A stretch of DNA of 64,000 nucleotides from Desulfovibrionaceae bacterium (lineage in GTDB: Bacteria > Desulfobacterota > Desulfovibrionia > Desulfovibrionales > Desulfovibrionaceae). The stretch spans positions 47,055 through 111,054 of the forward strand of contig JADFXV010000003.1 in NCBI GenBank assembly GCA_015233395.1. Reading direction: 5' to 3'. How positions within the stretch are numbered: position 1 is the first letter of the stretch; each line of letters begins with the position of its first letter. Of this stretch, positions 1-64,000 are shown piece after piece. Under the pieces are notes generated by a model, which saw only the letters and a program-made list of their open reading frames with translations, was not told the DNA's origin and did not search any database. The translations under genes and the position numbers were made by a program.

Positions 1-514
1 CGGGTTGCCTGAATTCGGGACGCAGCAAAACCCAATCGAAGCCCTGGCGCAACCGGCCTTGAAAACCGGTCCAGTCCATCCGTTCAAGCCGCGGCGACGG
101 AGGATAGTAGGCCAGGTCGGCAAAAAGCCTGGCGTCGCCGGGATTGTCGATAACCACGATCAAGACGCCTTTGCGCCTGGCCAGGCGAAGCGTGCGCGCC
201 GGAAAATCGTCGCGCGCGTCGCAGACGAGCGCCCGGGCGCCGGTGGATTCCAAGACGCGCTCCATCCAGCCGGCGTAATCGGCCTCTTCCCCGGCCGCCG
301 GAGGGAGCATCTCAAAGCCCGCGGCGGCGACGGCCCGGCTCGCCAGTTCGTCTAGGCGCGAGGCGAACACCGGCCGGACCCGGCCGCCAAGGCGCAGCTC
401 CCCGGCCAAGGCCAGGCAGCGCGTCATATGGCCCAGGCCAAGGGTCGCCGAGGCGTCGCACCGGATGACCACGGCCGTCGCCGCGTCGCCCGCGAAAGCC
501 TGGGCCGCGCCCAC
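1..514 (-). CDS. PseG/SpsG-like nucleotide-sugar hydrolase (N-terminal part, runs off the window)
   Basis: The reading frame starts at GTG 514, overlapping the stop of the cytidylyltransferase upstream, and stays open to base 1, so about 171 N-terminal residues are visible. Near residues 18-35 it has the RCDAS...GLGHMTRCLALA signature of PseG/SpsG proteins, which belong to the GT-B fold and hydrolyse UDP from a diacetamido sugar or act as spore-coat polysaccharide proteins. A later GFDWVLLRPEFR stretch matches the family. It is the last visible gene of a four-gene minus-strand operon with NeuB-like and SpsF-like enzymes, the same set as Bacillus spsE-spsF-spsG. The substrate cannot be read from sequence. 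Confidence 0.8.
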   Translation of the reverse strand, partial: MGAAQAFAGDAATAVVIRCDASATLGLGHMTRCLALAGELRLGGRVRPVFASRLDELASRAVAAAGFEMLPPAAGEEADYAGWMERVLESTGARALVCDARDDFPARTLRLARRKGVLIVVIDNPGDARLFADLAYYPPSPRLERMDWTGFQGRLRQGFDWVLLRPEFRQP

Positions 515-1293
515 TAGCGGCCTTCCTCGGGCGAAGCCAGCCCGCGAGCGTCCTCGGCCAGGGATTTCAGGTAGCCCTCGTTCGGGACGATGTGGGCGTT
601 GAGCGCCGCGATTTCCGGGCGCCTGGACAGCAGGGCCACAATATCGGCCGTCGAAAATATTTCCCCGGCAGCGTAAAGTTCGTCGTAGACGGCCGACAGC
701 AGGGCGTAATCGGCCGGTTCGTCCAGGGTCCAGCGGTGGTGCGCCAGGCCGGAGAATTTTTCCAGGCCGCCGATGCGGAAACGCTCCGGCCGGTTGATCA
801 GATACGGACCGACGTGCTCGCGCTCGGACGGCAGGGCGGCTTCTTTCCAGGCCGCCGTGAGAGCGGCCAGGGAATAGACCGTGCAGTCCAGGCCGTCGGG
901 AAATTCTCCGGCCAGGCCGTAAACGTCGAAGCCTCCGGCGAGAAACCCCTCGACCACCTCGTCGACCACGGCCGGATCGATGACCGGACAGTCCCCGGTG
1001 ACGCGCGCCACCGGGTCGGCCCGGTGCGCGACGGCGGCGCGGTAATAGCGGTCCAGGACGTCGCGCTCCGACCCCCGGAAACAGGAAACCCGGTTCTCGG
1101 CGCAAAACCGCTCGACGGCGTCGTCGGCCGGTCCGGCGGTGGTGGCCACGACGATCCCGGCCAGGGAGCGGCAACGCGCCAGGCGGTCGAGGATGTGCCC
1201 CAGCGCCGGCCTGCCGGCCAGCGGCATGAGGACCTTGCCCGGCAGGCGGGTTGAGCCCATGCGGGCCTGGACGATGGCGACCGGCCGGCTCAT
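514..1293 (-). CDS. SpsF-like acylneuraminate-type cytidylyltransferase
   Basis: This 259-residue protein starts with VAIVQARMGSTRLPGKVL, the nucleotide-binding loop of the SpsF/NeuA CTP-transferase family, which activates acidic nine-carbon or related sugars as CMP derivatives. VARVTGDCPVIDP (about residues 98-110) supplies the metal-binding Asp. The start ATG overlaps the stop of the upstream NeuB-like gene (ATGA), and its own stop overlaps the GTG of the PseG-like gene, so translation is probably coupled. It probably activates the product of the NeuB-like synthase; the exact sugar is unknown. Confidence 0.88.
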   Translation of the reverse strand: MSRPVAIVQARMGSTRLPGKVLMPLAGRPALGHILDRLARCRSLAGIVVATTAGPADDAVERFCAENRVSCFRGSERDVLDRYYRAAVAHRADPVARVTGDCPVIDPAVVDEVVEGFLAGGFDVYGLAGEFPDGLDCTVYSLAALTAAWKEAALPSEREHVGPYLINRPERFRIGGLEKFSGLAHHRWTLDEPADYALLSAVYDELYAAGEIFSTADIVALLSRRPEIAALNAHIVPNEGYLKSLAEDARGLASPEEGR

Positions 1294-2168
1294 TTGCGCG
1301 CCCACTCCTGCCTGACCGCCAGGGTCGGCCGCAGACCGTCGCCGGGATCGGCGCGCCAGGCGACGTCGCCCGCCTCCCCTGGAGCCGGCCGCTTGATCCC
1401 GTCGCCGTCGGCGGCAAGGCCGTCGCGCACGTCCCGGATGACCTGCGCGATCCGGCCGGGCAGCCAGCAATGGCCGCTTTGGAATTCGGCCCCGGCGCCG
1501 TCGAGGTCGAGATGAAACTCCACCAGCTCGGCCCCGTGGGCGTGCACCGCCCGGTGGATCACGCCGGGACTGGCCGTATGGTCGGACCAGCCGGCCTTGC
1601 AGCCGAAGGCGCGGCGCAAAAAGCCGATGGCGCTCAGGTTGGCCTCGGCGGGCTTTGCGGGATAGCCGGAAACGCAGTGCAAAAGGACCGGGCCGGGACA
1701 ACCGGCCTCGCGCGCGGCGGCGACGGCCGCTTCGATCTCCCCGGGCACGGCCATGCCCGTGGACAGAATCAACTCAATGCCCGTGGCCGCGCAGGCGCGC
1801 GCCAGCGCAAGCCAGTTGAGTTCGTAGGAGGCGATCTTCAGGAAATCGACATAGGGCGCAAGCTCGCCCACGGCCTCAAGATAAAAGGGCGTGCAGCCGA
1901 AAGCCAGGCCCCGGCTTTTGGCCCGCGCGGCCAGTTCCGGGATGATCGCAAGGGGCAGTTCCCAGGCCTTGCGCCGGCGCAGTTTTTCGCTTTTCGCCAG
2001 GACTTCGGGAGCAAACAGCGAATCGATCCGGAAGAGCTGGAATTTCACGGCGTCGCAACCGGCGTCCGCAGCCGCGTCGATCAAGGCCAGGCACCGCTTC
2101 GGGTCCTGGTTGTGGTTGCTTGAAACCTCGGCGACAAAGCGCACGGGAGCGGCGATTTTATGACTCAC
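1290..2168 (-). CDS. NeuB/SpsE-like sialic-acid-type synthase lacking the SAF domain
   Basis: A 292-residue TIM-barrel protein from a GTG start. It contains EVSSNHNQD near the N terminus, DAVKFQLF, STGMA and LLHCVSGYP, all typical of the NeuB family, which condenses phosphoenolpyruvate with an N-acyl hexosamine. Family members are usually about 330-350 residues and end in an antifreeze-like SAF domain; this protein stops after the barrel, so that domain appears absent. Its stop overlaps the cytidylyltransferase start. Since the SAF domain normally caps the partner active site, substrate choice or quaternary structure may differ. It probably makes an acidic sugar for surface glycan or flagellin. 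Confidence 0.87.
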   Translation of the reverse strand: MSHKIAAPVRFVAEVSSNHNQDPKRCLALIDAAADAGCDAVKFQLFRIDSLFAPEVLAKSEKLRRRKAWELPLAIIPELAARAKSRGLAFGCTPFYLEAVGELAPYVDFLKIASYELNWLALARACAATGIELILSTGMAVPGEIEAAVAAAREAGCPGPVLLHCVSGYPAKPAEANLSAIGFLRRAFGCKAGWSDHTASPGVIHRAVHAHGAELVEFHLDLDGAGAEFQSGHCWLPGRIAQVIRDVRDGLAADGDGIKRPAPGEAGDVAWRADPGDGLRPTLAVRQEWARK

Positions 2169-2178
2169 GGCCGTTTCC

Positions 2179-3486
2179 CTATTCCGGCGTCAGCCGGACA
2201 AAACCGGCGTGAGCGACGGGAGTGCTCAAAAGCGCGGCCGGGTCCGTCGCGGCCATGGCGGCGAAGACCTCGTCCACGGCCTGGCCGTAAGCGGACACGT
2301 CGTCCAGGGCATGGGCCAGGCAGGGTTTGAACTGGCGATAGCCGAGAAAGCCCCGCGCGAGCATGGCGATGGTGAAAAAGGTGGCCCGCTCGCGGGAATA
2401 TTCGCCCGGAAAATCAAGGTGGCACAGACTCGGCAGGCCGGAGACGCGCACGCTAAGGCCGTGTCTGTCCGCCGCTCCGCGCCACAGCGTTTGGACCGCC
2501 CGGCCGATCGCGCAGATATGCTCGGCGGCGTTTTCCCGGACGTATTTGCCGATGGTGGCCAGGGCTGCGGCCGGGCCGACGCGCTCGGTCCAGTTGGTGC
2601 TCGATATGAAGGTGGTCTGCGCCGCCTCCATGACCTCCCGGCGGCCGATCACCGCGGCCATGGCGTAGCCGTTGGCCATGGACTTGGCGAACACGGCCAT
2701 GTCCGGCGCCACGCCGTAGCGCAGATGGATGCCGCCGGCGTTCATGCGGAAGGCGCTGGTGATCTCGTCGAAGATGAGGGTCGCGCCGATGCGGCCGGCG
2801 GTCGCGACCAGGCTGTCGAGATATTGACGCGGGGCTTCCTCACCCCTGGCCGGTTCGACGACGATGGCCGCGATTTCGCGCTCCCGGCCCGCGATCTTCT
2901 CGTGCAGCGCCGCGATGTCGTTGAAGAAAAATGGAATGGCCGTGCCGGCGAGCCCCTTGGGGACGCCGTTTGGGGCCAGCCCCGGCAGCAACTGGCCGTC
3001 CAGGGCGTCGCCGTCCAGGTTGGCCGCCAGATACCAGTCCATCCAGCCGTGATAGCCGCTGAACAGGACCGTGTCCCGGCCGGTGGCCGCCCGGGCGATG
3101 CGCACGGCCATGGCCATGGCTTCGCCGCCGCTTCTGGCGTAGCGGACCATGTCGGCCCAGGGGTGCATGGTCGTGAGCAGTTCGGCCAGGGCGACTTCTT
3201 CCGGGCAGTTCAGCGAAGTGGCCACCCCGTTTCGCACGGCCGCAACGACCGCGTCGTCCACCTCGTCGTCGGCGTAGCCCAGGATCACCGCGCCGACGCC
3301 GAGGATGCTCATGTCGGTGTAGGCGTTGCCGTCCAGATCCCAGACGCGCGTTCCCTTGGCCTTGGAAAAGTAGGCCGGCCAGACGCCCGGGGCCATCATC
3401 TCCGGGCGTTTGGACAGAAGCTGCGCGCCGCCGGGGATGAGTCTCTTGGCTTTGTCGTAGAGGCTTTGGGTCTTGTTCGCCGTCAC
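2179..3486 (-). CDS. Class-III PLP aminotransferase, glutamate-1-semialdehyde aminomutase-like
   Basis: A 435-residue aminotransferase with the fold-type-I class-III layout: GTRVWDLDGNAYTDM near the N terminus, FSGYHGWMDW, the cofactor Asp in LIFDEITSAFR, and the PLP lysine in FAKSMANGYAMAAV. It resembles HemL but lies first in a sugar operon, so it probably transaminates a keto-sugar or its precursor instead of making haem. It starts at GTG 3486 behind a strong AGGAGG ribosome site. The NeuB-like gene follows after 10 bases. Confidence 0.87.
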   Translation of the reverse strand: MTANKTQSLYDKAKRLIPGGAQLLSKRPEMMAPGVWPAYFSKAKGTRVWDLDGNAYTDMSILGVGAVILGYADDEVDDAVVAAVRNGVATSLNCPEEVALAELLTTMHPWADMVRYARSGGEAMAMAVRIARAATGRDTVLFSGYHGWMDWYLAANLDGDALDGQLLPGLAPNGVPKGLAGTAIPFFFNDIAALHEKIAGREREIAAIVVEPARGEEAPRQYLDSLVATAGRIGATLIFDEITSAFRMNAGGIHLRYGVAPDMAVFAKSMANGYAMAAVIGRREVMEAAQTTFISSTNWTERVGPAAALATIGKYVRENAAEHICAIGRAVQTLWRGAADRHGLSVRVSGLPSLCHLDFPGEYSRERATFFTIAMLARGFLGYRQFKPCLAHALDDVSAYGQAVDEVFAAMAATDPAALLSTPVAHAGFVRLTPE

Positions 3487-3944
3487 CGCGAAAACCTCCT
3501 GGCCGCGCCTGGCGCCGCCGGGCGCGGCGCGGACCGCGCTTGCGGTTCAGTTCGATTGCGAGAGGATTGTTTCATAAGGGCTGGCGCGACAAAGTCGACG
3601 ATGCAAATTATCACAACCGGCGAAGGCAGTCAAAAACGTTCGTCCGGGAAAGCGTCCGGCAGGCCTCGCCGCCCGGGCTCTTGCCGGGTTGTTCGCAATT
3701 TTGTAGAGTGGCCGCATGGGCGCTGTCCTTCAGCGGCGTCCGCCGCCGGAGCAATCATTCGTACATTGAATGGTATCGGCGCAATTCGTGAAAGCTTTAG
3801 GCTTGCATTACTCCGTCAGTCCTGGCCTGGCCCGGTCTGGCCCAGTCTGGGCCGGGTCGCAACGGCCGATTTTTTGCAAGCGTTCATCGTAAAACATTCA
3901 CCGGGTAAATATTTCCGGGCACAGCGGAAAGGACGCGCCAGGCC
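3487..3944. other. Intergenic region between divergent sugar operons
   Basis: A 458-base gap separates the minus-strand aminotransferase operon from the plus-strand dehydrogenase operon, so promoters for both should lie here. I see no convincing -35/-10 pair. Bases 3822-3858 contain an imperfect 10-bp tandem of the type GGTCTGGCCC. No plausible gene is visible. Confidence 0.6.
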
Positions 3945-4862
3945 GTGAAAGTAGCCATCACCACCTCCAGTTTCGCCACGTACTGCGACGAGCCGCTCAA
4001 GCTCCTGCAACGCGCCGGATGCCAGCCCGTGCTCAATCCCCACGGCCGCAAGCTGACCGCCGGGGAAGCCGCCGACCTGCTGCGGGGCTGCGTGGGCGTG
4101 GTGGCCGGAACCGAACCGCTCACCGAGGCGGTTCTGGCCGGACTACCCGAACTGCGCGCCATTTCGCGCTGCGGCGTGGGACTCGACAACGTCGATCTTG
4201 CGGCGGCCGCGCGGCTTGGCGTTAAGGTGCGCAGCACCCCGGACGCCCCGACCGCAGCCGTGGCGGAATTGACCCTCGGCCTGATCCTCGACCTGCTGCG
4301 CCGCATTTCTCTTTCGGACCGGCTGCTGCGCCAGGGCGTCTGGCGCAAAAACATGGGCTCGCTGCTTCTGGGCAAGCGGGTCGGCCTGGTCGGTTTCGGC
4401 CGCATAGGCCAGGCGGTGGCGAGGCTGGCAGCCTCTTTCGGCGCCGCAGCCGCCTACGCCGATCCGGCAGTTACGGACGCGGGCGCTCCCAGGATGGAGC
4501 TTGGCGACTTGCTCGCCTGGGCCGACATCGTCAGCTTGCATTGCAGCGCGGGCGAACACTGCGCGCTCATCGGCGAGGCGCAGCTGGCCTTGATGCGTCC
4601 CGGGGCGCTGCTGATCAACTGCGCCCGGGGCGGCCTGGCGGACGAACGGGCGCTTGCGGCCGCCCTGCGGCAAGGGCGCCTGGCCGGCGCGGCCCTGGAC
4701 GTGTTCGGCCGCGAGCCGTACGCCGGGGAGCTTACCTCCCTGGACAACGTGGTCTTGACCCCGCATGTGGGCTCCTACGCCCGGGAGGCGCGCATCGCCA
4801 TGGAAACCGAGGCGGCGCGCAATCTTGTGGACGCCCTGCTCGGGCAAGGGGACGCGCCCTGA
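3945..4862 (+). CDS. D-isomer-specific 2-hydroxyacid dehydrogenase (phosphoglycerate dehydrogenase-like)
   Basis: A 305-residue NAD-dependent dehydrogenase. The Rossmann loop is GLVGFGRIGQAVA (about residues 147-159), the catalytic Arg lies in INCARGGLADE, the Glu in DVFGREPY, and the His in LTPHVGSYARE. It lacks the C-terminal ACT domain of SerA, so it is the short type. The GTG start at 3945 gives a normal family N terminus. It heads a plus-strand group with an HAD phosphatase (5 bases downstream) and a glycosyltransferase, suggesting oxidation of a hydroxyacid intermediate for glycan synthesis. Confidence 0.87.
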   Translation: MKVAITTSSFATYCDEPLKLLQRAGCQPVLNPHGRKLTAGEAADLLRGCVGVVAGTEPLTEAVLAGLPELRAISRCGVGLDNVDLAAAARLGVKVRSTPDAPTAAVAELTLGLILDLLRRISLSDRLLRQGVWRKNMGSLLLGKRVGLVGFGRIGQAVARLAASFGAAAAYADPAVTDAGAPRMELGDLLAWADIVSLHCSAGEHCALIGEAQLALMRPGALLINCARGGLADERALAAALRQGRLAGAALDVFGREPYAGELTSLDNVVLTPHVGSYAREARIAMETEAARNLVDALLGQGDAP

Positions 4863-4867
4863 AAACC

Positions 4868-5494
4868 ATGGCTCCGAAAGTGGTCATCATGGACTGCGAC
4901 GGCGTTATTTTGGAGTCCGTGGACGTCAAGACCCGGGCCTTCGCCGCTTTGTTCGCCGCATACGGCCCCGAGACGGCGGACCAAGCCGTCGCCCATCACC
5001 TGCGCAACGGCGGGATCAGCCGTTTCGAAAAATTCCGTTTCGTCTACCGGGAACTGCTTCGCCGGCCGCTTTCGCCGCAGCTCGAACAAGAGCTCGGGGA
5101 GCGCTTCACGCATTTGTGCTTCGAAGGGGTTCTGGCCGCCGGATTCGTGCCCGGGGCCATGGAGTTCATTGCGGCGGCCGGGCGGGTCGTCCCGCTCTAC
5201 GTGGCCTCGGGCGCGCCCGAGGAGGAATTGCGCTCCATTTTCGAGGCCAGGGACCTGGCGCGGCATTTCCGGGGCGTTTTCGGTTCGCCCGCGACCAAGC
5301 CGGAGATCATCGAGCGCATTTTGGCCCTGGAGGGCGCTTCGCCCGGCCAGGCGGTCATGATCGGCGACAGCGCCACCGACCTGGAGGCCGCGCTGGCCGC
5401 CGGGACCGGCTTTTTCGGCCGGGGAGAATTTCCCGGGAAACCCTGCGCCCCGGATCTCTTCGGGTTGTTTAACCGCCTGTTCCCCGCTGTCTAG
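4868..5494 (+). CDS. HAD-family phosphatase
   Basis: A 208-residue haloacid-dehalogenase hydrolase. Motif I is MDCDGVILES (the nucleophile Asp and Asp+2), motif II is VASGAP, the motif III lysine is in PATKPEI, and motif IV is MIGDSATDLEAA. An alpha-helical cap lies between motifs I and II (subfamily IA). It probably removes phosphate from a sugar or hydroxyacid phosphate made by its neighbours. ATG 4868 lies 5 bases after the dehydrogenase stop, and the glycosyltransferase starts 21 bases downstream, consistent with one operon. Confidence 0.87.
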   Translation: MAPKVVIMDCDGVILESVDVKTRAFAALFAAYGPETADQAVAHHLRNGGISRFEKFRFVYRELLRRPLSPQLEQELGERFTHLCFEGVLAAGFVPGAMEFIAAAGRVVPLYVASGAPEEELRSIFEARDLARHFRGVFGSPATKPEIIERILALEGASPGQAVMIGDSATDLEAALAAGTGFFGRGEFPGKPCAPDLFGLFNRLFPAV

Positions 5495-5515
5495 GCCGCC
5501 GGAAAAGGTTCTCTC

Positions 5516-6307
5516 GTGCCGCGTCGTCCCCTGGTTTCAGTCATCATCCCGACATACAACCGGGCGCAATTGCTCCGGGAGGCGATTTCCTCGGTCCTGG
5601 CCCAGACTTGCCAGGATTTCGAGATTCTCGTGGCCGACGACGGCTCAAGCGACAATACCGGGCAGGCCGTGGCCGCCATCGCCGACCCGAGGATCGTCTA
5701 TATCCCGCTTGCGCGCTCCGGCCGTCCGGCCGTGCCCCGCAACGCCGCCATGGCGCGCGCCCGGGGACGCTACCTGGCCTTTTTGGATTCCGACGACCTG
5801 TGGCTGCCGGGCAAGCTGGCCCTGCAGACCCAGGCGATGGCCGCGCGGCCCGGCCTGCTGGCCGTGGCCGCGAACGTCGGCATTCTGCCCGGCGGTCCTG
5901 AAAAGGCCCAGGACAGAAGCGGCGACGAGCTCGTCTCGTTCGACGCCCTGGCCGGCATGCAAACCTGGCTGGCCAATTCCACGGTGCTGCTGGACGCCGC
6001 CGTGCCGGAACTGATCGGCCCTCTCGACGAGGACCCGGCGCTGCGCGGGACCGAGGACCACGACTATTGGCTTCGAATCCTGCGCCACCGCGACGTTTCG
6101 ATTCTCAACATGGCCGAGGTCCTGGCCGGCTACCGGCTGCACGGGGACAATCTGCTGGGAGCCCTCATGGGCGAAAAGACGCTGCGCATGCTCGCGCGGA
6201 TTTACCGCAAACACCTTGATTTCAGGCCCGGACTGCTGGGCGGGCGGCTTGAGCAGATCGAGGCCGAGCTTTCCCTGACCGGCAAGACGTCAGGCGGCGG
6301 CGCGTGA
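5516..6307 (+). CDS. Family 2 glycosyltransferase
   Basis: A 263-residue GT-A enzyme starting at GTG 5516 behind GGAAAAGG. It has the N-terminal SVIIPTYNRA, the ADDGSSDNT loop (about residues 42-50) and the FLDSDD metal motif (about residues 88-93), followed by an ED-H-DYW acceptor region. It transfers a sugar from a nucleotide donor onto a growing glycan at the inner membrane. It ends 20 bases before the convergent end of the minus-strand gene at 6327. Confidence 0.9.
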   Translation: MPRRPLVSVIIPTYNRAQLLREAISSVLAQTCQDFEILVADDGSSDNTGQAVAAIADPRIVYIPLARSGRPAVPRNAAMARARGRYLAFLDSDDLWLPGKLALQTQAMAARPGLLAVAANVGILPGGPEKAQDRSGDELVSFDALAGMQTWLANSTVLLDAAVPELIGPLDEDPALRGTEDHDYWLRILRHRDVSILNMAEVLAGYRLHGDNLLGALMGEKTLRMLARIYRKHLDFRPGLLGGRLEQIEAELSLTGKTSGGGA

Positions 6308-6326
6308 CGAAGACGGCCGGGCCGCT

Positions 6327-8123
6327 TTACTCCACTTTCCCCGCCAAATCCAAGGCCAGTTCCGTCAGGACCGGCACATCCAGATCGTAGTTCCCGGCAT
6401 TGAGATAATCCGCCTCGTCTTGCTCGTTGACCGGCGGCGCGCACACCCACCCGGCGGCGTTTTCGCGGGCTATGGGCGCAAAGGGGACGGGTTGCGTCAC
6501 ATCCGGGGCCAGTCCCATGATTTTGCGCGGGCCGTGCAGGATGCCGGGCAGATTGGCGATGTTGGGGAAGGTCAAACCGTTGCCGTAGGCGATGATGCAG
6601 AAGTCCGCGAGATGGACGCAGACCACGCTCTCGTGCAGCGCAAGCGCGGTGGCGTCGAAAACGTCCAGCTCCCGGGGGAGCCGCTCCCGGATGCCCGCAA
6701 GCGTCTCGCGTTCCCAGGACGGCGCGCCGTCGAAGATCACCCCCAGGCCGGGATGGCGCGTAAAGAGCGCCCGGATCACCTCCGGATAGCCCTCGACCTG
6801 GCCGCGCCAGGCCCGGCGGCGGCTGCGCAGGGAGATCCAGAGCACGAGGGAGTGGCGCTTGCGGAAGGCGGCCGCGCGCGCCAAAAAGCCGGCCGGGCAT
6901 TTTTGCCGCGAGATTCGAAGCAGCCGCCGGGCGAACGCGTCGGTGACGGGGGAAAGGTCGCTTGCGAGAAAGCACAGGGCGTTGCCGCCTAAGGCGCGCC
7001 GGAAGGTTTCGGCGGCGGCGCGTTCCTCGCTCGCGGCCACGGCCGAGACGACCTCGACGCCGCGAAATAGTTTGGCCAGATCGTAGGGGTCGTGGCGGGC
7101 GGCCAGCACGCGCTTGATCCGGCCGCCCAGAACCCGGCTTTTCTCCAGGCGCGAAAGGGCGGTCGCCTCCCAGTTGAGGTGCTCGCCGTATTGGTTGATG
7201 ACCCCGGTGAGGGCCGTTAGTTCGCGCGGCGTTTCCCCGGCGAGGTAGGCGGCGACGGCCTGCGGGTAGTACAGGCACAGGCGCTTGAAATCGTCGGCCG
7301 TCCGCGCGTAGCGCTTTGGGGCGAAGGCCTTGTCCAGGCCCGGTTCGTACCCCAGGTGGTTGCGCGCGATGAACTCGCCTTGCGGCGCATACAGCCCGTA
7401 AACGCCCTCTCCGTAGACTCCGGACATCAGGAAATATTCGAGGCAGCAGACGAAGCGGTAGAACACCACGCCGCCGAAGTCCGGCCCGGCGACCGGAAAG
7501 GACTGATCCGTGGCGGCCGGCCGGCCGCAGACCGGGCAAAACGAGAACGCCTGTCCGTGGCGCAGGATCTGGTCCATGACCGGGCGCCATGCGTCGCCGC
7601 GCCCGCGCCAGACGAGCGGGGCGGCGGCGCGCAGCCGCCTTTCGGTTTCCGGCGAGCGGTTGAAGTTTTTGGACAGGGCCGAGGCGTCGATGTTCAGGCC
7701 GGCCAGAACTTCACGCGAGTCTTCAAGACGCATCGCGTCGGCGAAAACGTAGGGCTTGGAGGCGAGCAGGTAAAACGGATCGCCGGGGTCCAAAAGATCG
7801 ATGAAGACCGGATTGCGCTTGCGCCGCGCCGCCCGCAAAAGCAGGGGGGCCGCGCCGTCGTCGAGCCCCCACAGCAGGCAGGCGTCGATGGATTCAAGGA
7901 AGGCCTCCGGATCGCCTTGCCGCGCATACCCCTGGTCCTGGCGTTTTTCGTCAGGCGCGAAGATGGCCCTCACGTCGACTCCGTCCAGCAGCCCCTTCAT
8001 GTTCCCGCAGAAGCGGCCGAACTGGGCCGGGTAGACGCCCACGCGCCGGCCGGCCAAGGCGCGGCGCAGGGCGTCAAGCCTGTCGCGGATCGCGTCCAGC
8101 AGGATCAAGGGCGGCCCCCGCAA
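6327..8123 (-). CDS. Unrecognised ~590-residue protein, paralogue 1 of 3
   Basis: I do not recognise this 598-residue protein. It shares architecture with the proteins at 9850-11613 and 13298-15082: an N-terminal GRRVGVYPAQFGRF motif (about residues 24-37), a central CPVCG pair (Cys196, Cys199) that looks like a zinc-binding knuckle, and a C-terminal region with ISLRSRR, VIFDGAP and a Y-G-N-G...NLPG-LH motif. The C-terminal HG-type loop vaguely recalls glycosyltransferases of the GT61 kind. It is the most divergent of the three. No ATG start is available: TTG 8123 is used here, with TTG 8108 as an alternative. It lies 13 bases after a radical SAM gene and is probably co-transcribed with it. 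Confidence 0.82.
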   Translation of the reverse strand: MRGPPLILLDAIRDRLDALRRALAGRRVGVYPAQFGRFCGNMKGLLDGVDVRAIFAPDEKRQDQGYARQGDPEAFLESIDACLLWGLDDGAAPLLLRAARRKRNPVFIDLLDPGDPFYLLASKPYVFADAMRLEDSREVLAGLNIDASALSKNFNRSPETERRLRAAAPLVWRGRGDAWRPVMDQILRHGQAFSFCPVCGRPAATDQSFPVAGPDFGGVVFYRFVCCLEYFLMSGVYGEGVYGLYAPQGEFIARNHLGYEPGLDKAFAPKRYARTADDFKRLCLYYPQAVAAYLAGETPRELTALTGVINQYGEHLNWEATALSRLEKSRVLGGRIKRVLAARHDPYDLAKLFRGVEVVSAVAASEERAAAETFRRALGGNALCFLASDLSPVTDAFARRLLRISRQKCPAGFLARAAAFRKRHSLVLWISLRSRRRAWRGQVEGYPEVIRALFTRHPGLGVIFDGAPSWERETLAGIRERLPRELDVFDATALALHESVVCVHLADFCIIAYGNGLTFPNIANLPGILHGPRKIMGLAPDVTQPVPFAPIARENAAGWVCAPPVNEQDEADYLNAGNYDLDVPVLTELALDLAGKVE

Positions 8124-8136
8124 GCGGGCCGGCCGC

Positions 8137-9618
8137 TCACGCCGGCCCTGCCTGCCCGGCCGGCGCGGGCTTTCGCCAAAAGTTCTTGTCGACGAACAAC
8201 AGTTCGAAGCGGCCGCGAACGAGGCTCTTGAGCAGGCGGCCCAGGGTCAACAGGCAGCCGAAGGCTCCGGATTTCTTGTACATCGCCTTCCAGCGCCAGG
8301 GCGCGAGATAGATGCTGGCGAAGGCGTCGTTTTGCAGGGCGATCAAATCCTCGGGAGAAAAGCCGCCCACCTTCATGACCGCCGTATTGTACCGGCGGAA
8401 GGAGGCGAAATCCTTTTTGATGAGTTCAAGGCCGTGTTCCCCGGCCAGGGACATTTTGTAGAGCTCGGTGCCGGGATAGGGCACGGCGATGCTGATGTTG
8501 GCCTGCTTGATTCCCTTGGACCAGCGCAGGTACGACAGGGTGCGCTTGATGGAGTCCAGGGTTTCCCCGGGCAGGCCGATCATGCAGGAATTGAGCGTTT
8601 CGACGCCGTACTTGTTGGTCAGCTTGTTCGCCTTTTCGTAGGCCTCCAGGGGAACGCCCTTGCGCATGATCTCGCGCACGCGCGGATCGGCCGATTCCAG
8701 GCCAAACGAGATCCGGACCATGCCGGCGGCCGCCAGGGCGGCCACGATCTCTTCGTCCACCAGGTTGGCCCGGGTGCTGCCTTCGAAGGTGATGTCCAGA
8801 TTCTGCTCGACGATCTGGCGGCAGATCGAAAGGATATGGCCCTTGTCCAGGGTCAGGGTGTCGTCTAAAAACATGAAGTGGCGGGTGCCGAAGCGCTCAA
8901 CGACCCCTTTGATTTCCGCGATTACCTTGGCGGGCGAGCGTTTGCGCACCGTGCGGCCGAAGACGTCGGTGCTGCAGAAGATGCAGTGGAAAGGGCAGCC
9001 GCGCATTGTCATGATCGGGGTGAAGCGCTTGCGCCCGGTTTTCAGGGAGCCGAGCATGTATTTGTCCATGTGCAGCAGATGCCTGGCGGGCACGGGCAGG
9101 GAGTCGATGTCCGTGACCGGGTCGGCCTGGCCGGTGAACACGATCGCGCCGTCCTTGCGGTACATGATCCCCTTGACCCCGGCCGGTTCGCCCCCGGCGG
9201 CGAGGGTCTCAAGCAGGGCGGGAAAGGACTGTTCGGCCTCGCCGATGCAGGCGTAGTCGAAGCAGGGCGCGAAGGCTTCCTGTTTGAGGATGGTGATGTG
9301 CGGCCCGCCGAGCACCAGGGGGACGAGCGGGAAGCGCTCCTTGAACAGCTCGGCGCAGCGGCGCGCCACGTGGAAAAACGGGGTCGTCGCGGTCAGGCCG
9401 ATCGCGTCCGGGGCAAAAGCCTTCACCCGCCGGGCCACGGCCTCGTTGTCCAGGTTTTCGGCCTGGGCGTCGATGATCGCCGCTTCGTGGCCGCTCGCCT
9501 CCGCAATGGCCGCAAGCATGGCCAGATTGAGGGGCTGGTAGACCGCCCCGCGCTTGGCGAAAACGGAAAACAGGCCGTATTCGCCGGTCCATCTGGGAAA
9601 AACGAACAGGATTTTCAT
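8137..9618 (-). CDS. Cobalamin-binding-type radical SAM protein
   Basis: A 493-residue protein with an N-terminal B12-binding-like Rossmann domain (MKILFVFPRW..., LVLGGPHIT near residue 105) and a radical SAM barrel with CPFHCIFC (Cys208, Cys212, Cys215) that binds the [4Fe-4S] cluster. FGLESADPRVREIMRKG and IGLPGET follow, as in the P-methylase/BchE-like class. Such enzymes methylate or rearrange unreactive carbons. ATG 9618 is preferred over an upstream in-frame ATG because GAGGCGG precedes it. It is co-directional with the unknown paralogue downstream, which suggests a shared substrate, possibly a surface sugar or lipid. Confidence 0.9.
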   Translation of the reverse strand: MKILFVFPRWTGEYGLFSVFAKRGAVYQPLNLAMLAAIAEASGHEAAIIDAQAENLDNEAVARRVKAFAPDAIGLTATTPFFHVARRCAELFKERFPLVPLVLGGPHITILKQEAFAPCFDYACIGEAEQSFPALLETLAAGGEPAGVKGIMYRKDGAIVFTGQADPVTDIDSLPVPARHLLHMDKYMLGSLKTGRKRFTPIMTMRGCPFHCIFCSTDVFGRTVRKRSPAKVIAEIKGVVERFGTRHFMFLDDTLTLDKGHILSICRQIVEQNLDITFEGSTRANLVDEEIVAALAAAGMVRISFGLESADPRVREIMRKGVPLEAYEKANKLTNKYGVETLNSCMIGLPGETLDSIKRTLSYLRWSKGIKQANISIAVPYPGTELYKMSLAGEHGLELIKKDFASFRRYNTAVMKVGGFSPEDLIALQNDAFASIYLAPWRWKAMYKKSGAFGCLLTLGRLLKSLVRGRFELLFVDKNFWRKPAPAGQAGPA

Positions 9619-9799
9619 GCCGCCTCTTGCTTGCATGGATTACGCCGCGCCCCAATATGGAGCTTATCGCCGCGGTTTTCAATGCCGATTCTCAAAGCAA
9701 GAATCCTGCCAGGCCGTGCCGAGGAAAATACCGGCCGGGAGCGGCCCCTATCTGGACAGCCCGGGGCTTGGCAGGCATAAGAAGAGAGCCGTCCCGGCC

Positions 9800-9843
9800 A
9801 TATTTGGGCCGCATTTGGGCCGTATTTGGGCAGCATTTGGGAG
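9800..9843 (+). repeat. Four tandem 11-bp repeats upstream of paralogue 2
   Basis: Four consecutive units of consensus RYATTTGGGCM follow each other at exact 11-bp spacing, and the last merges into the GGGAG ribosome site of the gene at 9850. One unit per helical turn would place identical faces on one side of the DNA, as in an operator array. It could equally be a slippage tract or leader-RNA element. Confidence 0.7.
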
Positions 9844-9849
9844 AAATCC

Positions 9850-11613
9850 ATGTACGTGACAGAGCGTTTACGCGAAAAACTGGGCGATCTTGTCCGGGCC
9901 CTCTCCGGCTGCCGGGTCGGCGTGTACGCCGCCGATTTCGGCCGGTTCAACCGCAATCTCAAGGAGTATCTCGCCGGGCTCGACGTCGCGGCCATCTATC
10001 TGCCGGCCAAGCGCAACTACGATCAAGGATTTCCTCCGGAGCGCGACATGGAGCGCTTCCTCGCCGGGATCGACTGCCTCTTGCTGTGGGGCGACGACGA
10101 GGTGACTCTGGAATTGGTTCAGACCGTCATCGACGGCGGCAACCGCATCCGGGTGGTCAACGCCTTGCGCCGGGGACATCCTTTGTCTCTTTTGAACGCC
10201 GAAAAATCCTACCGTCGGGCGGCGCTTGACGCCTGGCCGTCGACCCGGGAGGAACTGCAGGCCGTCGACGGCCTGAGCAAGGCGCTCCTTGAAACCACGG
10301 CGCGGGGCCGAGCCTGGGGCGAACAGCCGCCGCAGATCGTTGCCGGGCTATTGCCCTTTGACCAAGCCGTAATGCACTACCGCGGGGTGTCGGCGGCATG
10401 CCCGGCCTGCGGCCGCGCCCTGCGTACGGTGAAATCCTTCGTGATTCCCGATCCGGCGAGGCACTACAGCACAATTTTCTATCATTTCGAGTGCCACGAG
10501 GAATTTTACCTCATCAAGGAGCCCTACGGCCTGGTCGGCGTCTATTTCCCCGTCCGGGAACTCTTTTTGAGCTTCATCGACTCGAAAAGCTGGCATGGCG
10601 TCAACAAGTACTACGAGAAAATGTGCAATGATCTCATCGATATATTCAAGACGTATGTCTTGTACGCCATGGAGGAAGTGGAAGCGTACATGCAAAACGC
10701 CGGGCCGTCGAAGGTTTTGGCCCTGATCGGAGATTTTTCGAGTTTCGGCCACTACGTGCGCAACGAACTGGCCGGGGTGCAGAAGATCATCGACGCCGGG
10801 GCGCTGGACAGGATCGACGCCTGGATCATAGGGAAAAACGACCACTTGCAGGTACGGCGGATTTTTCCCGAACTGTCCGCCGCGCGCAAAGTCTTCGGGA
10901 TGGACGCCAAACGCATGGAGATGGAGACCTTTCGCGCCTGCTTTGCAGACAACGCGTGCGCCATGCTGGTTCATTACATCGGCGGTTTGTGCGACTTGCT
11001 GGCAAAGAGAATCGACCATAACCACGCCCGGCGCCACGTTGCGGCGGCGGTCGCGCAGCAGGTCGCCCAGGCGAAAAAACATTGGCCTCTCGTGTATGTC
11101 ACCCTGCGCATCAAGCGCTGCTGGATATCCCAGGCAAAGGGCCTGGCCCTGATCCTCAACGCCCTGTTTGAAGAGCATCCCGGACTGGCGGTGGTCTTCG
11201 ACGGCCTGCCCTACGAGCAAGACATTTTAAGCGACGTTCTTGGGCAATTAGACCCCGGCATCGAGGCGTTTGACGCCCTGCATTGCACCAAGGCCGACAC
11301 CCTGTTTTGGGGGAGCAATATCGACCTGCACATCTCCCCCCACGGCAACGGCAACTATTTCACCCTGATCCCCAACAAGCCGGGGGTGGTGCATGCGAAC
11401 AAACAGTTTCTGGACATGTATCTCATCCCCGGACAAGACGGCTTCGTTGCGCCGAGTCCCAGGGAAAACCCCGCGCCCTGCCTGGCGGTGTACCCGGTTT
11501 GGGAAGACGACGAGCCCGATCTGCACCAGTGCGACTACGATCTCGATTGGCGGCAGGTGCTCGCGGCGGCCAGGCGCATCCTGAATCTGATCCCCAGGCG
11601 CGACCGCGCCTGA
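9850..11613 (+). CDS. Unrecognised ~590-residue protein, paralogue 2 of 3
   Basis: A 587-residue protein of unknown function. It has CRVGVYAADFGRFN at residues 21-34, a CPACG pair (Cys184, Cys187) followed by a second Cys-His (CHEEFY, Cys215) that could complete a metal site, FGHYVRNELAGV mid-protein, and a C-terminal half with TLRIKRCWISQAKG, VVFDGLPY and ISPHGNGN (His498) then PGVVHAN. It is clearly closer to the copy at 13298 than to that at 6327. The ATG at 9850 follows GGGAG. The next gene, an AT-rich radical SAM protein, starts 33 bases downstream, repeating the radical SAM/paralogue pairing. Confidence 0.85.
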   Translation: MYVTERLREKLGDLVRALSGCRVGVYAADFGRFNRNLKEYLAGLDVAAIYLPAKRNYDQGFPPERDMERFLAGIDCLLLWGDDEVTLELVQTVIDGGNRIRVVNALRRGHPLSLLNAEKSYRRAALDAWPSTREELQAVDGLSKALLETTARGRAWGEQPPQIVAGLLPFDQAVMHYRGVSAACPACGRALRTVKSFVIPDPARHYSTIFYHFECHEEFYLIKEPYGLVGVYFPVRELFLSFIDSKSWHGVNKYYEKMCNDLIDIFKTYVLYAMEEVEAYMQNAGPSKVLALIGDFSSFGHYVRNELAGVQKIIDAGALDRIDAWIIGKNDHLQVRRIFPELSAARKVFGMDAKRMEMETFRACFADNACAMLVHYIGGLCDLLAKRIDHNHARRHVAAAVAQQVAQAKKHWPLVYVTLRIKRCWISQAKGLALILNALFEEHPGLAVVFDGLPYEQDILSDVLGQLDPGIEAFDALHCTKADTLFWGSNIDLHISPHGNGNYFTLIPNKPGVVHANKQFLDMYLIPGQDGFVAPSPRENPAPCLAVYPVWEDDEPDLHQCDYDLDWRQVLAAARRILNLIPRRDRA

Positions 11614-11646
11614 CGCTCGAAGCCGCACTTCAAATGTGGAGTTTTT

Positions 11647-13218
11647 ATGAAAATTGTAATGATACAGATCGATCTAGTGCTCGGCTCTCGAATTTTGCTG
11701 AGTGTGCTTGGGCAAAGCGGCTACGAAGTCAAGTCGTTGCAGATAATCATAAAATATATAGATGCGTTGTCGAGTGAAGATCTGGAAATAATTTATGAGT
11801 ATGTTTCCGATGCCGATGTCGTCGGGCTGTCGTTCAATTCTTTTTATGCAGTCCAGGGGGAAATTTTATGCCGCTATATAAAGTCAAAATCATCGAAGCA
11901 TACGATTATTTGCGGTGGATATCACGCCACCGCAATGCCGGAAGCCGTCCTTGAGTATGCCGATATTGTCATTTTGTACGAGGCTGAAAAAGCGTTGCCC
12001 GCCGTCTTGGAATCGCTCGGCGATATGGCGGAGGTGGAGAAGATTCCCGGCGTCCTGACAAAAAATAAAAAAGGGAAACAATATCATTGTTCTCCCGAGA
12101 TCGTTTGGGATCTGGATTCGTTGCCGTTCCAATCGCTCGATACGGAAAAAATACAGTATTTTTCCAAAGAGAAAGGAATTTATACCCCCGATGTAACCAA
12201 TCTCTTCGTGGACAATGAAAAGCGATACATGATTCTTGGTTCTCGTGGATGTCCATTTTTTTGTACATACTGCTCCAATCATTTGTATCATTCTTTCGAC
12301 AAGCGAATATTGAAGGTACGCAAGAGGTCGGTCAAGAATATTGTCGATGAAATGAAGTGGGCGACGAAAATGGGCTTTGAATCGTTTTATATCGCCGACG
12401 ACAATTTTTTTTCGTTTCATATTGAAGAGATTGAAGAGTTTTGTAAATTATATGAAGATACAAAAAAGCCCTTCTCCGTCAGTGGTGTGAATCCGAACAA
12501 TTTCAGGGATAAAAAATCCGAAAAAAAATTACAGTTGTTGCTGGGTTGCGGCCTGTCGGACGTGCGGGTCGGGATTCAAAGCGGCAGCGACAAGACATTG
12601 AAACGTTTCAATCGAGGTTATAAAGCAGCCGAATTGGCCGACTTGCTGCGGCCGATCGACGCGCATCGCGATACGATTTTCCCCGCTCCTCGGGACAAGT
12701 TGCATGTCGCTCTCGACTTTATTTGCGACTCTCCCTGGGAAAACACGGAGGATAAACAGGCGACCGTCAGATTGGCGAATACGGTTCTTAAGCAATTCAC
12801 GATATTTTTTTACACGCTCATTTATCTTCCGGGAACGAAATTGTATCTCGATGCGCTTGAGAGCGGCCAGATCACGGATCATGTGAAAGAGATCTTCCAT
12901 AGGGGAATTGCCGGAGTCGAAGATAATCCGACAAATCGCTTGTTGTTTTTGGTCGGGATACTGAAAGAGCGCGGACTATCTATCGACGATGAAGTGTTGG
13001 AGCATCTTTTTGATTTGTCATTTGCCGATGAAAAGCTATTCGTATCGATAGTGGATAATATGATTTCCATTGTAAATGGCGTCGAAAGCCATCATCATGT
13101 GGATCTGAAGCACGGCGCCATTCATCCGTATCTGACGGGATTCAATGCGTGGACGAAGCAGACCGGAGAAATTGGCAAAAAAGTTCTTTTCAGAAGTTAT
13201 CATCAGCCCTACGGCTAG
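11647..13218 (+). CDS. Cobalamin-binding-type radical SAM protein, AT-rich
   Basis: A 523-residue protein with an N-terminal B12-binding-like domain (VVGLSFNSFYA, IICGGYHATAMPE) and the cluster motif CPFFCTYC (Cys202, Cys206, Cys209). GIQSGSDKTLKRFNRG follows in the barrel. Codon use is strongly AT-biased compared with all neighbours (many AAA, ATA and TTT codons), so it was probably acquired separately. It lies 33 bases after unknown paralogue 2. Substrate unknown. Confidence 0.9.
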   Translation: MKIVMIQIDLVLGSRILLSVLGQSGYEVKSLQIIIKYIDALSSEDLEIIYEYVSDADVVGLSFNSFYAVQGEILCRYIKSKSSKHTIICGGYHATAMPEAVLEYADIVILYEAEKALPAVLESLGDMAEVEKIPGVLTKNKKGKQYHCSPEIVWDLDSLPFQSLDTEKIQYFSKEKGIYTPDVTNLFVDNEKRYMILGSRGCPFFCTYCSNHLYHSFDKRILKVRKRSVKNIVDEMKWATKMGFESFYIADDNFFSFHIEEIEEFCKLYEDTKKPFSVSGVNPNNFRDKKSEKKLQLLLGCGLSDVRVGIQSGSDKTLKRFNRGYKAAELADLLRPIDAHRDTIFPAPRDKLHVALDFICDSPWENTEDKQATVRLANTVLKQFTIFFYTLIYLPGTKLYLDALESGQITDHVKEIFHRGIAGVEDNPTNRLLFLVGILKERGLSIDDEVLEHLFDLSFADEKLFVSIVDNMISIVNGVESHHHVDLKHGAIHPYLTGFNAWTKQTGEIGKKVLFRSYHQPYG

Positions 13219-13297
13219 CCGCCTTCGTGAAATATGAACAAAGCGGAAAAGTTAAAAACTGTACGCTTCCGGCAATACCGTCGATTCGTGCTTGGCC

Positions 13298-15082
13298 TCA
13301 GCCGCCCGGCGTGCTTTTGCGGCCGAGGTCGCGGCGCGGCAGCATGGCCAGCAGCCGTTTGACCGCTTCCAGCGCCTCGCGCCAGTCCAGTTCGTAATCG
13401 CGCAGATACAGGTTGGCCTCGGCGGTTTCCGCAACCGGATACACCGCCAGGCACGGGGCCGGATTTTCTCTCGGGTTGGGACAGACCAGGCCGCCGCCAA
13501 GGCGCTCGGCGTACAAATCGAGAAAGGCGGCGTTGGAGTGCACTACGCCTGGAACATTGGCCAGGGTGGTGAAGGTGGTGGTGTTGCCGTGGGGGCTTAG
13601 GTGCAAATCGACGCAAAACGCCCAGTAATAGGAGTCGGCGATGCGTTTGTGCAGGGCGTTGAACACGCCGGCGCGCGGCGTCAGCTTGGCCGCGATGGCC
13701 TTGAAAACAGGCGCCATGTCCGGCAGGCCGTCGAACACCACGCCCAGATCCGGATAATCCTCGCTCAAGGCGTTGATGATGTTGGCCAGTCCCTCGGCCT
13801 GGCTCGTCCAGCCCCGTTTGTCGCGCAGGCTGATCCAGATCAGCGGCCAGTGCCTGGACAGGGCCAGACTCGCCTCTTCGTGGGTCGGCAGGGTGACCTT
13901 GCGATCGACGTAATTTTCCTTGAGCAACCTGGCCAGGGCGCCGGTGAGCAGGCCGCTATAGAAGGGGAAAAAGGCGCAGGACCGGCTTTGCAGCACAAAG
14001 GAGAAAATTTCCGTCGCCCGGCGCTTGTCGTCCTTGGCCTCGATGGAACGCAGTCCGGAGAGTTCCGGAAAGACCGCGCCGATGTCGAGATAGTCGTATT
14101 TGTCGACGATCCAGCGGTCCACGTTGGCCGCAAGCCCGCTCGCGACGATTTGGCGCACCCCGGCGATTTCGTTGCGCATGTGGTGGCCCAGGCTCTCGAA
14201 GGCCCCGGTCAGGCCGGCGACGAGCGTGGCCCCGCCGTCGTTTCGATAGCTCTCGGCCAGGTCGAGATAGTAGAGCAGGTATGTTTTCAGGCTGGTCAGC
14301 AGGCGGGCGATCTGGACCGCGTTGTACGACATGGGGAGTTGGACGTCGCCTGGGCGCAGCATGGTGATAAAAAGCTCTTTTTCCGGGAAATAATGGGCGA
14401 CCATGCGGAAGGGGTCGCGGACCAGAAAAAATTCGCCGTGGCACTGAAAATGGTAAAAAATCAAATAGTACTGATGCGAGGGGTGGGGCGCGACGAAAGA
14501 GCGCGTCGTCCGGCAGGTTTCGCCGCAGACCGGACAGACGGCCCGGGCCTTGCGGTCCATGACGATGCGGCGTTCGAAAAGGGAAAGCCCATCCAGGCCG
14601 TCTGGGGCGTCGGGTGAGTCGGGCGCGGCCGCTGCGGCGTTGGCCGCAAGATGCTCGCCGGCGAGGCCGTATCGTTCAAGGTCCGCTCCAGCCGCGAGCA
14701 GTTCCTCGAAAACGCGGATTGTAAGCCGTCCGTTGTACAGCAGGCCGCGCGGCTCGTTCGGGTTCAGGGCGTCGATGACCGCGATCTCGCGGCCGGGCTC
14801 CCGCGCGCGGCGCTGGATTTCGCAGGCCAGGTCGTCGACGCCAAGCAGCAGGATCGCGTCGATGTCCCGGAAAAAATCGTCCAGGTCGCGCCGGGGCGTA
14901 AAGCCGTGGTCGCGGTGATGGTCCATGGGCAGATAGACGGCCGTTACGTCGATCCCGCGCAGCAGGCTCGCGAGCGAGGCGTTGAAACGGCCGAAATCGG
15001 CGGGATACAACCCCACCCTGCGCCCGGCCAGCGCGCTTTGCAGCGTTTCCAGGTTGCGGCGCGGCAGGCGGGTCAAATGCAT
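13298..15082 (-). CDS. Unrecognised ~590-residue protein, paralogue 3 of 3
   Basis: A 594-residue protein of the same unknown family. It has GRRVGLYPADFGRFN near residue 20, CPVCG (Cys183, Cys186) and a following CHGEFF, LGHHMRNEIAGVRQ, SLRDKRGWTSQAEG, VVFDGLPD, and LSPHGNTTTF then PGVVHSN near the C terminus. An Ala/Asp/Pro-rich insert (about residues 150-170) is unique to it. ATG 15082 follows AGGGACC. It is transcribed divergently from the sialidase-like gene; a ~195-base gap between them probably holds both promoters. The conserved HG loop and PRENPAPCLAVYPV motif are shared with paralogue 2. Confidence 0.85.
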   Translation of the reverse strand: MHLTRLPRRNLETLQSALAGRRVGLYPADFGRFNASLASLLRGIDVTAVYLPMDHHRDHGFTPRRDLDDFFRDIDAILLLGVDDLACEIQRRAREPGREIAVIDALNPNEPRGLLYNGRLTIRVFEELLAAGADLERYGLAGEHLAANAAAAAPDSPDAPDGLDGLSLFERRIVMDRKARAVCPVCGETCRTTRSFVAPHPSHQYYLIFYHFQCHGEFFLVRDPFRMVAHYFPEKELFITMLRPGDVQLPMSYNAVQIARLLTSLKTYLLYYLDLAESYRNDGGATLVAGLTGAFESLGHHMRNEIAGVRQIVASGLAANVDRWIVDKYDYLDIGAVFPELSGLRSIEAKDDKRRATEIFSFVLQSRSCAFFPFYSGLLTGALARLLKENYVDRKVTLPTHEEASLALSRHWPLIWISLRDKRGWTSQAEGLANIINALSEDYPDLGVVFDGLPDMAPVFKAIAAKLTPRAGVFNALHKRIADSYYWAFCVDLHLSPHGNTTTFTTLANVPGVVHSNAAFLDLYAERLGGGLVCPNPRENPAPCLAVYPVAETAEANLYLRDYELDWREALEAVKRLLAMLPRRDLGRKSTPGG

Positions 15083-15278
15083 GGTCGGTCCCTGGGGGTG
15101 TATCGTTCGGGGAGCGCGCGCTGCGGCGCGACATGATTGCGGCGCTCCCAAGTATAGCCAAGCCCGTTTCGCTGTCAATCCGAAGCCGGTCGCGGCGGTG
15201 ATTAACTTTGTCCGGGAATTGGTCTATGCGTGGGGCGGGAGCGCATCGCCGCCCCGCACTCCAACCCGCGAGGCCGCC

Positions 15279-16847
15279 ATGCCGAGCATCGATCATCTCG
15301 CCGGCCGTCACGTCGTCATCGACAAGCGCAAGGGCCAATACGTCTGCTTTCCCGACGTCTTGTGCTCGACGACCAGGCGGCTGATCGCCGTGTACCGCGA
15401 AGCGGACACGCACGTGGCCGGGCGTTGCGCCATCCTGTATAAAATCAGCGGCGACCTCGGGCGAACCTGGTCCAAGGCGCGCTATCTCAACGAGCATGCC
15501 GGCCATTGCCCGCGCATCTCCACGCTTGGCGACGGGTCGGTGGCGATCATCGACGACATGACCAACACCGTCTTTTACGGCGACGCGTCCCTTGACTCCT
15601 TCACCCCCCGGCCCTACGCCGGGGCGCACATTCCCCTGGCCGACCGGCTGCTCGAATTGCCCGGCGGGGCGCTTTTCACCACCGGCCACACCCACCGGGG
15701 GACTTTTCCCCATCCCAAGACCAGGCAGCCGACCTCGGAGCAGATGGGCTACGTCTCGGAAAACCGGGGCCAGGATTTCCATCCCCTTTCGGTGGTGGCC
15801 TACGACCGCAATCTGGTCTTGTGCGAGGCGTCGGTGGTCAGGCTGCCAAGCGGCGAGCTGTACGCGCTGATGCGCGAGAACAGCTTCGTTTACGAGCCGA
15901 TGTATTCCTGCCGCAGTTTCGACGACGGCCGCACCTGGAGCCGGCCCGCGCCGACGCGGCTGATCGGCCACCGCCCGACCGTGGGCCTGACCCGCGAGGG
16001 CAAGCTGCTCGTGACCTATCGCAACGTCGGCCCGGACCCGGGCACGGCCGCCTGGCTTGGCGACGCTTCCGATCTGGACGGCGATTTCGCGGTCCACGGC
16101 CGCACGCCGTCTCCGGACAACCCCAGGCTGACAAGCGAAGGCCTGCTCATCGAGAACGCTTCGGGCAAGTTCGCTCCGGCGCGCTATGCGCTTAGGCCCC
16201 TGACCGATCCCGAGCGGGCCCGGGCGACGCTTGCCTGCGAGGTCAGGGTGGACCGGGCGGGGAAAAACGGCTGCGGCGTGCTCCTTGGCGGCTGGTGGCG
16301 GCTTTTTCCGGACCGCATCGAACCGCCGGACACGGGCGGCGCGCGCGCCCCCTCCATCGCGCTGCGGCGCGGGCGGTTTCACGAGCTGCGCTTCGTCTAC
16401 GACAAGGGGCGCGCGACCCTGTACGTGGACAACGAGAAAAAGATCCGGATCGAGGTCGACGCCAACAGCGCCAACGCGCGGCCGATCGTCTTCGGAACCC
16501 AGTCGTTCACGGAGCATAACCACGGCCGCCATATCTGGCGCACGGTCGCCCTCGCCATCGACGAGCCGGAGTACGCCCGCAAATACCGCTTCCACTGGGA
16601 CTGGCGCGACGGCCTGCCCGACGCCTACGCCCGGGCCCGGGTGCTGGAGCTCAAGAACGCGCGCTTTTGCACCTCGGGCGATTTCGGCTATTCCGGCTGG
16701 ACGCAATTGCCGGACGGACGGTTTTTTTGCGCCTACCACCACAACGAGGGCGGCAAAAGAAGCTACCGCTCCGGATTCGACAGCTTCGTCATGGGCAGCT
16801 GGTTTTCAGAGGAAGATTTCGGCAAGCAAGGAGACGTCGCCCGATGA
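15279..16847 (+). CDS. Sialidase-like beta-propeller protein with inserted LamG-like region
   Basis: A 522-residue protein with two clear Asp-box repeats (SGDLGRTW and SFDDGRTW) typical of bacterial neuraminidases and other BNR propellers. Between the propeller blades, around residues 290-440, lies a jelly-roll-like segment (ATLYVDNEKKIRIEVD) resembling a concanavalin/LamG fold. No signal peptide is seen, so it may act in the cytoplasm. Its stop overlaps the ATG of the next radical SAM gene (ATGA). In an island that makes an acidic sugar, a sialidase-like protein may trim or bind that sugar, but catalytic Arg residues were not assigned. Confidence 0.8.
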   Translation: MPSIDHLAGRHVVIDKRKGQYVCFPDVLCSTTRRLIAVYREADTHVAGRCAILYKISGDLGRTWSKARYLNEHAGHCPRISTLGDGSVAIIDDMTNTVFYGDASLDSFTPRPYAGAHIPLADRLLELPGGALFTTGHTHRGTFPHPKTRQPTSEQMGYVSENRGQDFHPLSVVAYDRNLVLCEASVVRLPSGELYALMRENSFVYEPMYSCRSFDDGRTWSRPAPTRLIGHRPTVGLTREGKLLVTYRNVGPDPGTAAWLGDASDLDGDFAVHGRTPSPDNPRLTSEGLLIENASGKFAPARYALRPLTDPERARATLACEVRVDRAGKNGCGVLLGGWWRLFPDRIEPPDTGGARAPSIALRRGRFHELRFVYDKGRATLYVDNEKKIRIEVDANSANARPIVFGTQSFTEHNHGRHIWRTVALAIDEPEYARKYRFHWDWRDGLPDAYARARVLELKNARFCTSGDFGYSGWTQLPDGRFFCAYHHNEGGKRSYRSGFDSFVMGSWFSEEDFGKQGDVAR

Positions 16848-18736
16848 ACATTCTGCTCGTCGCGCCCCGCTATACGGCGTACATGTATCCGCTGGGCATC
16901 GCCTACGTCTGTTCCGCTCTCAAGGCGGCCGGGCATGAGGTGCACGGGCTCAATCTCGCCCTGGAGGACGATCCGTTGGCCGCCGTGGAGCGGGCGGTCA
17001 AGGCCGTGCGGCCTCAGGCGCTCGGGGTGGGCGGGCTGACGCCGGTTTTCGGCCAGATCAGGGACATCCTGGCTGCGGCCAGGCGCGTCGATCCCGGTAT
17101 CGTCACCGTGCTTGGCGGCGGGGCGCTCACGAGCGAGCCGGAACTCATTTTTCAGGCTTCGGGCGCGGATTACGGCGTGTTCGGCGAGGGGGAAGTCACG
17201 GCAACGGAGTTGATCCGGGCCATCGAGGCCGGGCAGGACCCGGGCGGCGTGGAAGGGATCGTGCATCGAACGCGCGGCGGCCGGCCGGTTTTCACGGCGA
17301 AGCGCCGGCCGGCGCCGGAGCTGGACTTGCTGCCTTTCCCGGATTTCGAGGCCTTCGGCCTGCGCGAGAGCCTGGCCGGATTGACCGGCGACGTGTCGAT
17401 TATCGCCAGCCGGGGCTGTCCTTTCAATTGCACGTTTTGCTATAACGTGCTCGGCCGCCACAGCCACCGGATGCGTTCGATGGACAATCTGTTCGCCGAG
17501 ATCGATTGCCTGCTGTCCAAGTACGACGTCAAAACCCTGGGCCTGGTCGACGAGCTTTTCGCCGCCAAACCGGCGCGCGTGCACGAGTTTTGCGAGAGGA
17601 TCAAGCCCTACGGGGTCCGCTGGCATACCCAGCTGCGGGTGGATTCGGTGGACGAGGGAGCCATCGAAGCCATGCGCGAGGCCGGCTGCTACCACGTGCA
17701 GTACGGCCTGGAGAGCATGAGCCCGGCCGTGCTCGCCAGCATGGGCAAGAAGATCACCCCGCGCCAGATCGTCGCCGCTTTGGAGCTCACCCACAAAAAA
17801 GGGACCGAGGCTTACGGCGCGTTCATTTTCGGCGATCCGGCGGAGACCCTGGCGAGCATCGACGAAACCGTGGGCTGGTGGCTGGCCAACCGGCGCTATT
17901 CGATCCATCTCGCGCCGATCATCTGCTGGCCGGGTTCGAAAAATTACCTCGCGGCCGTGGAAAAAGGCCTGATCAAGGACAAGCTCGCCTTCATCGAGGC
18001 CGGCTGTCCGCCGGTCAACCTCACCGGCCTGGACGATGCGGTCTACCACAGGGTGGTCGCCCTGCTGCTCATCGCCAGCGAGACGCTGCTTTTGCCCGCC
18101 AAGCTGGTCGAGGCGGCCGCCAAAGCGCCGTACGTCTACGACATCGCCTGCCGGTGCCCGCATTGCGCGGGCATGGCCCGGTTCGACGCGGTGAGCGCGC
18201 GCGCCATTCCGCTCGGCCGCATCGCCGCCCACCTCAATTGCCCGGAGTGCGGGCTGCCGATGGATATTCCCCTGCCTATGCAACCGGCCGGGCCGGGGCC
18301 CGAGGCCTTGCCGAGGCTTCGCGCGGCCGAAGAAGGCGCCGGGGCGCCAGGCGGCGACGCGGAGCGCGCCGAGAGGCTCAAGGACTTGACGCGCGAATTC
18401 CCGGACTGGGCGGGGGCCTGGCACGCCCTGGGCCTGACCCGCCTGCGCCTTGGCATGCAAGACCATGCCTTCGAGGCCCTGCGCCAGGCCGTGCGCAACA
18501 ATCCCTTTGAGCCGGCCTATCTGGCGTCGTTTGCCGGGCTGCTTGCCGATTTGGGCTTTGGCGTGTTCGCCAGGGCGTTTGACGAGCAGGCGGCGATCGT
18601 GTCCCTGGCCACGCGGGCGGTGTCCGGGGCGCCGGGCGGCGGCGAGGACCACGCCCGCGCGGCCGCGATTCTTCAGTCGGTGGGCATCGCCTGGGGGCCG
18701 GGCGAGGAGCCGTCCCGCGACCCGGACAAGGCGTAG
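16844..18736 (+). CDS. Cobalamin-binding-type radical SAM protein with zinc-ribbon and TPR-like tail
   Basis: A 630-residue protein. The N-terminal B12-binding-like domain has VTVLGGGALTSEPE, and the radical SAM motif is CPFNCTFC (Cys192, Cys196, Cys199), with YGLESMSPAVLASMGK in the barrel. After the barrel come a CPHC...CPEC pair (about residues 440-475), likely a zinc ribbon, and a C-terminal segment resembling tetratricopeptide helices (WAGAWHALGLTRLRLG, AFEALRQAV). Start ATG overlaps the sialidase-like stop. Its 3' end overlaps the convergent gene at 18673 by 64 bases. Confidence 0.88.
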   Translation: MNILLVAPRYTAYMYPLGIAYVCSALKAAGHEVHGLNLALEDDPLAAVERAVKAVRPQALGVGGLTPVFGQIRDILAAARRVDPGIVTVLGGGALTSEPELIFQASGADYGVFGEGEVTATELIRAIEAGQDPGGVEGIVHRTRGGRPVFTAKRRPAPELDLLPFPDFEAFGLRESLAGLTGDVSIIASRGCPFNCTFCYNVLGRHSHRMRSMDNLFAEIDCLLSKYDVKTLGLVDELFAAKPARVHEFCERIKPYGVRWHTQLRVDSVDEGAIEAMREAGCYHVQYGLESMSPAVLASMGKKITPRQIVAALELTHKKGTEAYGAFIFGDPAETLASIDETVGWWLANRRYSIHLAPIICWPGSKNYLAAVEKGLIKDKLAFIEAGCPPVNLTGLDDAVYHRVVALLLIASETLLLPAKLVEAAAKAPYVYDIACRCPHCAGMARFDAVSARAIPLGRIAAHLNCPECGLPMDIPLPMQPAGPGPEALPRLRAAEEGAGAPGGDAERAERLKDLTREFPDWAGAWHALGLTRLRLGMQDHAFEALRQAVRNNPFEPAYLASFAGLLADLGFGVFARAFDEQAAIVSLATRAVSGAPGGGEDHARAAAILQSVGIAWGPGEEPSRDPDKA

Positions 18737-20214
18737 CCTTCCACCGGTTCGGCGTGCAGCCGGGGCAGGCGTTTTTCGGTCATGCGCATGATGTGCCGGA
18801 CCGCATCCATGCCGAAGGCGCGCCGGATCATGTCCAGATAGCGCGGATTGGCGTGGTAGGCGTGGAAGGCGTAGTCTCTAAACGCCAGGACCTGCCCGCC
18901 GCTCAAATGCCCGGTCGGCAGCGGCAGGGTTTCGTAAGCGTACTGCGAATAGCCGAGCCAGGTTTCCGGCAGAGGCAGGTTTTTCTCCAGCGCCTCCTCA
19001 TAGAGCTTCGAGCCCGGATAGGCCATGGCGCAGTAAATGTTGGCCCATTGCGCGTTGATGCGCAGCATCGATTCCAGGGTCTGCTCCATGGAGTCGTAGT
19101 CTTCGGTGGGCAGGCCGAAAATGAAATTGGCGCAGATGTTCAGGCCGTGGGCGTAGGTTTTGGCCACCACCGCGTCCACGCTTCCCGGGTCGTAGCCCTT
19201 GGAGGCGTTTTTTAGGACCCGCTCGCTGCCGGACTCGAACCCGTACGCCACCCAGTTGATCCCGCAGCGCTTCATGGATTCGAGCATCCGGTCGGTCACC
19301 GTGTTCACCCGGGCGTAGGCCCACATGTTCAGGTCGTAGCCGCGCGCGGCGATGGCGTCGCACAGCGTGGTCACCCGGCGCTCGTTGACGGCGAACATCT
19401 CGTCGATGATCTTGATGTGCCGGATACCGTGGCGCTCCACCAGATAATCGATCTCATGGAGCACGTTGTCCACGCCGCGCAGCCGGATGCCCGGTTTGCC
19501 GAACAGGCTGTTGATGCAGCAGAAATTGCAACGGTAGGGGCAGCCGAGGCTGGTGTAGAGCAGTCCGTACGGCTGGCGATGCTCGATGTCGCCGAAACAG
19601 TGCCAGTTGTGCGCCCGGTACGCTTTCATGGGGAACAGGTCCCAGGCGGGCATCGGCAGCCGGTCGAGATCCGGTAGCGTCGCCGGGCGGGGGCCGCTTA
19701 CGACCGCCTTGCCCTGGCGGCGCCACAGGCCGTCGATGGGCGCCAAGGCGCGGGCCTTGCCGCGCAGGGCGTCGAGCAGCGCGGGCAGGGTGATAAAGCC
19801 TTCGCCCTGGCAGACGAAGTCGCAGTCCTCTTCCGTCATGGTGCGCCCCGGCAGCGCGCTCGGATGCAGGCCCATGAGCAGGCTTTTGAGCTGCGGGGCG
19901 AGTTCGCGCAGGCGGCTTACGATCGCGCCCGCCCCGGGCATGTTCATGGTCGAGGCCGAAGGGTTGGTGCCGGAGACGACCACCGCCGCGAGCAGCGGCC
20001 CCGCGTCGCTTACGGCCTTTGCGGTTTGCTCCGGGCTTAAGTTTTCGGCTTCGGCGTCGAGCACCGCCACGCTGTAGCCCTTGGCGCGCAGGAATCCGGC
20101 CAGAAGCGCCGGCCACAGCGGCGGCTCGATGGCCGTGAGGTCGAAAGACGAGAGCTCGCCGTATACCTGGCGCTGGCTGCCGGGTTTGACCAGGATGATG
20201 TCGAGGGCGCTCAT
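18673..20214 (-). CDS. Cobalamin-binding-type radical SAM protein
   Basis: A 513-residue protein with an N-terminal B12-binding-like domain and the cluster motif CPYRCNFC (Cys225, Cys229, Cys232). IKIIDEMFAVNERR and YGFESGSERVLKNASKG are typical of the BchE/P-methylase-like class. It is the last gene of the seven-gene minus-strand sugar operon, 31 bases after the DegT-family gene, so it may methylate or rearrange the sugar made there. The C terminus overlaps the convergent radical SAM gene. Confidence 0.9.
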   Translation of the reverse strand: MSALDIILVKPGSQRQVYGELSSFDLTAIEPPLWPALLAGFLRAKGYSVAVLDAEAENLSPEQTAKAVSDAGPLLAAVVVSGTNPSASTMNMPGAGAIVSRLRELAPQLKSLLMGLHPSALPGRTMTEEDCDFVCQGEGFITLPALLDALRGKARALAPIDGLWRRQGKAVVSGPRPATLPDLDRLPMPAWDLFPMKAYRAHNWHCFGDIEHRQPYGLLYTSLGCPYRCNFCCINSLFGKPGIRLRGVDNVLHEIDYLVERHGIRHIKIIDEMFAVNERRVTTLCDAIAARGYDLNMWAYARVNTVTDRMLESMKRCGINWVAYGFESGSERVLKNASKGYDPGSVDAVVAKTYAHGLNICANFIFGLPTEDYDSMEQTLESMLRINAQWANIYCAMAYPGSKLYEEALEKNLPLPETWLGYSQYAYETLPLPTGHLSGGQVLAFRDYAFHAYHANPRYLDMIRRAFGMDAVRHIMRMTEKRLPRLHAEPVEGYALSGSRDGSSPGPQAMPTD

Positions 20215-20245
20215 GATGACCGGGGCGGCTGAGGGCGTCGCGCGC

Positions 20246-21418
20246 TTAGACCGCGTTCAGGCGGTCGCACAGCCACTGAATCCGCGCAGGTTCGAGGCCC
20301 GGATAGTTGCCCAGGTAATAGCCGAAGAAATGCACGTGTTCGGTGCGGGGATATTTGAGATGCTCGCCTTCCGGGAACAGGCCCTTGAGATACGGCTGGC
20401 GCAGTTGGTTGCCCCCGCCGGAACTGCCGCGCCGGTTTTCGATCCCCTCGCGCTCGAACATGGCTTCCACCCGGGCGCGCAGCTCGGCGTCCGGATTTTT
20501 CAGGATCAGGTTGAAGGCGTAATTGCAACTGCCCTCGACGGCGAAATCGGTCTGGTATTTTTCCGGGTCCAGGCCGGCCAGGAAGATGTCCAGGTTGCGC
20601 CGGCGCAGGGCGTTGTTGCCGTCAAGGCGCGTAAGCTGCCTGCGTCCCAGGACCGCGCCGATTTCGGTGTTGCGCATGTTGTAGCCGGGCAGATTGAAGA
20701 TGAAATGCCGGCTGAGTTCGGGATTGGCGGCTGCGTCGCGCCGCTTGCGCCGCGGGTCGTCCATTTCGCGCGCCAGTCCGTGCGCGCGCAGCATGCGCAG
20801 GGTTTCGTAAAGCTCCGGGTCGTCGGTGCAGGCCATGCCGCCTTCGATCGTGCTCATGTGGTGGGCGTAGTAAAAGGAAAAGTTGGAGATCAGCCCGAAG
20901 CTGCCGCATTTTTCGCCCTCAAACACAGCCCCGTGCGATTCGCAGACGTCCTCGATCAGCGCGATGCCGCGTTTTTTCAGTTCATCCCGCAGCCGCGCGG
21001 TCAGGCCGTTGAAGCCCTGGATATGGATGAGCAGCACCGCCCGGGTCTTGTCCGTGATTTTTTCGATCACCGCCGCATCGTCGAGGGCCAGGGTGCGCGG
21101 GTCGATGTCGGCGAACACCGGGGTGAAGCCGTTGAGCAGCACCGCCGTGACGTCGGAGATCCAGCCGAGCGGCGGCAGGATGATCTCGCCGCCCGCTCCT
21201 CCCGTATGGCGCAGCGCCGCCAGGGTGATCAGGTTGGCCGAGGAGCCGGAATTGAGAAACACGCTGTGGCGCACGCCAAGCCAGCGGCTCCATTCCTCCT
21301 CGAAGGCGCGCACGTTGGAGGAGGCGGTCAGGATCGGGTCGCCGCGCAGGAAATCGATCAGGGCGTCGAGATCCTCGCGCACGATGTTGTTGTGCATCAA
21401 AGGCCAGTTTGGGCTCAT
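20246..21418 (-). CDS. DegT-family PLP enzyme with Lys-to-His change (ColD/E1-like 3-dehydratase candidate)
   Basis: A 390-residue fold-type-I protein with FLNSGSSANLITL and IEDVCESHGA, the PLP-contacting motifs of the DegT/DnrJ family. Where aminotransferases carry the Schiff-base lysine it reads FSFYYAHHMSTIEGG, placing His186 at the lysine position. The same substitution defines ColD and the CDP-hexose 3-dehydrase E1, which remove the C3 hydroxyl of a 4-keto-6-deoxy sugar. I therefore infer dehydration or deoxygenation, not transamination. It sits directly after a thiamine-pyrophosphate E1 pair. Confidence 0.87.
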   Translation of the reverse strand: MSPNWPLMHNNIVREDLDALIDFLRGDPILTASSNVRAFEEEWSRWLGVRHSVFLNSGSSANLITLAALRHTGGAGGEIILPPLGWISDVTAVLLNGFTPVFADIDPRTLALDDAAVIEKITDKTRAVLLIHIQGFNGLTARLRDELKKRGIALIEDVCESHGAVFEGEKCGSFGLISNFSFYYAHHMSTIEGGMACTDDPELYETLRMLRAHGLAREMDDPRRKRRDAAANPELSRHFIFNLPGYNMRNTEIGAVLGRRQLTRLDGNNALRRRNLDIFLAGLDPEKYQTDFAVEGSCNYAFNLILKNPDAELRARVEAMFEREGIENRRGSSGGGNQLRQPYLKGLFPEGEHLKYPRTEHVHFFGYYLGNYPGLEPARIQWLCDRLNAV

Positions 21419-21424
21419 GTCGGG

Positions 21425-22468
21425 CTACTTTTGTTTGAGGACGCCGCGCACGGCCGCGACGATCTCGTTTTTGCCGATGTAGTAGGCCTCTTCCAGGGTG
21501 CAGCCCGCGGGCGTGGGAAGATCCGGGCCGGCGACCCGGCGCGGCGGCGCTTTGAGCGCGTCGAAACAGCGTTCGGCGGCCAGGGCGCATATTTCGGCGG
21601 CCACGCCGCCGCTGCGCCAGCCGGTGTCGGCCACGACCAGCCGGCCGGTCTTGGCGACCGAGTTCAGGATCGTCTCCTCGTCGAGCGGGCGCAAGGTGCG
21701 CGGGTCCACGACCTCGACCGAGACGCCCTGCGCGGCGAACTCCTCGGCGGCGCGCAGGGCGTCCATGACCAGGTGGGAGGCGGCCACGACCGTGACGTCG
21801 CGGCCTTCGCGCCGCACCGCCGCGCGGCCGAGCGGCACGGCGTACATTTCCTCGGGAACGTATCCCCGGTTGCGGAAATTGAAGCGGTGGTCGAGGATCA
21901 GGACCGGATTGTCGTCCTTGATCGCGGCGATGAGCAGGCCCTTGGCGTCGTAACAGGTCGAGGGCATGACCAGCTTCAGGCCCGGTATCTGAAAAAACAG
22001 GCCCTGCACGGCCTGGGAATGCTGCGCCCCGGAGCCCCAGCCCCGGCCGGTGCAGGCCCAGAGAACCAGCGGGACGCACGCCGCGCCGCCGAACATGTAA
22101 TGCCATTTGGCGGCGTGGTTGGCCAGTTGGTCCATGGCCAGATACAGGAAATCGGGCCGGTTGTGAAAATAGACCGGCCGCATGCCGCCGAGCGCCGCGC
22201 CCACGGCCACGCCGGTCAGGGCGGTCTCGGCCAGCGGGGTGTCGAAAACCCGGTCCGCGCCGAAGGTCTCGTGCAGCCCCCGGGTGGCGCCGAACATCCC
22301 GCTCGGGTCGTCCACGCCCTGGCCCATGACGAACACGGCCGGGTCGATCGCCAGGCTTTGGGCGAGCGCCTCCCGGATGGCCTCGGGATAGCTCAGAATC
22401 CTGCCGCGCGCGTCGTCGCCGTCGCTTGCCGGCTCCAGGGACGTTTCGGTGATTTTCGACCAGGGCAT
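21425..22468 (-). CDS. Thiamine-pyrophosphate E1 beta-like subunit
   Basis: A 347-residue transketolase-fold protein like the beta subunit of pyruvate/acetoin dehydrogenase E1: MGQGVDDPSGMFGATRGL, DTPLAETALTGVAVGAALGG (the TPP-activating Glu region), and VEVVDPRTLRPLD in the C-terminal domain. It starts 2 bases after the stop of the alpha-like gene. No E2 or E3 gene is nearby, so the pair probably does not feed lipoate. It may decarboxylate a 2-keto acid and transfer the two-carbon unit to a sugar, or make a branched sugar. Confidence 0.88.
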   Translation of the reverse strand: MPWSKITETSLEPASDGDDARGRILSYPEAIREALAQSLAIDPAVFVMGQGVDDPSGMFGATRGLHETFGADRVFDTPLAETALTGVAVGAALGGMRPVYFHNRPDFLYLAMDQLANHAAKWHYMFGGAACVPLVLWACTGRGWGSGAQHSQAVQGLFFQIPGLKLVMPSTCYDAKGLLIAAIKDDNPVLILDHRFNFRNRGYVPEEMYAVPLGRAAVRREGRDVTVVAASHLVMDALRAAEEFAAQGVSVEVVDPRTLRPLDEETILNSVAKTGRLVVADTGWRSGGVAAEICALAAERCFDALKAPPRRVAGPDLPTPAGCTLEEAYYIGKNEIVAAVRGVLKQK

Positions 22469-22470
22469 GC

Positions 22471-23445
22471 TTACTCGCCGCGAAAAAGGTATTGGCCAAG
22501 GCCACTCGCCTCGGGGTAGGGGCTGGCCTGGGCAAAAGCGAAGGCCGCGTCGATTGCGGCCAGGATCTCGGCTTCAAGCGCGGCCAGGCCGGTTTGGGTC
22601 AGGACGCCTTCGTCCATGAGCCGGTCGCGCAAGGCGGCAACCGGGCATTTGCGCATCCAGCTCTCGACTTCCTCGCCCGGGCGGTAGCCTTTGCTGTCCT
22701 GGCTGGCGCACCCGGCGTGGCCGAGGACGCGGTAGGTGCGGCATTCGATGAAACTCGGCCCCAGTCCGGCCCGGGCGCGGGCGGCGGCGGCCAGGGCGCG
22801 CTCGTAGACCGCCAGGACGTCGTTGCCGTCGACGATCGCCGAGGGCAATCTGTCCGGACCCAGACCGTGGAACACGTTGTCCCCGGCCTGGCGCGAGGCC
22901 ACCTGGGAACACACCGCATAGCCGTTGTTCTCAAGCACGTAGATAACCGGCAGTTTTTTGAGCATGGAGAAATTGACGCTTTCGTAAAGCACGCCCTCGT
23001 CCGCCGCCCCGTCGCCGAAAAAGACCGCGCTCACCAGGGGTTCGCCGCGCAGGCGCGCGGCCAGGCCAAGGCCGGCGCCGATGGGAATGCCGCCGCCGAC
23101 GATCGAGGAGCTGCCCAGGTGGCCGACGCCGGCGTCGACCAGGTGCATGGAGCCGCCGCGACCCTTGGAACAGCCGGTCTCGCGGCAATGCAGTTCGGCG
23201 ATCAGGGCGTTGAGGTCGCCGCCCTTGGCCAGGTAATGCCCATGGCCCCGGTGGTTGCTGGAGACGTAGTCGCGCCGGCCCAAGGCGGCGCAAACGCCCA
23301 CGGCCACGGCCTCCTGGCCGATGCACAGATGCACCGGGGTGCGCATCTGGTCCTTGAGATATTCGGACTCGATGCGCTCCTGCACCCGCCGGATGCGCAG
23401 CATATCGCCGAAAAGGCGCAGTTTCAGGGTGGCGTCCGCGTTCAT
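22471..23445 (-). CDS. Thiamine-pyrophosphate E1 alpha-like subunit
   Basis: A 324-residue protein with the TPP motif GDGAADEGV...LENNGYAV, plus CIGQEAVAVGVCAAL and RGHGHYLAKGG typical of E1 alpha subunits. MHLVDAGVGHLGSSSIVGG forms the pyrophosphate pocket. Start ATG overlaps the GHMP-kinase stop (ATGA). With the beta-like partner it forms an orphan 2-ketoacid decarboxylase module inside a nucleotide-sugar operon. Confidence 0.9.
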   Translation of the reverse strand: MNADATLKLRLFGDMLRIRRVQERIESEYLKDQMRTPVHLCIGQEAVAVGVCAALGRRDYVSSNHRGHGHYLAKGGDLNALIAELHCRETGCSKGRGGSMHLVDAGVGHLGSSSIVGGGIPIGAGLGLAARLRGEPLVSAVFFGDGAADEGVLYESVNFSMLKKLPVIYVLENNGYAVCSQVASRQAGDNVFHGLGPDRLPSAIVDGNDVLAVYERALAAAARARAGLGPSFIECRTYRVLGHAGCASQDSKGYRPGEEVESWMRKCPVAALRDRLMDEGVLTQTGLAALEAEILAAIDAAFAFAQASPYPEASGLGQYLFRGE

Positions 23446-24539
23446 GGGGTCTGCGCTTCCTCCCAGGCCGGACACAGGCCGTCGAGTTCCTTGAAACATT
23501 GCACCGCGCCCACTTTGCGCGCCTTTTCCAGGCTCGCGAAGTCCTCGCGCTGGGGTTCGAAGAAGATGATCCGGCTGCCGGAGGGTTCGAACTTGAACGG
23601 GACTTCGATGAACTGGTTCAGGGCCCGGCGGATGCCTTTGTGCGCCCCGGGCGGGGCGAAGAGCAGGATGAAGCCGCCGCCGCCCGCGCCCAGGATCTTG
23701 CCTCCGATCGCTCCGTGCGCCCTGGCGGTGTCGTAAAATTCGTCCAGTTCGCAGCTGCTCACCAGATTGCTCAGCGACCGCTTGAGCATCCAGGCCTCGT
23801 GCAGCAGCCGGCCGAATTCGTCGATGCTCGCCTCGCCGTGAAGAATCGAGACCGCCTCGTCGACCATCTCGCTTAAGCGGCCGACCAGGGTTTCCCGGGC
23901 GGCCAGGGTTGCGGTGTAGCTTTTGGCCACGTCCGAGGCCGTGCGCTTGATGCCGGTGTACATGAGCATGAGGCGGTCGTTGAGTTCGTCGCGCCGTTCG
24001 GCTCGCAGCGTCATCGGCTCGACGGAAATGGAATCGTCGGCCTGAAACCTGATCCGGTTGAAGCCTCCGAGCGCCGCCGAGACCTGGTCCTGCGAGCCCA
24101 CGACTTCCTGGATCAGGTTTTGCTCCACGTGGATGGCTTCCTGGGCCAGGCGCATCGTGTCGGGCATCTTGCCGCTTAAGGCGTACAGGGCGTGGAGCAG
24201 GCCCACGGTGAACGAGGAACTCGAGCCCATGCCGCTTCGCGCCGGCAGGTCGCCGTCGTGATGGATTTCCAGGCCGCGTTCGAAATTCAAAAAGCGCAGG
24301 GTTTCGCGCACGGCCGGGTGCTTGATTTCGCTGTAATGCCTGGCGTTTTCGATACGCGAATACACGATCCGGATATAATGTTCGAAAAACGGCGGCAGGT
24401 AGCGGCAGGTGATGTAGCAGTATTTGTTGATCGCCGTGGCCAGCACCTGCCCCCCGTGGATACGGTACCAGGCGGGGTAATCCGAGCCGCCGCCGAAAAA
24501 CGAGATGCGGTAAGGCGTCCTGCATATGACCATGGTCAT
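23442..24539 (-). CDS. GHMP kinase, heptose-7-phosphate kinase-like (HddA type)
   Basis: A 365-residue GHMP kinase. N-terminal RTPYRISFFGGGSDYP is the sugar-binding segment, SGMGSSSSFTVGLLHAL (about residues 106-122) is the phosphate loop, and GGKILGAGGGGFILLF is the C-terminal motif. These match D-glycero-D-manno-heptose 7-phosphate kinases. The adjacent nucleotidyltransferase overlaps it (ATGA), giving an HddA/HddC-like pair for activating a heptose. GmhA and GmhB homologues are not in the window. Confidence 0.88.
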   Translation of the reverse strand: MTMVICRTPYRISFFGGGSDYPAWYRIHGGQVLATAINKYCYITCRYLPPFFEHYIRIVYSRIENARHYSEIKHPAVRETLRFLNFERGLEIHHDGDLPARSGMGSSSSFTVGLLHALYALSGKMPDTMRLAQEAIHVEQNLIQEVVGSQDQVSAALGGFNRIRFQADDSISVEPMTLRAERRDELNDRLMLMYTGIKRTASDVAKSYTATLAARETLVGRLSEMVDEAVSILHGEASIDEFGRLLHEAWMLKRSLSNLVSSCELDEFYDTARAHGAIGGKILGAGGGGFILLFAPPGAHKGIRRALNQFIEVPFKFEPSGSRIIFFEPQREDFASLEKARKVGAVQCFKELDGLCPAWEEAQTP

Positions 24540-25273
24540 CCCCCCGCGCGCCGCGCCCGGTTGTAGGCTTCGGGCGTGCCGATGTCGATGAAGTCCGCGC
24601 GGCAGGGATAGGCGGTCAGTCCCTTGCCGGCCAGGGCCGCGAAAATTTCGCGCTCCAGGGACACCGGGCGTCCCGCGGGAATCGACTCGATCACGGCGCG
24701 CGAAAGCAGGTACACGCCCGCGTTGACCACGCCCGGGCCGTGCGCGGATTTTTCGTCGAAACCGAGCACTGCCCCGTCCTCGCCCAGGCGAAGCCGCCCG
24801 TAGCGCGAGGCGTCGTCGACGGACACGGCCGCGATGGCCGCGACCGGGGAAACCGGCGCGGCCTGGACGAACCAGTCGATAAAATCCCCCAGATCGATGC
24901 CCAGGCGCGAGTCGCCGTTGAGCACGAGCGCGGCCTGGCCGGTGAAATGCGGCAGGGCCAGGCGGATCGCCCCGGCGGTGCCCAGCGCGGTCTCTTCCCG
25001 GGAATAAAGAAGCTCCAGGCCGTTGTGCGCGCGCCCCATGGCCTGCTCGACCGCGTCCGCCATGTGGCCGGTGAGCAGGACGACCCGTTTCAAGCCCGCT
25101 GCAGCAAGCTGGTCGAGCAGACCGGCGAGAAACGGCCGGCCGCCTACCTCGGCCAGGACCTTGGGAACGCCCGGCAAGGCGGCGCTCAGCCGCGTTCCCA
25201 AGCCTCCGGCCAGGATCGCCGCTTCGCGCACCGCGCCATCGGTCTCAAGGTTGCGTTTGCTGCCGGCCGGCAT
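24536..25273 (-). CDS. Sugar-1-phosphate nucleotidyltransferase (HddC-like)
   Basis: A 245-residue nucleotidyltransferase with AAILAGGLGTRLSAALPGVPKVL (about residues 18-40), the NTP-binding loop, and LVLNGDSRLG for metal. The short length fits HddC/RfbF-like enzymes that make GDP- or CDP-sugars. The first ~16 residues are polar and may not be native; ATG 25273 was kept because no better ribosome site is seen downstream. It overlaps the GHMP kinase downstream and follows the epimerase gene by 10 bases. Confidence 0.87.
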   Translation of the reverse strand: MPAGSKRNLETDGAVREAAILAGGLGTRLSAALPGVPKVLAEVGGRPFLAGLLDQLAAAGLKRVVLLTGHMADAVEQAMGRAHNGLELLYSREETALGTAGAIRLALPHFTGQAALVLNGDSRLGIDLGDFIDWFVQAAPVSPVAAIAAVSVDDASRYGRLRLGEDGAVLGFDEKSAHGPGVVNAGVYLLSRAVIESIPAGRPVSLEREIFAALAGKGLTAYPCRADFIDIGTPEAYNRARRAGG

Positions 25274-25283
25274 GGTCCGTCCG

Positions 25284-26578
<1,295 letters not shown>

Positions 26579-27769
26579 ATGCACGCCAATATCCTGATCG
26601 TGGGCGCCGGGGTGGTCGGCCTGACCCTGGCGCGCGAACTTCTCTCGCGCGGCGCCCGGGACGTCGTCGTCCTGGACAAGGAGCCCGAAAGCGGCCGGCA
26701 CGCCTCGGGACGCAATTCCGGGGTGCTCCACGCCGGCATTTATTACGCCCCTGACAGTTTGCGGGCGGCGACCTGCATCCGGGGCAACCGGCTGATGCGG
26801 GAGTATTGCCGCGAGAAGAATCTGCCGCTTTTGGAATGCGGCAAGGTCATCGTCGCCCGAGACGAAAGCGAATGGCCGGCGCTCGACACGCTTTTCGCCC
26901 GCGCAAAGGCCAACGGGGCCGAGGCGGCGATGATCGGCGAGGCCGAACTGGCGGCCATCGAACCCAACGCCAAAACCGCCGGCCGGGCGCTTTATTCCAA
27001 GCATACCGCCGTGGTCGATCCCGTGGCGATCCTGCGCGCGCTGGCTGCGGACATCGTTTCCAGCGGCCGGGGGAAACTGCTCTACAACGCGGCCTTCACG
27101 GGCCTTGCAAACGAAACCACGGCGAAGACCGGCGCGGGCGAGGTCGCGTTTGACTTCTGCATCAACGCCTCCGGCGCCTGGAGCGACAAGGTGGCGGCGC
27201 ATTTCGGGGCCGGGACGGGCTACCGCCTGTTGCCGTTTAAGGGCCTGTATCGCAAACTGCGGCCCGAGAAGTCGCACCTGGCGCGCGGCAATATCTATCC
27301 CGTGCCGGACATCCGCAATCCGTTTTTGGGCGTGCATTTCACCAAGTCGGTAAGCGGCGACGTCTATCTCGGCCCCACGGCCATTCCGGCTTTCGGCCGG
27401 GCCAATTACGGCATCCTCAAAGGGCTCGACGCCGAGGTCTTCGCCATTCTGGCGCGCGACCTGCAACTGTTTTTCACCGATCCCCTGTTTCGGGGCATCG
27501 CCTTGTCCGAGCCGCGCAAATACGCGGCGAGGCATTTTTTCGAGGACGCCAAAAAACTCGTCCGCGAACTTGAGCCCGAAGACGTGGTCGCCTGCTCCAA
27601 GGCCGGGATCCGCCCGCAGCTCATCGACATCCGCCGGGGCGGCCTGGTCATGGATTTCGTGGTCGAGCGCGCGCGCCGCAGCCTGCACGTCTTAAACGCC
27701 ATCTCCCCGGCCTTCACCGCCTCCATGGCCTTCGCGAAGATGCTGGCCGACGAACACCGGCTGGCCTGA
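26579..27769 (+). CDS. lhgO: FAD-dependent L-2-hydroxyglutarate oxidase-like protein
   Basis: A 396-residue DAO-family flavoprotein. The FAD loop is ILIVGAGVVGLTLAREL at the N terminus, followed by HASGRNSGVLHAGIYY, characteristic of LhgO, and PVPDIRNPFLGVHFT. LhgO oxidises L-2-hydroxyglutarate to 2-oxoglutarate at the membrane. ATG 26579 gives the family's usual short N terminus; ATG 26540 and 26567 are in frame and also possible. It is monocistronic by spacing. A role on another hydroxyacid is possible given the neighbouring island. Confidence 0.85.
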   Translation: MHANILIVGAGVVGLTLARELLSRGARDVVVLDKEPESGRHASGRNSGVLHAGIYYAPDSLRAATCIRGNRLMREYCREKNLPLLECGKVIVARDESEWPALDTLFARAKANGAEAAMIGEAELAAIEPNAKTAGRALYSKHTAVVDPVAILRALAADIVSSGRGKLLYNAAFTGLANETTAKTGAGEVAFDFCINASGAWSDKVAAHFGAGTGYRLLPFKGLYRKLRPEKSHLARGNIYPVPDIRNPFLGVHFTKSVSGDVYLGPTAIPAFGRANYGILKGLDAEVFAILARDLQLFFTDPLFRGIALSEPRKYAARHFFEDAKKLVRELEPEDVVACSKAGIRPQLIDIRRGGLVMDFVVERARRSLHVLNAISPAFTASMAFAKMLADEHRLA

Positions 27770-27873
27770 ATCGGCCCTGTGTCGGCCTGCCCTTGCCTTT
27801 GGCGCGCATTGTATGTATCCAATCCATCAATTCGCCCCATATAACCGTTTTGGCCCATAACCGGGAGGTCTGC

Positions 27874-28611
27874 ATGAACAAAAGACTCACCATGTTCGGG
27901 GTATTGGTTTTGTTGTCCTGCGCCGCGCTCGCGCACGCTTCCGGGGCCGGGCCCGGCGTCGGCGCCGACGAGGCCCTTTCGTTGCTCAAGGAAGGCAACG
28001 CGCGCTTCGTCTCGGGACAGATGATCCATCCCCGGCAGGACGCCGCGCGCCGCGAGCAAACCGCCGCCGGGCAGAATCCCTTCGCCACGGTGATCGGCTG
28101 CTCGGATTCGCGCGATGTCGTCGAGCAGCTGTTCGACCAGGGCGTCGGCGACCTGTTCACCATCCGCGTGGCCGGCAACCCGGCCCACGCCGACGTCGCC
28201 GGCACGGCCGAATACGGCGCCGAACACCTGGGCGTGCACCTTTTGGTCGTGCTCGGCCACGCCAAATGCGGGGCGGTGGTCGCCGCCGTCGCCTCGGTCG
28301 CCGAAGGGAAAAAAGCCGGCGGCAACATCGACTTCCTGATCGCGCCGATCCTGCCGGCTGCGGCCAAGGCCAAGCACGACTTTCCGGAACTCTCCGGGGA
28401 CGCGCTCGTGGAAAAGGCCGTGACCTACAACGTCTGGCAGTCCATCGACGATCTGTTTAGGCAAAGTCCGATCCTGCGCGGCTTGGTCAAGGAAGGCAAA
28501 CTCACGGTCGTGGGCGCGGTCTACGACATCGCCACCGGCCAGGTGAATTGGCTGGGCGCGCATCCCGAGCAGGCCAGGCTTTTGGCCTACGCCTCGGGAC
28601 CGGACCACTAG
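27874..28611 (+). CDS. Periplasmic beta-class carbonic anhydrase
   Basis: A 245-residue protein with an N-terminal signal peptide (hydrophobic residues 7-20, likely cleavage after AHA) and beta-carbonic-anhydrase zinc ligands: Cys76 and Asp78-Arg80 in CSDSR, then His129 and Cys132 in GHAKCG. It interconverts CO2 and bicarbonate, here outside the cytoplasm. ATG 27874 follows GGGAGGTC. A G/C-rich inverted repeat just past the stop (28624-28653) might end transcription. Confidence 0.92.
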   Translation: MNKRLTMFGVLVLLSCAALAHASGAGPGVGADEALSLLKEGNARFVSGQMIHPRQDAARREQTAAGQNPFATVIGCSDSRDVVEQLFDQGVGDLFTIRVAGNPAHADVAGTAEYGAEHLGVHLLVVLGHAKCGAVVAAVASVAEGKKAGGNIDFLIAPILPAAAKAKHDFPELSGDALVEKAVTYNVWQSIDDLFRQSPILRGLVKEGKLTVVGAVYDIATGQVNWLGAHPEQARLLAYASGPDH

Positions 28612-28663
28612 CGGCGTCCATCGGGCGCGCGGCGGTCCGCCGCTTCGCGCCCTGGCCGTTCCC

Positions 28664-29692
28664 ATGAACACGCCCCCCCGCATCAGCGTCGTCTTGCCCG
28701 CGCGCAACGCCGCGCGGAGCCTGCCCGCCGCCCTGGACAGCCTTTTTCGCCAAACCCTGCGCGATATTGAAATCATCGTTCTGGACGACGGCTCGGACGA
28801 CGACGGGGCCACGCGCCGGGTGATCGAGACGTACGCCGCTTGCGACCGCCGCCTGCGGCCGGTGTTTCTGCCGCGCCGAGGCATCGCCGCGACCCTAAAT
28901 AGCGGCCTCGCGCTCGCCCGGGCGGATATCGTCGCCCGTATGGACGCCGACGACGTGAGCCTGCCCGCGCGTCTTGAATTGCAGGCGGATTTGCTTGACG
29001 CTCATCCCGAGGTCGCCGTGGCTGGCTGCCTGGTGGCCCACGGAGGCGACCGCGTGCGAAACGCCGGCTACGCCCGGCATGTGTCCTGGGCCAATTCGCT
29101 CACGCGCCACGAGGAGATCGCGCTTGGCCTGTTTCGCGACTCGCCCTTGCCGCATCCTTCGGTCGCCTTTCGCAAAAACGCCGTTCTGGAGCACGGCGGC
29201 TACCGCTTGGGCGATTTTCCCGAGGACTACGAGCTCTGGCTGCGCCTGGCGACGGGCGGGGCGCGCTTCGCCAAGGTTCCAGAAACGCTGCTTGTCTGGA
29301 ACGATCCGCGGGGGCGTCTCTCCCGGACGGACGCCCGCTACGCCCCGGAAAAATTCGCGGCGGTCAAGGCCCCGCACCTGGCGCGCTGGTTGTCGCGCCA
29401 CAATCCCCATCATCCCGAGATCATCGTGGCCGGGGCCGGACGCATCACCCGCAAGCGGGCCGAATTTTTGACCGCATGCGGCGTTTGCATCAAAGCCTAC
29501 CTGGACGTGGACCCGGACAAGATCGGGCGCATCGTCCACGGCCGGCCGGTCCTGCACCGCGACGAGGTTCCCGGTCCGGAGAAGTGCTTCGTGGCGTCCT
29601 ACCTGAGCGGGGTGGGAGCGGCCGCAGACGTGAGCGCGTTTTTGGAGAGCCGGGGCTTCAAGCGCGCGGCGAGCTACCTTCTGGCCGGATGA
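28664..29692 (+). CDS. Family 2 glycosyltransferase with C-terminal Rossmann-like domain
   Basis: A 342-residue protein. The first ~240 residues are a GT-A glycosyltransferase (SVVLPARNAARSL, LDDGSDDD, ARMDADDVSLPARL). The last ~90 residues start with EIIVAGAGRITRKRAEFL and include YLDVDPDKIGRIVHGRPV, which looks like the small nucleotide-binding domain found at the N terminus of PglD-type acetyltransferases. That fusion is unusual. No strong ribosome site precedes ATG 28664. The 3' end overlaps the convergent gene at 29658 by 35 bases. Confidence 0.88.
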   Translation: MNTPPRISVVLPARNAARSLPAALDSLFRQTLRDIEIIVLDDGSDDDGATRRVIETYAACDRRLRPVFLPRRGIAATLNSGLALARADIVARMDADDVSLPARLELQADLLDAHPEVAVAGCLVAHGGDRVRNAGYARHVSWANSLTRHEEIALGLFRDSPLPHPSVAFRKNAVLEHGGYRLGDFPEDYELWLRLATGGARFAKVPETLLVWNDPRGRLSRTDARYAPEKFAAVKAPHLARWLSRHNPHHPEIIVAGAGRITRKRAEFLTACGVCIKAYLDVDPDKIGRIVHGRPVLHRDEVPGPEKCFVASYLSGVGAAADVSAFLESRGFKRAASYLLAG

Positions 29693-30095
29693 CCGGCCAC
29701 CAATACTCCATGGCCGGGTCTTCTTTCCAGCCGAATTGTCCGTAGTATGTCGGGTCCTTGCGCAGCAGATTGGCGCGGTGGGCGGCGTGGAAACGCTCCA
29801 GCCCGAACCACCAGGGTTTGGGCGGCCGGGCGGCGGGGAGGCGCTCCGGGAGCATGGTGTTGCGATAGCCCCGGGAGATCCATTCGGCCAGACAGGCGTT
29901 GTAGTATTCGCGCAAGGCGTCTTCGCCGCCGCGCCACATGAGCACGGCCGGGTGGTTGCGCCAGGCTTTGGAGGACGTTTCCCCGGCGAGGATCTTCAGG
30001 ATGTTTTTTGCTTCCAGGCGTTGTTTGCCCAGGCGGCGGTAGTCCAGGCAGGCGGCCGAGCTGTAAAAATCGGGGTAAGGCAGGAAGGTTTGCAT
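29658..30095 (-). CDS. Pyrimidine-dimer DNA glycosylase/MSMEG_6728-like protein
   Basis: A 145-residue protein. Its N-terminal MQTFLPYPDF...LDYRRLGKQRLEAKNIL and WRNHPAVLMWRGGEDALREY match the small family annotated as pyrimidine-dimer glycosylase (Pyr_excise, MSMEG_6728-like). The proposed role is repair of UV-damaged DNA by base excision, but biochemical support for these short bacterial members is limited. It is transcribed divergently from the radical SAM gene at 30225. Confidence 0.8.
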   Translation of the reverse strand: MQTFLPYPDFYSSAACLDYRRLGKQRLEAKNILKILAGETSSKAWRNHPAVLMWRGGEDALREYYNACLAEWISRGYRNTMLPERLPAARPPKPWWFGLERFHAAHRANLLRKDPTYYGQFGWKEDPAMEYWWPVIRPEGSSPRA

Positions 30096-30143
30096 GACGG
30101 TTGATGGCTTTCGCGTGACGGCGCGGTTTTGTCGGAATCGATC

Positions 30144-30171
30144 TTGCCTGGCCGAAAAAAAAGAGTATACT
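30144..30171 (+). promoter_or_regulatory. Sigma-70-type promoter of the CHAP-repeat locus
   Basis: TTGCCT (30144-30149) and TATACT (30166-30171) are separated by 16 bases. Transcription would begin near 30178, leaving a short leader before ATG 30225. It is the best promoter seen in the window, in an unusually A-rich stretch. Confidence 0.6.
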
Positions 30172-30224
30172 GCTCCCAAGTCGCCGAGGGCCTTGCTTAC
30201 GGCAGCGCCGCGAGGAAAACAAGC

Positions 30225-32234
30225 ATGCGGGTATCGTTCGTTTTTCCGCCTTTTTATCTGGAATCGCTCTACAATCTGCCGCCGCTCGGGCTGATTTCGC
30301 TGGCCACGGCGCTTGGCGAGGACGGCGCCGACTGCCGCATCCACGACTTTGTCCTGGAACTGCGCGAGGCGACGATTCCCATGGGACCCGGCGTCTACGA
30401 AGCCTGCGCCCGGAGGGTACTGGAGGCGGCTCCCGACCTGGCCGCGTTTTCGGCGCAGTGCGCCACCTATCCGGCGGTGCTGCGCATCGCCGAGATCGTC
30501 AAGCGCGAGAACCCGGACGTGACCGTGCTTCTGGGCGGCCACAACGCCTCGTTCGTCGACCGGGCCACGCTGGACAATTTTTCCTTCATCGACATGGTCG
30601 CGCGCGGCGAGGGCGAGGCCACCATGCGCGAGCTTGCGCGGACCATGCAGGACGGGGAGGACCTCGCCGGCGTGGCCGGGCTGACGTTCAGGCGCGGCGG
30701 CGAGATCGTCGCCAACCCCGACCGCGAGCTGATCGCCGATCTGGACTCGCTGCCCAGGCCCGATTACGGCTACGCCGCGCCGCTTGAACGCTACAAAGCG
30801 GCCTGCGGCCTGCCCCGCGCCATCGCCATTTTGGACATCGGCCGGGGCTGTCCGCACGCCTGCGTGTATTGTTCGGAATCGGCCCTGTGGCGCAGGCGCT
30901 GCCGCACCTACTCCGTCGAGCGCATCGTCTCCGAGATGCGCCGTTTGCGCGACGTCTGCGGGGCCGAGTATTTCCTTTTGTCCTACGACCAGTTCACCGC
31001 CAACCGCGGCTTCGTGACCCGCTTTTGCGAACGGGTCATCGACGAAGGGCTTGAGGATACCCCCTGGTACTGCATTTCGCGGCTGGACACGGTGGACGAC
31101 GAGCTGTTGTCGCTGATGAACCGGGCCGGTTGCGACTCGATGTGCTACGGCATCGATTCCGGGTCAAAGCGCACGCTGGCCTTCATCAACAAGCGCATCG
31201 ACCAGGACATCCTGCTTGACCGGGTGCGCGCCACCACGGACAACGGCATGCACCCGACCCTGAGCTTCATCGTCGGGTTTCCCGAGGAGCAGCGCGCGGA
31301 CATCGACGCCACGCTCGAACTGGCCTTGCGCTGCGGCTTGCTTGGCAACGTCAGCCCGCTCATCCAGCTGCCCACGGTCCTGCCCGGCTCCGGGCTGCAC
31401 GCGATGTTCGCGCGCGACCTGGTGCGCGAGGTGGACACCTATTTCGCCCTGGGCCTGGAATTTGACCAGGGCCGGCGCCTGGCCGGGGACGAGGCCCTGA
31501 TCGCTTCGGACCCGGCCATGTTTTCGAGCTTCTACAATCTGCCCTGCCGGGCCGCGCCGCTGCGCGAGTTGGCCAAAGCAGCCGAAATTTTTCCCCTGAT
31601 AGTATCTTTTTTCCCCAAATCGTATTATCTCCTGTGCCAAGCTCTGGCCGCCTCGCCTTTCGTCTTGTTCCTGGAGTTGGCCGCGCACGCGGCCAAGGCG
31701 AGCGGCCGGGAGCGTTTCGATCTGGACGCGCCGCGGCTGCGGCGGCGCTTCCCGGCCTTTGTCCGGGACGCGTTCACGGCGGCCGCGCCCGAGGGTTTTG
31801 CGCATCTGGCCGACGTGTTGCGCTACGAACTGCGCTGCCTGGACGCGGCCGGACCCGGGGCGCCCGGGAGCGCGTATCCGCAAGGCGGCGCGGGCGGCCC
31901 CGGGCTCGCCGGGGGGGTGATCGTGGACGTTTTCGACTACGACCTGCCCAGGATCATTGAGGATCTGCGGGACGGGATCGTGAACGCGAACTACCCGGAA
32001 GCGGTGTCGAGGCTTGTTTTTGAACACCGCGACGGACAGCTCGAGGTCAGCGAGGTCAACGCCTTTGGGAACGATTTCCTGGCGTTGTGCGACGGATCGA
32101 CCACCGTGGGGCAGATCGCCCGGGCGATGTACGCCAGCCACGGCGGCGGCATGGAGTTCGCCGGATTCGTCGAGGAATGCGAGCGGGCGGCGCGGATGTT
32201 CGCATCCATGCGCATCGTAAGCCCCGCTGCATAA
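30225..32234 (+). CDS. Cobalamin-binding-type radical SAM maturase with C-terminal PqqD-like domain
   Basis: A 669-residue protein. The N-terminal B12-binding-like domain has VTVLLGGHNASF, without the D-x-H-x-x-G base-off motif. The radical SAM motif is CPHACVYC (Cys209, Cys213, Cys216), with YGIDSGSKRTLAFINK and FIVGFPEEQ in the barrel. After an Ala/Gly/Pro-rich linker (about residues 545-565) the last ~100 residues resemble PqqD: RLVFEHRDGQLEVSEVN, FLALCDGSTTVGQIARAM and a terminal helix. PqqD-like domains bind leader peptides of ribosomal precursors. ATG 30225 follows GAGGAAAA. The repeat peptide starts 24 bases downstream, so it is the likely substrate. Confidence 0.9.
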   Translation: MRVSFVFPPFYLESLYNLPPLGLISLATALGEDGADCRIHDFVLELREATIPMGPGVYEACARRVLEAAPDLAAFSAQCATYPAVLRIAEIVKRENPDVTVLLGGHNASFVDRATLDNFSFIDMVARGEGEATMRELARTMQDGEDLAGVAGLTFRRGGEIVANPDRELIADLDSLPRPDYGYAAPLERYKAACGLPRAIAILDIGRGCPHACVYCSESALWRRRCRTYSVERIVSEMRRLRDVCGAEYFLLSYDQFTANRGFVTRFCERVIDEGLEDTPWYCISRLDTVDDELLSLMNRAGCDSMCYGIDSGSKRTLAFINKRIDQDILLDRVRATTDNGMHPTLSFIVGFPEEQRADIDATLELALRCGLLGNVSPLIQLPTVLPGSGLHAMFARDLVREVDTYFALGLEFDQGRRLAGDEALIASDPAMFSSFYNLPCRAAPLRELAKAAEIFPLIVSFFPKSYYLLCQALAASPFVLFLELAAHAAKASGRERFDLDAPRLRRRFPAFVRDAFTAAAPEGFAHLADVLRYELRCLDAAGPGAPGSAYPQGGAGGPGLAGGVIVDVFDYDLPRIIEDLRDGIVNANYPEAVSRLVFEHRDGQLEVSEVNAFGNDFLALCDGSTTVGQIARAMYASHGGGMEFAGFVEECERAARMFASMRIVSPAA

Positions 32235-32258
32235 ACCTGTAACTTGGAGGATACCGTG

Positions 32259-32504
32259 ATGTTGGAAATTCGCCGTGTTGAAAAGAAAGCCTCGCGCGCG
32301 GCCGCCTGCCACGCGCCTTCGTGCCATGCCCCGGCCTGCCATGCCCCGGCCTGCCATGCGCCCGCGTGCCATGCGCCCGCGTGCCACGCCCCGGCTTGCC
32401 ACGCCCCGCTTCAGGCCGCCTGCCACGCTCCGGCCTGCCATGCTCCCGCCTGCCACGCGCCCGCGTGCCATGCTCCGGCCTGCCATGCGCCGGTCAACTG
32501 CTAG
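32259..32504 (+). CDS. CHAP-repeat peptide, candidate RiPP precursor
   Basis: An 81-residue peptide. A short basic leader-like segment (residues 1-15: MLEIRRVEKKASRAA) precedes seven pentads (six ACHAP and one SCHAP; Cys17-Cys47), a short LQA break, five more ACHAP pentads (Cys55-Cys75) and a final VNC (Cys81). That gives 13 Cys and 12 His, every His directly after a Cys. TTGGAGG lies 8 bases before ATG 32259; GTG 32256 is a weaker start. It sits between a PqqD-tailed radical SAM gene and an OvoA-type methyltransferase gene. All three frames are open because of the repeat, but only this frame has the ribosome site and the Cys/His content expected of a modified peptide. A metal-binding peptide is the alternative. 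Confidence 0.88.
   Translation: MLEIRRVEKKASRAAACHAPSCHAPACHAPACHAPACHAPACHAPACHAPLQAACHAPACHAPACHAPACHAPACHAPVNC
32304..32492 (+). repeat. 15-bp tandem repeat encoding ACHAP pentads
   Basis: Twelve 15-bp units in two blocks (seven and five) separated by nine bases. Units differ mostly at third codon positions (CAC/CAT, GCC/GCG/GCT, CCG/CCC/CCT), while the peptide is nearly invariant. This indicates selection on the peptide. Confidence 0.9.
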
Positions 32505-32541
32505 TCGCTCCGGAGAGTGACCGCAAACCCGCCCGCCTCGC

Positions 32542-32575
32542 GAATGGTTGGGTTTTCCTAAAAACCCAACCATTC
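32542..32575 (+). promoter_or_regulatory. Perfect 15-bp hairpin between precursor and methyltransferase
   Basis: GAATGGTTGGGTTTT and its exact complement are separated by a 4-base CCTA loop. No T run follows, so it is not a classic terminator. It may protect the 3' end of the precursor transcript or attenuate the downstream gene. Confidence 0.7.
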
Positions 32576-32613
32576 AGGCCGGCGGCCGGCCTCGTTTGAA
32601 GGAATTTTCCCCG

Positions 32614-33552
32614 ATGCTCACGCGCTTGCTGGAGATTTTGGTCTGCCCTGCCTGCCTGCCCCGGGAAATCGGACTGGAACTGTCGGTTTTCGAGCAACAG
32701 GGCGACGACGTCGCCTTGGGGCGGCTTGACTGTCCGGCCTGCGGCCAGGCCTATCCCATCGAGGACGGGCTGGCCTCGCTGCTGCCTCCCCAGGGACACG
32801 CGCCGGACGCGCAGTCCAAATACGAACAGCCCCGGGTGACGGCCTCCTATCTCTGGAGCCACTTCGCCGACCTGCGCGCCGCGCCGGAATCCACGGCGGC
32901 GCACGAGGCTTTGGCGGCCATGTTTCCCCAGGCGCGGGCGGAAAACGAACTGGCGCTCGATGCGGGCTGCGCCGTGGGCCGGATGGCCTTCGAGCTCGCC
33001 GCCAAGGGGTATTTCGCCGTGGGCCTGGATTTGTCCCGGGCTTTCGCCGTCGCGGCCCGGGACCTGGCGCGCCTGCGCAGGCTGGACTACGACGAACCCG
33101 TCGAGGGCGAGATCACCGTGGGGCGCACCGTCGCCCTGCCGGAGCGCTTCCCGCCCGGCCGGGCGGAATTCATCCAGGCGAGCGTGCTCGCGCCGCCGTT
33201 TCGGGCGGGCGTCTTTGCGGCCCTGGCCTCCTGCAATATTCTCGACAAGGTGCCCGAACCCTTAAGCCATCTGCTTGAACTGTCCCGGCTGGCCGCACCC
33301 GGCGCGGCCCTGGTTTTCGCCGACCCCTTCTCCTGGTCCGAGGACTGCGCCCCGAAACACCGCTGGCTGGGCGGCACGGCCTCCGCAACCTACGACTGCC
33401 GGGGCATCGTCAATGTCGGCGCCATCCTCTCGGGTCAGGGCTGGCGCGTCGACCGGGACGGTTTTGTCTGGTGGAAAATAAGAAATCACGAAAACCACTA
33501 CGAACTCATCCGCAGCCTGACCCTGCGGGCCACGAAACAAGACGCTTCGTAA
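32614..33552 (+). CDS. SAM methyltransferase resembling the OvoA C-terminal domain, with Trm112-like zinc knuckle
   Basis: A 312-residue protein. The N terminus has Cys11-P-A-Cys14 and Cys40-P-A-Cys43, a Trm112-like zinc site. The SAM loop is DAGCAVG (Asp116-Gly122). The rest follows the OvoA C-terminal (4-mercaptohistidine N1-methyltransferase) pattern as I recall it: an S-R-F...YDEPVEGEI segment (residues 141-167), CNILDKVPEP (207-216), DPFSWSED...RWLGG (237-254) and an IRNHE-like end. OvoA methylates 5-thiohistidine in ovothiol synthesis. Placement after a Cys-His repeat peptide suggests methylation of modified His residues. ATG 32614 follows GAAGGA. The OvoA resemblance rests on remembered motifs. 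Confidence 0.85.
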   Translation: MLTRLLEILVCPACLPREIGLELSVFEQQGDDVALGRLDCPACGQAYPIEDGLASLLPPQGHAPDAQSKYEQPRVTASYLWSHFADLRAAPESTAAHEALAAMFPQARAENELALDAGCAVGRMAFELAAKGYFAVGLDLSRAFAVAARDLARLRRLDYDEPVEGEITVGRTVALPERFPPGRAEFIQASVLAPPFRAGVFAALASCNILDKVPEPLSHLLELSRLAAPGAALVFADPFSWSEDCAPKHRWLGGTASATYDCRGIVNVGAILSGQGWRVDRDGFVWWKIRNHENHYELIRSLTLRATKQDAS

Positions 33553-33593
33553 CCGGAACGCGAATAATGGACCTGTAACACTGGTCCATTTGC

Positions 33594-33640
33594 AACGCCT
33601 CCGGCGGCCAAAGGGCTGCGCCCTTTGGAATCCCGAACGT
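33594..33640. repeat. GC-rich palindromic intergenic repeat, copy 1
   Basis: Contains AACGCCTCCGGCGGCCAAAGG, shared with bases near 57367, followed by a hairpin CCAAAGGG-CTGCG-CCCTTTGG (33608-33628). It lies between convergent genes and may act as a bidirectional terminator. Confidence 0.7.
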
Positions 33641-33678
33641 CTTGCGCCGGTTTGGCCGGCCAGGGGGACGAGGGCGGA

Positions 33679-34371
33679 TTACGTCTTGCGCCGGGCGCGA
33701 TACAAATCGAGCGCCTTTTTGGCGAGCAGCGGAAAAATTCCGAGCAAACACAGCGAGACAAGCAGGCCGGGCGAGAGGATTCCGGCCGGCGAGGTCAGCT
33801 TGCCGATTTCGACGCCCGCGTTGACGTAGAACAGGGTGCCCGGGAGCATGCCGAGCTGGGAGACCAGATAGAACCGGCCAAGAGGCATGTCGGTCAGGCC
33901 CATGGCGACGTTGATCGCGAAAAAAGGGAAGGCCGGGATCAGGCGCAGGGAAAAAAGATAGAAAGCGCCGTCGCGGGCCAGGCCGTCGCTGATTTTGCTC
34001 CAGACGGAAGCGAACCGGCGTCTGGCGAAGTCGCGCAGCAGCGTGCGGGCCAGGGCGCAGGCCAGGGTGGCCCCGAGGGTGCTGGCGAAGGACGCCAGGA
34101 CCGATCCGGCGGCGAAGCCGAACAAGGTTCCGGCGGCCAGGGTGAGCGCGGCCGCTCCGGGCAGGCTCAGTCCCGTGACCGCGACGTAGAGCGCGAAATA
34201 GCTAAGCGGGACCAGGACCGGGCGCTCCCGGTACAGCGCCAGGAAGTCCTGGCGCGAAGCCTGAAGCCCGGCCAGGCTCAGGAAGCGGTGTAGGCCCAGG
34301 CCGAAATACAGGGCGATCAGGACGGCGATGGCCGCCGCCAGGCCGATTTTTTTCGCCGCGCCGGACAGCAC
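33679..34371 (-). CDS. VTT/DedA-like (TVP38/TMEM64) integral membrane protein
   Basis: A 230-residue protein with about five hydrophobic segments. The central F-G-F-A-A-G-S motif (GTLFGFAAGSVLASFASTLGA) and RLIPAFPFFAINVAMGLT are diagnostic of the TVP38/TMEM64 (VTT) family, thought to move lipids across membranes. The preferred start is GTG 34371, 3 bases after GAGGGGGC. Upstream codons in frame are rich in Arg and Pro and look noncoding. It is the first gene downstream of the tRNA-His terminator. Confidence 0.85.
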   Translation of the reverse strand: MLSGAAKKIGLAAAIAVLIALYFGLGLHRFLSLAGLQASRQDFLALYRERPVLVPLSYFALYVAVTGLSLPGAAALTLAAGTLFGFAAGSVLASFASTLGATLACALARTLLRDFARRRFASVWSKISDGLARDGAFYLFSLRLIPAFPFFAINVAMGLTDMPLGRFYLVSQLGMLPGTLFYVNAGVEIGKLTSPAGILSPGLLVSLCLLGIFPLLAKKALDLYRARRKT

Positions 34372-34622
34372 TAGCGCCCCCTCGCTTGGCCGCAGAGCCG
34401 GGAAAGACGCGCGCGGGCGGCGCTCATGGCGAAAAGGCGCCTGGCCGCGCGCCGGTTGCTCTTTGGTGACGCTGGACTCATGGCGGGCTCCCTTGGCGGC
34501 CGTTTCCGGCGGCGGCGCTTTGCCCACGGGTATAGTCCCTGGCCGGGGCGATGGCAAGCCGGGGGCGAAAAAACGGGGGCCAAACCGGCGTGAAACGGCC
34601 GCGCGGGGCGGATGCGGCAAAT

Positions 34623-34652
34623 AAAAATGGCGGGACCGGGAGGTTCCGCCAT
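34623..34652 (-). terminator. Intrinsic terminator of tRNA-His
   Basis: On the minus strand an 11-bp stem with one mismatch (ATGGCGGAACC/GGTCCCGCCAT) and a TCCC loop is followed by TTTTTAT. It lies 14 bases downstream of the tRNA. Confidence 0.75.
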
Positions 34653-34665
34653 ATCGATAGCTGCG

Positions 34666-34742
34666 TGGGGTGAATGATGGGGCTTGAACCCACGACCCCC
34701 TGGGCCACAACCAGGTGCTCTGCCAACTGAGCTACATCCACC
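34666..34742 (-). tRNA. tRNA-His (GTG anticodon)
   Basis: The minus strand folds into a full cloverleaf with encoded CCA. The D-loop is AGCTCAGTTGGCAGAGC, the anticodon loop TTGTGGC gives GTG, and the T arm contains GGTTCAAGCC. The extra 5' G (34742) pairs with C73, the tRNA-His identity feature. No integrase or phage gene adjoins it. Confidence 0.95.
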
Positions 34743-35097
34743 GCGAGAAGCGAACTTATTTAGCAGCGACTTGTCCGGCGGTCAAGGGGCGGGTGCGGCG
34801 AGCATTCCCGAAGCGCCCTCATTTTCCCTCCCGCCTTCCCTCTTGCCGATTCCGCCCCAAGTCTCTACAGTCCCCGGCCAGGGCCGTCGTGTTGGCGCCG
34901 TCAACCCGTCGCCCCAATTTACCGATTAAATTACGAAAGTTTTTTGGAGGAGGGGGGGGCGGGGGAGGAACCTTTTGTCCAGATGGGGAGAGCAGAAAAT
35001 GTCTTCATTTTCGCGCTCTCCCCTCCGAACGAAGTGCAAAAGGCTCCTCCCCCGATTCCTCTCGATCTCTCCCCCTCTTCCTCCCCAAAGGATCGCC
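34743..35097 (+). other. Leader region upstream of murA
   Basis: About 355 bases between tRNA-His and murA. Most of the right half is a nested hairpin (34961-35053), described separately. No protein-coding gene is convincing, and no clear promoter was identified. Confidence 0.6.
34941..35053. repeat. Long nested inverted repeat upstream of murA
   Basis: GGGGGAGGAACCTTTTG (34961-34977) pairs at 16 of 17 positions with 35037-35053. Inside lie GGGGAGAGC/GCTCTCCCC and AAAATG-TCTT-CATTTT, giving one extended hairpin about 45 bases before the murA ATG. The preceding AAAGTTTTTTGGAGGAGGGGGG matches a tract near 50860, so it belongs to a dispersed palindromic family. Confidence 0.75.
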
Positions 35098-36351
<1,254 letters not shown>

Positions 36352-36375
36352 CCGGGACCAAGTTATGGCCGGGCA

Positions 36376-38928
36376 ATGCGGGAACAGGGCGTGAGGCGCG
36401 GCCGCGAGCGGTGTCTTTGCCGGCCGGGCCTCGTGTTTCTTCCCGGGATTTTGGCCTGGGAACTTCTGGTCGCGGCTTACGCTTGCGGCCTGTACGCCGC
36501 CTACGATCCCCTGCTCGGGCTGGGCGCCTTTGCCCTGGCGCTGTGGTTCGCCCGCCTGTACGGCCCCGCGCCCGCCCGTTTGGCGTATCCGTTTGTCGCG
36601 CTGGTTCTGGGTCTTGCCGTGGGCCTGGCCGCATTGCCCGCGCCGCCCGGACCCGAGCCGGAGTTCGTGGTCGCGGGCCGCAAGGCGGCCGTCGAGGGCA
36701 CGGTGGCCGCGGTGGAAATGCGGCCGGGCAAGCGCCTTGAGATCCACCTGAAGGACGTCCTGGCCGTCCCCGAGGGAGGCCAGCCGATCGCGCTGCCCGG
36801 GCTCGTGAGCCTGAACTACGACGAAGCGCCGCGCATCCCGGCTCCGGGCGAGCGCCTGGCTTTTGTCTCCCGGGTGCGCGCGGCGTACGGTTTCGCCAAT
36901 CCGGGCGCGGCCGGCCGGGCCTTTTCCTGGCTCGTGCGCGGCATCCGCTACACCGTTTACGCCGGCCCAGATACCCCGGTCGCCGCGACCGCGCCCCAAC
37001 CCCCGCCGGATTTCGCCTGGGCCTTGCGCATGCGCCTGCGCGGGCTGATTCTGGGCGCGGGACAAGAGACGCAAGGGACACAAGGGACGGGGCCGTCTGG
37101 TTTCACGGTGAGCCCCGGCCGGGGCGTGGTCCTGGCCCTGCTCATGGGCGACCGCTCTTATCTTGACGCCGGCGATCTGGACCGGGTGCGCCGGGCCACG
37201 CTCACGCACACCCTGGCCCTGGCCGGGCTGCACCTGGGATTCGTGGCCGCCATGGGGTTCATGCTGGCCGCCGTCGCCGGATACGCCTGGCCCGGCCTGT
37301 ATCTGCGCCTGCCCAGGCCCAAGCTGGCGGTCGTTCTCGGCGCGCCGCTGGTGGCGGTCTATCTCTGGCTCGGCCAGTTCACGCCGTCGCTCACCCGGGC
37401 GGCGGTCATGTTCGCCTCCTGGGGCCTGCTTTTGTTGCTCAACCGCAACCGGGTGATGATCGACGGGCTATTTTTGGCCGTGGCCCTGATTCTGGCCGTC
37501 TCCCCGCTTGCGGTCTTCGACCTGCGCATGCAGCTTTCCGCGCTCGCCGTGGGCGCGATCGTGTTGCTGCACCCGCTTGGACGAATCCTGAACCCCTTTC
37601 GGGGGCGATCTTTGCAGCGGCGCGCCCTCACTGCGGCCTGGGAGCTTTTCTGGGTTTCCTTGTGCGCCCAGCTTGGGGTTTTGCCGTTGCTGGTGGCGAA
37701 TTTCGGCGAAATAAGCCCGCATCTGCTCTACAACCTGCTCTGGGTTCCGCTCATGGGCCTGTGTGTCCTGCCGTCGGCTTTTTTCGGCTTGGCTCTCGCG
37801 GTGATCCCTTTCGGTCCGCTCTCGTTTGCGGGCCAGACGCTGCTTGGCCTGGCCGCCGGAATCTGCGACCTGTTCCTGCGCGCGCTGGCCCATCTCGACG
37901 CCTGGCGCCTGCTTGAGGCGTGGCCCGGGCTGCGGCCGGCCTGGCCCGAGACGCTCGGCTTTTTCGTCATGCTCGCGGCCCTGGTCTGCTTTTTGGCCAC
38001 CGGCAGGCGCGCCCTCACCGCAGCCGGGGTGGGCCTTGCGCTTCTCACCGCGCCGCAGGCCCTGCGGGTTTACCGGGAAGCGCGGCCGCAAGTCAGCCTG
38101 ACCATGATCGACGTGGGCCAGGGCCAGGCGTTGTTGGTCTGCGCCCCGGGCGGACGGCGGGTCTTGATCGACGGCGGGGGCTTTCGCGGCGACTTCGACA
38201 CCGGCCGCGAGCTCATCGCGCCGCTTTTGACGGACAATGCGCCGCCCGGGCTGACCGCCCTGGTCATGACTCATCCGGACCGCGACCACGCCCTCGGCCT
38301 GGTGTACCCCCTGGGCTGGTTTTCGGTCGGGAGTTTTTTTTACAACGGCGAACTGCCGCGCGGCGCCTTGGGAGCGCGCTACCAGGACGCGATCGCGCGC
38401 AGCGGACTCACGCCGCGCGCGGCCGTCAGCGGCGACGCGCTCGACCTGGGCGGCGCTGTGGCGCTGGACGTGGTCCATCCCGCGCCGGGTTTTCCGGGCG
38501 ACGTCAACGAACGCGGCGTGGTCCTGCGCCTGTCCTGGAACGGACGCGGTCTGGCGCTTTTGACCGCCGACATCGGACCGAGAGCGATCCGCAACCTGCT
38601 GCGGCGCGCGGCGCTGGCGCCGGCCGAGGCCGTGACCGCGCCGCATCACGGCAGCGCAAGAAGCGTCAGCGACGCATTCTACGACGAGGTGAGGCCGGCC
38701 GTCGTGCTGGCCAGCGCCGGGCGCGGCAACCAGTGGGGATTTCCCTCGCCGGCCGTGCGAGACGAAGCCGCGCGGCTTGGCGCCGGATTTTACGCCACCC
38801 CGGAGTCCGGGGCGGTCACGCTGACCTGGGAGAAAGCGGGCGCGCCGGCGCGCATTGAAACCGAACGGGAGGAGGACGGGACTTTGAGGCTCAGGACGCC
38901 TTGGTTTTGGGGGCGATCATGGCCATGA
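36376..38928 (+). CDS. comEC: ComEC/Rec2-family DNA-uptake channel protein
   Basis: An 850-residue protein with the full ComEC layout. An N-terminal OB-like extracytoplasmic region follows the first membrane helices. The Competence channel domain includes LTHTLALAGLHLGFVAA and many helices (about residues 240-560). The C-terminal metallo-beta-lactamase-like domain has LTMIDVGQGQALLV, MTHPDRDHALGL and APHHGSARSVS. In naturally competent bacteria it carries single-stranded DNA across the inner membrane. It follows murA closely. Its end overlaps convergent fabZ by 38 bases. Confidence 0.92.
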   Translation: MREQGVRRGRERCLCRPGLVFLPGILAWELLVAAYACGLYAAYDPLLGLGAFALALWFARLYGPAPARLAYPFVALVLGLAVGLAALPAPPGPEPEFVVAGRKAAVEGTVAAVEMRPGKRLEIHLKDVLAVPEGGQPIALPGLVSLNYDEAPRIPAPGERLAFVSRVRAAYGFANPGAAGRAFSWLVRGIRYTVYAGPDTPVAATAPQPPPDFAWALRMRLRGLILGAGQETQGTQGTGPSGFTVSPGRGVVLALLMGDRSYLDAGDLDRVRRATLTHTLALAGLHLGFVAAMGFMLAAVAGYAWPGLYLRLPRPKLAVVLGAPLVAVYLWLGQFTPSLTRAAVMFASWGLLLLLNRNRVMIDGLFLAVALILAVSPLAVFDLRMQLSALAVGAIVLLHPLGRILNPFRGRSLQRRALTAAWELFWVSLCAQLGVLPLLVANFGEISPHLLYNLLWVPLMGLCVLPSAFFGLALAVIPFGPLSFAGQTLLGLAAGICDLFLRALAHLDAWRLLEAWPGLRPAWPETLGFFVMLAALVCFLATGRRALTAAGVGLALLTAPQALRVYREARPQVSLTMIDVGQGQALLVCAPGGRRVLIDGGGFRGDFDTGRELIAPLLTDNAPPGLTALVMTHPDRDHALGLVYPLGWFSVGSFFYNGELPRGALGARYQDAIARSGLTPRAAVSGDALDLGGAVALDVVHPAPGFPGDVNERGVVLRLSWNGRGLALLTADIGPRAIRNLLRRAALAPAEAVTAPHHGSARSVSDAFYDEVRPAVVLASAGRGNQWGFPSPAVRDEAARLGAGFYATPESGAVTLTWEKAGAPARIETEREEDGTLRLRTPWFWGRSWP

Positions 38929-39352
38929 GTTCGGCCTCGGCGGCGAGCGCGCCGTCGACCGTGGCTTTCGCGGTCATCTTGAGCAGTCCGAGCTTTTTGC
39001 GGAAATCGCGGCATTCGAGCATGAGCTGGTCGCCCGGTTCGACCGTTTTGCGGAAGCGGACCTTGTCCATGCCGGTGAACAAAAACAGCTTGCCGGCCAT
39101 GGTTTCGGGCGCGTCCAGGAAGGCGCAAAGCGCCCCGGCCTGGGCCAGAGCTTCCAGGATGAGCACTCCGGGCATGATCGGCCGGCCCGGGAAATGGCCC
39201 TGGAAAAAGGGCTCGTTGATGGTGACGTTTTTGAGCGCCAGGATGGATGTTTCGCGTTCGTGTTCGAGCACCCGGTCGACCAGCAGGAAGGGATAGCGAT
39301 GGGGCAGCATGGACAGGATGCCCGCGATATCGACGTGTTCGGCGCCGGCCAT
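38891..39352 (-). CDS. fabZ: 3-hydroxyacyl-ACP dehydratase
   Basis: A 153-residue hot-dog-fold dehydratase. The active-site His is in PHRYPFLLVD, and the Glu is in the FPGRPIMPGVLILEALAQ helix. It dehydrates 3-hydroxyacyl-ACP in fatty-acid elongation. It is the last gene of the lysS-lolC-lolD-bamA-ompH-fabZ group, but an intrinsic terminator lies between ompH and fabZ, so some transcription must read through or start locally. Confidence 0.96.
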   Translation of the reverse strand: MAGAEHVDIAGILSMLPHRYPFLLVDRVLEHERETSILALKNVTINEPFFQGHFPGRPIMPGVLILEALAQAGALCAFLDAPETMAGKLFLFTGMDKVRFRKTVEPGDQLMLECRDFRKKLGLLKMTAKATVDGALAAEAELMAMIAPKTKAS

Positions 39353-39381
39353 GGTCTTCCCTCCGCGTCGGCGAAGCGTTG

Positions 39382-39420
39382 AAAAAAAACCGCCCCGGGA
39401 CGTGCGTCCCGGGGCGGTTT
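39382..39420 (-). terminator. Terminator between ompH and fabZ
   Basis: On the minus strand AACCGCCCCGGGACG pairs with CGTCCCGGGGCGGTT across a short loop, followed by a run of eight T. It lies 7 bases past the ompH stop. Confidence 0.85.
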
Positions 39421-39427
39421 GACGAAG

Positions 39428-40003
39428 CTATTTCTTTTTCGACTTGGCAGGGGCGGCGTCGCCGGTCGAACCTGCGGCCGGCATCCTGCCGGCCTTGTAG
39501 GCGGAGTCGATCTCGGCGATGACGTCCTTGGTGATGTTGATCGAATCGGCGACGTAATGCGTCGTCTGGGTGCCTTCGAGAATGAGGGTATAGCCGTTTT
39601 TGGCGCCGTATTCGGCCACCACCTGCGAGGCCAGGGCGTTGAGGGGCTCAAACAAACGCTTTTGCTCGCTCTGCATGAGCTGCTGCGCGCGCTGCTGGAT
39701 CTCCACCACTTTCTGGTACTTGACCTTCAGTTCGGTTTCCTTGTCGGCCTTGGCCTGCTGGGTCAGGGCGACGCTTTTGTTGTCGTAATCGTCTTTCAAC
39801 TTCTTGAACTCGTCCTGGGCTTTCTGCGACTCCGACTCGAGGGGCGAAAGTTTGTTTTTGAGCTCACTGTTGGCCTTTTTGAAGGCTTCGGAAACCTGCA
39901 TGACCTCGGGGCCGTAGACCACGCCGATTTTCATCTCGGCCATTGCCGCACTGGCGCTGAAAACCAACATGGCCGCAGCCAAAACAACGAACGCTTTACG
40001 CAT
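39428..40003 (-). CDS. ompH: OmpH/Skp-like periplasmic chaperone
   Basis: A 191-residue protein with a signal peptide (cleavage near AMA, about residue 22), then a long Lys/Gln/Glu-rich helical region (residues 60-140) typical of Skp tentacles, and a C-terminal Lys-rich tail. Skp/OmpH holds unfolded outer-membrane proteins in the periplasm and hands them to BamA. It lies directly downstream of bamA, separated by a terminator-like hairpin. Confidence 0.9.
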   Translation of the reverse strand: MRKAFVVLAAAMLVFSASAAMAEMKIGVVYGPEVMQVSEAFKKANSELKNKLSPLESESQKAQDEFKKLKDDYDNKSVALTQQAKADKETELKVKYQKVVEIQQRAQQLMQSEQKRLFEPLNALASQVVAEYGAKNGYTLILEGTQTTHYVADSINITKDVIAEIDSAYKAGRMPAAGSTGDAAPAKSKKK

Positions 40004-40031
40004 TTTCCATCTCCAGTTTCAGTATTTATTG

Positions 40032-40060
40032 AAAAATTTCCGGGGGCTTTCGCCCCCGGA
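40032..40060 (-). terminator. Terminator between bamA and ompH
   Basis: On the minus strand TCCGGGGGC-GAAA-GCCCCCGGA is a perfect 9-bp stem with a tetraloop, followed by AAATTTTTC. It could reduce read-through from bamA, or ompH may have its own promoter. Confidence 0.75.
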
Positions 40061-40151
40061 CGTTCTTCACCATGTAACAATCTTTAAACGCAAGCACCGT
40101 CTTCAAACTCCTTTTGCCTGCCGAAGTCAAGCGCCATCGCGAACGAGCGAC

Positions 40152-42917
40152 TTAGAACGTCTGCCCCATGGAAAAGCCGATCTGGCTCGGGGTGGCGCGA
40201 ATTCTCCAGGCGTCAAGGCCGTAGCCGTATTCCACCCGGAACATGCCCATGGGCGAGTACCAGCGTATGCCCGCGCCCACGCCCTTGAAAAGGGTGGTGT
40301 CGATGTCCGTGGGACGCAGCCAGGCGTTGCCGGCGTCGAAGAAACCGACTCCGTAAACGCCGTTGGCTTTGTTGAGGGGCACGAGGTATTCGACGTTGGC
40401 GAAGGCTTCGGCTTCACCGCCGATCTGCTGGCCGAAGATGGGGTCGCGCGGGGAGATCGCGTAGACTTCGTAGCCCCGGATGGTGTTGATGCCGCCGAGC
40501 TGAAAACGCTCGAAAACGGGCACTTCGGCCGGACCGGTGGGCAGGAGGTAGCCGCCCTGCACGGCCACATGGAAGACCTGGTCCATGAAGGTCGACAGGT
40601 AGTAATCGCCTCGGCCGACGACCTTGTCGAATACGGCGTCGCCGCCGAGCAAGCCGCCGGAATACGTATCGGAGATTTTGAATATCGTGCCCTTGGTGGG
40701 CCTGGTCTTGGAGTCGGTGGTGTCGCGGGCGAGATACACCTCGGCCGCGCTCAGCACGTGAGAGCCTCGGGAGGACCAGATAATCGGCGATTCCAAGGCG
40801 TTGACGTTGGAGATGTTGTAGAAGTCCAGGCGGTATTCGGCTGCGGCCTCGGTGTATTCGCCCAGCGGATGGCCGATCCGAAACGTGGTGCCGGTAGTGG
40901 ACTTGTTGTAGTCGTTGTATATCTGGTAGGTGTTGTAGATCGCCAGCACGGAGAACCAGTCGGTGTCGTAGATTCTGGGGTTGGCCACGCGCAGGATGTA
41001 ACGCTGGGACAAGCCGCCGATCATGCCCGAAACCGAAACGTTGTAGCCTTTGCCGAAGAGGTTTTTCTCCTCGATCGAACCGCCCGCGAAAACCGAGTCC
41101 GAAGTGGAGTAGCCGCCGCCGATGTTGAACGATCCTGTGTTTTTGTCCTTGACCGTGACCTTGAGGTCCATTTCCTGCGCGTTGTTGGTGGGCGCGGGAT
41201 CGATGTCGATCTTGTCGAAGTAGTCGAGCTTGTTCAAGCGCTCCTGCGAACGGCGCAGCTTGCTTCCGCTGAACTGGTCGCCGTCGGCCAGGCGCAGTTC
41301 GCGGCGGATCACGTTGTCGCGGGTCCTTTCGTTGCCCTCGATCAGCACCCGGCGCACGTAGACCTTGGGGCCCTTGTTCAGGATATAGGTCACGTCCACG
41401 GTGTCGGCGCCCGGGATTTTCTGGATGTCCATGTCGGCCTGGCTGTACGCGAAGCCCTGGTCGGAATAAAATTCGGTCAAGGCGTTCAGGTCGGTCCGGA
41501 CGACCGAGCGGTCGAACCAGCCCTTGGATTTGCCGAGTTCGGCGAGCTTGGAGTGTTTGGCCAATTCAGCGGGCGGCACGAGCAAGTCGCCCCTGAAGGA
41601 AACCGCGCCGACCTTGTAGCGGCTTCCTTCCTCGACGGTGAAAGTGATGTAGATGCCGTCGGGCTTGAAGGCGACGTCGGGCTGGCCCACGCGCACGTCG
41701 ATGAAGCCCCGGTTGGCGTAAAAGGATTCGAGCGCGGCCACGTCGCGTTCGAGCTGGTCTTCCTTGAGCACGCCCGAGCCGGTGATCCAGGACAAGAAGC
41801 CGCGTTCGGACAGCGACAAATCGCCCTTGGCGTCCGAGGCGGAAAGCTGCTTGCACCCCTTGATCTCGATGCTCTTGATGAAGAGCTTGCCGGTTTCCTT
41901 GATGACGATGTCCAGGCGCGCCTGGCGCGGATCGGTCTGTTCGAGCTTGTAGGATACGTCGACGTTGTAATAGCCTTTTTTGACGAAGAGCTCGCGGACC
42001 TTGGCCAGGTCCTCGGACACGGTCTTGAGGTTCAAAACCGAACCGGCCTTGGTGGTCATGGCCGAGGTGATGTCGTCCTTGTCGATGGCCGTCGAGCCGA
42101 CCACGCCGATGGCCATGATTTTGGGCTTTTCCTTGATGACGAAGACGAGCTTCTTGCCGCCCGGGACATCGTCCACGCGGATTTGCACGTCTTCGAAAAA
42201 GCCCAAGTCGTACAAGCGCTTGAGATCCTCGTTGACCGCGCGCGGATCGTAGGGGTCGCCTGGCTGGCTTTTGACCTTGAGCAGAACCACGTCCTTATCC
42301 AGGACCACGTTGCCTTCCACGGCCACGGCGGTGATTTTTTCGCCCGGGGCGATCTCGGTCTTGCTTTGGGCCTTGCCCGCGCCGGACAGGGCGCTTTGGG
42401 CGATGCTCGCGGCCAGGGAATCCACGGCCGGCTTGACGTTGATGATCCCCTTGGCGGAACCGGTCAGTTGCTGGGGTTTCTGTTTGCCGGAGGCGTCCAC
42501 CAGCCTGGCGTCGAGGCTTAAGTCCTCGCCGGCCTGGTTGAAGGTTCCGTAGACCGCGAAGGAAGCCTTGGCCGCCTTGGCCAATTGAGCGGCCTCGGCG
42601 GCGCCGATGCTTTTGACGCGGCCGGCCTTGATGACGGCGGCGGCGGTCTTGGCGTCGATCGGGGCCAGGCCCAGTTCGCGCAGCTTGTCGGCAAGCAGTT
42701 CCGGCAGACTGCCCGCCACGTCGCCGAGCTCCGGCCCGGCATTGACCGCAAAGGGCAGGACCAGAATGCGGATCTTCTCCGCCGGCGCGGTCTTGGCGCC
42801 GACGCTTTTGGCCTGCGCCTTGTCCGGCTTTTGGGCCAGAGCGGGGCTGGAGAGCGACAGGGTCAGTGCCGGGATAAGGACCAGTCCGAGCCAAAAGCCG
42901 CGCTTAAGCCAGTGCAT
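40152..42917 (-). CDS. bamA: Outer-membrane assembly factor BamA with extra N-terminal domain
   Basis: A 921-residue protein, longer than the usual ~800. Signal peptide (cleavage near ALA, residue 28). Residues ~45-190 form an additional domain beginning IRILVLPFAVNAGPE, like the alpha/beta fold of TolB or FlgT N-domains. Five POTRA repeats and a C-terminal 16-strand barrel follow, with the IRGYE lid-loop motif and a terminal Phe. BamA folds outer-membrane proteins into the membrane. Its start overlaps lolD by 14 bases. The extra domain may bind a periplasmic partner. Confidence 0.94.
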   Translation of the reverse strand: MHWLKRGFWLGLVLIPALTLSLSSPALAQKPDKAQAKSVGAKTAPAEKIRILVLPFAVNAGPELGDVAGSLPELLADKLRELGLAPIDAKTAAAVIKAGRVKSIGAAEAAQLAKAAKASFAVYGTFNQAGEDLSLDARLVDASGKQKPQQLTGSAKGIINVKPAVDSLAASIAQSALSGAGKAQSKTEIAPGEKITAVAVEGNVVLDKDVVLLKVKSQPGDPYDPRAVNEDLKRLYDLGFFEDVQIRVDDVPGGKKLVFVIKEKPKIMAIGVVGSTAIDKDDITSAMTTKAGSVLNLKTVSEDLAKVRELFVKKGYYNVDVSYKLEQTDPRQARLDIVIKETGKLFIKSIEIKGCKQLSASDAKGDLSLSERGFLSWITGSGVLKEDQLERDVAALESFYANRGFIDVRVGQPDVAFKPDGIYITFTVEEGSRYKVGAVSFRGDLLVPPAELAKHSKLAELGKSKGWFDRSVVRTDLNALTEFYSDQGFAYSQADMDIQKIPGADTVDVTYILNKGPKVYVRRVLIEGNERTRDNVIRRELRLADGDQFSGSKLRRSQERLNKLDYFDKIDIDPAPTNNAQEMDLKVTVKDKNTGSFNIGGGYSTSDSVFAGGSIEEKNLFGKGYNVSVSGMIGGLSQRYILRVANPRIYDTDWFSVLAIYNTYQIYNDYNKSTTGTTFRIGHPLGEYTEAAAEYRLDFYNISNVNALESPIIWSSRGSHVLSAAEVYLARDTTDSKTRPTKGTIFKISDTYSGGLLGGDAVFDKVVGRGDYYLSTFMDQVFHVAVQGGYLLPTGPAEVPVFERFQLGGINTIRGYEVYAISPRDPIFGQQIGGEAEAFANVEYLVPLNKANGVYGVGFFDAGNAWLRPTDIDTTLFKGVGAGIRWYSPMGMFRVEYGYGLDAWRIRATPSQIGFSMGQTF

Positions 42918-43590
42918 AGAGTTCTCCGCCCCGAAGTTCCAGTTGTCGGCCCATGGTCCGGGCCAGGTTCATATTGTGGGTGACCACCACGAGAGTCATG
43001 CCCAAGTCCTTGTTCAGCGAAAGTAAGAGCCGGGCGACTTTTTTGCCGGACTCTTCGTCCAGGTTGCCGGTGGGCTCGTCGGCAAGCAGAACCTTCGGGC
43101 CAAGGAGGATGGCCCGGGCGATGGCGGCTCGTTGACGTTCGCCGCCCGAAAGCGTTGTTACCCTGTGTTGCATCCTTTCATCAAGCCCTACCTGCGAGAG
43201 GGCCACGGCCGCCATGTTTCGGGCTTCGGCCTGGCCCAGGCCGCCGATCAAACCGGGCATCGCGACGTTTTCAAGCGTGGTAAACTCCGGTAATAAGTGG
43301 TGAAATTGGAAGACGAAGCCGATCTCTCCGTTTCGCAGTTTTGCCGCCTCGGCGCCGCTCAAAGCATCCAAATTTTTTCCCTGGAAGAAAATTTCTCCCC
43401 GGCTGGCCGTGTCCAGAGCGCCAAGTAAGTGTAATAACGTGGATTTCCCCGATCCTGAGGCCCCGACAATGGCCAGGGTCTGGCCGGATTCGATCGTCAG
43501 GTCGATCCCGCGCAGGACCGTGACGGTCTCGGTCGGGCTGGCGTATTCCTTGACCACCCCGCGCAGGTCGATCAAAGGCCGGCTATTCAT
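42904..43590 (-). CDS. lolD: Lipoprotein-export ABC transporter ATP-binding protein
   Basis: A 228-residue ABC ATPase: Walker A GASGSGKST, signature LSGGERQRAAIARAI, Walker B VLLADEPTGNLD. GDLDE-type LolD/MacB features are present. It powers extraction of lipoproteins from the inner membrane toward the outer membrane with the LolC-type permease encoded immediately upstream. Start ATG 43590 overlaps lolC by 8 bases. Confidence 0.94.
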   Translation of the reverse strand: MNSRPLIDLRGVVKEYASPTETVTVLRGIDLTIESGQTLAIVGASGSGKSTLLHLLGALDTASRGEIFFQGKNLDALSGAEAAKLRNGEIGFVFQFHHLLPEFTTLENVAMPGLIGGLGQAEARNMAAVALSQVGLDERMQHRVTTLSGGERQRAAIARAILLGPKVLLADEPTGNLDEESGKKVARLLLSLNKDLGMTLVVVTHNMNLARTMGRQLELRGGELYALA

Positions 43591-44812
43591 AGCGCAAGGC
43601 CTCGGCGGGTTTGAGCCTGGCCGCCTGCCTGGCCGGGTAGAGCGTGGCCAAAAAGCACAGGCCGAGCGCGCAGACCGCAATCAGGGCCATGTCCAGGCCG
43701 TCCAGCCGGATCGGCAGGTGGTCCATGGGATAGACGTCGCTCGGCAGCTTGATGAACTGATATTTTTTGATCAGCCAGGACAAAAAAAGTCCCAGGCCGA
43801 AACCGAGACTCGCGCCGAGCGCGCCGATGATCGCGCCCTGGAGCATGAAGATGCGCCGGATCGTCGCGCCGGTCGCGCCCATGGACATCAAGATGGCGAT
43901 GTCGCGGGTCTTTTCCATGACCAGCATGACCAGCGTGGTGATGATGCTGAAGGAGCCGACCAGAATGATCATGATCAGGATCACGAACATGGCCGTTTTT
44001 TCGAGCTTGAGCGCCGAAAACAGGTTGCCGTTCATGTCTATCCAGTTGCGGACCTGGTACAAGTCCCCGCCGAGCGTGCGCGCGATCTCCCGGGTCAGGC
44101 GCGGCGCGTCGTAGACGTCGGCCAGGCGCGCCTCGACGCCCGAGACCACGTCGCCGCGAAAGCCGAGCAGGTTCTGGGCCGACCGCAGGCTCACGTAGGC
44201 CAGAGTGGTGTCGTATTCGTACATGCCGGTCTTAAACAGTCCGGCCACGGTGAACCCTTCGACCTTGGGCGAAAATCCCGAGGCGGAATGCTTTCCGGCC
44301 GGCGACAGCAGGTTGACCCGGTCGCCGACGCCCACCAGCATCCGTTCGGCCAGTTCGCGGCCGATGATGATGCCCGGATTCTCGCCGCCTTGGTCCAGAT
44401 CGGCGATCTTCCCGGCGACCATGTCCCTGGGCAAAGCCAGAACCTCGGCGGCCGTGGCCGGGTCGATGCCGCGCAGGACCACGCCTTTGACCCCGCCTCC
44501 GGCCGAGAGCATCATCTCGGAATAGATGAAAGGGGTGGCGCCCTCGACCCCGGGCACGGCCTTGATCCGGGCGGCGATGTCGCGGTAGCCGCGCATGGAC
44601 GAGCCGGCGGCGTTGACCAGGATGTGCGCGTTGATGCCCAGGATCTTGTCTTTCAAGTCCTCGGTGAATCCGTTCATCACTCCCATGACCACGATCAGCG
44701 AGGCCACGCCAAGCGCCACGCCCAGAATCGAAATCAGCGAGATCACGGAGATGAAGGCCTGCTTGCGACGCGCGAGCAGGTAGCGCAAGGCGATGAAGAG
44801 TTCGAATTTCAT
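43583..44812 (-). CDS. lolC: Lipoprotein-releasing system permease (LolC/LolE type)
   Basis: A 409-residue MacB/FtsX-type permease with the four-helix topology: one N-terminal helix, a large periplasmic domain (about residues 45-270), then three helices. FIALRYLLARRK starts the protein and YPARQAARLKPAEALRYE ends it, both typical. A single LolC/E gene with LolD suggests a homodimeric LolF-like system. Its start overlaps lysS (ATGA). Confidence 0.93.
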   Translation of the reverse strand: MKFELFIALRYLLARRKQAFISVISLISILGVALGVASLIVVMGVMNGFTEDLKDKILGINAHILVNAAGSSMRGYRDIAARIKAVPGVEGATPFIYSEMMLSAGGGVKGVVLRGIDPATAAEVLALPRDMVAGKIADLDQGGENPGIIIGRELAERMLVGVGDRVNLLSPAGKHSASGFSPKVEGFTVAGLFKTGMYEYDTTLAYVSLRSAQNLLGFRGDVVSGVEARLADVYDAPRLTREIARTLGGDLYQVRNWIDMNGNLFSALKLEKTAMFVILIMIILVGSFSIITTLVMLVMEKTRDIAILMSMGATGATIRRIFMLQGAIIGALGASLGFGLGLFLSWLIKKYQFIKLPSDVYPMDHLPIRLDGLDMALIAVCALGLCFLATLYPARQAARLKPAEALRYE

Positions 44813-46404
44813 GAGCCGGTAGTGGTCTCGAAACGAAGCAAGGGGAAGAGGATGACTTCCCTGATCGAGGCTTGGTCGGTGAGCAGCATGACCAGCCGGT
44901 CGATGCCGACGCCTTCGCCGGCCGCCGGGGGCATGCCGTATTCCAGGGCGCGCACGTAATCCTCGTCCATGAAATGGGCTTCCTCGTCGCCGGCCTTCTT
45001 TTCCCGGACCTGCTCCAGAAAGCGCAGGCGTTGGTCCACCGGGTCGTTGAGCTCGGAAAAGGCGTTGGCCATTTCCCGGCCCGCGATGAAGAGTTCGAAG
45101 CGGTCGGTGATCGTGGGGTCGGCGTCGTTTCTGCGCGACAAAGGCGAAATGTCGGTGGGGTAGCCGTAAATGAAATGGGGTTGCACCAGCTTGGGTTCGA
45201 CGTGGATGTCGAAAAGCTTGGCCTGGACTTTGCCGAGCTTGTCGCCCTTTAAGACTTTTTCGCCCCCGGCCTGCACGTTGGCCTTGGCCGCCTCGTAATC
45301 CTCGTACAGGGACCGGGGCAGGCCGCCGATTTTTTCCAGGGACTCGTGGAAGCTCAGCCGCTTCCAGGTCCCGGCGGTCAGGTCGATGTCTTTTTCCTGG
45401 TACACGATTTTCGGGCTGCCGGTGGTCTTTTCCGCCAGGATGGAGAACATCTCCTCGGTCAAGTCCATCAGGTCCCCGAAGCGCGCGTAGGCCATGTAGA
45501 ATTCGCACATGGTGAATTCGGGGTTGTGCTGGGTGGAGGTGCCCTCGTTGCGGAATTGGCGGCCGATCTCGTAGACCCGCTCAAAGCCGCCGACCAGCAG
45601 GCGCTTGAGGTAGAGCTCCGGGGCGATGCGCATGTAGAGCTTCATGTCGAGCGCGTTGTGGTGGGTCTCAAACGGCCTGGCCGTGGCGCCGCCCGGGATG
45701 GACTGCATCATCGGGGTTTCCACTTCCAGAAAGCCCCGCTCGTCCAGAAAGCGGCGCATCTCTCCGATGATCCTCGTGCGGGTGCGGAAGATGCCCGCGG
45801 TGCGCGGGGTGACGATCAGGTCCACGTAACGCTGGCGGTAGCGAGTCTCGACGTCCTTGAGCCCGTGGTACTTTTCCGGCAGCGGGCGCATGGACTTGGT
45901 GACCAGGCGAAGCTCCCGGCAGCGCAGGGTGAGTTCTCCGGTCTTGGTGCGAAAAAGTTCGCCGGTGACCCCGACCAGGTCGCCGATGTCGATTTTTTTG
46001 AAGCGGGCGTATGCTTCCTCGCCCAGATCCTCGCGCGAGACGAAGCATTGGATCTGGCCGGAATGGTCCTTGAGGGTGAAAAAGGCCACCTTGCCGAAGC
46101 TGCGGTGCGACATGATCCGGCCGGCTAGGGCGTAGCTCGCGCCGTCCGCGGCCAGATCTTCGTCGGATTTGTCCGCGCCGGCGGCCGCGACCTTATCGAC
46201 GTCGCTCCCCTTGCAGAAGTCGTTGGGAAAGAGCGCGACGCCGTCGTCGAGGAGCTGGCAGGCCTTGGACACCCGGTTTTTCATGACCTCGTTGAGTTCG
46301 TCGCGCGCCTGAAGATTTTCGAGCAGCGGCTGGAAATAGTCCACGTGGGGGGATTTGACCGCAAGCTTGATCGGCTTGCGGCCTTGGTTGTCGTTGCCGC
46401 TCAA
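44809..46404 (-). CDS. lysS: Lysyl-tRNA synthetase, class II
   Basis: A 531-residue class-II synthetase that charges tRNA-Lys. The N-terminal OB-fold anticodon domain is at ~90-175. Motif 2 is RNEGTSTQHNPEFTMCEFY, and motif 3 GMPPAAGEGVGIDRLVMLL. The start appears to be TTG 46404 about 9 bases after GGAG, giving a slightly long N terminus of about 25 extra residues versus E. coli. It heads the envelope operon, an arrangement common in Desulfovibrio. Confidence 0.95.
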   Translation of the reverse strand: MSGNDNQGRKPIKLAVKSPHVDYFQPLLENLQARDELNEVMKNRVSKACQLLDDGVALFPNDFCKGSDVDKVAAAGADKSDEDLAADGASYALAGRIMSHRSFGKVAFFTLKDHSGQIQCFVSREDLGEEAYARFKKIDIGDLVGVTGELFRTKTGELTLRCRELRLVTKSMRPLPEKYHGLKDVETRYRQRYVDLIVTPRTAGIFRTRTRIIGEMRRFLDERGFLEVETPMMQSIPGGATARPFETHHNALDMKLYMRIAPELYLKRLLVGGFERVYEIGRQFRNEGTSTQHNPEFTMCEFYMAYARFGDLMDLTEEMFSILAEKTTGSPKIVYQEKDIDLTAGTWKRLSFHESLEKIGGLPRSLYEDYEAAKANVQAGGEKVLKGDKLGKVQAKLFDIHVEPKLVQPHFIYGYPTDISPLSRRNDADPTITDRFELFIAGREMANAFSELNDPVDQRLRFLEQVREKKAGDEEAHFMDEDYVRALEYGMPPAAGEGVGIDRLVMLLTDQASIREVILFPLLRFETTTGS

Positions 46405-46528
46405 AATGAAAATCTCCGTTGGCCCGGGCGTTCAAACACGAATGCCTATGCCAATTGGCCTTAGGCGTCAAGAAAGCCGCGGCCGCCCTGTCCGGCCGGG
46501 CATCGGGACCGCCTTGGGTCTGACTCGC

Positions 46529-47863
46529 TTAACCGAAATTTTGCAGCATCTTGCGGGCGTTTTCGAACTCAGGATTGATTTGCAGGGCTTTTTTCAGGTA
46601 GGTGACGGCCAGGGAAGTCCTTGAGGCGCGGTGGAAGATCATGGCGATATTGAAACAGATAATTTCCGAATCGCCGTGGAAGTCCGGGCTGATCCGGATG
46701 GCCTCCAGGAGATTTTTTTCCGCTTCCTGGAAGTTCTTGCCCTCGGCGTGGGCCATGGCGAGGTTGTAAAAGAGGTTTTCGTCTCTTGGCGAGACGGTCA
46801 GGGCTTTGTGGTACTCTTCGATGGCCTCGCGCCATTTGCCTTGTTTGCGCAAGGTCAGGCCCAGGCGGTTGAAGGTCTCGATGTCGCTTGCGTCGAGCGA
46901 GCCCTTGCGGGCTTCCAGGGTGTCGCGCAGGTATCTCTCCGACAGCTCCGGGGCGTTTTTGAGGCAGCGTTCGGCGATGGCCCTGGTGATCTTGCCGACT
47001 TCGGTCATGGCCTCTCTCGTGGCCGTCTTGACCGCGACCGTGAAATATTCCTGAGCCCGGTCCCGGTCGCCCATGTCGACGTAATTGCCGCCGATGGCCA
47101 CCTTGCGCTCGATGTTGAGCGGACTTAAGCGGTCGAGCTTTTCCAGGTATTTCGTTTCCTGGACCAGGTCGCCGTCCTCGCGGTGCAGGTCGGCGATGCG
47201 TTTGAGCGGGTCCAGGTAGAGCTTGTTGCTGGCCGCGGCGTTGTTGTACGCCGTCAGGGCGTCCAGGCGCTTGCCCAGGGCCTTGTACGCGTCGCCCATC
47301 AGAATGAACGCCGCCGGGCTGCCGGGCTTGATCTCGTCGAGGATTTTTCTCGCCACCGCCAGGGCGGCCTCCGGATTTTTCAAATCCAGATGGGCCCGGC
47401 CCTCGTCCATGAGCTGTCCGATCGCGCTGGGCGGCTTGACCGTGGTGGCGATCTTTTCGATCAGGGTGTCGGGCGAGACCGGCTTGGTGATGAAGTTGCT
47501 GATGCCCGCCTCGTGCAGCAGAACGAGTTTATCCCTGCCGATTTCGGAGGTCAGGACGATGACCAAAAAATCCGGGTTGTCGGCCTTGATGAAGGTAGTC
47601 AGGGCCGTGGTCGGCCGGCCGGCGAATTCGCGTTCGATGAACAAAAGCGCCCTTTTCCCCTGACGGGCGGCGAGCTTGATTTCCTTTTGGAGCAATTCCG
47701 GGGAGGAGGCGCTCCGGATGCTGTCCTCCTTGAGCGACAAATGGCGGATCAGCGTGGCGCGCAGGTTCTTGGCGAACGTGGGATCGTCGCTCAAAGTCAA
47801 AAAGACGCCTCTTTGATTGTGCACGAAGGAGCGCACGTCCTCATCGGAAGGCTTTGGTTTCAT
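46529..47863 (-). CDS. Receiver-like domain plus tetratricopeptide repeat protein
   Basis: A 444-residue protein of uncertain role. Residues ~18-130 look like a two-component receiver: acidic SDD cluster at the start, ILT-type VIVLTSE (Thr) and ITKPVS (Lys). The phosphorylation position reads LLFIERE, so Asp appears replaced by Glu. Residues ~145-440 carry six or more TPR-like helix pairs. The Glu may mimic constitutive phosphorylation. It lies upstream of lysS, with a 124-base gap. Confidence 0.82.
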   Translation of the reverse strand: MKPKPSDEDVRSFVHNQRGVFLTLSDDPTFAKNLRATLIRHLSLKEDSIRSASSPELLQKEIKLAARQGKRALLFIEREFAGRPTTALTTFIKADNPDFLVIVLTSEIGRDKLVLLHEAGISNFITKPVSPDTLIEKIATTVKPPSAIGQLMDEGRAHLDLKNPEAALAVARKILDEIKPGSPAAFILMGDAYKALGKRLDALTAYNNAAASNKLYLDPLKRIADLHREDGDLVQETKYLEKLDRLSPLNIERKVAIGGNYVDMGDRDRAQEYFTVAVKTATREAMTEVGKITRAIAERCLKNAPELSERYLRDTLEARKGSLDASDIETFNRLGLTLRKQGKWREAIEEYHKALTVSPRDENLFYNLAMAHAEGKNFQEAEKNLLEAIRISPDFHGDSEIICFNIAMIFHRASRTSLAVTYLKKALQINPEFENARKMLQNFG

Positions 47864-48123
47864 GACAAGACGATCCTTGAAAAGGCCGATTGGCGCGGAC
47901 GCGCGAGCGCGAGCGCCGTTATGGTCGGGAGCGAAAAGCTTTTCGCCTCGCCGTTTCGCGGCCCGCGGGGCCGCGCTTTCCGCCGGGCCCGGGCGGCGAA
48001 AACTTTTTGCGCGCGCAGAACATTAGCCGCTCGACCGGCGCTTGGCAACCGGAACGCGGCCGGGAAAATGGGGTTTCGTTGACGAACCGGGAATTTTTTC
48101 CGCCCGGAAAGCCGTCCGGCGCG

Positions 48124-50748
48124 CTATCTGGCCGGGGCGTTGCCCAGGCGAAAGGCGATCGCTTCCTTGATCTCCTTAACCTGTTCCGGGTCGTCGATTT
48201 TTTGGCCGTCCAGGTCGCGGACGTAGAACACGTCGCTGACGCGGTTGCCGAGCGTGGTCACCTTGGCGATGTGCACGTCGAGCTTGAGGGCGAACAGGGC
48301 GTGGGCGATGTCGTAGAGCAGCCCGACCCGGTCGTCGGCGCGGACCTCCACGGCGGTGTAGAAATCCGAGATGTCGTTGTCCACCAGAACCGCCGCCGGC
48401 CGTTCCAGCCCCTTGAAAGAGACCGGGGCCAGGGGCGAGCGGCGCTTGTGGGCCAACCGGTAGTCCAGGGCCAGCTTGCCGGCCATGGAGCCGGTGATGG
48501 CCTTGGCCACCCGCTCCCAGAGCTCATGCGCGAAATGGGCGTCTTTGGGCTCGCTCACGCGCAGGATCAGAACCATGAGCCCGTCGCGCCAGCGGTACAG
48601 GTCGGCGGCCAGGATGTTGACGTCGTGTAAGGCCAGGGCGCCGGCCACGGTGGCGAAGAGCGCCGGATCGTTGCGGGCCATCACCGTGAAATGCGCGCCG
48701 CGCCCCGCCTGGACGCCCGGAAAATCGAAAACCACCCGCCCGGGACCGGGCAGTTCGCCGGGCTTGGCCAGCTTTTCGGCCAGGGCGAGATGGCGCACGA
48801 TGTCCTTGGCCTCCACGCCGGCGAGGTAGCGAGGCGACATCTGGTCGAGCCTGGCCTCGACCACGGCCGGGTCGAAGAGTCCCTTGGCCTTGGCCCTCAC
48901 TTCGTCGCGCCGGCGCAGCATGACCTGGGCCGCCCTGGTTCCGGCCGCCTGGCCGCCGCGCATGAGGCTGTCCACCTTGGAGGCGAGTTCGGAGAGCAGG
49001 CCGGCCTTCCAGGACGTCCAGGCCGAGGGGCCGGTGGCCTTGGAATCGGCGTAGGTCAGAAGCTCCAGCATGGTCAGGCGCTGCGCGTCGCCGATCAGGG
49101 CGGCGCAGCGGATGACCTCGGATTCGTCGGTCAGGTCCCGGCGGGTGGCCGTGTCCGGGAGCAGCAGATGGTAGCGCACCAGGTGCGCCACGTCCTTGAT
49201 CAGATCGCCGGCGGCCCCGAAACGGGCCAGCATGGTTTCGACCAGCCCGGCCCCGACCTCGGCGTGGTTGCCGCCGCGCCCCTTGCCGATGTCGTGGAAC
49301 AAGGCGGCCAAAAGAAGCGTTTCCGGCCGGGCCAGCCCGGCATACAGCCTTGAATACTTCGGAACCTCGTCGCGCGCCAGCTCGCCCAGGGCCTTGACCG
49401 CTTCCAGGGAATGCCAGCCGACCGGATGGATGTGGTAGGCGTCGAACTGGACCATATCCTGGACCTGGGCGAATTCCGGGAAAATGGCGCCGATCAGGCC
49501 GGTCTCCAGCATCTGCTCCAGGACCGGCCCGGCGGGATCGGCCGCGAGCAGGCGCGTAAAATGCTCGAAAGCCCAGGCCGAAACGGACAAGACGCCCGAG
49601 GATTCCCCGGCCAGCGCCGTGACCCGCCGCCTGGCGGCCCAGGACAGCGGCAGGCCGGTTTTGCGAGCCTCCTCGAACAAAAGCAAAAGCCGCAGCGGAT
49701 CGGGCGGGGGTTCCCGGGAGCCTGCGAAATCGAGCCCGGCCGGGGAAGCGGCGAAGTCCGGAGAAATATCCGTGGGCGCGGCGGCGTCCGGGGAACAGAT
49801 CCGCTCGTCGCCGATGTGCGAGTAAAACAGGGCGTTGAGAGTCTTCACCTCGGCCATGCGCCGGTGCAGCTCGGCCAGGAAGCGCTCCACGGCCAGGATG
49901 TTGTCGCCTTCCCGGTAGCGCAGCCTCGTGGCCAGCTCGCGCTGGAAATCGAAGACCACCGTGTCGTTCTTGCGGCCGCTCAGGAAATGCAGGTGGTTGC
50001 GCACATAGGTGAGGAAGGCGGCGTGGTCGAGCAAGGCGGCGTATTCCTCGGGAAAAGCCTCGCGCTTGCGGCAGGACGAACCGCCGAGCAGGTCCTCGAT
50101 TTTGAGCAGCCACAATATCTGATGTGTGTCGCGCAGCCCGCCCAGCCCGTCTTTGATGTCGGGTTCGAGCAGGGCGCCGGCGTCGCCGCGGCGGGCCGTG
50201 CGCTCGGCGTTGGTCCGGGCCAAAAACGCGCCGAAACCCCGGCACAGCTCCAAAAAAGGCTCGGAGGCGAGCATGCCGCCGAACTCGCCAAAGAGGGCCT
50301 GGTCGCCGGCGACCAAACGGGCGTCGAGAAGCGAGGCCAAGACCTTATTGTCTTTCGCCGAGTACGCCAGACAGTCCGCGATGTCGCGCACGCCGTGCCC
50401 CAGGTCGCAACCGAGATCCCAGAGAGGAAAGAACAGGAAACGGGCCAGTTCGCCCGGGTCCGCCGTCTCCCCGGCGGAAAGCAGCACGAGCACGTCGATG
50501 TCGGAATACGGGCACAGTTCGCCGCGCCCGTATCCGCCCACGGCCGCCAGGGCGAACGGCTTGGCCGGCCCGGGCCGGCCCGAGGCGGAAAATTCGTCCA
50601 GCCGCTGCTTGAAATAGGCGTCGAAAAGCCTGGCGAGCTCGAAAGGATAGCCGGCCGCGCCGTCCCCGGACAGGAAGGCGCGCCTGAGCGCGTCCTTGGC
50701 CTGAGCCAGCCGCGCCGCCGAGGCGGGAAGTTGTTGCTTGTCGGTCAT
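48124..50748 (-). CDS. glnD: Bifunctional uridylyltransferase/uridylyl-removing enzyme
   Basis: An 874-residue sensor of nitrogen status. The nucleotidyltransferase motif is VGGYGRGELCPYSDIDVLVL (about residues 69-88), the HD hydrolase motif is LFHDIGKGRGG, and two C-terminal ACT domains bind glutamine. GlnD uridylylates P-II when glutamine is low. The P-II gene lies directly upstream, separated by palindromic repeats, so they may be independently transcribed. Confidence 0.94.
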   Translation of the reverse strand: MTDKQQLPASAARLAQAKDALRRAFLSGDGAAGYPFELARLFDAYFKQRLDEFSASGRPGPAKPFALAAVGGYGRGELCPYSDIDVLVLLSAGETADPGELARFLFFPLWDLGCDLGHGVRDIADCLAYSAKDNKVLASLLDARLVAGDQALFGEFGGMLASEPFLELCRGFGAFLARTNAERTARRGDAGALLEPDIKDGLGGLRDTHQILWLLKIEDLLGGSSCRKREAFPEEYAALLDHAAFLTYVRNHLHFLSGRKNDTVVFDFQRELATRLRYREGDNILAVERFLAELHRRMAEVKTLNALFYSHIGDERICSPDAAAPTDISPDFAASPAGLDFAGSREPPPDPLRLLLLFEEARKTGLPLSWAARRRVTALAGESSGVLSVSAWAFEHFTRLLAADPAGPVLEQMLETGLIGAIFPEFAQVQDMVQFDAYHIHPVGWHSLEAVKALGELARDEVPKYSRLYAGLARPETLLLAALFHDIGKGRGGNHAEVGAGLVETMLARFGAAGDLIKDVAHLVRYHLLLPDTATRRDLTDESEVIRCAALIGDAQRLTMLELLTYADSKATGPSAWTSWKAGLLSELASKVDSLMRGGQAAGTRAAQVMLRRRDEVRAKAKGLFDPAVVEARLDQMSPRYLAGVEAKDIVRHLALAEKLAKPGELPGPGRVVFDFPGVQAGRGAHFTVMARNDPALFATVAGALALHDVNILAADLYRWRDGLMVLILRVSEPKDAHFAHELWERVAKAITGSMAGKLALDYRLAHKRRSPLAPVSFKGLERPAAVLVDNDISDFYTAVEVRADDRVGLLYDIAHALFALKLDVHIAKVTTLGNRVSDVFYVRDLDGQKIDDPEQVKEIKEAIAFRLGNAPAR

Positions 50749-50752
50749 GGTG

Positions 50753-50830
50753 GCGAGCCGGACCAGGGGGCGCCGCCCCCTGGACCCCCGCCGGGGGGGG
50801 TGCCCCCCCCCCGGACCCCCTCGTCAGGGG
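50753..50830. repeat. GC-rich palindromic repeats upstream of glnD
   Basis: Contains CCAGGGGG-CGCCG-CCCCCTGG and long G runs and C runs up to ten bases. It resembles the elements at 33594, 57367 and 59485. The G runs could form quadruplexes. Confidence 0.7.
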
Positions 50831-50883
50831 GGGGCGGGTGGTAATCCTCTTGAATGAATAAAGTTTTTTGAGGAAAGGGGGGT

Positions 50884-50929
50884 CTGGGAGGGAAACCCCT
50901 TTTGTTCACAAAAGGGGTTTCCCTCCCAG
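50884..50929 (-). terminator. Perfect 21-bp hairpin after the P-II gene
   Basis: CTGGGAGGGAAACCCCTTTTG and its exact complement flank a 4-base loop, 16 bases past the glnK stop. A T-rich stretch follows on the minus strand only after a C run, so it may be a terminator or a processing/repeat element. Confidence 0.7.
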
Positions 50930-50944
50930 CTTCCCTAAATGCGC

Positions 50945-51391
<447 letters not shown>

Positions 51392-52606
51392 CTAGAACTG
51401 GTAGCCGGTTTCGCTGTGCTGGCTCAGGTCGAGTCCTTTTTGTTCGTCTTCCACGCTCGGGCGCAGGCCGACGAGTTTGTCCACGATTTTCAGGAGCACG
51501 ACGGTGCCGATGAAGCAGAAGGCCCAGGTGGCGGCGACGGAGACGAATTGGATCCAGAGTTGTCCGGGATTGCCGAAGAACAGGCCGTTGGCGCCGTCGG
51601 GGTTGATGGCTGCGGAGGCGAACAGGCCGGTGGCCAGGGCGCCGAAGGTGCCGCCCAGGCCGTGGACGCCGACCACGTCCAGGGCGTCGTCGTAGCCGAA
51701 GGAGTGTTTCAGGGTGACGCCTACGTAGCACAGCGCGCCGGCGCCCAGGCCGATGGCGACCGAGGCCATGGGGCCGACGAAGCCGGCGGCCGGGGTGATG
51801 GCCACCAGTCCCGCCACCGCGCCCGAGGCCGCGCCGAGTGTGGTGGGATTGCCGCGATGCAGCCATTCCACGAAGATCCAGGACAGGGTGGCGCAGGCCG
51901 CGGCGACGTGGGTGGTGACAAAGGCGTTGGCGGCCAGGCCGTTGGCGGCCAGGGCGCTGCCGGCGTTGAAGCCGAACCAGCCGAACCACAGGATGCCCGC
52001 GCCGGTGATGGTCATGGGCAGGTTATGGGGGATGAAGGCGGTTTCGCCGTAGCCTTTGCGTTTGCCGAGCACCAGGACAAAGGCCAGGGCCGAGGCGCCG
52101 GAGCTCATGTGCACCACGGCGCCGCCGGCGAAGTCGAGCGCGCCCATTTTCTGCAGCCAGCCGCCGCCCCAGACCCAGTGGGCCATGGGGTTGTAAATCA
52201 GGAGAGCCCAGAGCAGGCTAAAGAGCATGAAGCCGGAAAATTTGACGCGTTCGGCAAAGGCGCCGGAGATCAGCGCCGGGGTGATGACCGCGAACATGCA
52301 CTGGAAGGCCATGAAGGCCAGGTGCGGTATGGTTTTGGCGTATTCGCTGGGCTCGGCGCCGACCCCGGCGAGCCCGAGAAAGTCCAGGCCTCCGATCAGC
52401 CCGCCGATGTCCGTGCCGAAGGACATGGAATAGCCGACCAGGACCCATTCCAGGGTGATGAGCCCGAGCAGGATGAAACTGTGCATGAGGGTCGACAGGA
52501 CGTTCTTGTTGCGGACCATGCCTCCGTAAAAGAGTCCCAGTCCCGGGGTCATGAACATGACCAGGGCGGCGCAAATCAGGACAAAAGCGGTGTCGGCTGC
52601 ATTCAT
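51392..52606 (-). CDS. amtB: Ammonium transporter
   Basis: A 404-residue channel protein with about eleven helices. GLGLFYGGMVRNKNVLS starts the mature region, VVHMSSGASAL and VGVHGLGGTFGAL contain the conserved twin-His residues of the pore. It has no obvious signal peptide. AmtB moves ammonium across the inner membrane and is gated by GlnK. The two genes are very likely one operon. Confidence 0.95.
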   Translation of the reverse strand: MNAADTAFVLICAALVMFMTPGLGLFYGGMVRNKNVLSTLMHSFILLGLITLEWVLVGYSMSFGTDIGGLIGGLDFLGLAGVGAEPSEYAKTIPHLAFMAFQCMFAVITPALISGAFAERVKFSGFMLFSLLWALLIYNPMAHWVWGGGWLQKMGALDFAGGAVVHMSSGASALAFVLVLGKRKGYGETAFIPHNLPMTITGAGILWFGWFGFNAGSALAANGLAANAFVTTHVAAACATLSWIFVEWLHRGNPTTLGAASGAVAGLVAITPAAGFVGPMASVAIGLGAGALCYVGVTLKHSFGYDDALDVVGVHGLGGTFGALATGLFASAAINPDGANGLFFGNPGQLWIQFVSVAATWAFCFIGTVVLLKIVDKLVGLRPSVEDEQKGLDLSQHSETGYQF

Positions 52607-53019
52607 TTTCTGCTCCTTGCAAAAATGTTCACCATAATACTTTCAATTTTGTGAAAAAATAGTAAACAAATGGGGAGCGTTGGAGCGAAGTTGCGTCTTA
52701 ATGCATGGGAAGCCATAGGCTATGTGTCTTTCGTGGCCAACGCTCCAAAAATGTATCATAGGATTTTTTTTCACCTCAAGAATTTTTTTTATGATTATTT
52801 AACAAATTCGTTAATCAAGATGCATCCCGGAGTCTCCTTGCCCGGAAAATCGGACGACAGGGCGCGCGGCTTCATCGAATCGCGTTGACGAGGCCGGGAG
52901 CCAGAGGCTACATTGCGTGACGAGCGGCCCAAATCGGGATATTTTTGCCTACAAAAAGGTACAAAACGGACCGCTGCACGCAAAAATCGGCTCGACAATT
53001 TTGTAGTACGGAGTTTTTT
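52607..53019. other. AT-rich divergent intergenic region of amtB and mnmE
   Basis: About 410 bases with much lower GC than the surroundings, containing promoters for both genes. GGAGCGTTGG at 52674-52683 is inverted at 52737-52746, enclosing a smaller AGCC-ATA-GGCT hairpin; it may be a leader structure or small RNA. A TATTAT near 52635 on the minus strand is a possible amtB -10 box. No gene was recognised. Confidence 0.55.
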
Positions 53020-54423
53020 GTGGCCAACGACACCATCGCCGCCAGGGCGACCGCGCCCGGCGCCGGGGCCGTGGCCGTCGTCCGCGTAAGCGGACCGGCG
53101 GCCCTAAGCGTGCTGCAACGGATATTTCGCCCAAGCCTCCCGGCCCCCGAAACGCCGGTTCCCCGCCGGCTGGTTCACGGCTTCGTCGTGGGCCGGGACT
53201 TGCTGGCCGTCGACGAGGCGCTCGCGGTGTTCATGCCCGGGCCGCATTCCTATACCGGCGAAGACTGCGTCGAGATCCACGGCCACGGCGGTCCAGCCGT
53301 GACGCGCGGCGTGCTCGAAGAGGTCCTGGCCGCGGGCTGCAGGCTGGCCGAGCCCGGCGAATTCACCAAGCGGGCGTTTTTGAACGGCAAGCTCGACCTG
53401 AGCCAGGCCGAGGCCGTGGCCGAGCTGGTGAGCGCGCCCGGACGCTTTGCCGCGCGCTTCGCCCTGAGCGCGCTGCGCGGCCATCTGGGCGGCCGGGTGA
53501 ACGCGCTGCGCGCGCGCCTGGGCGACCTGCGGACCCGGATCTGCCTGGCCGTGGATTTCCCCGAAGAAGAGGAGCAAGGCGCGGGCTGCGAGGCCTTCCG
53601 CCGGGGCGTGCAAGAGGTTTTGGACGAAATTGTCAATCTCCTGGCCGATTGCAGCCGGGCCGGGCCGCTGAGGGAAGGGGCGCTCGTGGTTTTGGCCGGC
53701 CCGGTCAACGCCGGCAAATCGAGCCTACTCAACGCCCTGATCGGCCGCGACCGGGCTTTGGTCTCGGCCGTGGCCGGGACCACCCGGGACTATCTCGAAG
53801 AGAGCGTGGACCTGGGCGGCCTGTGCGCGCGCCTGGCCGACACCGCCGGCCTGCGCGAGAGCGTCTGCGGCATTGAGCGCCTGGGTATGGACAAGAGCCT
53901 GGAATTGATGGACGCCGCCGATCTGGTCGTGCTGGCGTTCGACCGGTCGGCCGCCGCTTCGGCGGACGACGCGGCGCAAATCATCCGGACGGCCCAGCGG
54001 CGCGGGCCGAGCCGGACCTTGGTCGCGGCCAACAAGATCGACCTGGAGCCCTGCAGCGCCGGCTCCGCCGGCGCTCCCGATCCGGCCGCCAGGCTGCGCG
54101 AACTGGGTTTTGAGATTGCGGCCGTCTCGGCCAAGACCGGGGAAGGTCTGGAGGCCCTGGTCGCGGCCATGCGCGCGCGCATTCTGAGCGGCGGCGAGCC
54201 GCCCCCCGACGCGGCGGTTCCCAATCTGCGCCAGGCCGGGGCGCTTGAAGAGGCCGGGCGCGAGCTTGCGGCCCTGCTTGAAGACGAGGCCGCCGGGTTG
54301 CCCGCGGATTGTCTGGGCGTGCGCCTGGAGACGGCCTGCGCCGCCCTTTGCGAGATCACGGGCGCCATCACCCCGGAGGGCGTGCTCGACGCCGTGTTCA
54401 GCCGTTTTTGCATCGGCAAGTGA
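53020..54423 (+). CDS. mnmE: tRNA uridine-5-carboxymethylaminomethyl modification GTPase
   Basis: A 467-residue GTPase. The N-terminal formyl-THF-binding domain is followed by the G domain with GPVNAGKSSLLNAL (P loop), TTRDYLEE and NKID, and the protein ends in CIGK as all MnmE proteins do. With MnmG it modifies U34 of tRNAs. The start GTG 53020, 6 bases after CGGAG, gives the normal N terminus; an upstream ATG would add residues unlike the family. Confidence 0.94.
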   Translation: MANDTIAARATAPGAGAVAVVRVSGPAALSVLQRIFRPSLPAPETPVPRRLVHGFVVGRDLLAVDEALAVFMPGPHSYTGEDCVEIHGHGGPAVTRGVLEEVLAAGCRLAEPGEFTKRAFLNGKLDLSQAEAVAELVSAPGRFAARFALSALRGHLGGRVNALRARLGDLRTRICLAVDFPEEEEQGAGCEAFRRGVQEVLDEIVNLLADCSRAGPLREGALVVLAGPVNAGKSSLLNALIGRDRALVSAVAGTTRDYLEESVDLGGLCARLADTAGLRESVCGIERLGMDKSLELMDAADLVVLAFDRSAAASADDAAQIIRTAQRRGPSRTLVAANKIDLEPCSAGSAGAPDPAARLRELGFEIAAVSAKTGEGLEALVAAMRARILSGGEPPPDAAVPNLRQAGALEEAGRELAALLEDEAAGLPADCLGVRLETACAALCEITGAITPEGVLDAVFSRFCIGK

Positions 54424-54603
54424 GGCGCGTCTGGCAGGCGGTTTTTTCCCCAGGTTTCCCCGGTTGTTGGGATGTATTTCGGATTTAGGGGCCGGGCGGG
54501 CGGTTCATTTTTTTTTCTTTTCAGGATAGCGTTTCGTCTTGCGGCCGGGACCGGAAGCAGGCACAAGGCGTCACGGCGTAACGAAGTCTCCACGGAGGAG
54601 CGC

Positions 54604-56370
54604 ATGCGGTTATTTTCCGCCCGAATGGGCCTGACGATATTGGCCATGACGGCCGTGGTCCTGTGCGTGGCGCTTGCCGCGCCGCGCGGTTCCGAATGCG
54701 AGGCCCAGCAAAGCGCCTCCGACCCGGTCGCGCCGGAACTGACCATCGACCTGCCCGCTCCGGCCAAGCCCGGCAAACCTGCGGCCGTGAAGAGCCGGCC
54801 GGCCGCAAGGGTCGATGACGCGACCATCGTCGGCGGTTCGCCGGACGGCGCGGCCGAGACTGCGGCCCCGCAAGCCGCCCCGGCCAAACCCGCGCGCAAA
54901 TCCGCTCCAACCGCCGGCAAAGCCGCTCCCGCGACGGACGGAGATCGGGCGCCTACGCCGTTTGACTCGTCCCCGGCCGCCGAGGCGGCCGCCTCCCAAC
55001 CGGCTCTATCGGCTCTACCGGCTGCCCAGCCGGAAAAAGCGCCCACGCCCTTTGACCCGTCCCAGGTCAAGCCTCCGGTTGCGGCCGCCGCCGCGTCCGC
55101 CTCGGCCAAGCCCGCGCCCGTCGTGTTTCCCGGTTCCCCCATTTCCTCCGGTTCCAAGGTCAAGCAGGCAAGGAACGAGGAAGCGCGGTCCACGGCGTCC
55201 ACGGCGCCCAGGCGCATCGGAGAGATGACCGTCGGGGCGCTTTTCCCTCTGACCGGGGCGAACCAGGCGCGCGGCCAGGCGGCCCAGGCCGCGCTGGAAC
55301 TCGCCAAACAGGACATCGGCGACTATTTCGCCAAGGTGAACGCCGCCGGCGGACTCGCCATCCTGATAGAGGACACCCAGTCCAGCCCCAAGGTCGCCCT
55401 GGAGCGCCTCAAGGGGCTCTTGGTCCGGGGCGTGCGGGTCGTCATCGGCCCGGATTTCGACGACGAGCTCGCCGAAGTCAGGGAATTCGCCAAGGCCAAC
55501 GGCATGCTGCTCCTGAGCCCCGGCAGCGCCGGGCCTTTTTTGACGAAAAAGGAAGGCGAATTCTATCGTTTCGCGCCCATGAACACGCACCAGGCCGAAG
55601 CGGTCGCCGGACTGGCCGCGCAGGAAGGCGTGGACGCCCTGGTCCCGATCTGGGAAGGCGACCTGTACGGCGACGAACTGGTGGTGCATCTCAAGGCCCA
55701 TTTCCGCAACATGGGCGGCACGGTCCTGGCAGGCGTGCGCTACCGCCAGGGAGCCGCGCAATTCGCGGGCTATCTGACCGACCTCAAGGCCCAGATCGCC
55801 CAGGCTCAAAAACAGTTCAAGAAAATCGCCATCTATTTCGCCGGCCGCGAAGGGATCGCGGCGGCGCTCAAGGAGGCCGCCGCTCTCGGTCTGACCGCCT
55901 ACCGCTGGTATGGCTGCGACAACACGGCGTTGAGCCCGGAACTGACCCGCGACGAGGCCACCGCCGCGCTGGTCCAGACCGCCCGGCTGGTCAGCCCGCG
56001 CTACGGCGAAACCGAGACCGAGGTCTACGGGGCGCTGGAAAAGCGCATCCAGGAAAAGACCAAGGAATTCCCGGCCGCCGAATGCGTCGTGGCCTACGAC
56101 GTCGCCTGGCTGGTCGCCGTGAACGGCCTGGCCTGCGCCGGCCTGGACAATTTCGACGCCTTTAGGGCCGCCTTGCCGGCCACGGCCGAGCGCTTCCGGG
56201 GCGTGTCCGGCTGGATGGCGCTCGACGACAACGGCGACCGCCGCGAGGATTGGGGCTACGACTTCTGGTCGATTAAGAAAGACAACAGCCGGTATTATTG
56301 GGAGAAATTCGCGCGCTACCAATTCCAGCCCGGCGGCACGAAGCAGTTTTTCATCAACAACCCGGAATAA
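54604..56370 (+). CDS. Periplasmic-binding-protein-like (LpoA/LivJ-fold) protein with long Ala/Pro linker
   Basis: A 588-residue protein. A hydrophobic N-terminal segment (about residues 8-27) resembles a signal anchor or signal peptide. A low-complexity Ala/Pro/Ser linker (about 35-205) contains two APTPFD motifs. The C-terminal ~380 residues form a type-1 periplasmic-binding fold (VGALFPLTGANQARGQAAQAALELA, GVRVVIGPDFDDEL). This layout fits LpoA-type activators of penicillin-binding proteins or branched-chain amino-acid binders. No ABC permease follows directly. Strong GGAGGAG ribosome site. Confidence 0.82.
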   Translation: MRLFSARMGLTILAMTAVVLCVALAAPRGSECEAQQSASDPVAPELTIDLPAPAKPGKPAAVKSRPAARVDDATIVGGSPDGAAETAAPQAAPAKPARKSAPTAGKAAPATDGDRAPTPFDSSPAAEAAASQPALSALPAAQPEKAPTPFDPSQVKPPVAAAAASASAKPAPVVFPGSPISSGSKVKQARNEEARSTASTAPRRIGEMTVGALFPLTGANQARGQAAQAALELAKQDIGDYFAKVNAAGGLAILIEDTQSSPKVALERLKGLLVRGVRVVIGPDFDDELAEVREFAKANGMLLLSPGSAGPFLTKKEGEFYRFAPMNTHQAEAVAGLAAQEGVDALVPIWEGDLYGDELVVHLKAHFRNMGGTVLAGVRYRQGAAQFAGYLTDLKAQIAQAQKQFKKIAIYFAGREGIAAALKEAAALGLTAYRWYGCDNTALSPELTRDEATAALVQTARLVSPRYGETETEVYGALEKRIQEKTKEFPAAECVVAYDVAWLVAVNGLACAGLDNFDAFRAALPATAERFRGVSGWMALDDNGDRREDWGYDFWSIKKDNSRYYWEKFARYQFQPGGTKQFFINNPE

Positions 56371-56536
56371 TGATGCCGGCGAAAAAGAGCGTCCTTTTCT
56401 CAACGGGCGGATCGGCGCTTCATCTTCGCGCCTCCGTCGAGCCGGACGGGCGCGCCGGCGGCGCATTGCCGCCCAAGCGCAACGGTTTCAACCACGTTCT
56501 TCAGGCAATAAGGCCGGACGCGGACACAGGCGTTTC

Positions 56537-57349
56537 GTGAGCGAACATCAAAATCCTCCGCTGCTGACGCGGCCCCTGGCCGCGCTCGGCCGGACCGCGC
56601 TCTCCGTCACCGGGGAACTCGGAGCCTCGGCCATTTTTTTGGCCAAGGCCTGCTGGCGCGTCTTTTTCCCGCGCCCGCAGGCCGGGAAAATCCTGGCCCA
56701 GGTCTATTTCATCGGCGTCAAATCGTTTTTCGTCATTGCGCTCATCGGCCTGTTCACCGGCATGGTGCTCGGCCTGCAAGGCTATTACACCCTGGTCAAA
56801 TTCGGTTCCGAAGGGCTGCTCGGCGCGGCCGTGGCCCTGTCCATCATCCGCGAACTCGGACCCGTGCTGACGGCCATCATGATCACCGGCCGGGCCGGCT
56901 CGTCGATGGCCGCCGAAATCGGCATCATGCGCATCTCGGAACAAATCGACGCCCTGACCACCATGGACATCGACCCCGTCCGCTACCTGGTCAGCCCGCG
57001 CCTGGCCGCCGCGATCATCAGCTTCCCCTTGCTCACGGCCATCTTCGACGTCATCGGCATTCTCGGCGGCTACGTCAGCGGCGTGCTCATCCTGGGCGTC
57101 AACCCGGGCGTCTATTTCCAGCGCATCGACGCGAGCGTGGACATGACCGACGTGGCCGGCGGCTTTTACAAATCCCTGGCCTTCGCCGTGGCTGTGGCCC
57201 TGATCTGCTGCTACCAGGGCTTTTTCACCCACATGCGCAGGCAAGGGTTCGGCGCCAAGGGCGTGAGCCTGGCCACCACCTCGGCCGTGGTCGCGTCCTG
57301 CGTCAGCGTCCTGGTCGCCGACTACGTCATGACCACGTTCCTGATGTGA
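56537..57349 (+). CDS. mlaE: MlaE-family phospholipid ABC transporter permease
   Basis: A 270-residue permease with about five membrane helices. VIALIGLFTGMVLGLQGYYTL, REL-GPVLTAIMITGRAGSSMAAEIG and a final FFTHMRRQG...GVSLATTSAVVAS are diagnostic of MlaE/YrbE. It moves phospholipids between inner and outer membranes with MlaF and MlaD, neither of which follows it here. Start GTG 56537. Confidence 0.93.
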   Translation: MSEHQNPPLLTRPLAALGRTALSVTGELGASAIFLAKACWRVFFPRPQAGKILAQVYFIGVKSFFVIALIGLFTGMVLGLQGYYTLVKFGSEGLLGAAVALSIIRELGPVLTAIMITGRAGSSMAAEIGIMRISEQIDALTTMDIDPVRYLVSPRLAAAIISFPLLTAIFDVIGILGGYVSGVLILGVNPGVYFQRIDASVDMTDVAGGFYKSLAFAVAVALICCYQGFFTHMRRQGFGAKGVSLATTSAVVASCVSVLVADYVMTTFLM

Positions 57350-57364
57350 GGCCGGGCGGGTGAA

Positions 57365-57405
57365 GAACGCCTCCGGCGGCCAAAGGGGCGATGCCCCTTT
57401 GGAAA
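57365..57405. repeat. GC-rich palindromic intergenic repeat, copy 2
   Basis: AACGCCTCCGGCGGCCAAAGG followed by CCAAAGGGG-CGATG-CCCCTTTGG. The first 21 bases are identical to the copy at 33594. Confidence 0.75.
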
Positions 57406-57444
57406 CCCATTCCATAAAATACAACGGCGTTCCCTGGGGGATAT

Positions 57445-58086
57445 ATGTCCAAGCATGGCATGGCGGCGTTGGTTTTGCAGCGGCTTACGCCCCTGTATCC
57501 GGGTTTGCGTTCGGCCCTGGACTGGAAAAATCCCTGGGAATTGCTCGTGGCCACGGTCCTGGCCGCCCAGTGCACCGACGCCAGGGTGAATACGGTCACG
57601 CCTGGGCTTTTCGCTCGTTGGCCCGGGCCGGCCGAACTGGCCTTGGCCGCGCAAGAGGAGCTTGAGGCCGTGGTGCGCTCGACCGGCTTTTTTCGCAACA
57701 AGGCCAAAAACCTGCGCGGCGCGGCGGCGCGGGTCATGGAAGCGTTTAGCGGCCGGGTTCCCCGGACCATGGAGCAGTTGCTCAGCCTGCCCGGGGTCGC
57801 CCGCAAGACGGCCAACATCGTGCTCTCGGGCGCTTTCGGCGTCCATGAAGGCATCGCCGTGGACACCCACGTCAAACGGCTGGCCTATCGCCTGGGCCTG
57901 ACCGATGCGACGGATCCGGTGGTCATCGAGCGTGATCTGACGCCGCTTTTTCCCCGCGAAACGTGGGGCGCGGTCAACCATCTGCTGGTCGATCACGGCC
58001 GGGCGGTCTGCACCGCCCGCAAGCCGCAGTGCCCGGCCTGCGTCCTGGCGGACGCCTGCCCGAGGCGCGGAGTCGGCAAAACCTGA
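57445..58086 (+). CDS. nth: Endonuclease III (DNA glycosylase/AP lyase)
   Basis: A 213-residue base-excision enzyme. The helix-hairpin-helix is LPGVARKTANIVLS with the catalytic Lys, and the catalytic Asp is in VDTHVKRLAYR. The iron-sulfur cluster is C-x6-C-x2-C-x5-C near the C terminus (CTARKPQCPACVLADAC). It removes oxidised pyrimidines. ATG 57445 gives the usual N terminus. Confidence 0.95.
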   Translation: MSKHGMAALVLQRLTPLYPGLRSALDWKNPWELLVATVLAAQCTDARVNTVTPGLFARWPGPAELALAAQEELEAVVRSTGFFRNKAKNLRGAAARVMEAFSGRVPRTMEQLLSLPGVARKTANIVLSGAFGVHEGIAVDTHVKRLAYRLGLTDATDPVVIERDLTPLFPRETWGAVNHLLVDHGRAVCTARKPQCPACVLADACPRRGVGKT

Positions 58087-58198
58087 GCGGCCGGCCGCCT
58101 GGAACTCGCCGCCGTCTCGATTGCCCGGGCCGCGATTCCCTGGTACAAAATCCGGACCCGGCGACGGCCGGAAAATGCGCCGCCCGGTGGAGGAGAAC

Positions 58199-59473
58199 AT
58201 GCTAGCGTTGCGTCGGATCGTTTCCCTGAGCCTTTTTTTCACCTTGATGCTGCTGACGGCCACGGCCGTGGTCCTTTTCTTCAAACCCGCTTCCGGCGTG
58301 GCCCAATGGACGGACTGGAGCTTTTTGTGGATTTCCTGGCGGCGCTACGAGGCCATGCACCTCGGCCTGGGACTGGCCCTGATCGTCCTGGCGGTCGTGC
58401 AGGCGCTGCTCAATCTCGATCTTTGGCTCGCTGCCCTGCGCGACAAACAGGACAATATCCGGCCCCTGAGCCTGGCGCCGTGCCTGGGACTGGCCCTGGC
58501 GCTCGCCGTGGCCATCGACGCCGCCTTCATGCTGCCGCCGATGCGCCAGGTCGTGGACTACGCCGCGCGGGGTCGGGCGAACGCCGCCGCCCTTTACGGA
58601 GAACCGCCCTACGACGGGGCTTCGCGTTCGAGCCTGGCGGATTTTTGCGCCAAACTCGGCCTGGACCTGGACAGGGTCCAAAATACACTGGCCGCCAAGC
58701 ATATCATGGTCGCCTCGACCGGACAGACCCTAGACGACATCGCGGGCAAAAACGGCGTCTCGCCCGCAGCCATCTACGATTCCATCCGCCCGGCCAAAAC
58801 CGACGCCCCCCCCGGCGCCAAACCCTCGCCCTTGCCTCCGGAACCCCTGGCCGGCATGGGCCGGATGACACTCGCCGAGTTCTGCGGCGGCTACGGCTTA
58901 GATACCGGCCAGATCGTCGCCAAGCTGGCCGAGATCGATATCCGCGCCGGCGCGGCCATGACGCTCAACGACATGGCCAAGATCAACAACCGCCTGCCGG
59001 TCGAAATCTACGACGCCCTGCGCTATGTCTCATCGGCTGCTCTCGGCGTTCCTGGGGGTATGGGCGCTTCGGGCCAAAAACCGTCCGGCCCGTCCGCGTC
59101 CGCGCCAAACGCCGCCCACGAACCGGCCGCGCCGGGAATGGAACAGGGGACGCCGACGCCGCTGGCCCCGGCCCAACCGATCCAATCGGCCCAACCGGCT
59201 CAACCGGGACAACCGGGACAAATCCAGGCCGCCCCGGCGCAAACAGGCGCGGAAACGCCGGGCGGACTCGCCTTGAAAATCGAACCGCCGGTCGGTTTGG
59301 GGAAAATGCTGATTTCGGAATTCTGCAAGAAATACACGATCGAACAAGCCGGCGCGCTCAAGAAACTCGAAGCCAAAAACATCCTGGCCTTCGGCGATAT
59401 GACCTTCAACGAAGTCGCCCTGGAAAACAACCTGACTCCCAAAGCAGTCATGGAAATCATCACCGGGCAATAA
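58199..59473 (+). CDS. Membrane protein with N-terminal DUF4405-like helices and three repeated helical modules
   Basis: A 424-residue protein I cannot assign to a function. The first ~115 residues carry about three transmembrane helices with two His in WRRYEAMHLGLG-type positions, resembling the DUF4405 cytochrome-b-like fold. Three similar modules of about 55 residues follow (near 135-190, 215-275 and 355-424), each with L-x-x-FC-x-x-x-G-L/I-x-x-x..., then a LNDMAK/LDDIAG-type line and IYD or VME. Pro/Gln-rich linkers separate the last. ATG 58199 follows GGAGGAG. Confidence 0.8.
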   Translation: MLALRRIVSLSLFFTLMLLTATAVVLFFKPASGVAQWTDWSFLWISWRRYEAMHLGLGLALIVLAVVQALLNLDLWLAALRDKQDNIRPLSLAPCLGLALALAVAIDAAFMLPPMRQVVDYAARGRANAAALYGEPPYDGASRSSLADFCAKLGLDLDRVQNTLAAKHIMVASTGQTLDDIAGKNGVSPAAIYDSIRPAKTDAPPGAKPSPLPPEPLAGMGRMTLAEFCGGYGLDTGQIVAKLAEIDIRAGAAMTLNDMAKINNRLPVEIYDALRYVSSAALGVPGGMGASGQKPSGPSASAPNAAHEPAAPGMEQGTPTPLAPAQPIQSAQPAQPGQPGQIQAAPAQTGAETPGGLALKIEPPVGLGKMLISEFCKKYTIEQAGALKKLEAKNILAFGDMTFNEVALENNLTPKAVMEIITGQ

Positions 59474-59484
59474 ATAACAATCGG

Positions 59485-59658
59485 GGCTGCGCCCCGCCCC
59501 CCCGCCCTCCGGGGGCCAAGGGGCTTTGCCCCTTGGATCCCCACCGGGGGCGAGGATCGCCCCCGGACCCCCACGACAAGGGGCGCGTCCCTGCCCCCTG
59601 ACGCGGGGGTCCGGGGGGCATGATGCCCCCCGGCGGGGTCCAGGGGCGGAGCCCCAGT
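59485..59658. repeat. Cluster of GC-rich palindromic repeats
   Basis: Several hairpins in tandem: CCAAGGGG-CTTTG-CCCCTTGG, CCGGGGGCGAGGATCGCCCCCGG, CCGGGGGGCATGATGCCCCCCGG and GGGGC-GGA-GCCCC. It is the densest copy of the family also seen at 33594, 50753 and 57365. No gene is seen in this 190-base gap. Confidence 0.75.
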
Positions 59659-59663
59659 GGTTC

Positions 59664-60155
59664 TTATTTTCCCTTTTCTTTCCAGCTCCCGCCGGCGGCT
59701 TTGATTTCGTTCAGCACGGCCTGGCCCATGTTGGGCAGGTGTTTTTCCATGTCTTTGGAGATTTCCGCGCACATGGTGTGGTAGTCGAAGGGTTCGACGC
59801 CGATGATGACCGCTTCGGGGCGGTTGCCGAGCAGGTCGCAGTAGATCAGGGTGTCGACCAGGTCGGTCTGGTGCATGGAGTCTTTGAAGGCCAGGCTTTT
59901 GCGCAGGTCGTCGCCGGTGCAGCGGTAGATCGAGCCGGGCTGGTCGCCGCCGAGCACCGCGTCGCAGACGATGAGTTTGTCGCAGGAGAGGATCGGGTCC
60001 ATCAGGCGCATGCCGAGCGTGCCGCCGTCCATCAGGCGTACGTTCCCGGAAAATTCGTATTCCCGTTCCAGCCGTTCCACGCAGCGCACGCCCACGCCTT
60101 CGTCGGTGAACAGGATGTTGCCCACGCCCATGACCAGGATTCGTTTGGTTTCCAT
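59664..60155 (-). CDS. hynC: Hydrogenase maturation protease
   Basis: A 163-residue HybD/HyaD-type endopeptidase: ILVMGVGNILFTDEGVGVRCVERL has the nickel-binding Glu, DGGTLGMRLM follows, and the later His is in EPFDYHTMC. It cleaves the C-terminal tail of the hydrogenase large subunit after nickel insertion. It lies downstream of hynA, past a strong intrinsic terminator, so its expression may be lower than that of the subunits. Confidence 0.93.
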   Translation of the reverse strand: METKRILVMGVGNILFTDEGVGVRCVERLEREYEFSGNVRLMDGGTLGMRLMDPILSCDKLIVCDAVLGGDQPGSIYRCTGDDLRKSLAFKDSMHQTDLVDTLIYCDLLGNRPEAVIIGVEPFDYHTMCAEISKDMEKHLPNMGQAVLNEIKAAGGSWKEKGK

Positions 60156-60170
60156 TGATGTTCCTTCATG

Positions 60171-60208
60171 AAAAAAGCACGCAGACCCGCCGGAGCGGGT
60201 CTGCGTGC
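60171..60208 (-). terminator. Terminator after the hydrogenase large subunit gene
   Basis: On the minus strand GCACGCAGACCCGC/GCGGGTCTGCGTGC forms a perfect 14-bp stem with a 4-base loop, followed by six T. It lies 23 bases past the hynA stop. Confidence 0.9.
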
Positions 60209-60230
60209 AGCAAAGCGGGTCTTGTGCGGT

Positions 60231-61919
60231 CTAGAGGACTTTGAAGCTCAGGACCTCGTTGGAGTTCGGCTCGATCACGTGCACGCCGCAGGCGATGCAG
60301 GGGTCGAACGAGTGGATGGTGCGCAGGATTTCGACCGGCCGTTTCGGGTCGGCGATCGGGGTGCCGATCAGCGCCTCTTCCAGCGGTCCGAGTTTGCCCT
60401 TGGCGTCGCGCGGTCCAAGGCTCCAGGTCGAGGGCACGACCAACTGGAAGTTGGCGATCTTCTTGTCCTCGATGTTGATCCAGTGCGACAGGGCGCCGCG
60501 GGGGGCGTCCACGAAGCCGACGCCTTTGGCGCTCTTGGGCATTTCCCACTTGGCGACCAGGTCGTCTTTCTTCTTCTTGACGTTGCTGGCGAGCGAATCG
60601 ATCCAGTCTTCCATCTTCTCGGCGATGACCGCGGTTTCGATGCCGCGCGCGGCGGTGCGGCCGAGCGTGGAGAAGAGGTGTTCGGGCTTGATGTCGAGCT
60701 TTTTGAGCACCGCGCCGACCATCTTTTTGGTCTGCTTTTGGCCCTTGGCGTAGGCGATGAGCACCCGGGCCAGCGGGCCGGTTTCCATGGATTCGCCGTC
60801 GTAGCGGGGCGCTTTCATCCAGGAGTAGCGGTCCTTGTCGTCGAGCTTGGTGTATTCCGGATCGGTGACGCCCTTGTACGGATGCAGGGCGGCGTCGCCC
60901 TTGTACCAGCTGTGGCGGACGTGTTCGGCGATCTTGTCCGGGTCCATCTTGGCGACCGCGGCCAGGTCGCGTTTCATGATCACGCCGGGCTGGAAGAAGC
61001 GGCTTTCCAGGTCGTTTTCCTTTTCCGGGAACTCGCCGAAGCCGATGAAGTTCGTGGTCCCGCCGATGGCGCCCCAGTCCTTGTAGTAGGAGGCGACGGC
61101 CAGCAGGTCGGGGATGTAGACTTCGTTGACGAACTTCTTGGTTTCCTTCCACAGGGCCACGAATTCGGCCATGCGCTCTTTCTGCAGGGCTTCGTAGCAG
61201 GTCACGCCGCCGACCACGGTGAACTGGGTGTGCGGGTTCTTGGCGCCGAAGATGGCCATGGCCCGGGCCGCCTTGACCTGCAGGTGCAGGGCTTCAAGGT
61301 AGTGGGCGGTGGCGATCAGGTTGACTTCCGGCGGCAGATAGTAGGCCGGGTGTCCGCCCAGGAAGTAGGCGTTGGTGAAGATGCCGAGCTGTCCCGAGTC
61401 CACGAAGGACTTGAGTTTGGCCTGCACGGCGCGCAGGTCGTCGGCGTTGGTCTTGCGGCCGGAGATCGAGTTGGCGATCTTGGCGGCCTTGTCGGCGTCG
61501 GCCACGAGCGCGCTGGTGACGTCGACCCAGTCCAGGGCGTGCAGATGATAGAAATGCACGATGTGGTCGTGCAGGAACTGCGAGCCCATGACGATGTTGC
61601 GGATCAGGCGCGCGCTGTCGGGGATTTCCACGCCGACGGCGTTGTCCACGCAGCGGGTCGAGGCCAGGGCGTGCACGTAGGTGCACACGCCGCAGGCGCG
61701 CTGGGTGAAGTGCTGGGCGTCGCGGGGATCGCGGCCCTTGAGGATGATTTCCAGGCCGCGGAAGAGCTGCGAGGAGCTCCAGGCGTCCTTGATCTTGCCG
61801 TTTTCGACTTCCACGACGACGCGCAGGTGACCCTCGATGCGGGTCACCGGATCGACCGTGATCGGTCCGGTGAACGTGCTTTTGGGCGACGTCATGACAG
61901 GGGGATTGCTATCAGCCAT
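60231..61919 (-). CDS. hynA: Periplasmic [NiFe] hydrogenase large subunit
   Basis: A 562-residue large subunit. The N-terminal nickel ligands are in RACGVCTYVH, and the C-terminal ligands are in DPCIACGVH followed by a VIEPNSNEVLSFKVL tail that HynC removes after the His. RIEGHLRV lies near residue 28. With the small subunit it oxidises hydrogen in the periplasm and passes electrons to cytochrome c3. It lacks its own signal peptide and is exported with the Tat-signal partner. Confidence 0.97.
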   Translation of the reverse strand: MADSNPPVMTSPKSTFTGPITVDPVTRIEGHLRVVVEVENGKIKDAWSSSQLFRGLEIILKGRDPRDAQHFTQRACGVCTYVHALASTRCVDNAVGVEIPDSARLIRNIVMGSQFLHDHIVHFYHLHALDWVDVTSALVADADKAAKIANSISGRKTNADDLRAVQAKLKSFVDSGQLGIFTNAYFLGGHPAYYLPPEVNLIATAHYLEALHLQVKAARAMAIFGAKNPHTQFTVVGGVTCYEALQKERMAEFVALWKETKKFVNEVYIPDLLAVASYYKDWGAIGGTTNFIGFGEFPEKENDLESRFFQPGVIMKRDLAAVAKMDPDKIAEHVRHSWYKGDAALHPYKGVTDPEYTKLDDKDRYSWMKAPRYDGESMETGPLARVLIAYAKGQKQTKKMVGAVLKKLDIKPEHLFSTLGRTAARGIETAVIAEKMEDWIDSLASNVKKKKDDLVAKWEMPKSAKGVGFVDAPRGALSHWINIEDKKIANFQLVVPSTWSLGPRDAKGKLGPLEEALIGTPIADPKRPVEILRTIHSFDPCIACGVHVIEPNSNEVLSFKVL

Positions 61920-61988
61920 GTATCCGGCCTCCTTGAGAATCGGCTATTTTTAATGTGAACGTCCCGGTATCCGGAAAACGTTTGTTCC

Positions 61989-62933
61989 CTAGCCTTGCTG
62001 GTAGAACGGGCTCATTTCGTCCCAGAAATTGGGCTCGCTGCAACCGAGGCAGGGATGGCCGGCCTTCATCGGGTAGTTGGTCGAATTGAACTGGACCGTG
62101 GGGCAGTTGTTGTACGTGCTCGGTCCCTTGCAGCCGAGTTCGTAGAGGCAGTAGCCTTTCTTGGCCTCTTCGGACTCGAAGCTCTTGGCGAATTCGCCCT
62201 TGTCGAAGTGGGGCAAACGCGGGCACTGGTCGTGCACGCTCTTGCCGTAGAACACGACCGGACGGCCCTTGTCGTCGAGTTGCGGCATGCCCTTGGTCAG
62301 GAAATAGACCAAGCCGCCGACCATGTTGATGGGGTTGGGCGGGCAGCCGGGAATATTGACGGTCTTGATGCCGGTGGCCTGGCTGACGCTGATCGCGCCG
62401 GTGGGATTGGGCTTGGCCGCCTGGACGCCGCCGTAGCAGGCGCAGGTGCCGACGCACACCACGGCCTTGGCCTTGGGAGCGAGCTCCTTGACGATGGAGA
62501 GCATGGTTTTGCCGCCGACCATGCCGTAGATGCCGTTGTCCTTGGCCGGGATGCCGCCTTCGCAGATCAGGATGAAGCCCTCGGGAGAGCTTACGGCCTT
62601 ATGCAGGGCGTCCTCGACCGCGTCGCCGGCGCCGGCCATCAGGGTCTCGCAGTAGTCGAGCGAAATGGTGTCGAGAATGAGTTCGTCGATAAACGGCTGA
62701 TACGTGCGGATGAGCGCTTCGGTGCAGCCGGTGCATTCCGCGAAATGCAACATGACCACCGAGGGACGTTTCGAGGCTGCCAAAGCTTCGGCCACCGTTC
62801 CGGCGAATCCCGGACCCATGCCCATGGCGGTTGCCACCACGCCGCAGAACTTCATGAAATCACGCCGCGAAACCCCACGCTCTTCCAAGCGTTTCACGGC
62901 ATCTTCCTTGCCAAGGCCCACGCAAAACTTCAT
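61989..62933 (-). CDS. hynB: Periplasmic [NiFe] hydrogenase small subunit
   Basis: A 314-residue iron-sulfur protein. The N-terminal twin-arginine signal SRRDFMKF precedes a hydrophobic stretch. ECTGCTEAL binds the proximal [4Fe-4S] cluster, followed by [10 protein letters not shown] and [10 protein letters not shown], and the C terminus carries further cluster Cys and one cluster His. ATG 62933 follows CTGGAGGTG. It is first in the hynB-hynA-hynC operon, typical of Desulfovibrio. Confidence 0.97.
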
Positions 62934-63242
62934 GGAACACCTCCAGTTTAAAGAATCCGTTGCAACACGAACAGAAACCTCGTCGAATTTCGCGCCCACC
63001 TCCTCGCTTTGGTCGAAACCCGCGCGCCCAAGGCGGGCGATCTCGGGAACTTATTTGATTATCCTGGTTTATCCAGGCGGTCGTTTTTGTCAAATCGAAA
63101 AACGCGATCCCTTTACGGAGTTCACATCGGGTATCGAAATAGAAAAAGCCGAAAATCATTCGTGCTATCTATTGTAAAAAAATAATCCAATTGGCACGCA
63201 AAAAATAAAAACGTGCGAAAGACTCCGGCCGCACCGAGCCAT
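62934..63242. other. Promoter region of the hydrogenase operon
   Basis: About 310 bases upstream of hynB, AT-rich toward 63,150-63,210. It should contain the hyn promoter, but no convincing sigma-70 or sigma-54 pair was found. A short CCTGG-TTTAT-CCAGG inverted repeat lies at 63064-63078. The right end holds a possible terminator of the next gene. Confidence 0.55.
63199..63234 (-). terminator. Possible terminator of the edge gene
   Basis: On the minus strand GTGCG and CGCAC flank about 12 bases, followed by GTTTTTATTTTTT. The T run is strong, the stem is short. Confidence 0.45.
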
Positions 63243-64000
63243 TCAAACCGACAGCCCAAGCAGTTCGGCCAAAAGCGCGGCCCCGGCCGGCAGGGGGCGC
63301 ATGGCCCACAAGGCGTTTTGCAAGGCCCAGACGTCCGGGGCCAGGCCGATTTCCCTGGCCCGCTCAAGCATGCCCGCGACCGAGGAGAAATCCGGCGGCG
63401 CGGCGGACAGCCCGGCCGCCATGGCGGCTTCGATGCGCGCGTGCAGGGCGTCCCTGGCCGGATTGTCCCGGCCCGCGCGGCGCAGGTAGGTTTCAAGCAG
63501 GGCGGCCTTGCCCGGGGAGAGGCTCGCGCCCTGGACGCGCGCCCAGGCCAGAGCCGGCCACAGCCCGGCCCACAGCGGGGCCAGGGTCAGGGTGTCCTGG
63601 GCTTCCTGCAACTCGGGAATCAGCCATACGCCGGTCGCGGCCAGAGTCGCCGCCTGGTCCCACAGGGCCTGCTCGGCGGCGGCGGCGAAGGCGTCGGCGA
63701 CGGCCTGGCGCTTGTTCCAGGGCAGGTCCCGGCCGTAAAAGACCAGGTCCGCGCCGTCCATAACGGTTTGGATGGGCAGGGCCGTCAGATCGCCGGGAGC
63801 CTCGGCGGGGAAACTCAGGGTCACCGAGTCCAGGCCGCTCTCGTGGCGCACGGCGACGCTCGCCTTGGCCTCGACCCGTCCGCCCGCGCTTTGGGCGGCC
63901 GTCCGGCTCACGGTCACGGTCGCGCCGGGCCAGGCGACTGCGGCGCTTTCGCCCGGGGCCGGAAAACGCCCGGCCGCCAGAAGCGTCAGCGCCGCCTGTC
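63243..64000 (-). CDS. Unidentified protein, C-terminal ~250 residues (runs off the window)
   Basis: The minus-strand frame is open from the window edge to the stop at 63243, so the start lies outside. The visible part begins with beta-strand-like sequence (VTVSRTAAQ..., VRHESGLDSVTLSFP), continues with GADLVFYGRDLPWNKRQAV and ends in Ala/Leu-rich helices (LARAREIGLAPDVWALQNALW-like). No catalytic motif is recognised. The helical end faintly recalls DUF3536/GH57-type C termini, but this is only an impression. Confidence 0.7.
   Translation of the reverse strand, partial: QAALTLLAAGRFPAPGESAAVAWPGATVTVSRTAAQSAGGRVEAKASVAVRHESGLDSVTLSFPAEAPGDLTALPIQTVMDGADLVFYGRDLPWNKRQAVADAFAAAAEQALWDQAATLAATGVWLIPELQEAQDTLTLAPLWAGLWPALAWARVQGASLSPGKAALLETYLRRAGRDNPARDALHARIEAAMAAGLSAAPPDFSSVAGMLERAREIGLAPDVWALQNALWAMRPLPAGAALLAELLGLSV

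Follow-up and report, generated by a model that had tools for sequence, protein, structure and literature searches.

The 64,000-nucleotide window analysed here, from a Desulfovibrionaceae bacterium, carries three genes on its + strand that, with a rough probability of 0.85, constitute a RiPP pathway. In order, these genes encode a B12-binding radical SAM enzyme, an 81-aa precursor peptide with Cys-His-Ala-Pro (CHAP) repeats, and a methyltransferase; an earlier, sequence-only reading of this DNA had proposed all three, and all three are present. The system is bigger than that reading described, and we classify it as a new family of RiPPs whose precursors switch between cysteine and selenocysteine; one clade of relatives is predicted from sequence to make a peptide ending in Sec-His-Ala-Pro via UGA. 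If true, this would be a RiPP family that swaps sulfur for selenium in its precursor while keeping the maturation enzyme, and the swap would represent a natural experiment on the role of the chalcogen.

The radical SAM enzyme (positions 30225 to 32234; an ORF of 669 aa with an ATG start) contains a B12-binding domain at residues 15 to 137 (30267 to 30635; PF02310, E 1.5e-15) and a radical SAM domain at residues 205 to 367 (30837 to 31325; PF04055, E 6.5e-22). A CxxxCxxC cluster motif (30849 to 30872) is formed by C209, C213 and C216, which are invariant across 30 aligned relatives. The C-terminus, at approximately residues 556 to 669 (31890 to 32231), is predicted to adopt the fold of a RiPP recognition element (RRE), with which profiles agree; the sequence-only reading had proposed a PqqD-like domain here, and the PqqD match itself is sub-threshold (E 0.019). 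Among the C-terminal pieces of the enzyme family, 43 of 46 match ApyI.

The precursor gene (32259 to 32504) encodes a 15-residue leader that includes VEKK and is conserved in a 26-peptide alignment (32259 to 32303), a first block of seven CHAP pentads (32304 to 32408), a three-residue spacer (LQA), and a second block of five pentads (32418 to 32492), in agreement with the twelve pentads claimed for it; in total, the peptide has 13 Cys and 12 His. Codons for Cys, His, Ala, and Pro differ only synonymously across the 12 pentads, and the sole replacement is Ala to Ser preceding Cys. A pattern of two adjoining CH(A/G)P units has 10 matches in the 3.37-Mb genome, all of them in the window array.

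Enzyme and peptide were found paired in other genomes as well. Among 47 related loci, which were fetched by the enzyme alone, 44 have a peptide with the same leader adjoining the enzyme gene; 31 encode a Cys-type CHAP peptide directly downstream of the enzyme, and 13 encode a precursor in which a TGA lies in frame directly before codons for His-Ala-Pro (referred to here as Sec-type), including one locus, L034, that encodes both kinds. A short precursor with a conserved leader thus lies beside the maturase in 44 loci, and together with the predicted RRE fold this gives good support to the RiPP reading. Enzyme homologues that lack a nearby peptide, which count against that reading, were found at three loci: in L026 the contig stops 90 nt past the enzyme gene, in L029 the peptide locus is a decayed remnant, and in L012 there is no peptide within 1747 nt downstream of the enzyme. 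The expectation that the partner would be a Cys-His repeat peptide held for most loci and failed in part for 13 of the 44, which are, or include, the Sec-type form. These counts come from laxer rules than those of the first peptide screen, which required at least 6 Cys and therefore missed short and Sec-type precursors; weak peptide-profile matches L096, L097, and L100 (genomes G492 and G189), which are not enzyme-adjacent, do not enter the adjacency counts. Locus L054 is an example with a short natural precursor, and a homologue of the radical SAM enzyme is annotated in a cultivable relative, Geobacter metallireducens RCH3 (P0052). With one CHAP peptide as query, a search of approximately 5.8 billion proteins yielded two relatives; CHAP precursors are nearly absent from protein collections, and annotation-based mining would therefore miss the family.

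The third gene (32614 to 33552; 312 aa, ATG start) encodes an OvoM/OvsM-like methyltransferase with a Trm112-like domain at its N-terminus (PF03966, 38.6 bits versus a cut-off of 22). Its best PDB relatives are OvsM, OvoA, and OvoM, and it is clearly homologous to the OvoA C-terminal family TIGR04345 (E 1.5e-24), though with 86.9 bits it falls short of the curated cut-off of 170. In a sample of 395 genomes, the methyltransferase was present in 13/13 genomes with an enzyme-adjacent peptide versus 32/382 others. It is absent from Geobacteraceae loci, and eight of ten Cys-type genomes without a linked copy have none in the genome. Half of the fetched methyltransferase loci (15/30) adjoin a molybdopterin oxidoreductase instead, and these methyltransferases form one branch apart from the peptide-operon ones in a weakly resolved tree.

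With regard to chemistry, the RRE domain would grip the conserved leader of the peptide, the B12-binding radical SAM enzyme would modify its Cys-His pairs, and the methyltransferase would afterwards N-methylate the modified histidines, an order of events to which we give somewhat less than an even chance. The modified unit is probably a (Cys or Sec)-His dyad, given that both precursor forms share chalcogen-His-x-Pro, and a 5-thio- or 5-selenohistidine-type product is suggested because the methyltransferase has its nearest solved relatives among enzymes that act on such residues. The radical enzyme may link the chalcogen (S or Se) to the imidazole next to it and so generate such side chains; we name this bond tentatively, and no radical SAM enzyme is known to form an S-imidazole bond. 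The patchy distribution of the methyltransferase among Cys-type genomes, its score below the TIGR04345 cut-off, and its frequent association with molybdopterin oxidoreductases all count against this scheme. The OvoA N-terminal sulfoxide synthase (TIGR04344) has 0 matches in the window's own genome, which is 98.9% complete, and the classic OvoA ovothiol route was rejected on this basis. The family connects relatives of 5-thio/5-selenohistidine methyltransferases with a radical SAM enzyme, here in a genome that has no OvoA match, which makes an anaerobic thiohistidine route a testable question.

The nearest characterised enzyme, however, points to a different reaction. ApyD (NF050148), the best NCBIfam match of the radical SAM enzyme, is a Tyr beta-methylating (C-methylating) enzyme (PMC10635010), which argues against thiohistidine formation and for plain C-methylation; the radical enzyme would then methylate His (or Cys) in each repeat, the methyltransferase would add an N-methyl group, and the mature peptide would be a metal-binding or redox thiol polymer. 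Sequence relatives with solved structures also include B12 methyltransferases such as TokK, CysS, and tryptophan C2-methyltransferase. We regard this explanation as possible but rather doubtful; the ApyD match reaches 264.7 bits against a curated cut-off of 750, and C-methylation alone leaves unexplained both the kinship of the methyltransferase with enzymes acting on 5-thio/5-selenohistidine and the Cys-to-Sec switch.

Genes neighbouring related operons bear on the fate of the modified peptide. An M19 dipeptidase is frequently found in these operons, and an M3 peptidase and a PLP enzyme are found near some of them; these enzymes fit a product trimmed to a small molecule no less well than a mature peptide that chelates metal. 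In many relatives, the dipeptidase may help to release the modified unit, but the window operon lacks M19, PLP, and M3 genes, which counts against the proposed pathway. The M19 dipeptidase of the window's own genome was rejected as the missing partner; it is a single copy located elsewhere that shares 29% identity with the operon type over 217 aa. At its fullest, thiohistidine formation would be part of an O2-independent, ribosomally templated factory for ovothiol- or ovoselenol-type compounds, in which a peptide with many Cys-His copies or one Sec-His would be cross-linked S/Se-to-imidazole by the B12-radical SAM enzyme and cut by the M3 and M19 peptidases, after which a SufS/EgtE-type PLP lyase would split the product and the OvoM/OvsM-like enzyme would N-methylate it. 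Anaerobes would in this way obtain these antioxidants without OvoA, with S or Se chosen by codon; that all of these steps hold jointly is unlikely.

The motif shared by both precursor forms might alternatively mimic a metal site. UHxP is listed as the Sec motif of formate and formylmethanofuran dehydrogenases (PMC13188914), and (Cys/Sec)-His-(Ala/Gly/Ser)-Pro might copy the metal-ligand loop of formate dehydrogenase, with the peptide holding or delivering metal or cofactor for molybdo/tungsto enzymes. In all five Sec-type genomes examined, a formate-dehydrogenase-type protein carries TGA at its Sec site (three of the five are above the family cut-off); one of these proteins (L108, in the genome of locus L044; below the TIGR01553 cut-off) has ARTUHAPTVAGL, but the remaining four Sec-site motifs are UHSA or UHSS. 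The molybdopterin oxidoreductases beside methyltransferase loci would fit such a role, yet the methyltransferases concerned branch apart from those in peptide operons, and the listed conserved neighbour families of the 47 peptide loci include no molybdopterin oxidoreductase. We consider this explanation improbable.

A plain-stop reading of the TGA in these 13 precursors, under which HAP would be accidental and the short leader-only peptides would be decayed precursors, is in our view highly improbable for the Sec-type loci. HAP follows the in-frame TGA in 13/13 loci (12 distinct sequences) with codon changes at third positions only, and is itself followed by SPVRR and then TAA or TAG, so that coding is conserved beyond the UGA in every locus; among CHAP genes that end in TGA, 0/8 have HAP after the stop. 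With regard to Sec machinery, SelB scored above cut-off in 12/13 Sec-type genomes versus 2/14 control genomes, and the TGA-encoded Sec sites of the formate-dehydrogenase-type proteins described above point in the same direction. Evidence from RNA structure is less favourable to the Sec reading. The same 6-bp stem is found at one fixed distance from the TGA in all 13 loci, but stem-loop folding energies are ordinary (z below -1.9 in 2/12, L039 being left out as identical in sequence to L046), a loose stem test does not discriminate, as it was passed by 161/2508 other TGAs and by 4/8 CHAP control stops, and no Rfam SECIS match was found in Sec-type locus L041. That the 13 loci form one clade and that L029 shows locus decay to occur would also be consistent with a plain stop. 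NCBIfam models gave no match to three Sec-type precursors. An interpretation of Sec-type loci as peptide-less, or as having Tyr-containing substrates, was dropped once the TGA was read through, and a further TGA-HAP match, inside the L012 enzyme gene, is due to chance. Cys-His repeats could bind metals unaided, and peptide modification is itself a prediction, but an unmodified metal-storage or redox peptide with the enzyme as a mere operon companion is scarcely credible given the predicted RRE fold, the conserved leader, and the pairing in 44/47 loci.

Comparisons with known systems place this family near several of them. Like ApyD/ApyI of the aminopyruvatide system (NF050148, NF050149), it combines a B12-radical SAM enzyme and an RRE with a RiPP precursor; ApyD acts on Tyr alongside an MNIO and a P450 (PMC10635010), whereas the precursor here is a Cys-His repeat. 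The window's own genome has 0 MNIO (PF05114) matches, and an MNIO-modified RiPP route was rejected accordingly. TglI of TglHI, in the 3-thiaglutamate pathway, serves an MNIO; here, by contrast, the RRE domain is fused to the radical SAM enzyme. The methyltransferase differs from OvoM, OvsM, and the OvoA C-terminal domain, which are 5-thio/5-selenohistidine N-methyltransferases, in its extra Trm112-like domain and its location in a peptide operon. CefA, the Cys-every-fifth RiPP peptide (NF038108), likewise has Cys at each fifth residue, and its model matched 26/26 peptides with E values of 1 or lower (2e-4 for the best, or approximately 21 bits by conversion); membership was nevertheless rejected, as the window peptide reached 18.1 bits where the cut-off is 30. 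A class-wide search with this model gave matches in 14/149 genomes, none of them the window's own. Selenobacteriocin (TIGR04081) is also a Sec-containing RiPP precursor tied to radical SAM chemistry, with an SGUG motif and two Sec in the review table of PMC13188914; the Sec-type precursors here have one Sec, in UHAP. Neither NCBIfam nor literature searches on CHAP/CefA, thiohistidine/RiPP, ovoselenol/OvsM, and seleno-RiPPs, mostly outside subscription journals, brought up a description of an equivalent.

Upstream of the operon, the promoter proposed in the sequence-only reading corresponds to a TTGCCT, 16 nt, TATACT arrangement (30144 to 30171) with 9/12 consensus bases; a scan found one site in the region versus 0.2 (sd 0.5) in shuffles, which is only suggestive of a real promoter. 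An Rfam search around the operon gave a tRNA as its sole match. Between the peptide and methyltransferase genes lies a 15-bp stem-loop (32542 to 32575), and stems of at least 9 bp were found for 22/31 CHAP genes examined versus 40/400 random windows.

In the window, a promoter-like site identified by consensus scan (starting at 30144, + strand) is followed by three open reading frames on the same strand, encoding a B12-binding radical SAM protein of 669 aa (30225-32234; the enzyme), a peptide of 81 aa (32259-32504), and a methyltransferase of 312 aa (32614-33552). In the peptide, a leader of 15 residues precedes two blocks of pentads, seven and then five, separated by LQA, and the chain ends in VNC. 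Across the 12 units, the codons for Cys, His, Ala, and Pro show only synonymous differences, which points to constraint on the repeats at the protein level. A stem search 3' of the peptide gene located a 15-bp stem-loop (32542-32575, + strand), and stems of at least 9 bp within 110 nt of the stop were found for 22 of 31 CHAP genes (window included, L010 omitted) versus 40 of 400 random windows. Four distant matches to the enzyme (27-30% identity) are also present in the window, at 8449-9444 (-), 11869-12837 (+), 16889-17875 (+), and 19051-19959 (-).

A single scan of genome contigs with an enzyme alignment yielded 47 enzyme loci, mostly deltaproteobacterial (Desulfuromonas, Geobacter, Desulfobacterales, Syntrophobacteraceae, Solidesulfovibrio, and others), with one from Pseudomonadota and one from an uncultured bacterium. 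In 31 of these loci, a Cys-type peptide lies at most 350 nt downstream of the enzyme; these peptides contain 4 to 9 CH(A/G/S)P units behind a leader resembling MLKIKKVEKK. Of 199 genomes from the window's family, four (the window's own counted) encode the enzyme at an E-value of 1e-100 or better, and all four carry a CHAP or CHGP peptide; in a phylum-level sample of 395 genomes, the peptide profile matched 15, with the match adjacent to the enzyme in 13 and not adjacent in G189 and G492. The G189 locus L097 encodes an ICHTP pentad repeat with the radical SAM enzyme absent from its 3 kb, and the methyltransferase of this genome adjoins a dipeptidase (L124). When one CHAP peptide was searched against approximately 5.8 billion proteins, two relatives were found; one of these, P0241, has W at the position of a TGA in locus L048, which a pipeline seems to have translated as Trp.

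In thirteen further loci (L032, L034, L035, L037, L039, L041-L044, L046, and L050-L052), the precursor is short: its leader is similar, and an in-frame TGA is followed by His-Ala-Pro, T/S, E/Q, SPVRR, and then TAA or TAG as the stop. We predict from sequence that this UGA is read as selenocysteine (Sec-type). The sequence following the TGA is distinct in 12 of the 13 loci (L039 and L046 are identical), the His-Ala-Pro codons differ only at third positions, and in every locus a 6-bp stem, (A/G)TCTCC-GGAGAT, with a loop of 5 nt starts 17 nt past the first TGA base. SelB scored above cut-off in 12 of the 13 genomes and is present only as fragments in G533 (L043); all five genomes examined for formate dehydrogenases encode a protein of this type with TGA at the Sec site, three of these proteins passing the family cut-off. 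Counting against this reading, the fold energies of the stem-loop are ordinary, a loose stem test was also passed by 161 of 2508 other TGAs and 4 of 8 CHAP stops, and L041, the single locus searched, had no Rfam match. At locus L034, a single enzyme gene is followed by genes for two peptides, one with five CHAP units and one of the Sec type. No peptide was found at three enzyme loci, L026, L029, and L012; the L026 contig terminates 90 nt past the enzyme gene, and L029 is a decayed Sec-type locus, in which the enzyme frame continues into the SPVRR tail and stem-loop (L029:4480-4530) with leader and TGA gone.

The best solved relatives of the window's methyltransferase are, by profile E-value, OvsM (2e-33), a 5-selenohistidine enzyme, and OvoA (1.2e-30) and OvoM (1.6e-28), both 5-thiohistidine enzymes; since it scored below the cut-off of TIGR04345, the OvoA C-terminal family, we class it as a relative rather than a member. 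Among loci with 1400 nt or more of downstream sequence, the methyltransferase gene is linked in 21 of the 29 Cys-type ones (window included) and in none of the 11 Sec-type ones. Genome-wide, each of the 13 Sec-type genomes has one copy beyond the fetched flank (a partial match in G528). Ten of these unlinked copies (L143, L144, L145, L147, and L149-L154) have a gene 3' that by eye looks inositol-monophosphatase/CysQ-type. Among 10 Cys-type genomes with no linked copy, two encode the methyltransferase elsewhere and eight, including six Geobacteraceae-like genomes, gave no match genome-wide. In the 395-genome sample it occurs in 45 genomes, namely all 13 that have a peptide beside the enzyme versus 32 of the 382 others; the methyltransferase is therefore associated with the peptide system, but neither exclusive nor universal. 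Of the 45 places 30 were fetched: six have peptide and enzyme (window included), two lie at a contig edge with a dipeptidase adjacent, and 15 adjoin a molybdopterin oxidoreductase (L113, L114, L118, L121, L122, L125, L127, L128, L130-L132, L134, L135, and L141 by motif, L139 by eye), these 15 falling in one branch of 19 rows of a weakly resolved tree. This oxidoreductase bears VCRLCSSCCP and GSVC(H/F)VAR motifs; the genomes concerned lie outside the peptide system.

Three other neighbours recur. An M19 dipeptidase follows in 12 of the 25 Cys-type loci that have 2600 nt or more of downstream sequence, and in all 10 such Sec-type loci. A class V aminotransferase-type PLP enzyme, which is SufS/EgtE-like and reached no curated cut-off, is encoded on the opposite strand at 10 of the 47 loci (nine at 1.3-2.3 kb downstream), and five of the 47 have an M3 peptidase. 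None of the three is in the window's operon. Fisher tests of Cys-type versus Sec-type loci (methyltransferase, P = 3e-5; M19, P = 0.005), which ignore relatedness, are not independent support, as the Sec form is one clade, arising by one change on a tree of 46 enzymes (fragments L053 and L055 omitted).

Beyond the observed genes, repeats, domains, and recurrent pairing, we tentatively favor linkage of S or Se to imidazole. The C-terminal domain of the enzyme, predicted to adopt an RRE fold, would grip the leader while the enzyme works along the repeats. Both precursor forms share chalcogen-His-x-Pro, and the replacement of Cys by Sec is a hint that the chalcogen may itself react or function; the relationship of the methyltransferase to 5-thio- and 5-selenohistidine enzymes suggests, by analogy, that His may end up bearing S or Se. 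No OvoA synthase match was found in the window's own genome. The radical enzyme would link adjacent Cys (or Sec) and His, a peptide counterpart, oxygen-free, of the intermediate of OvoA, which joins free Cys and His, with lyase and N-methylation steps afterwards (PMC12631010); the dipeptidase, M3 peptidase, and PLP enzyme of relatives would be consistent with release and cleavage. A serious rival, also by analogy, is C-methylation in the manner of the B12-radical SAM enzyme ApyD (PMC10635010).

RRE-bearing B12-radical SAM enzymes are already known from RiPP systems, as are Cys-repeat precursors (CefA) and a seleno-RiPP (selenobacteriocin). The three Sec-type precursors searched matched no NCBIfam model. 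By term count, a 2026 review of prokaryotic selenoproteins mentions UHxP on two occasions, in connection with formate dehydrogenases and formylmethanofuran dehydrogenases, and never UHAP (PMC13188914). Locus L108, from the genome of L044, encodes a formate-dehydrogenase-like protein with ARTUHAPTVAGL, whose UHAPT also occurs in some Sec-type precursors.
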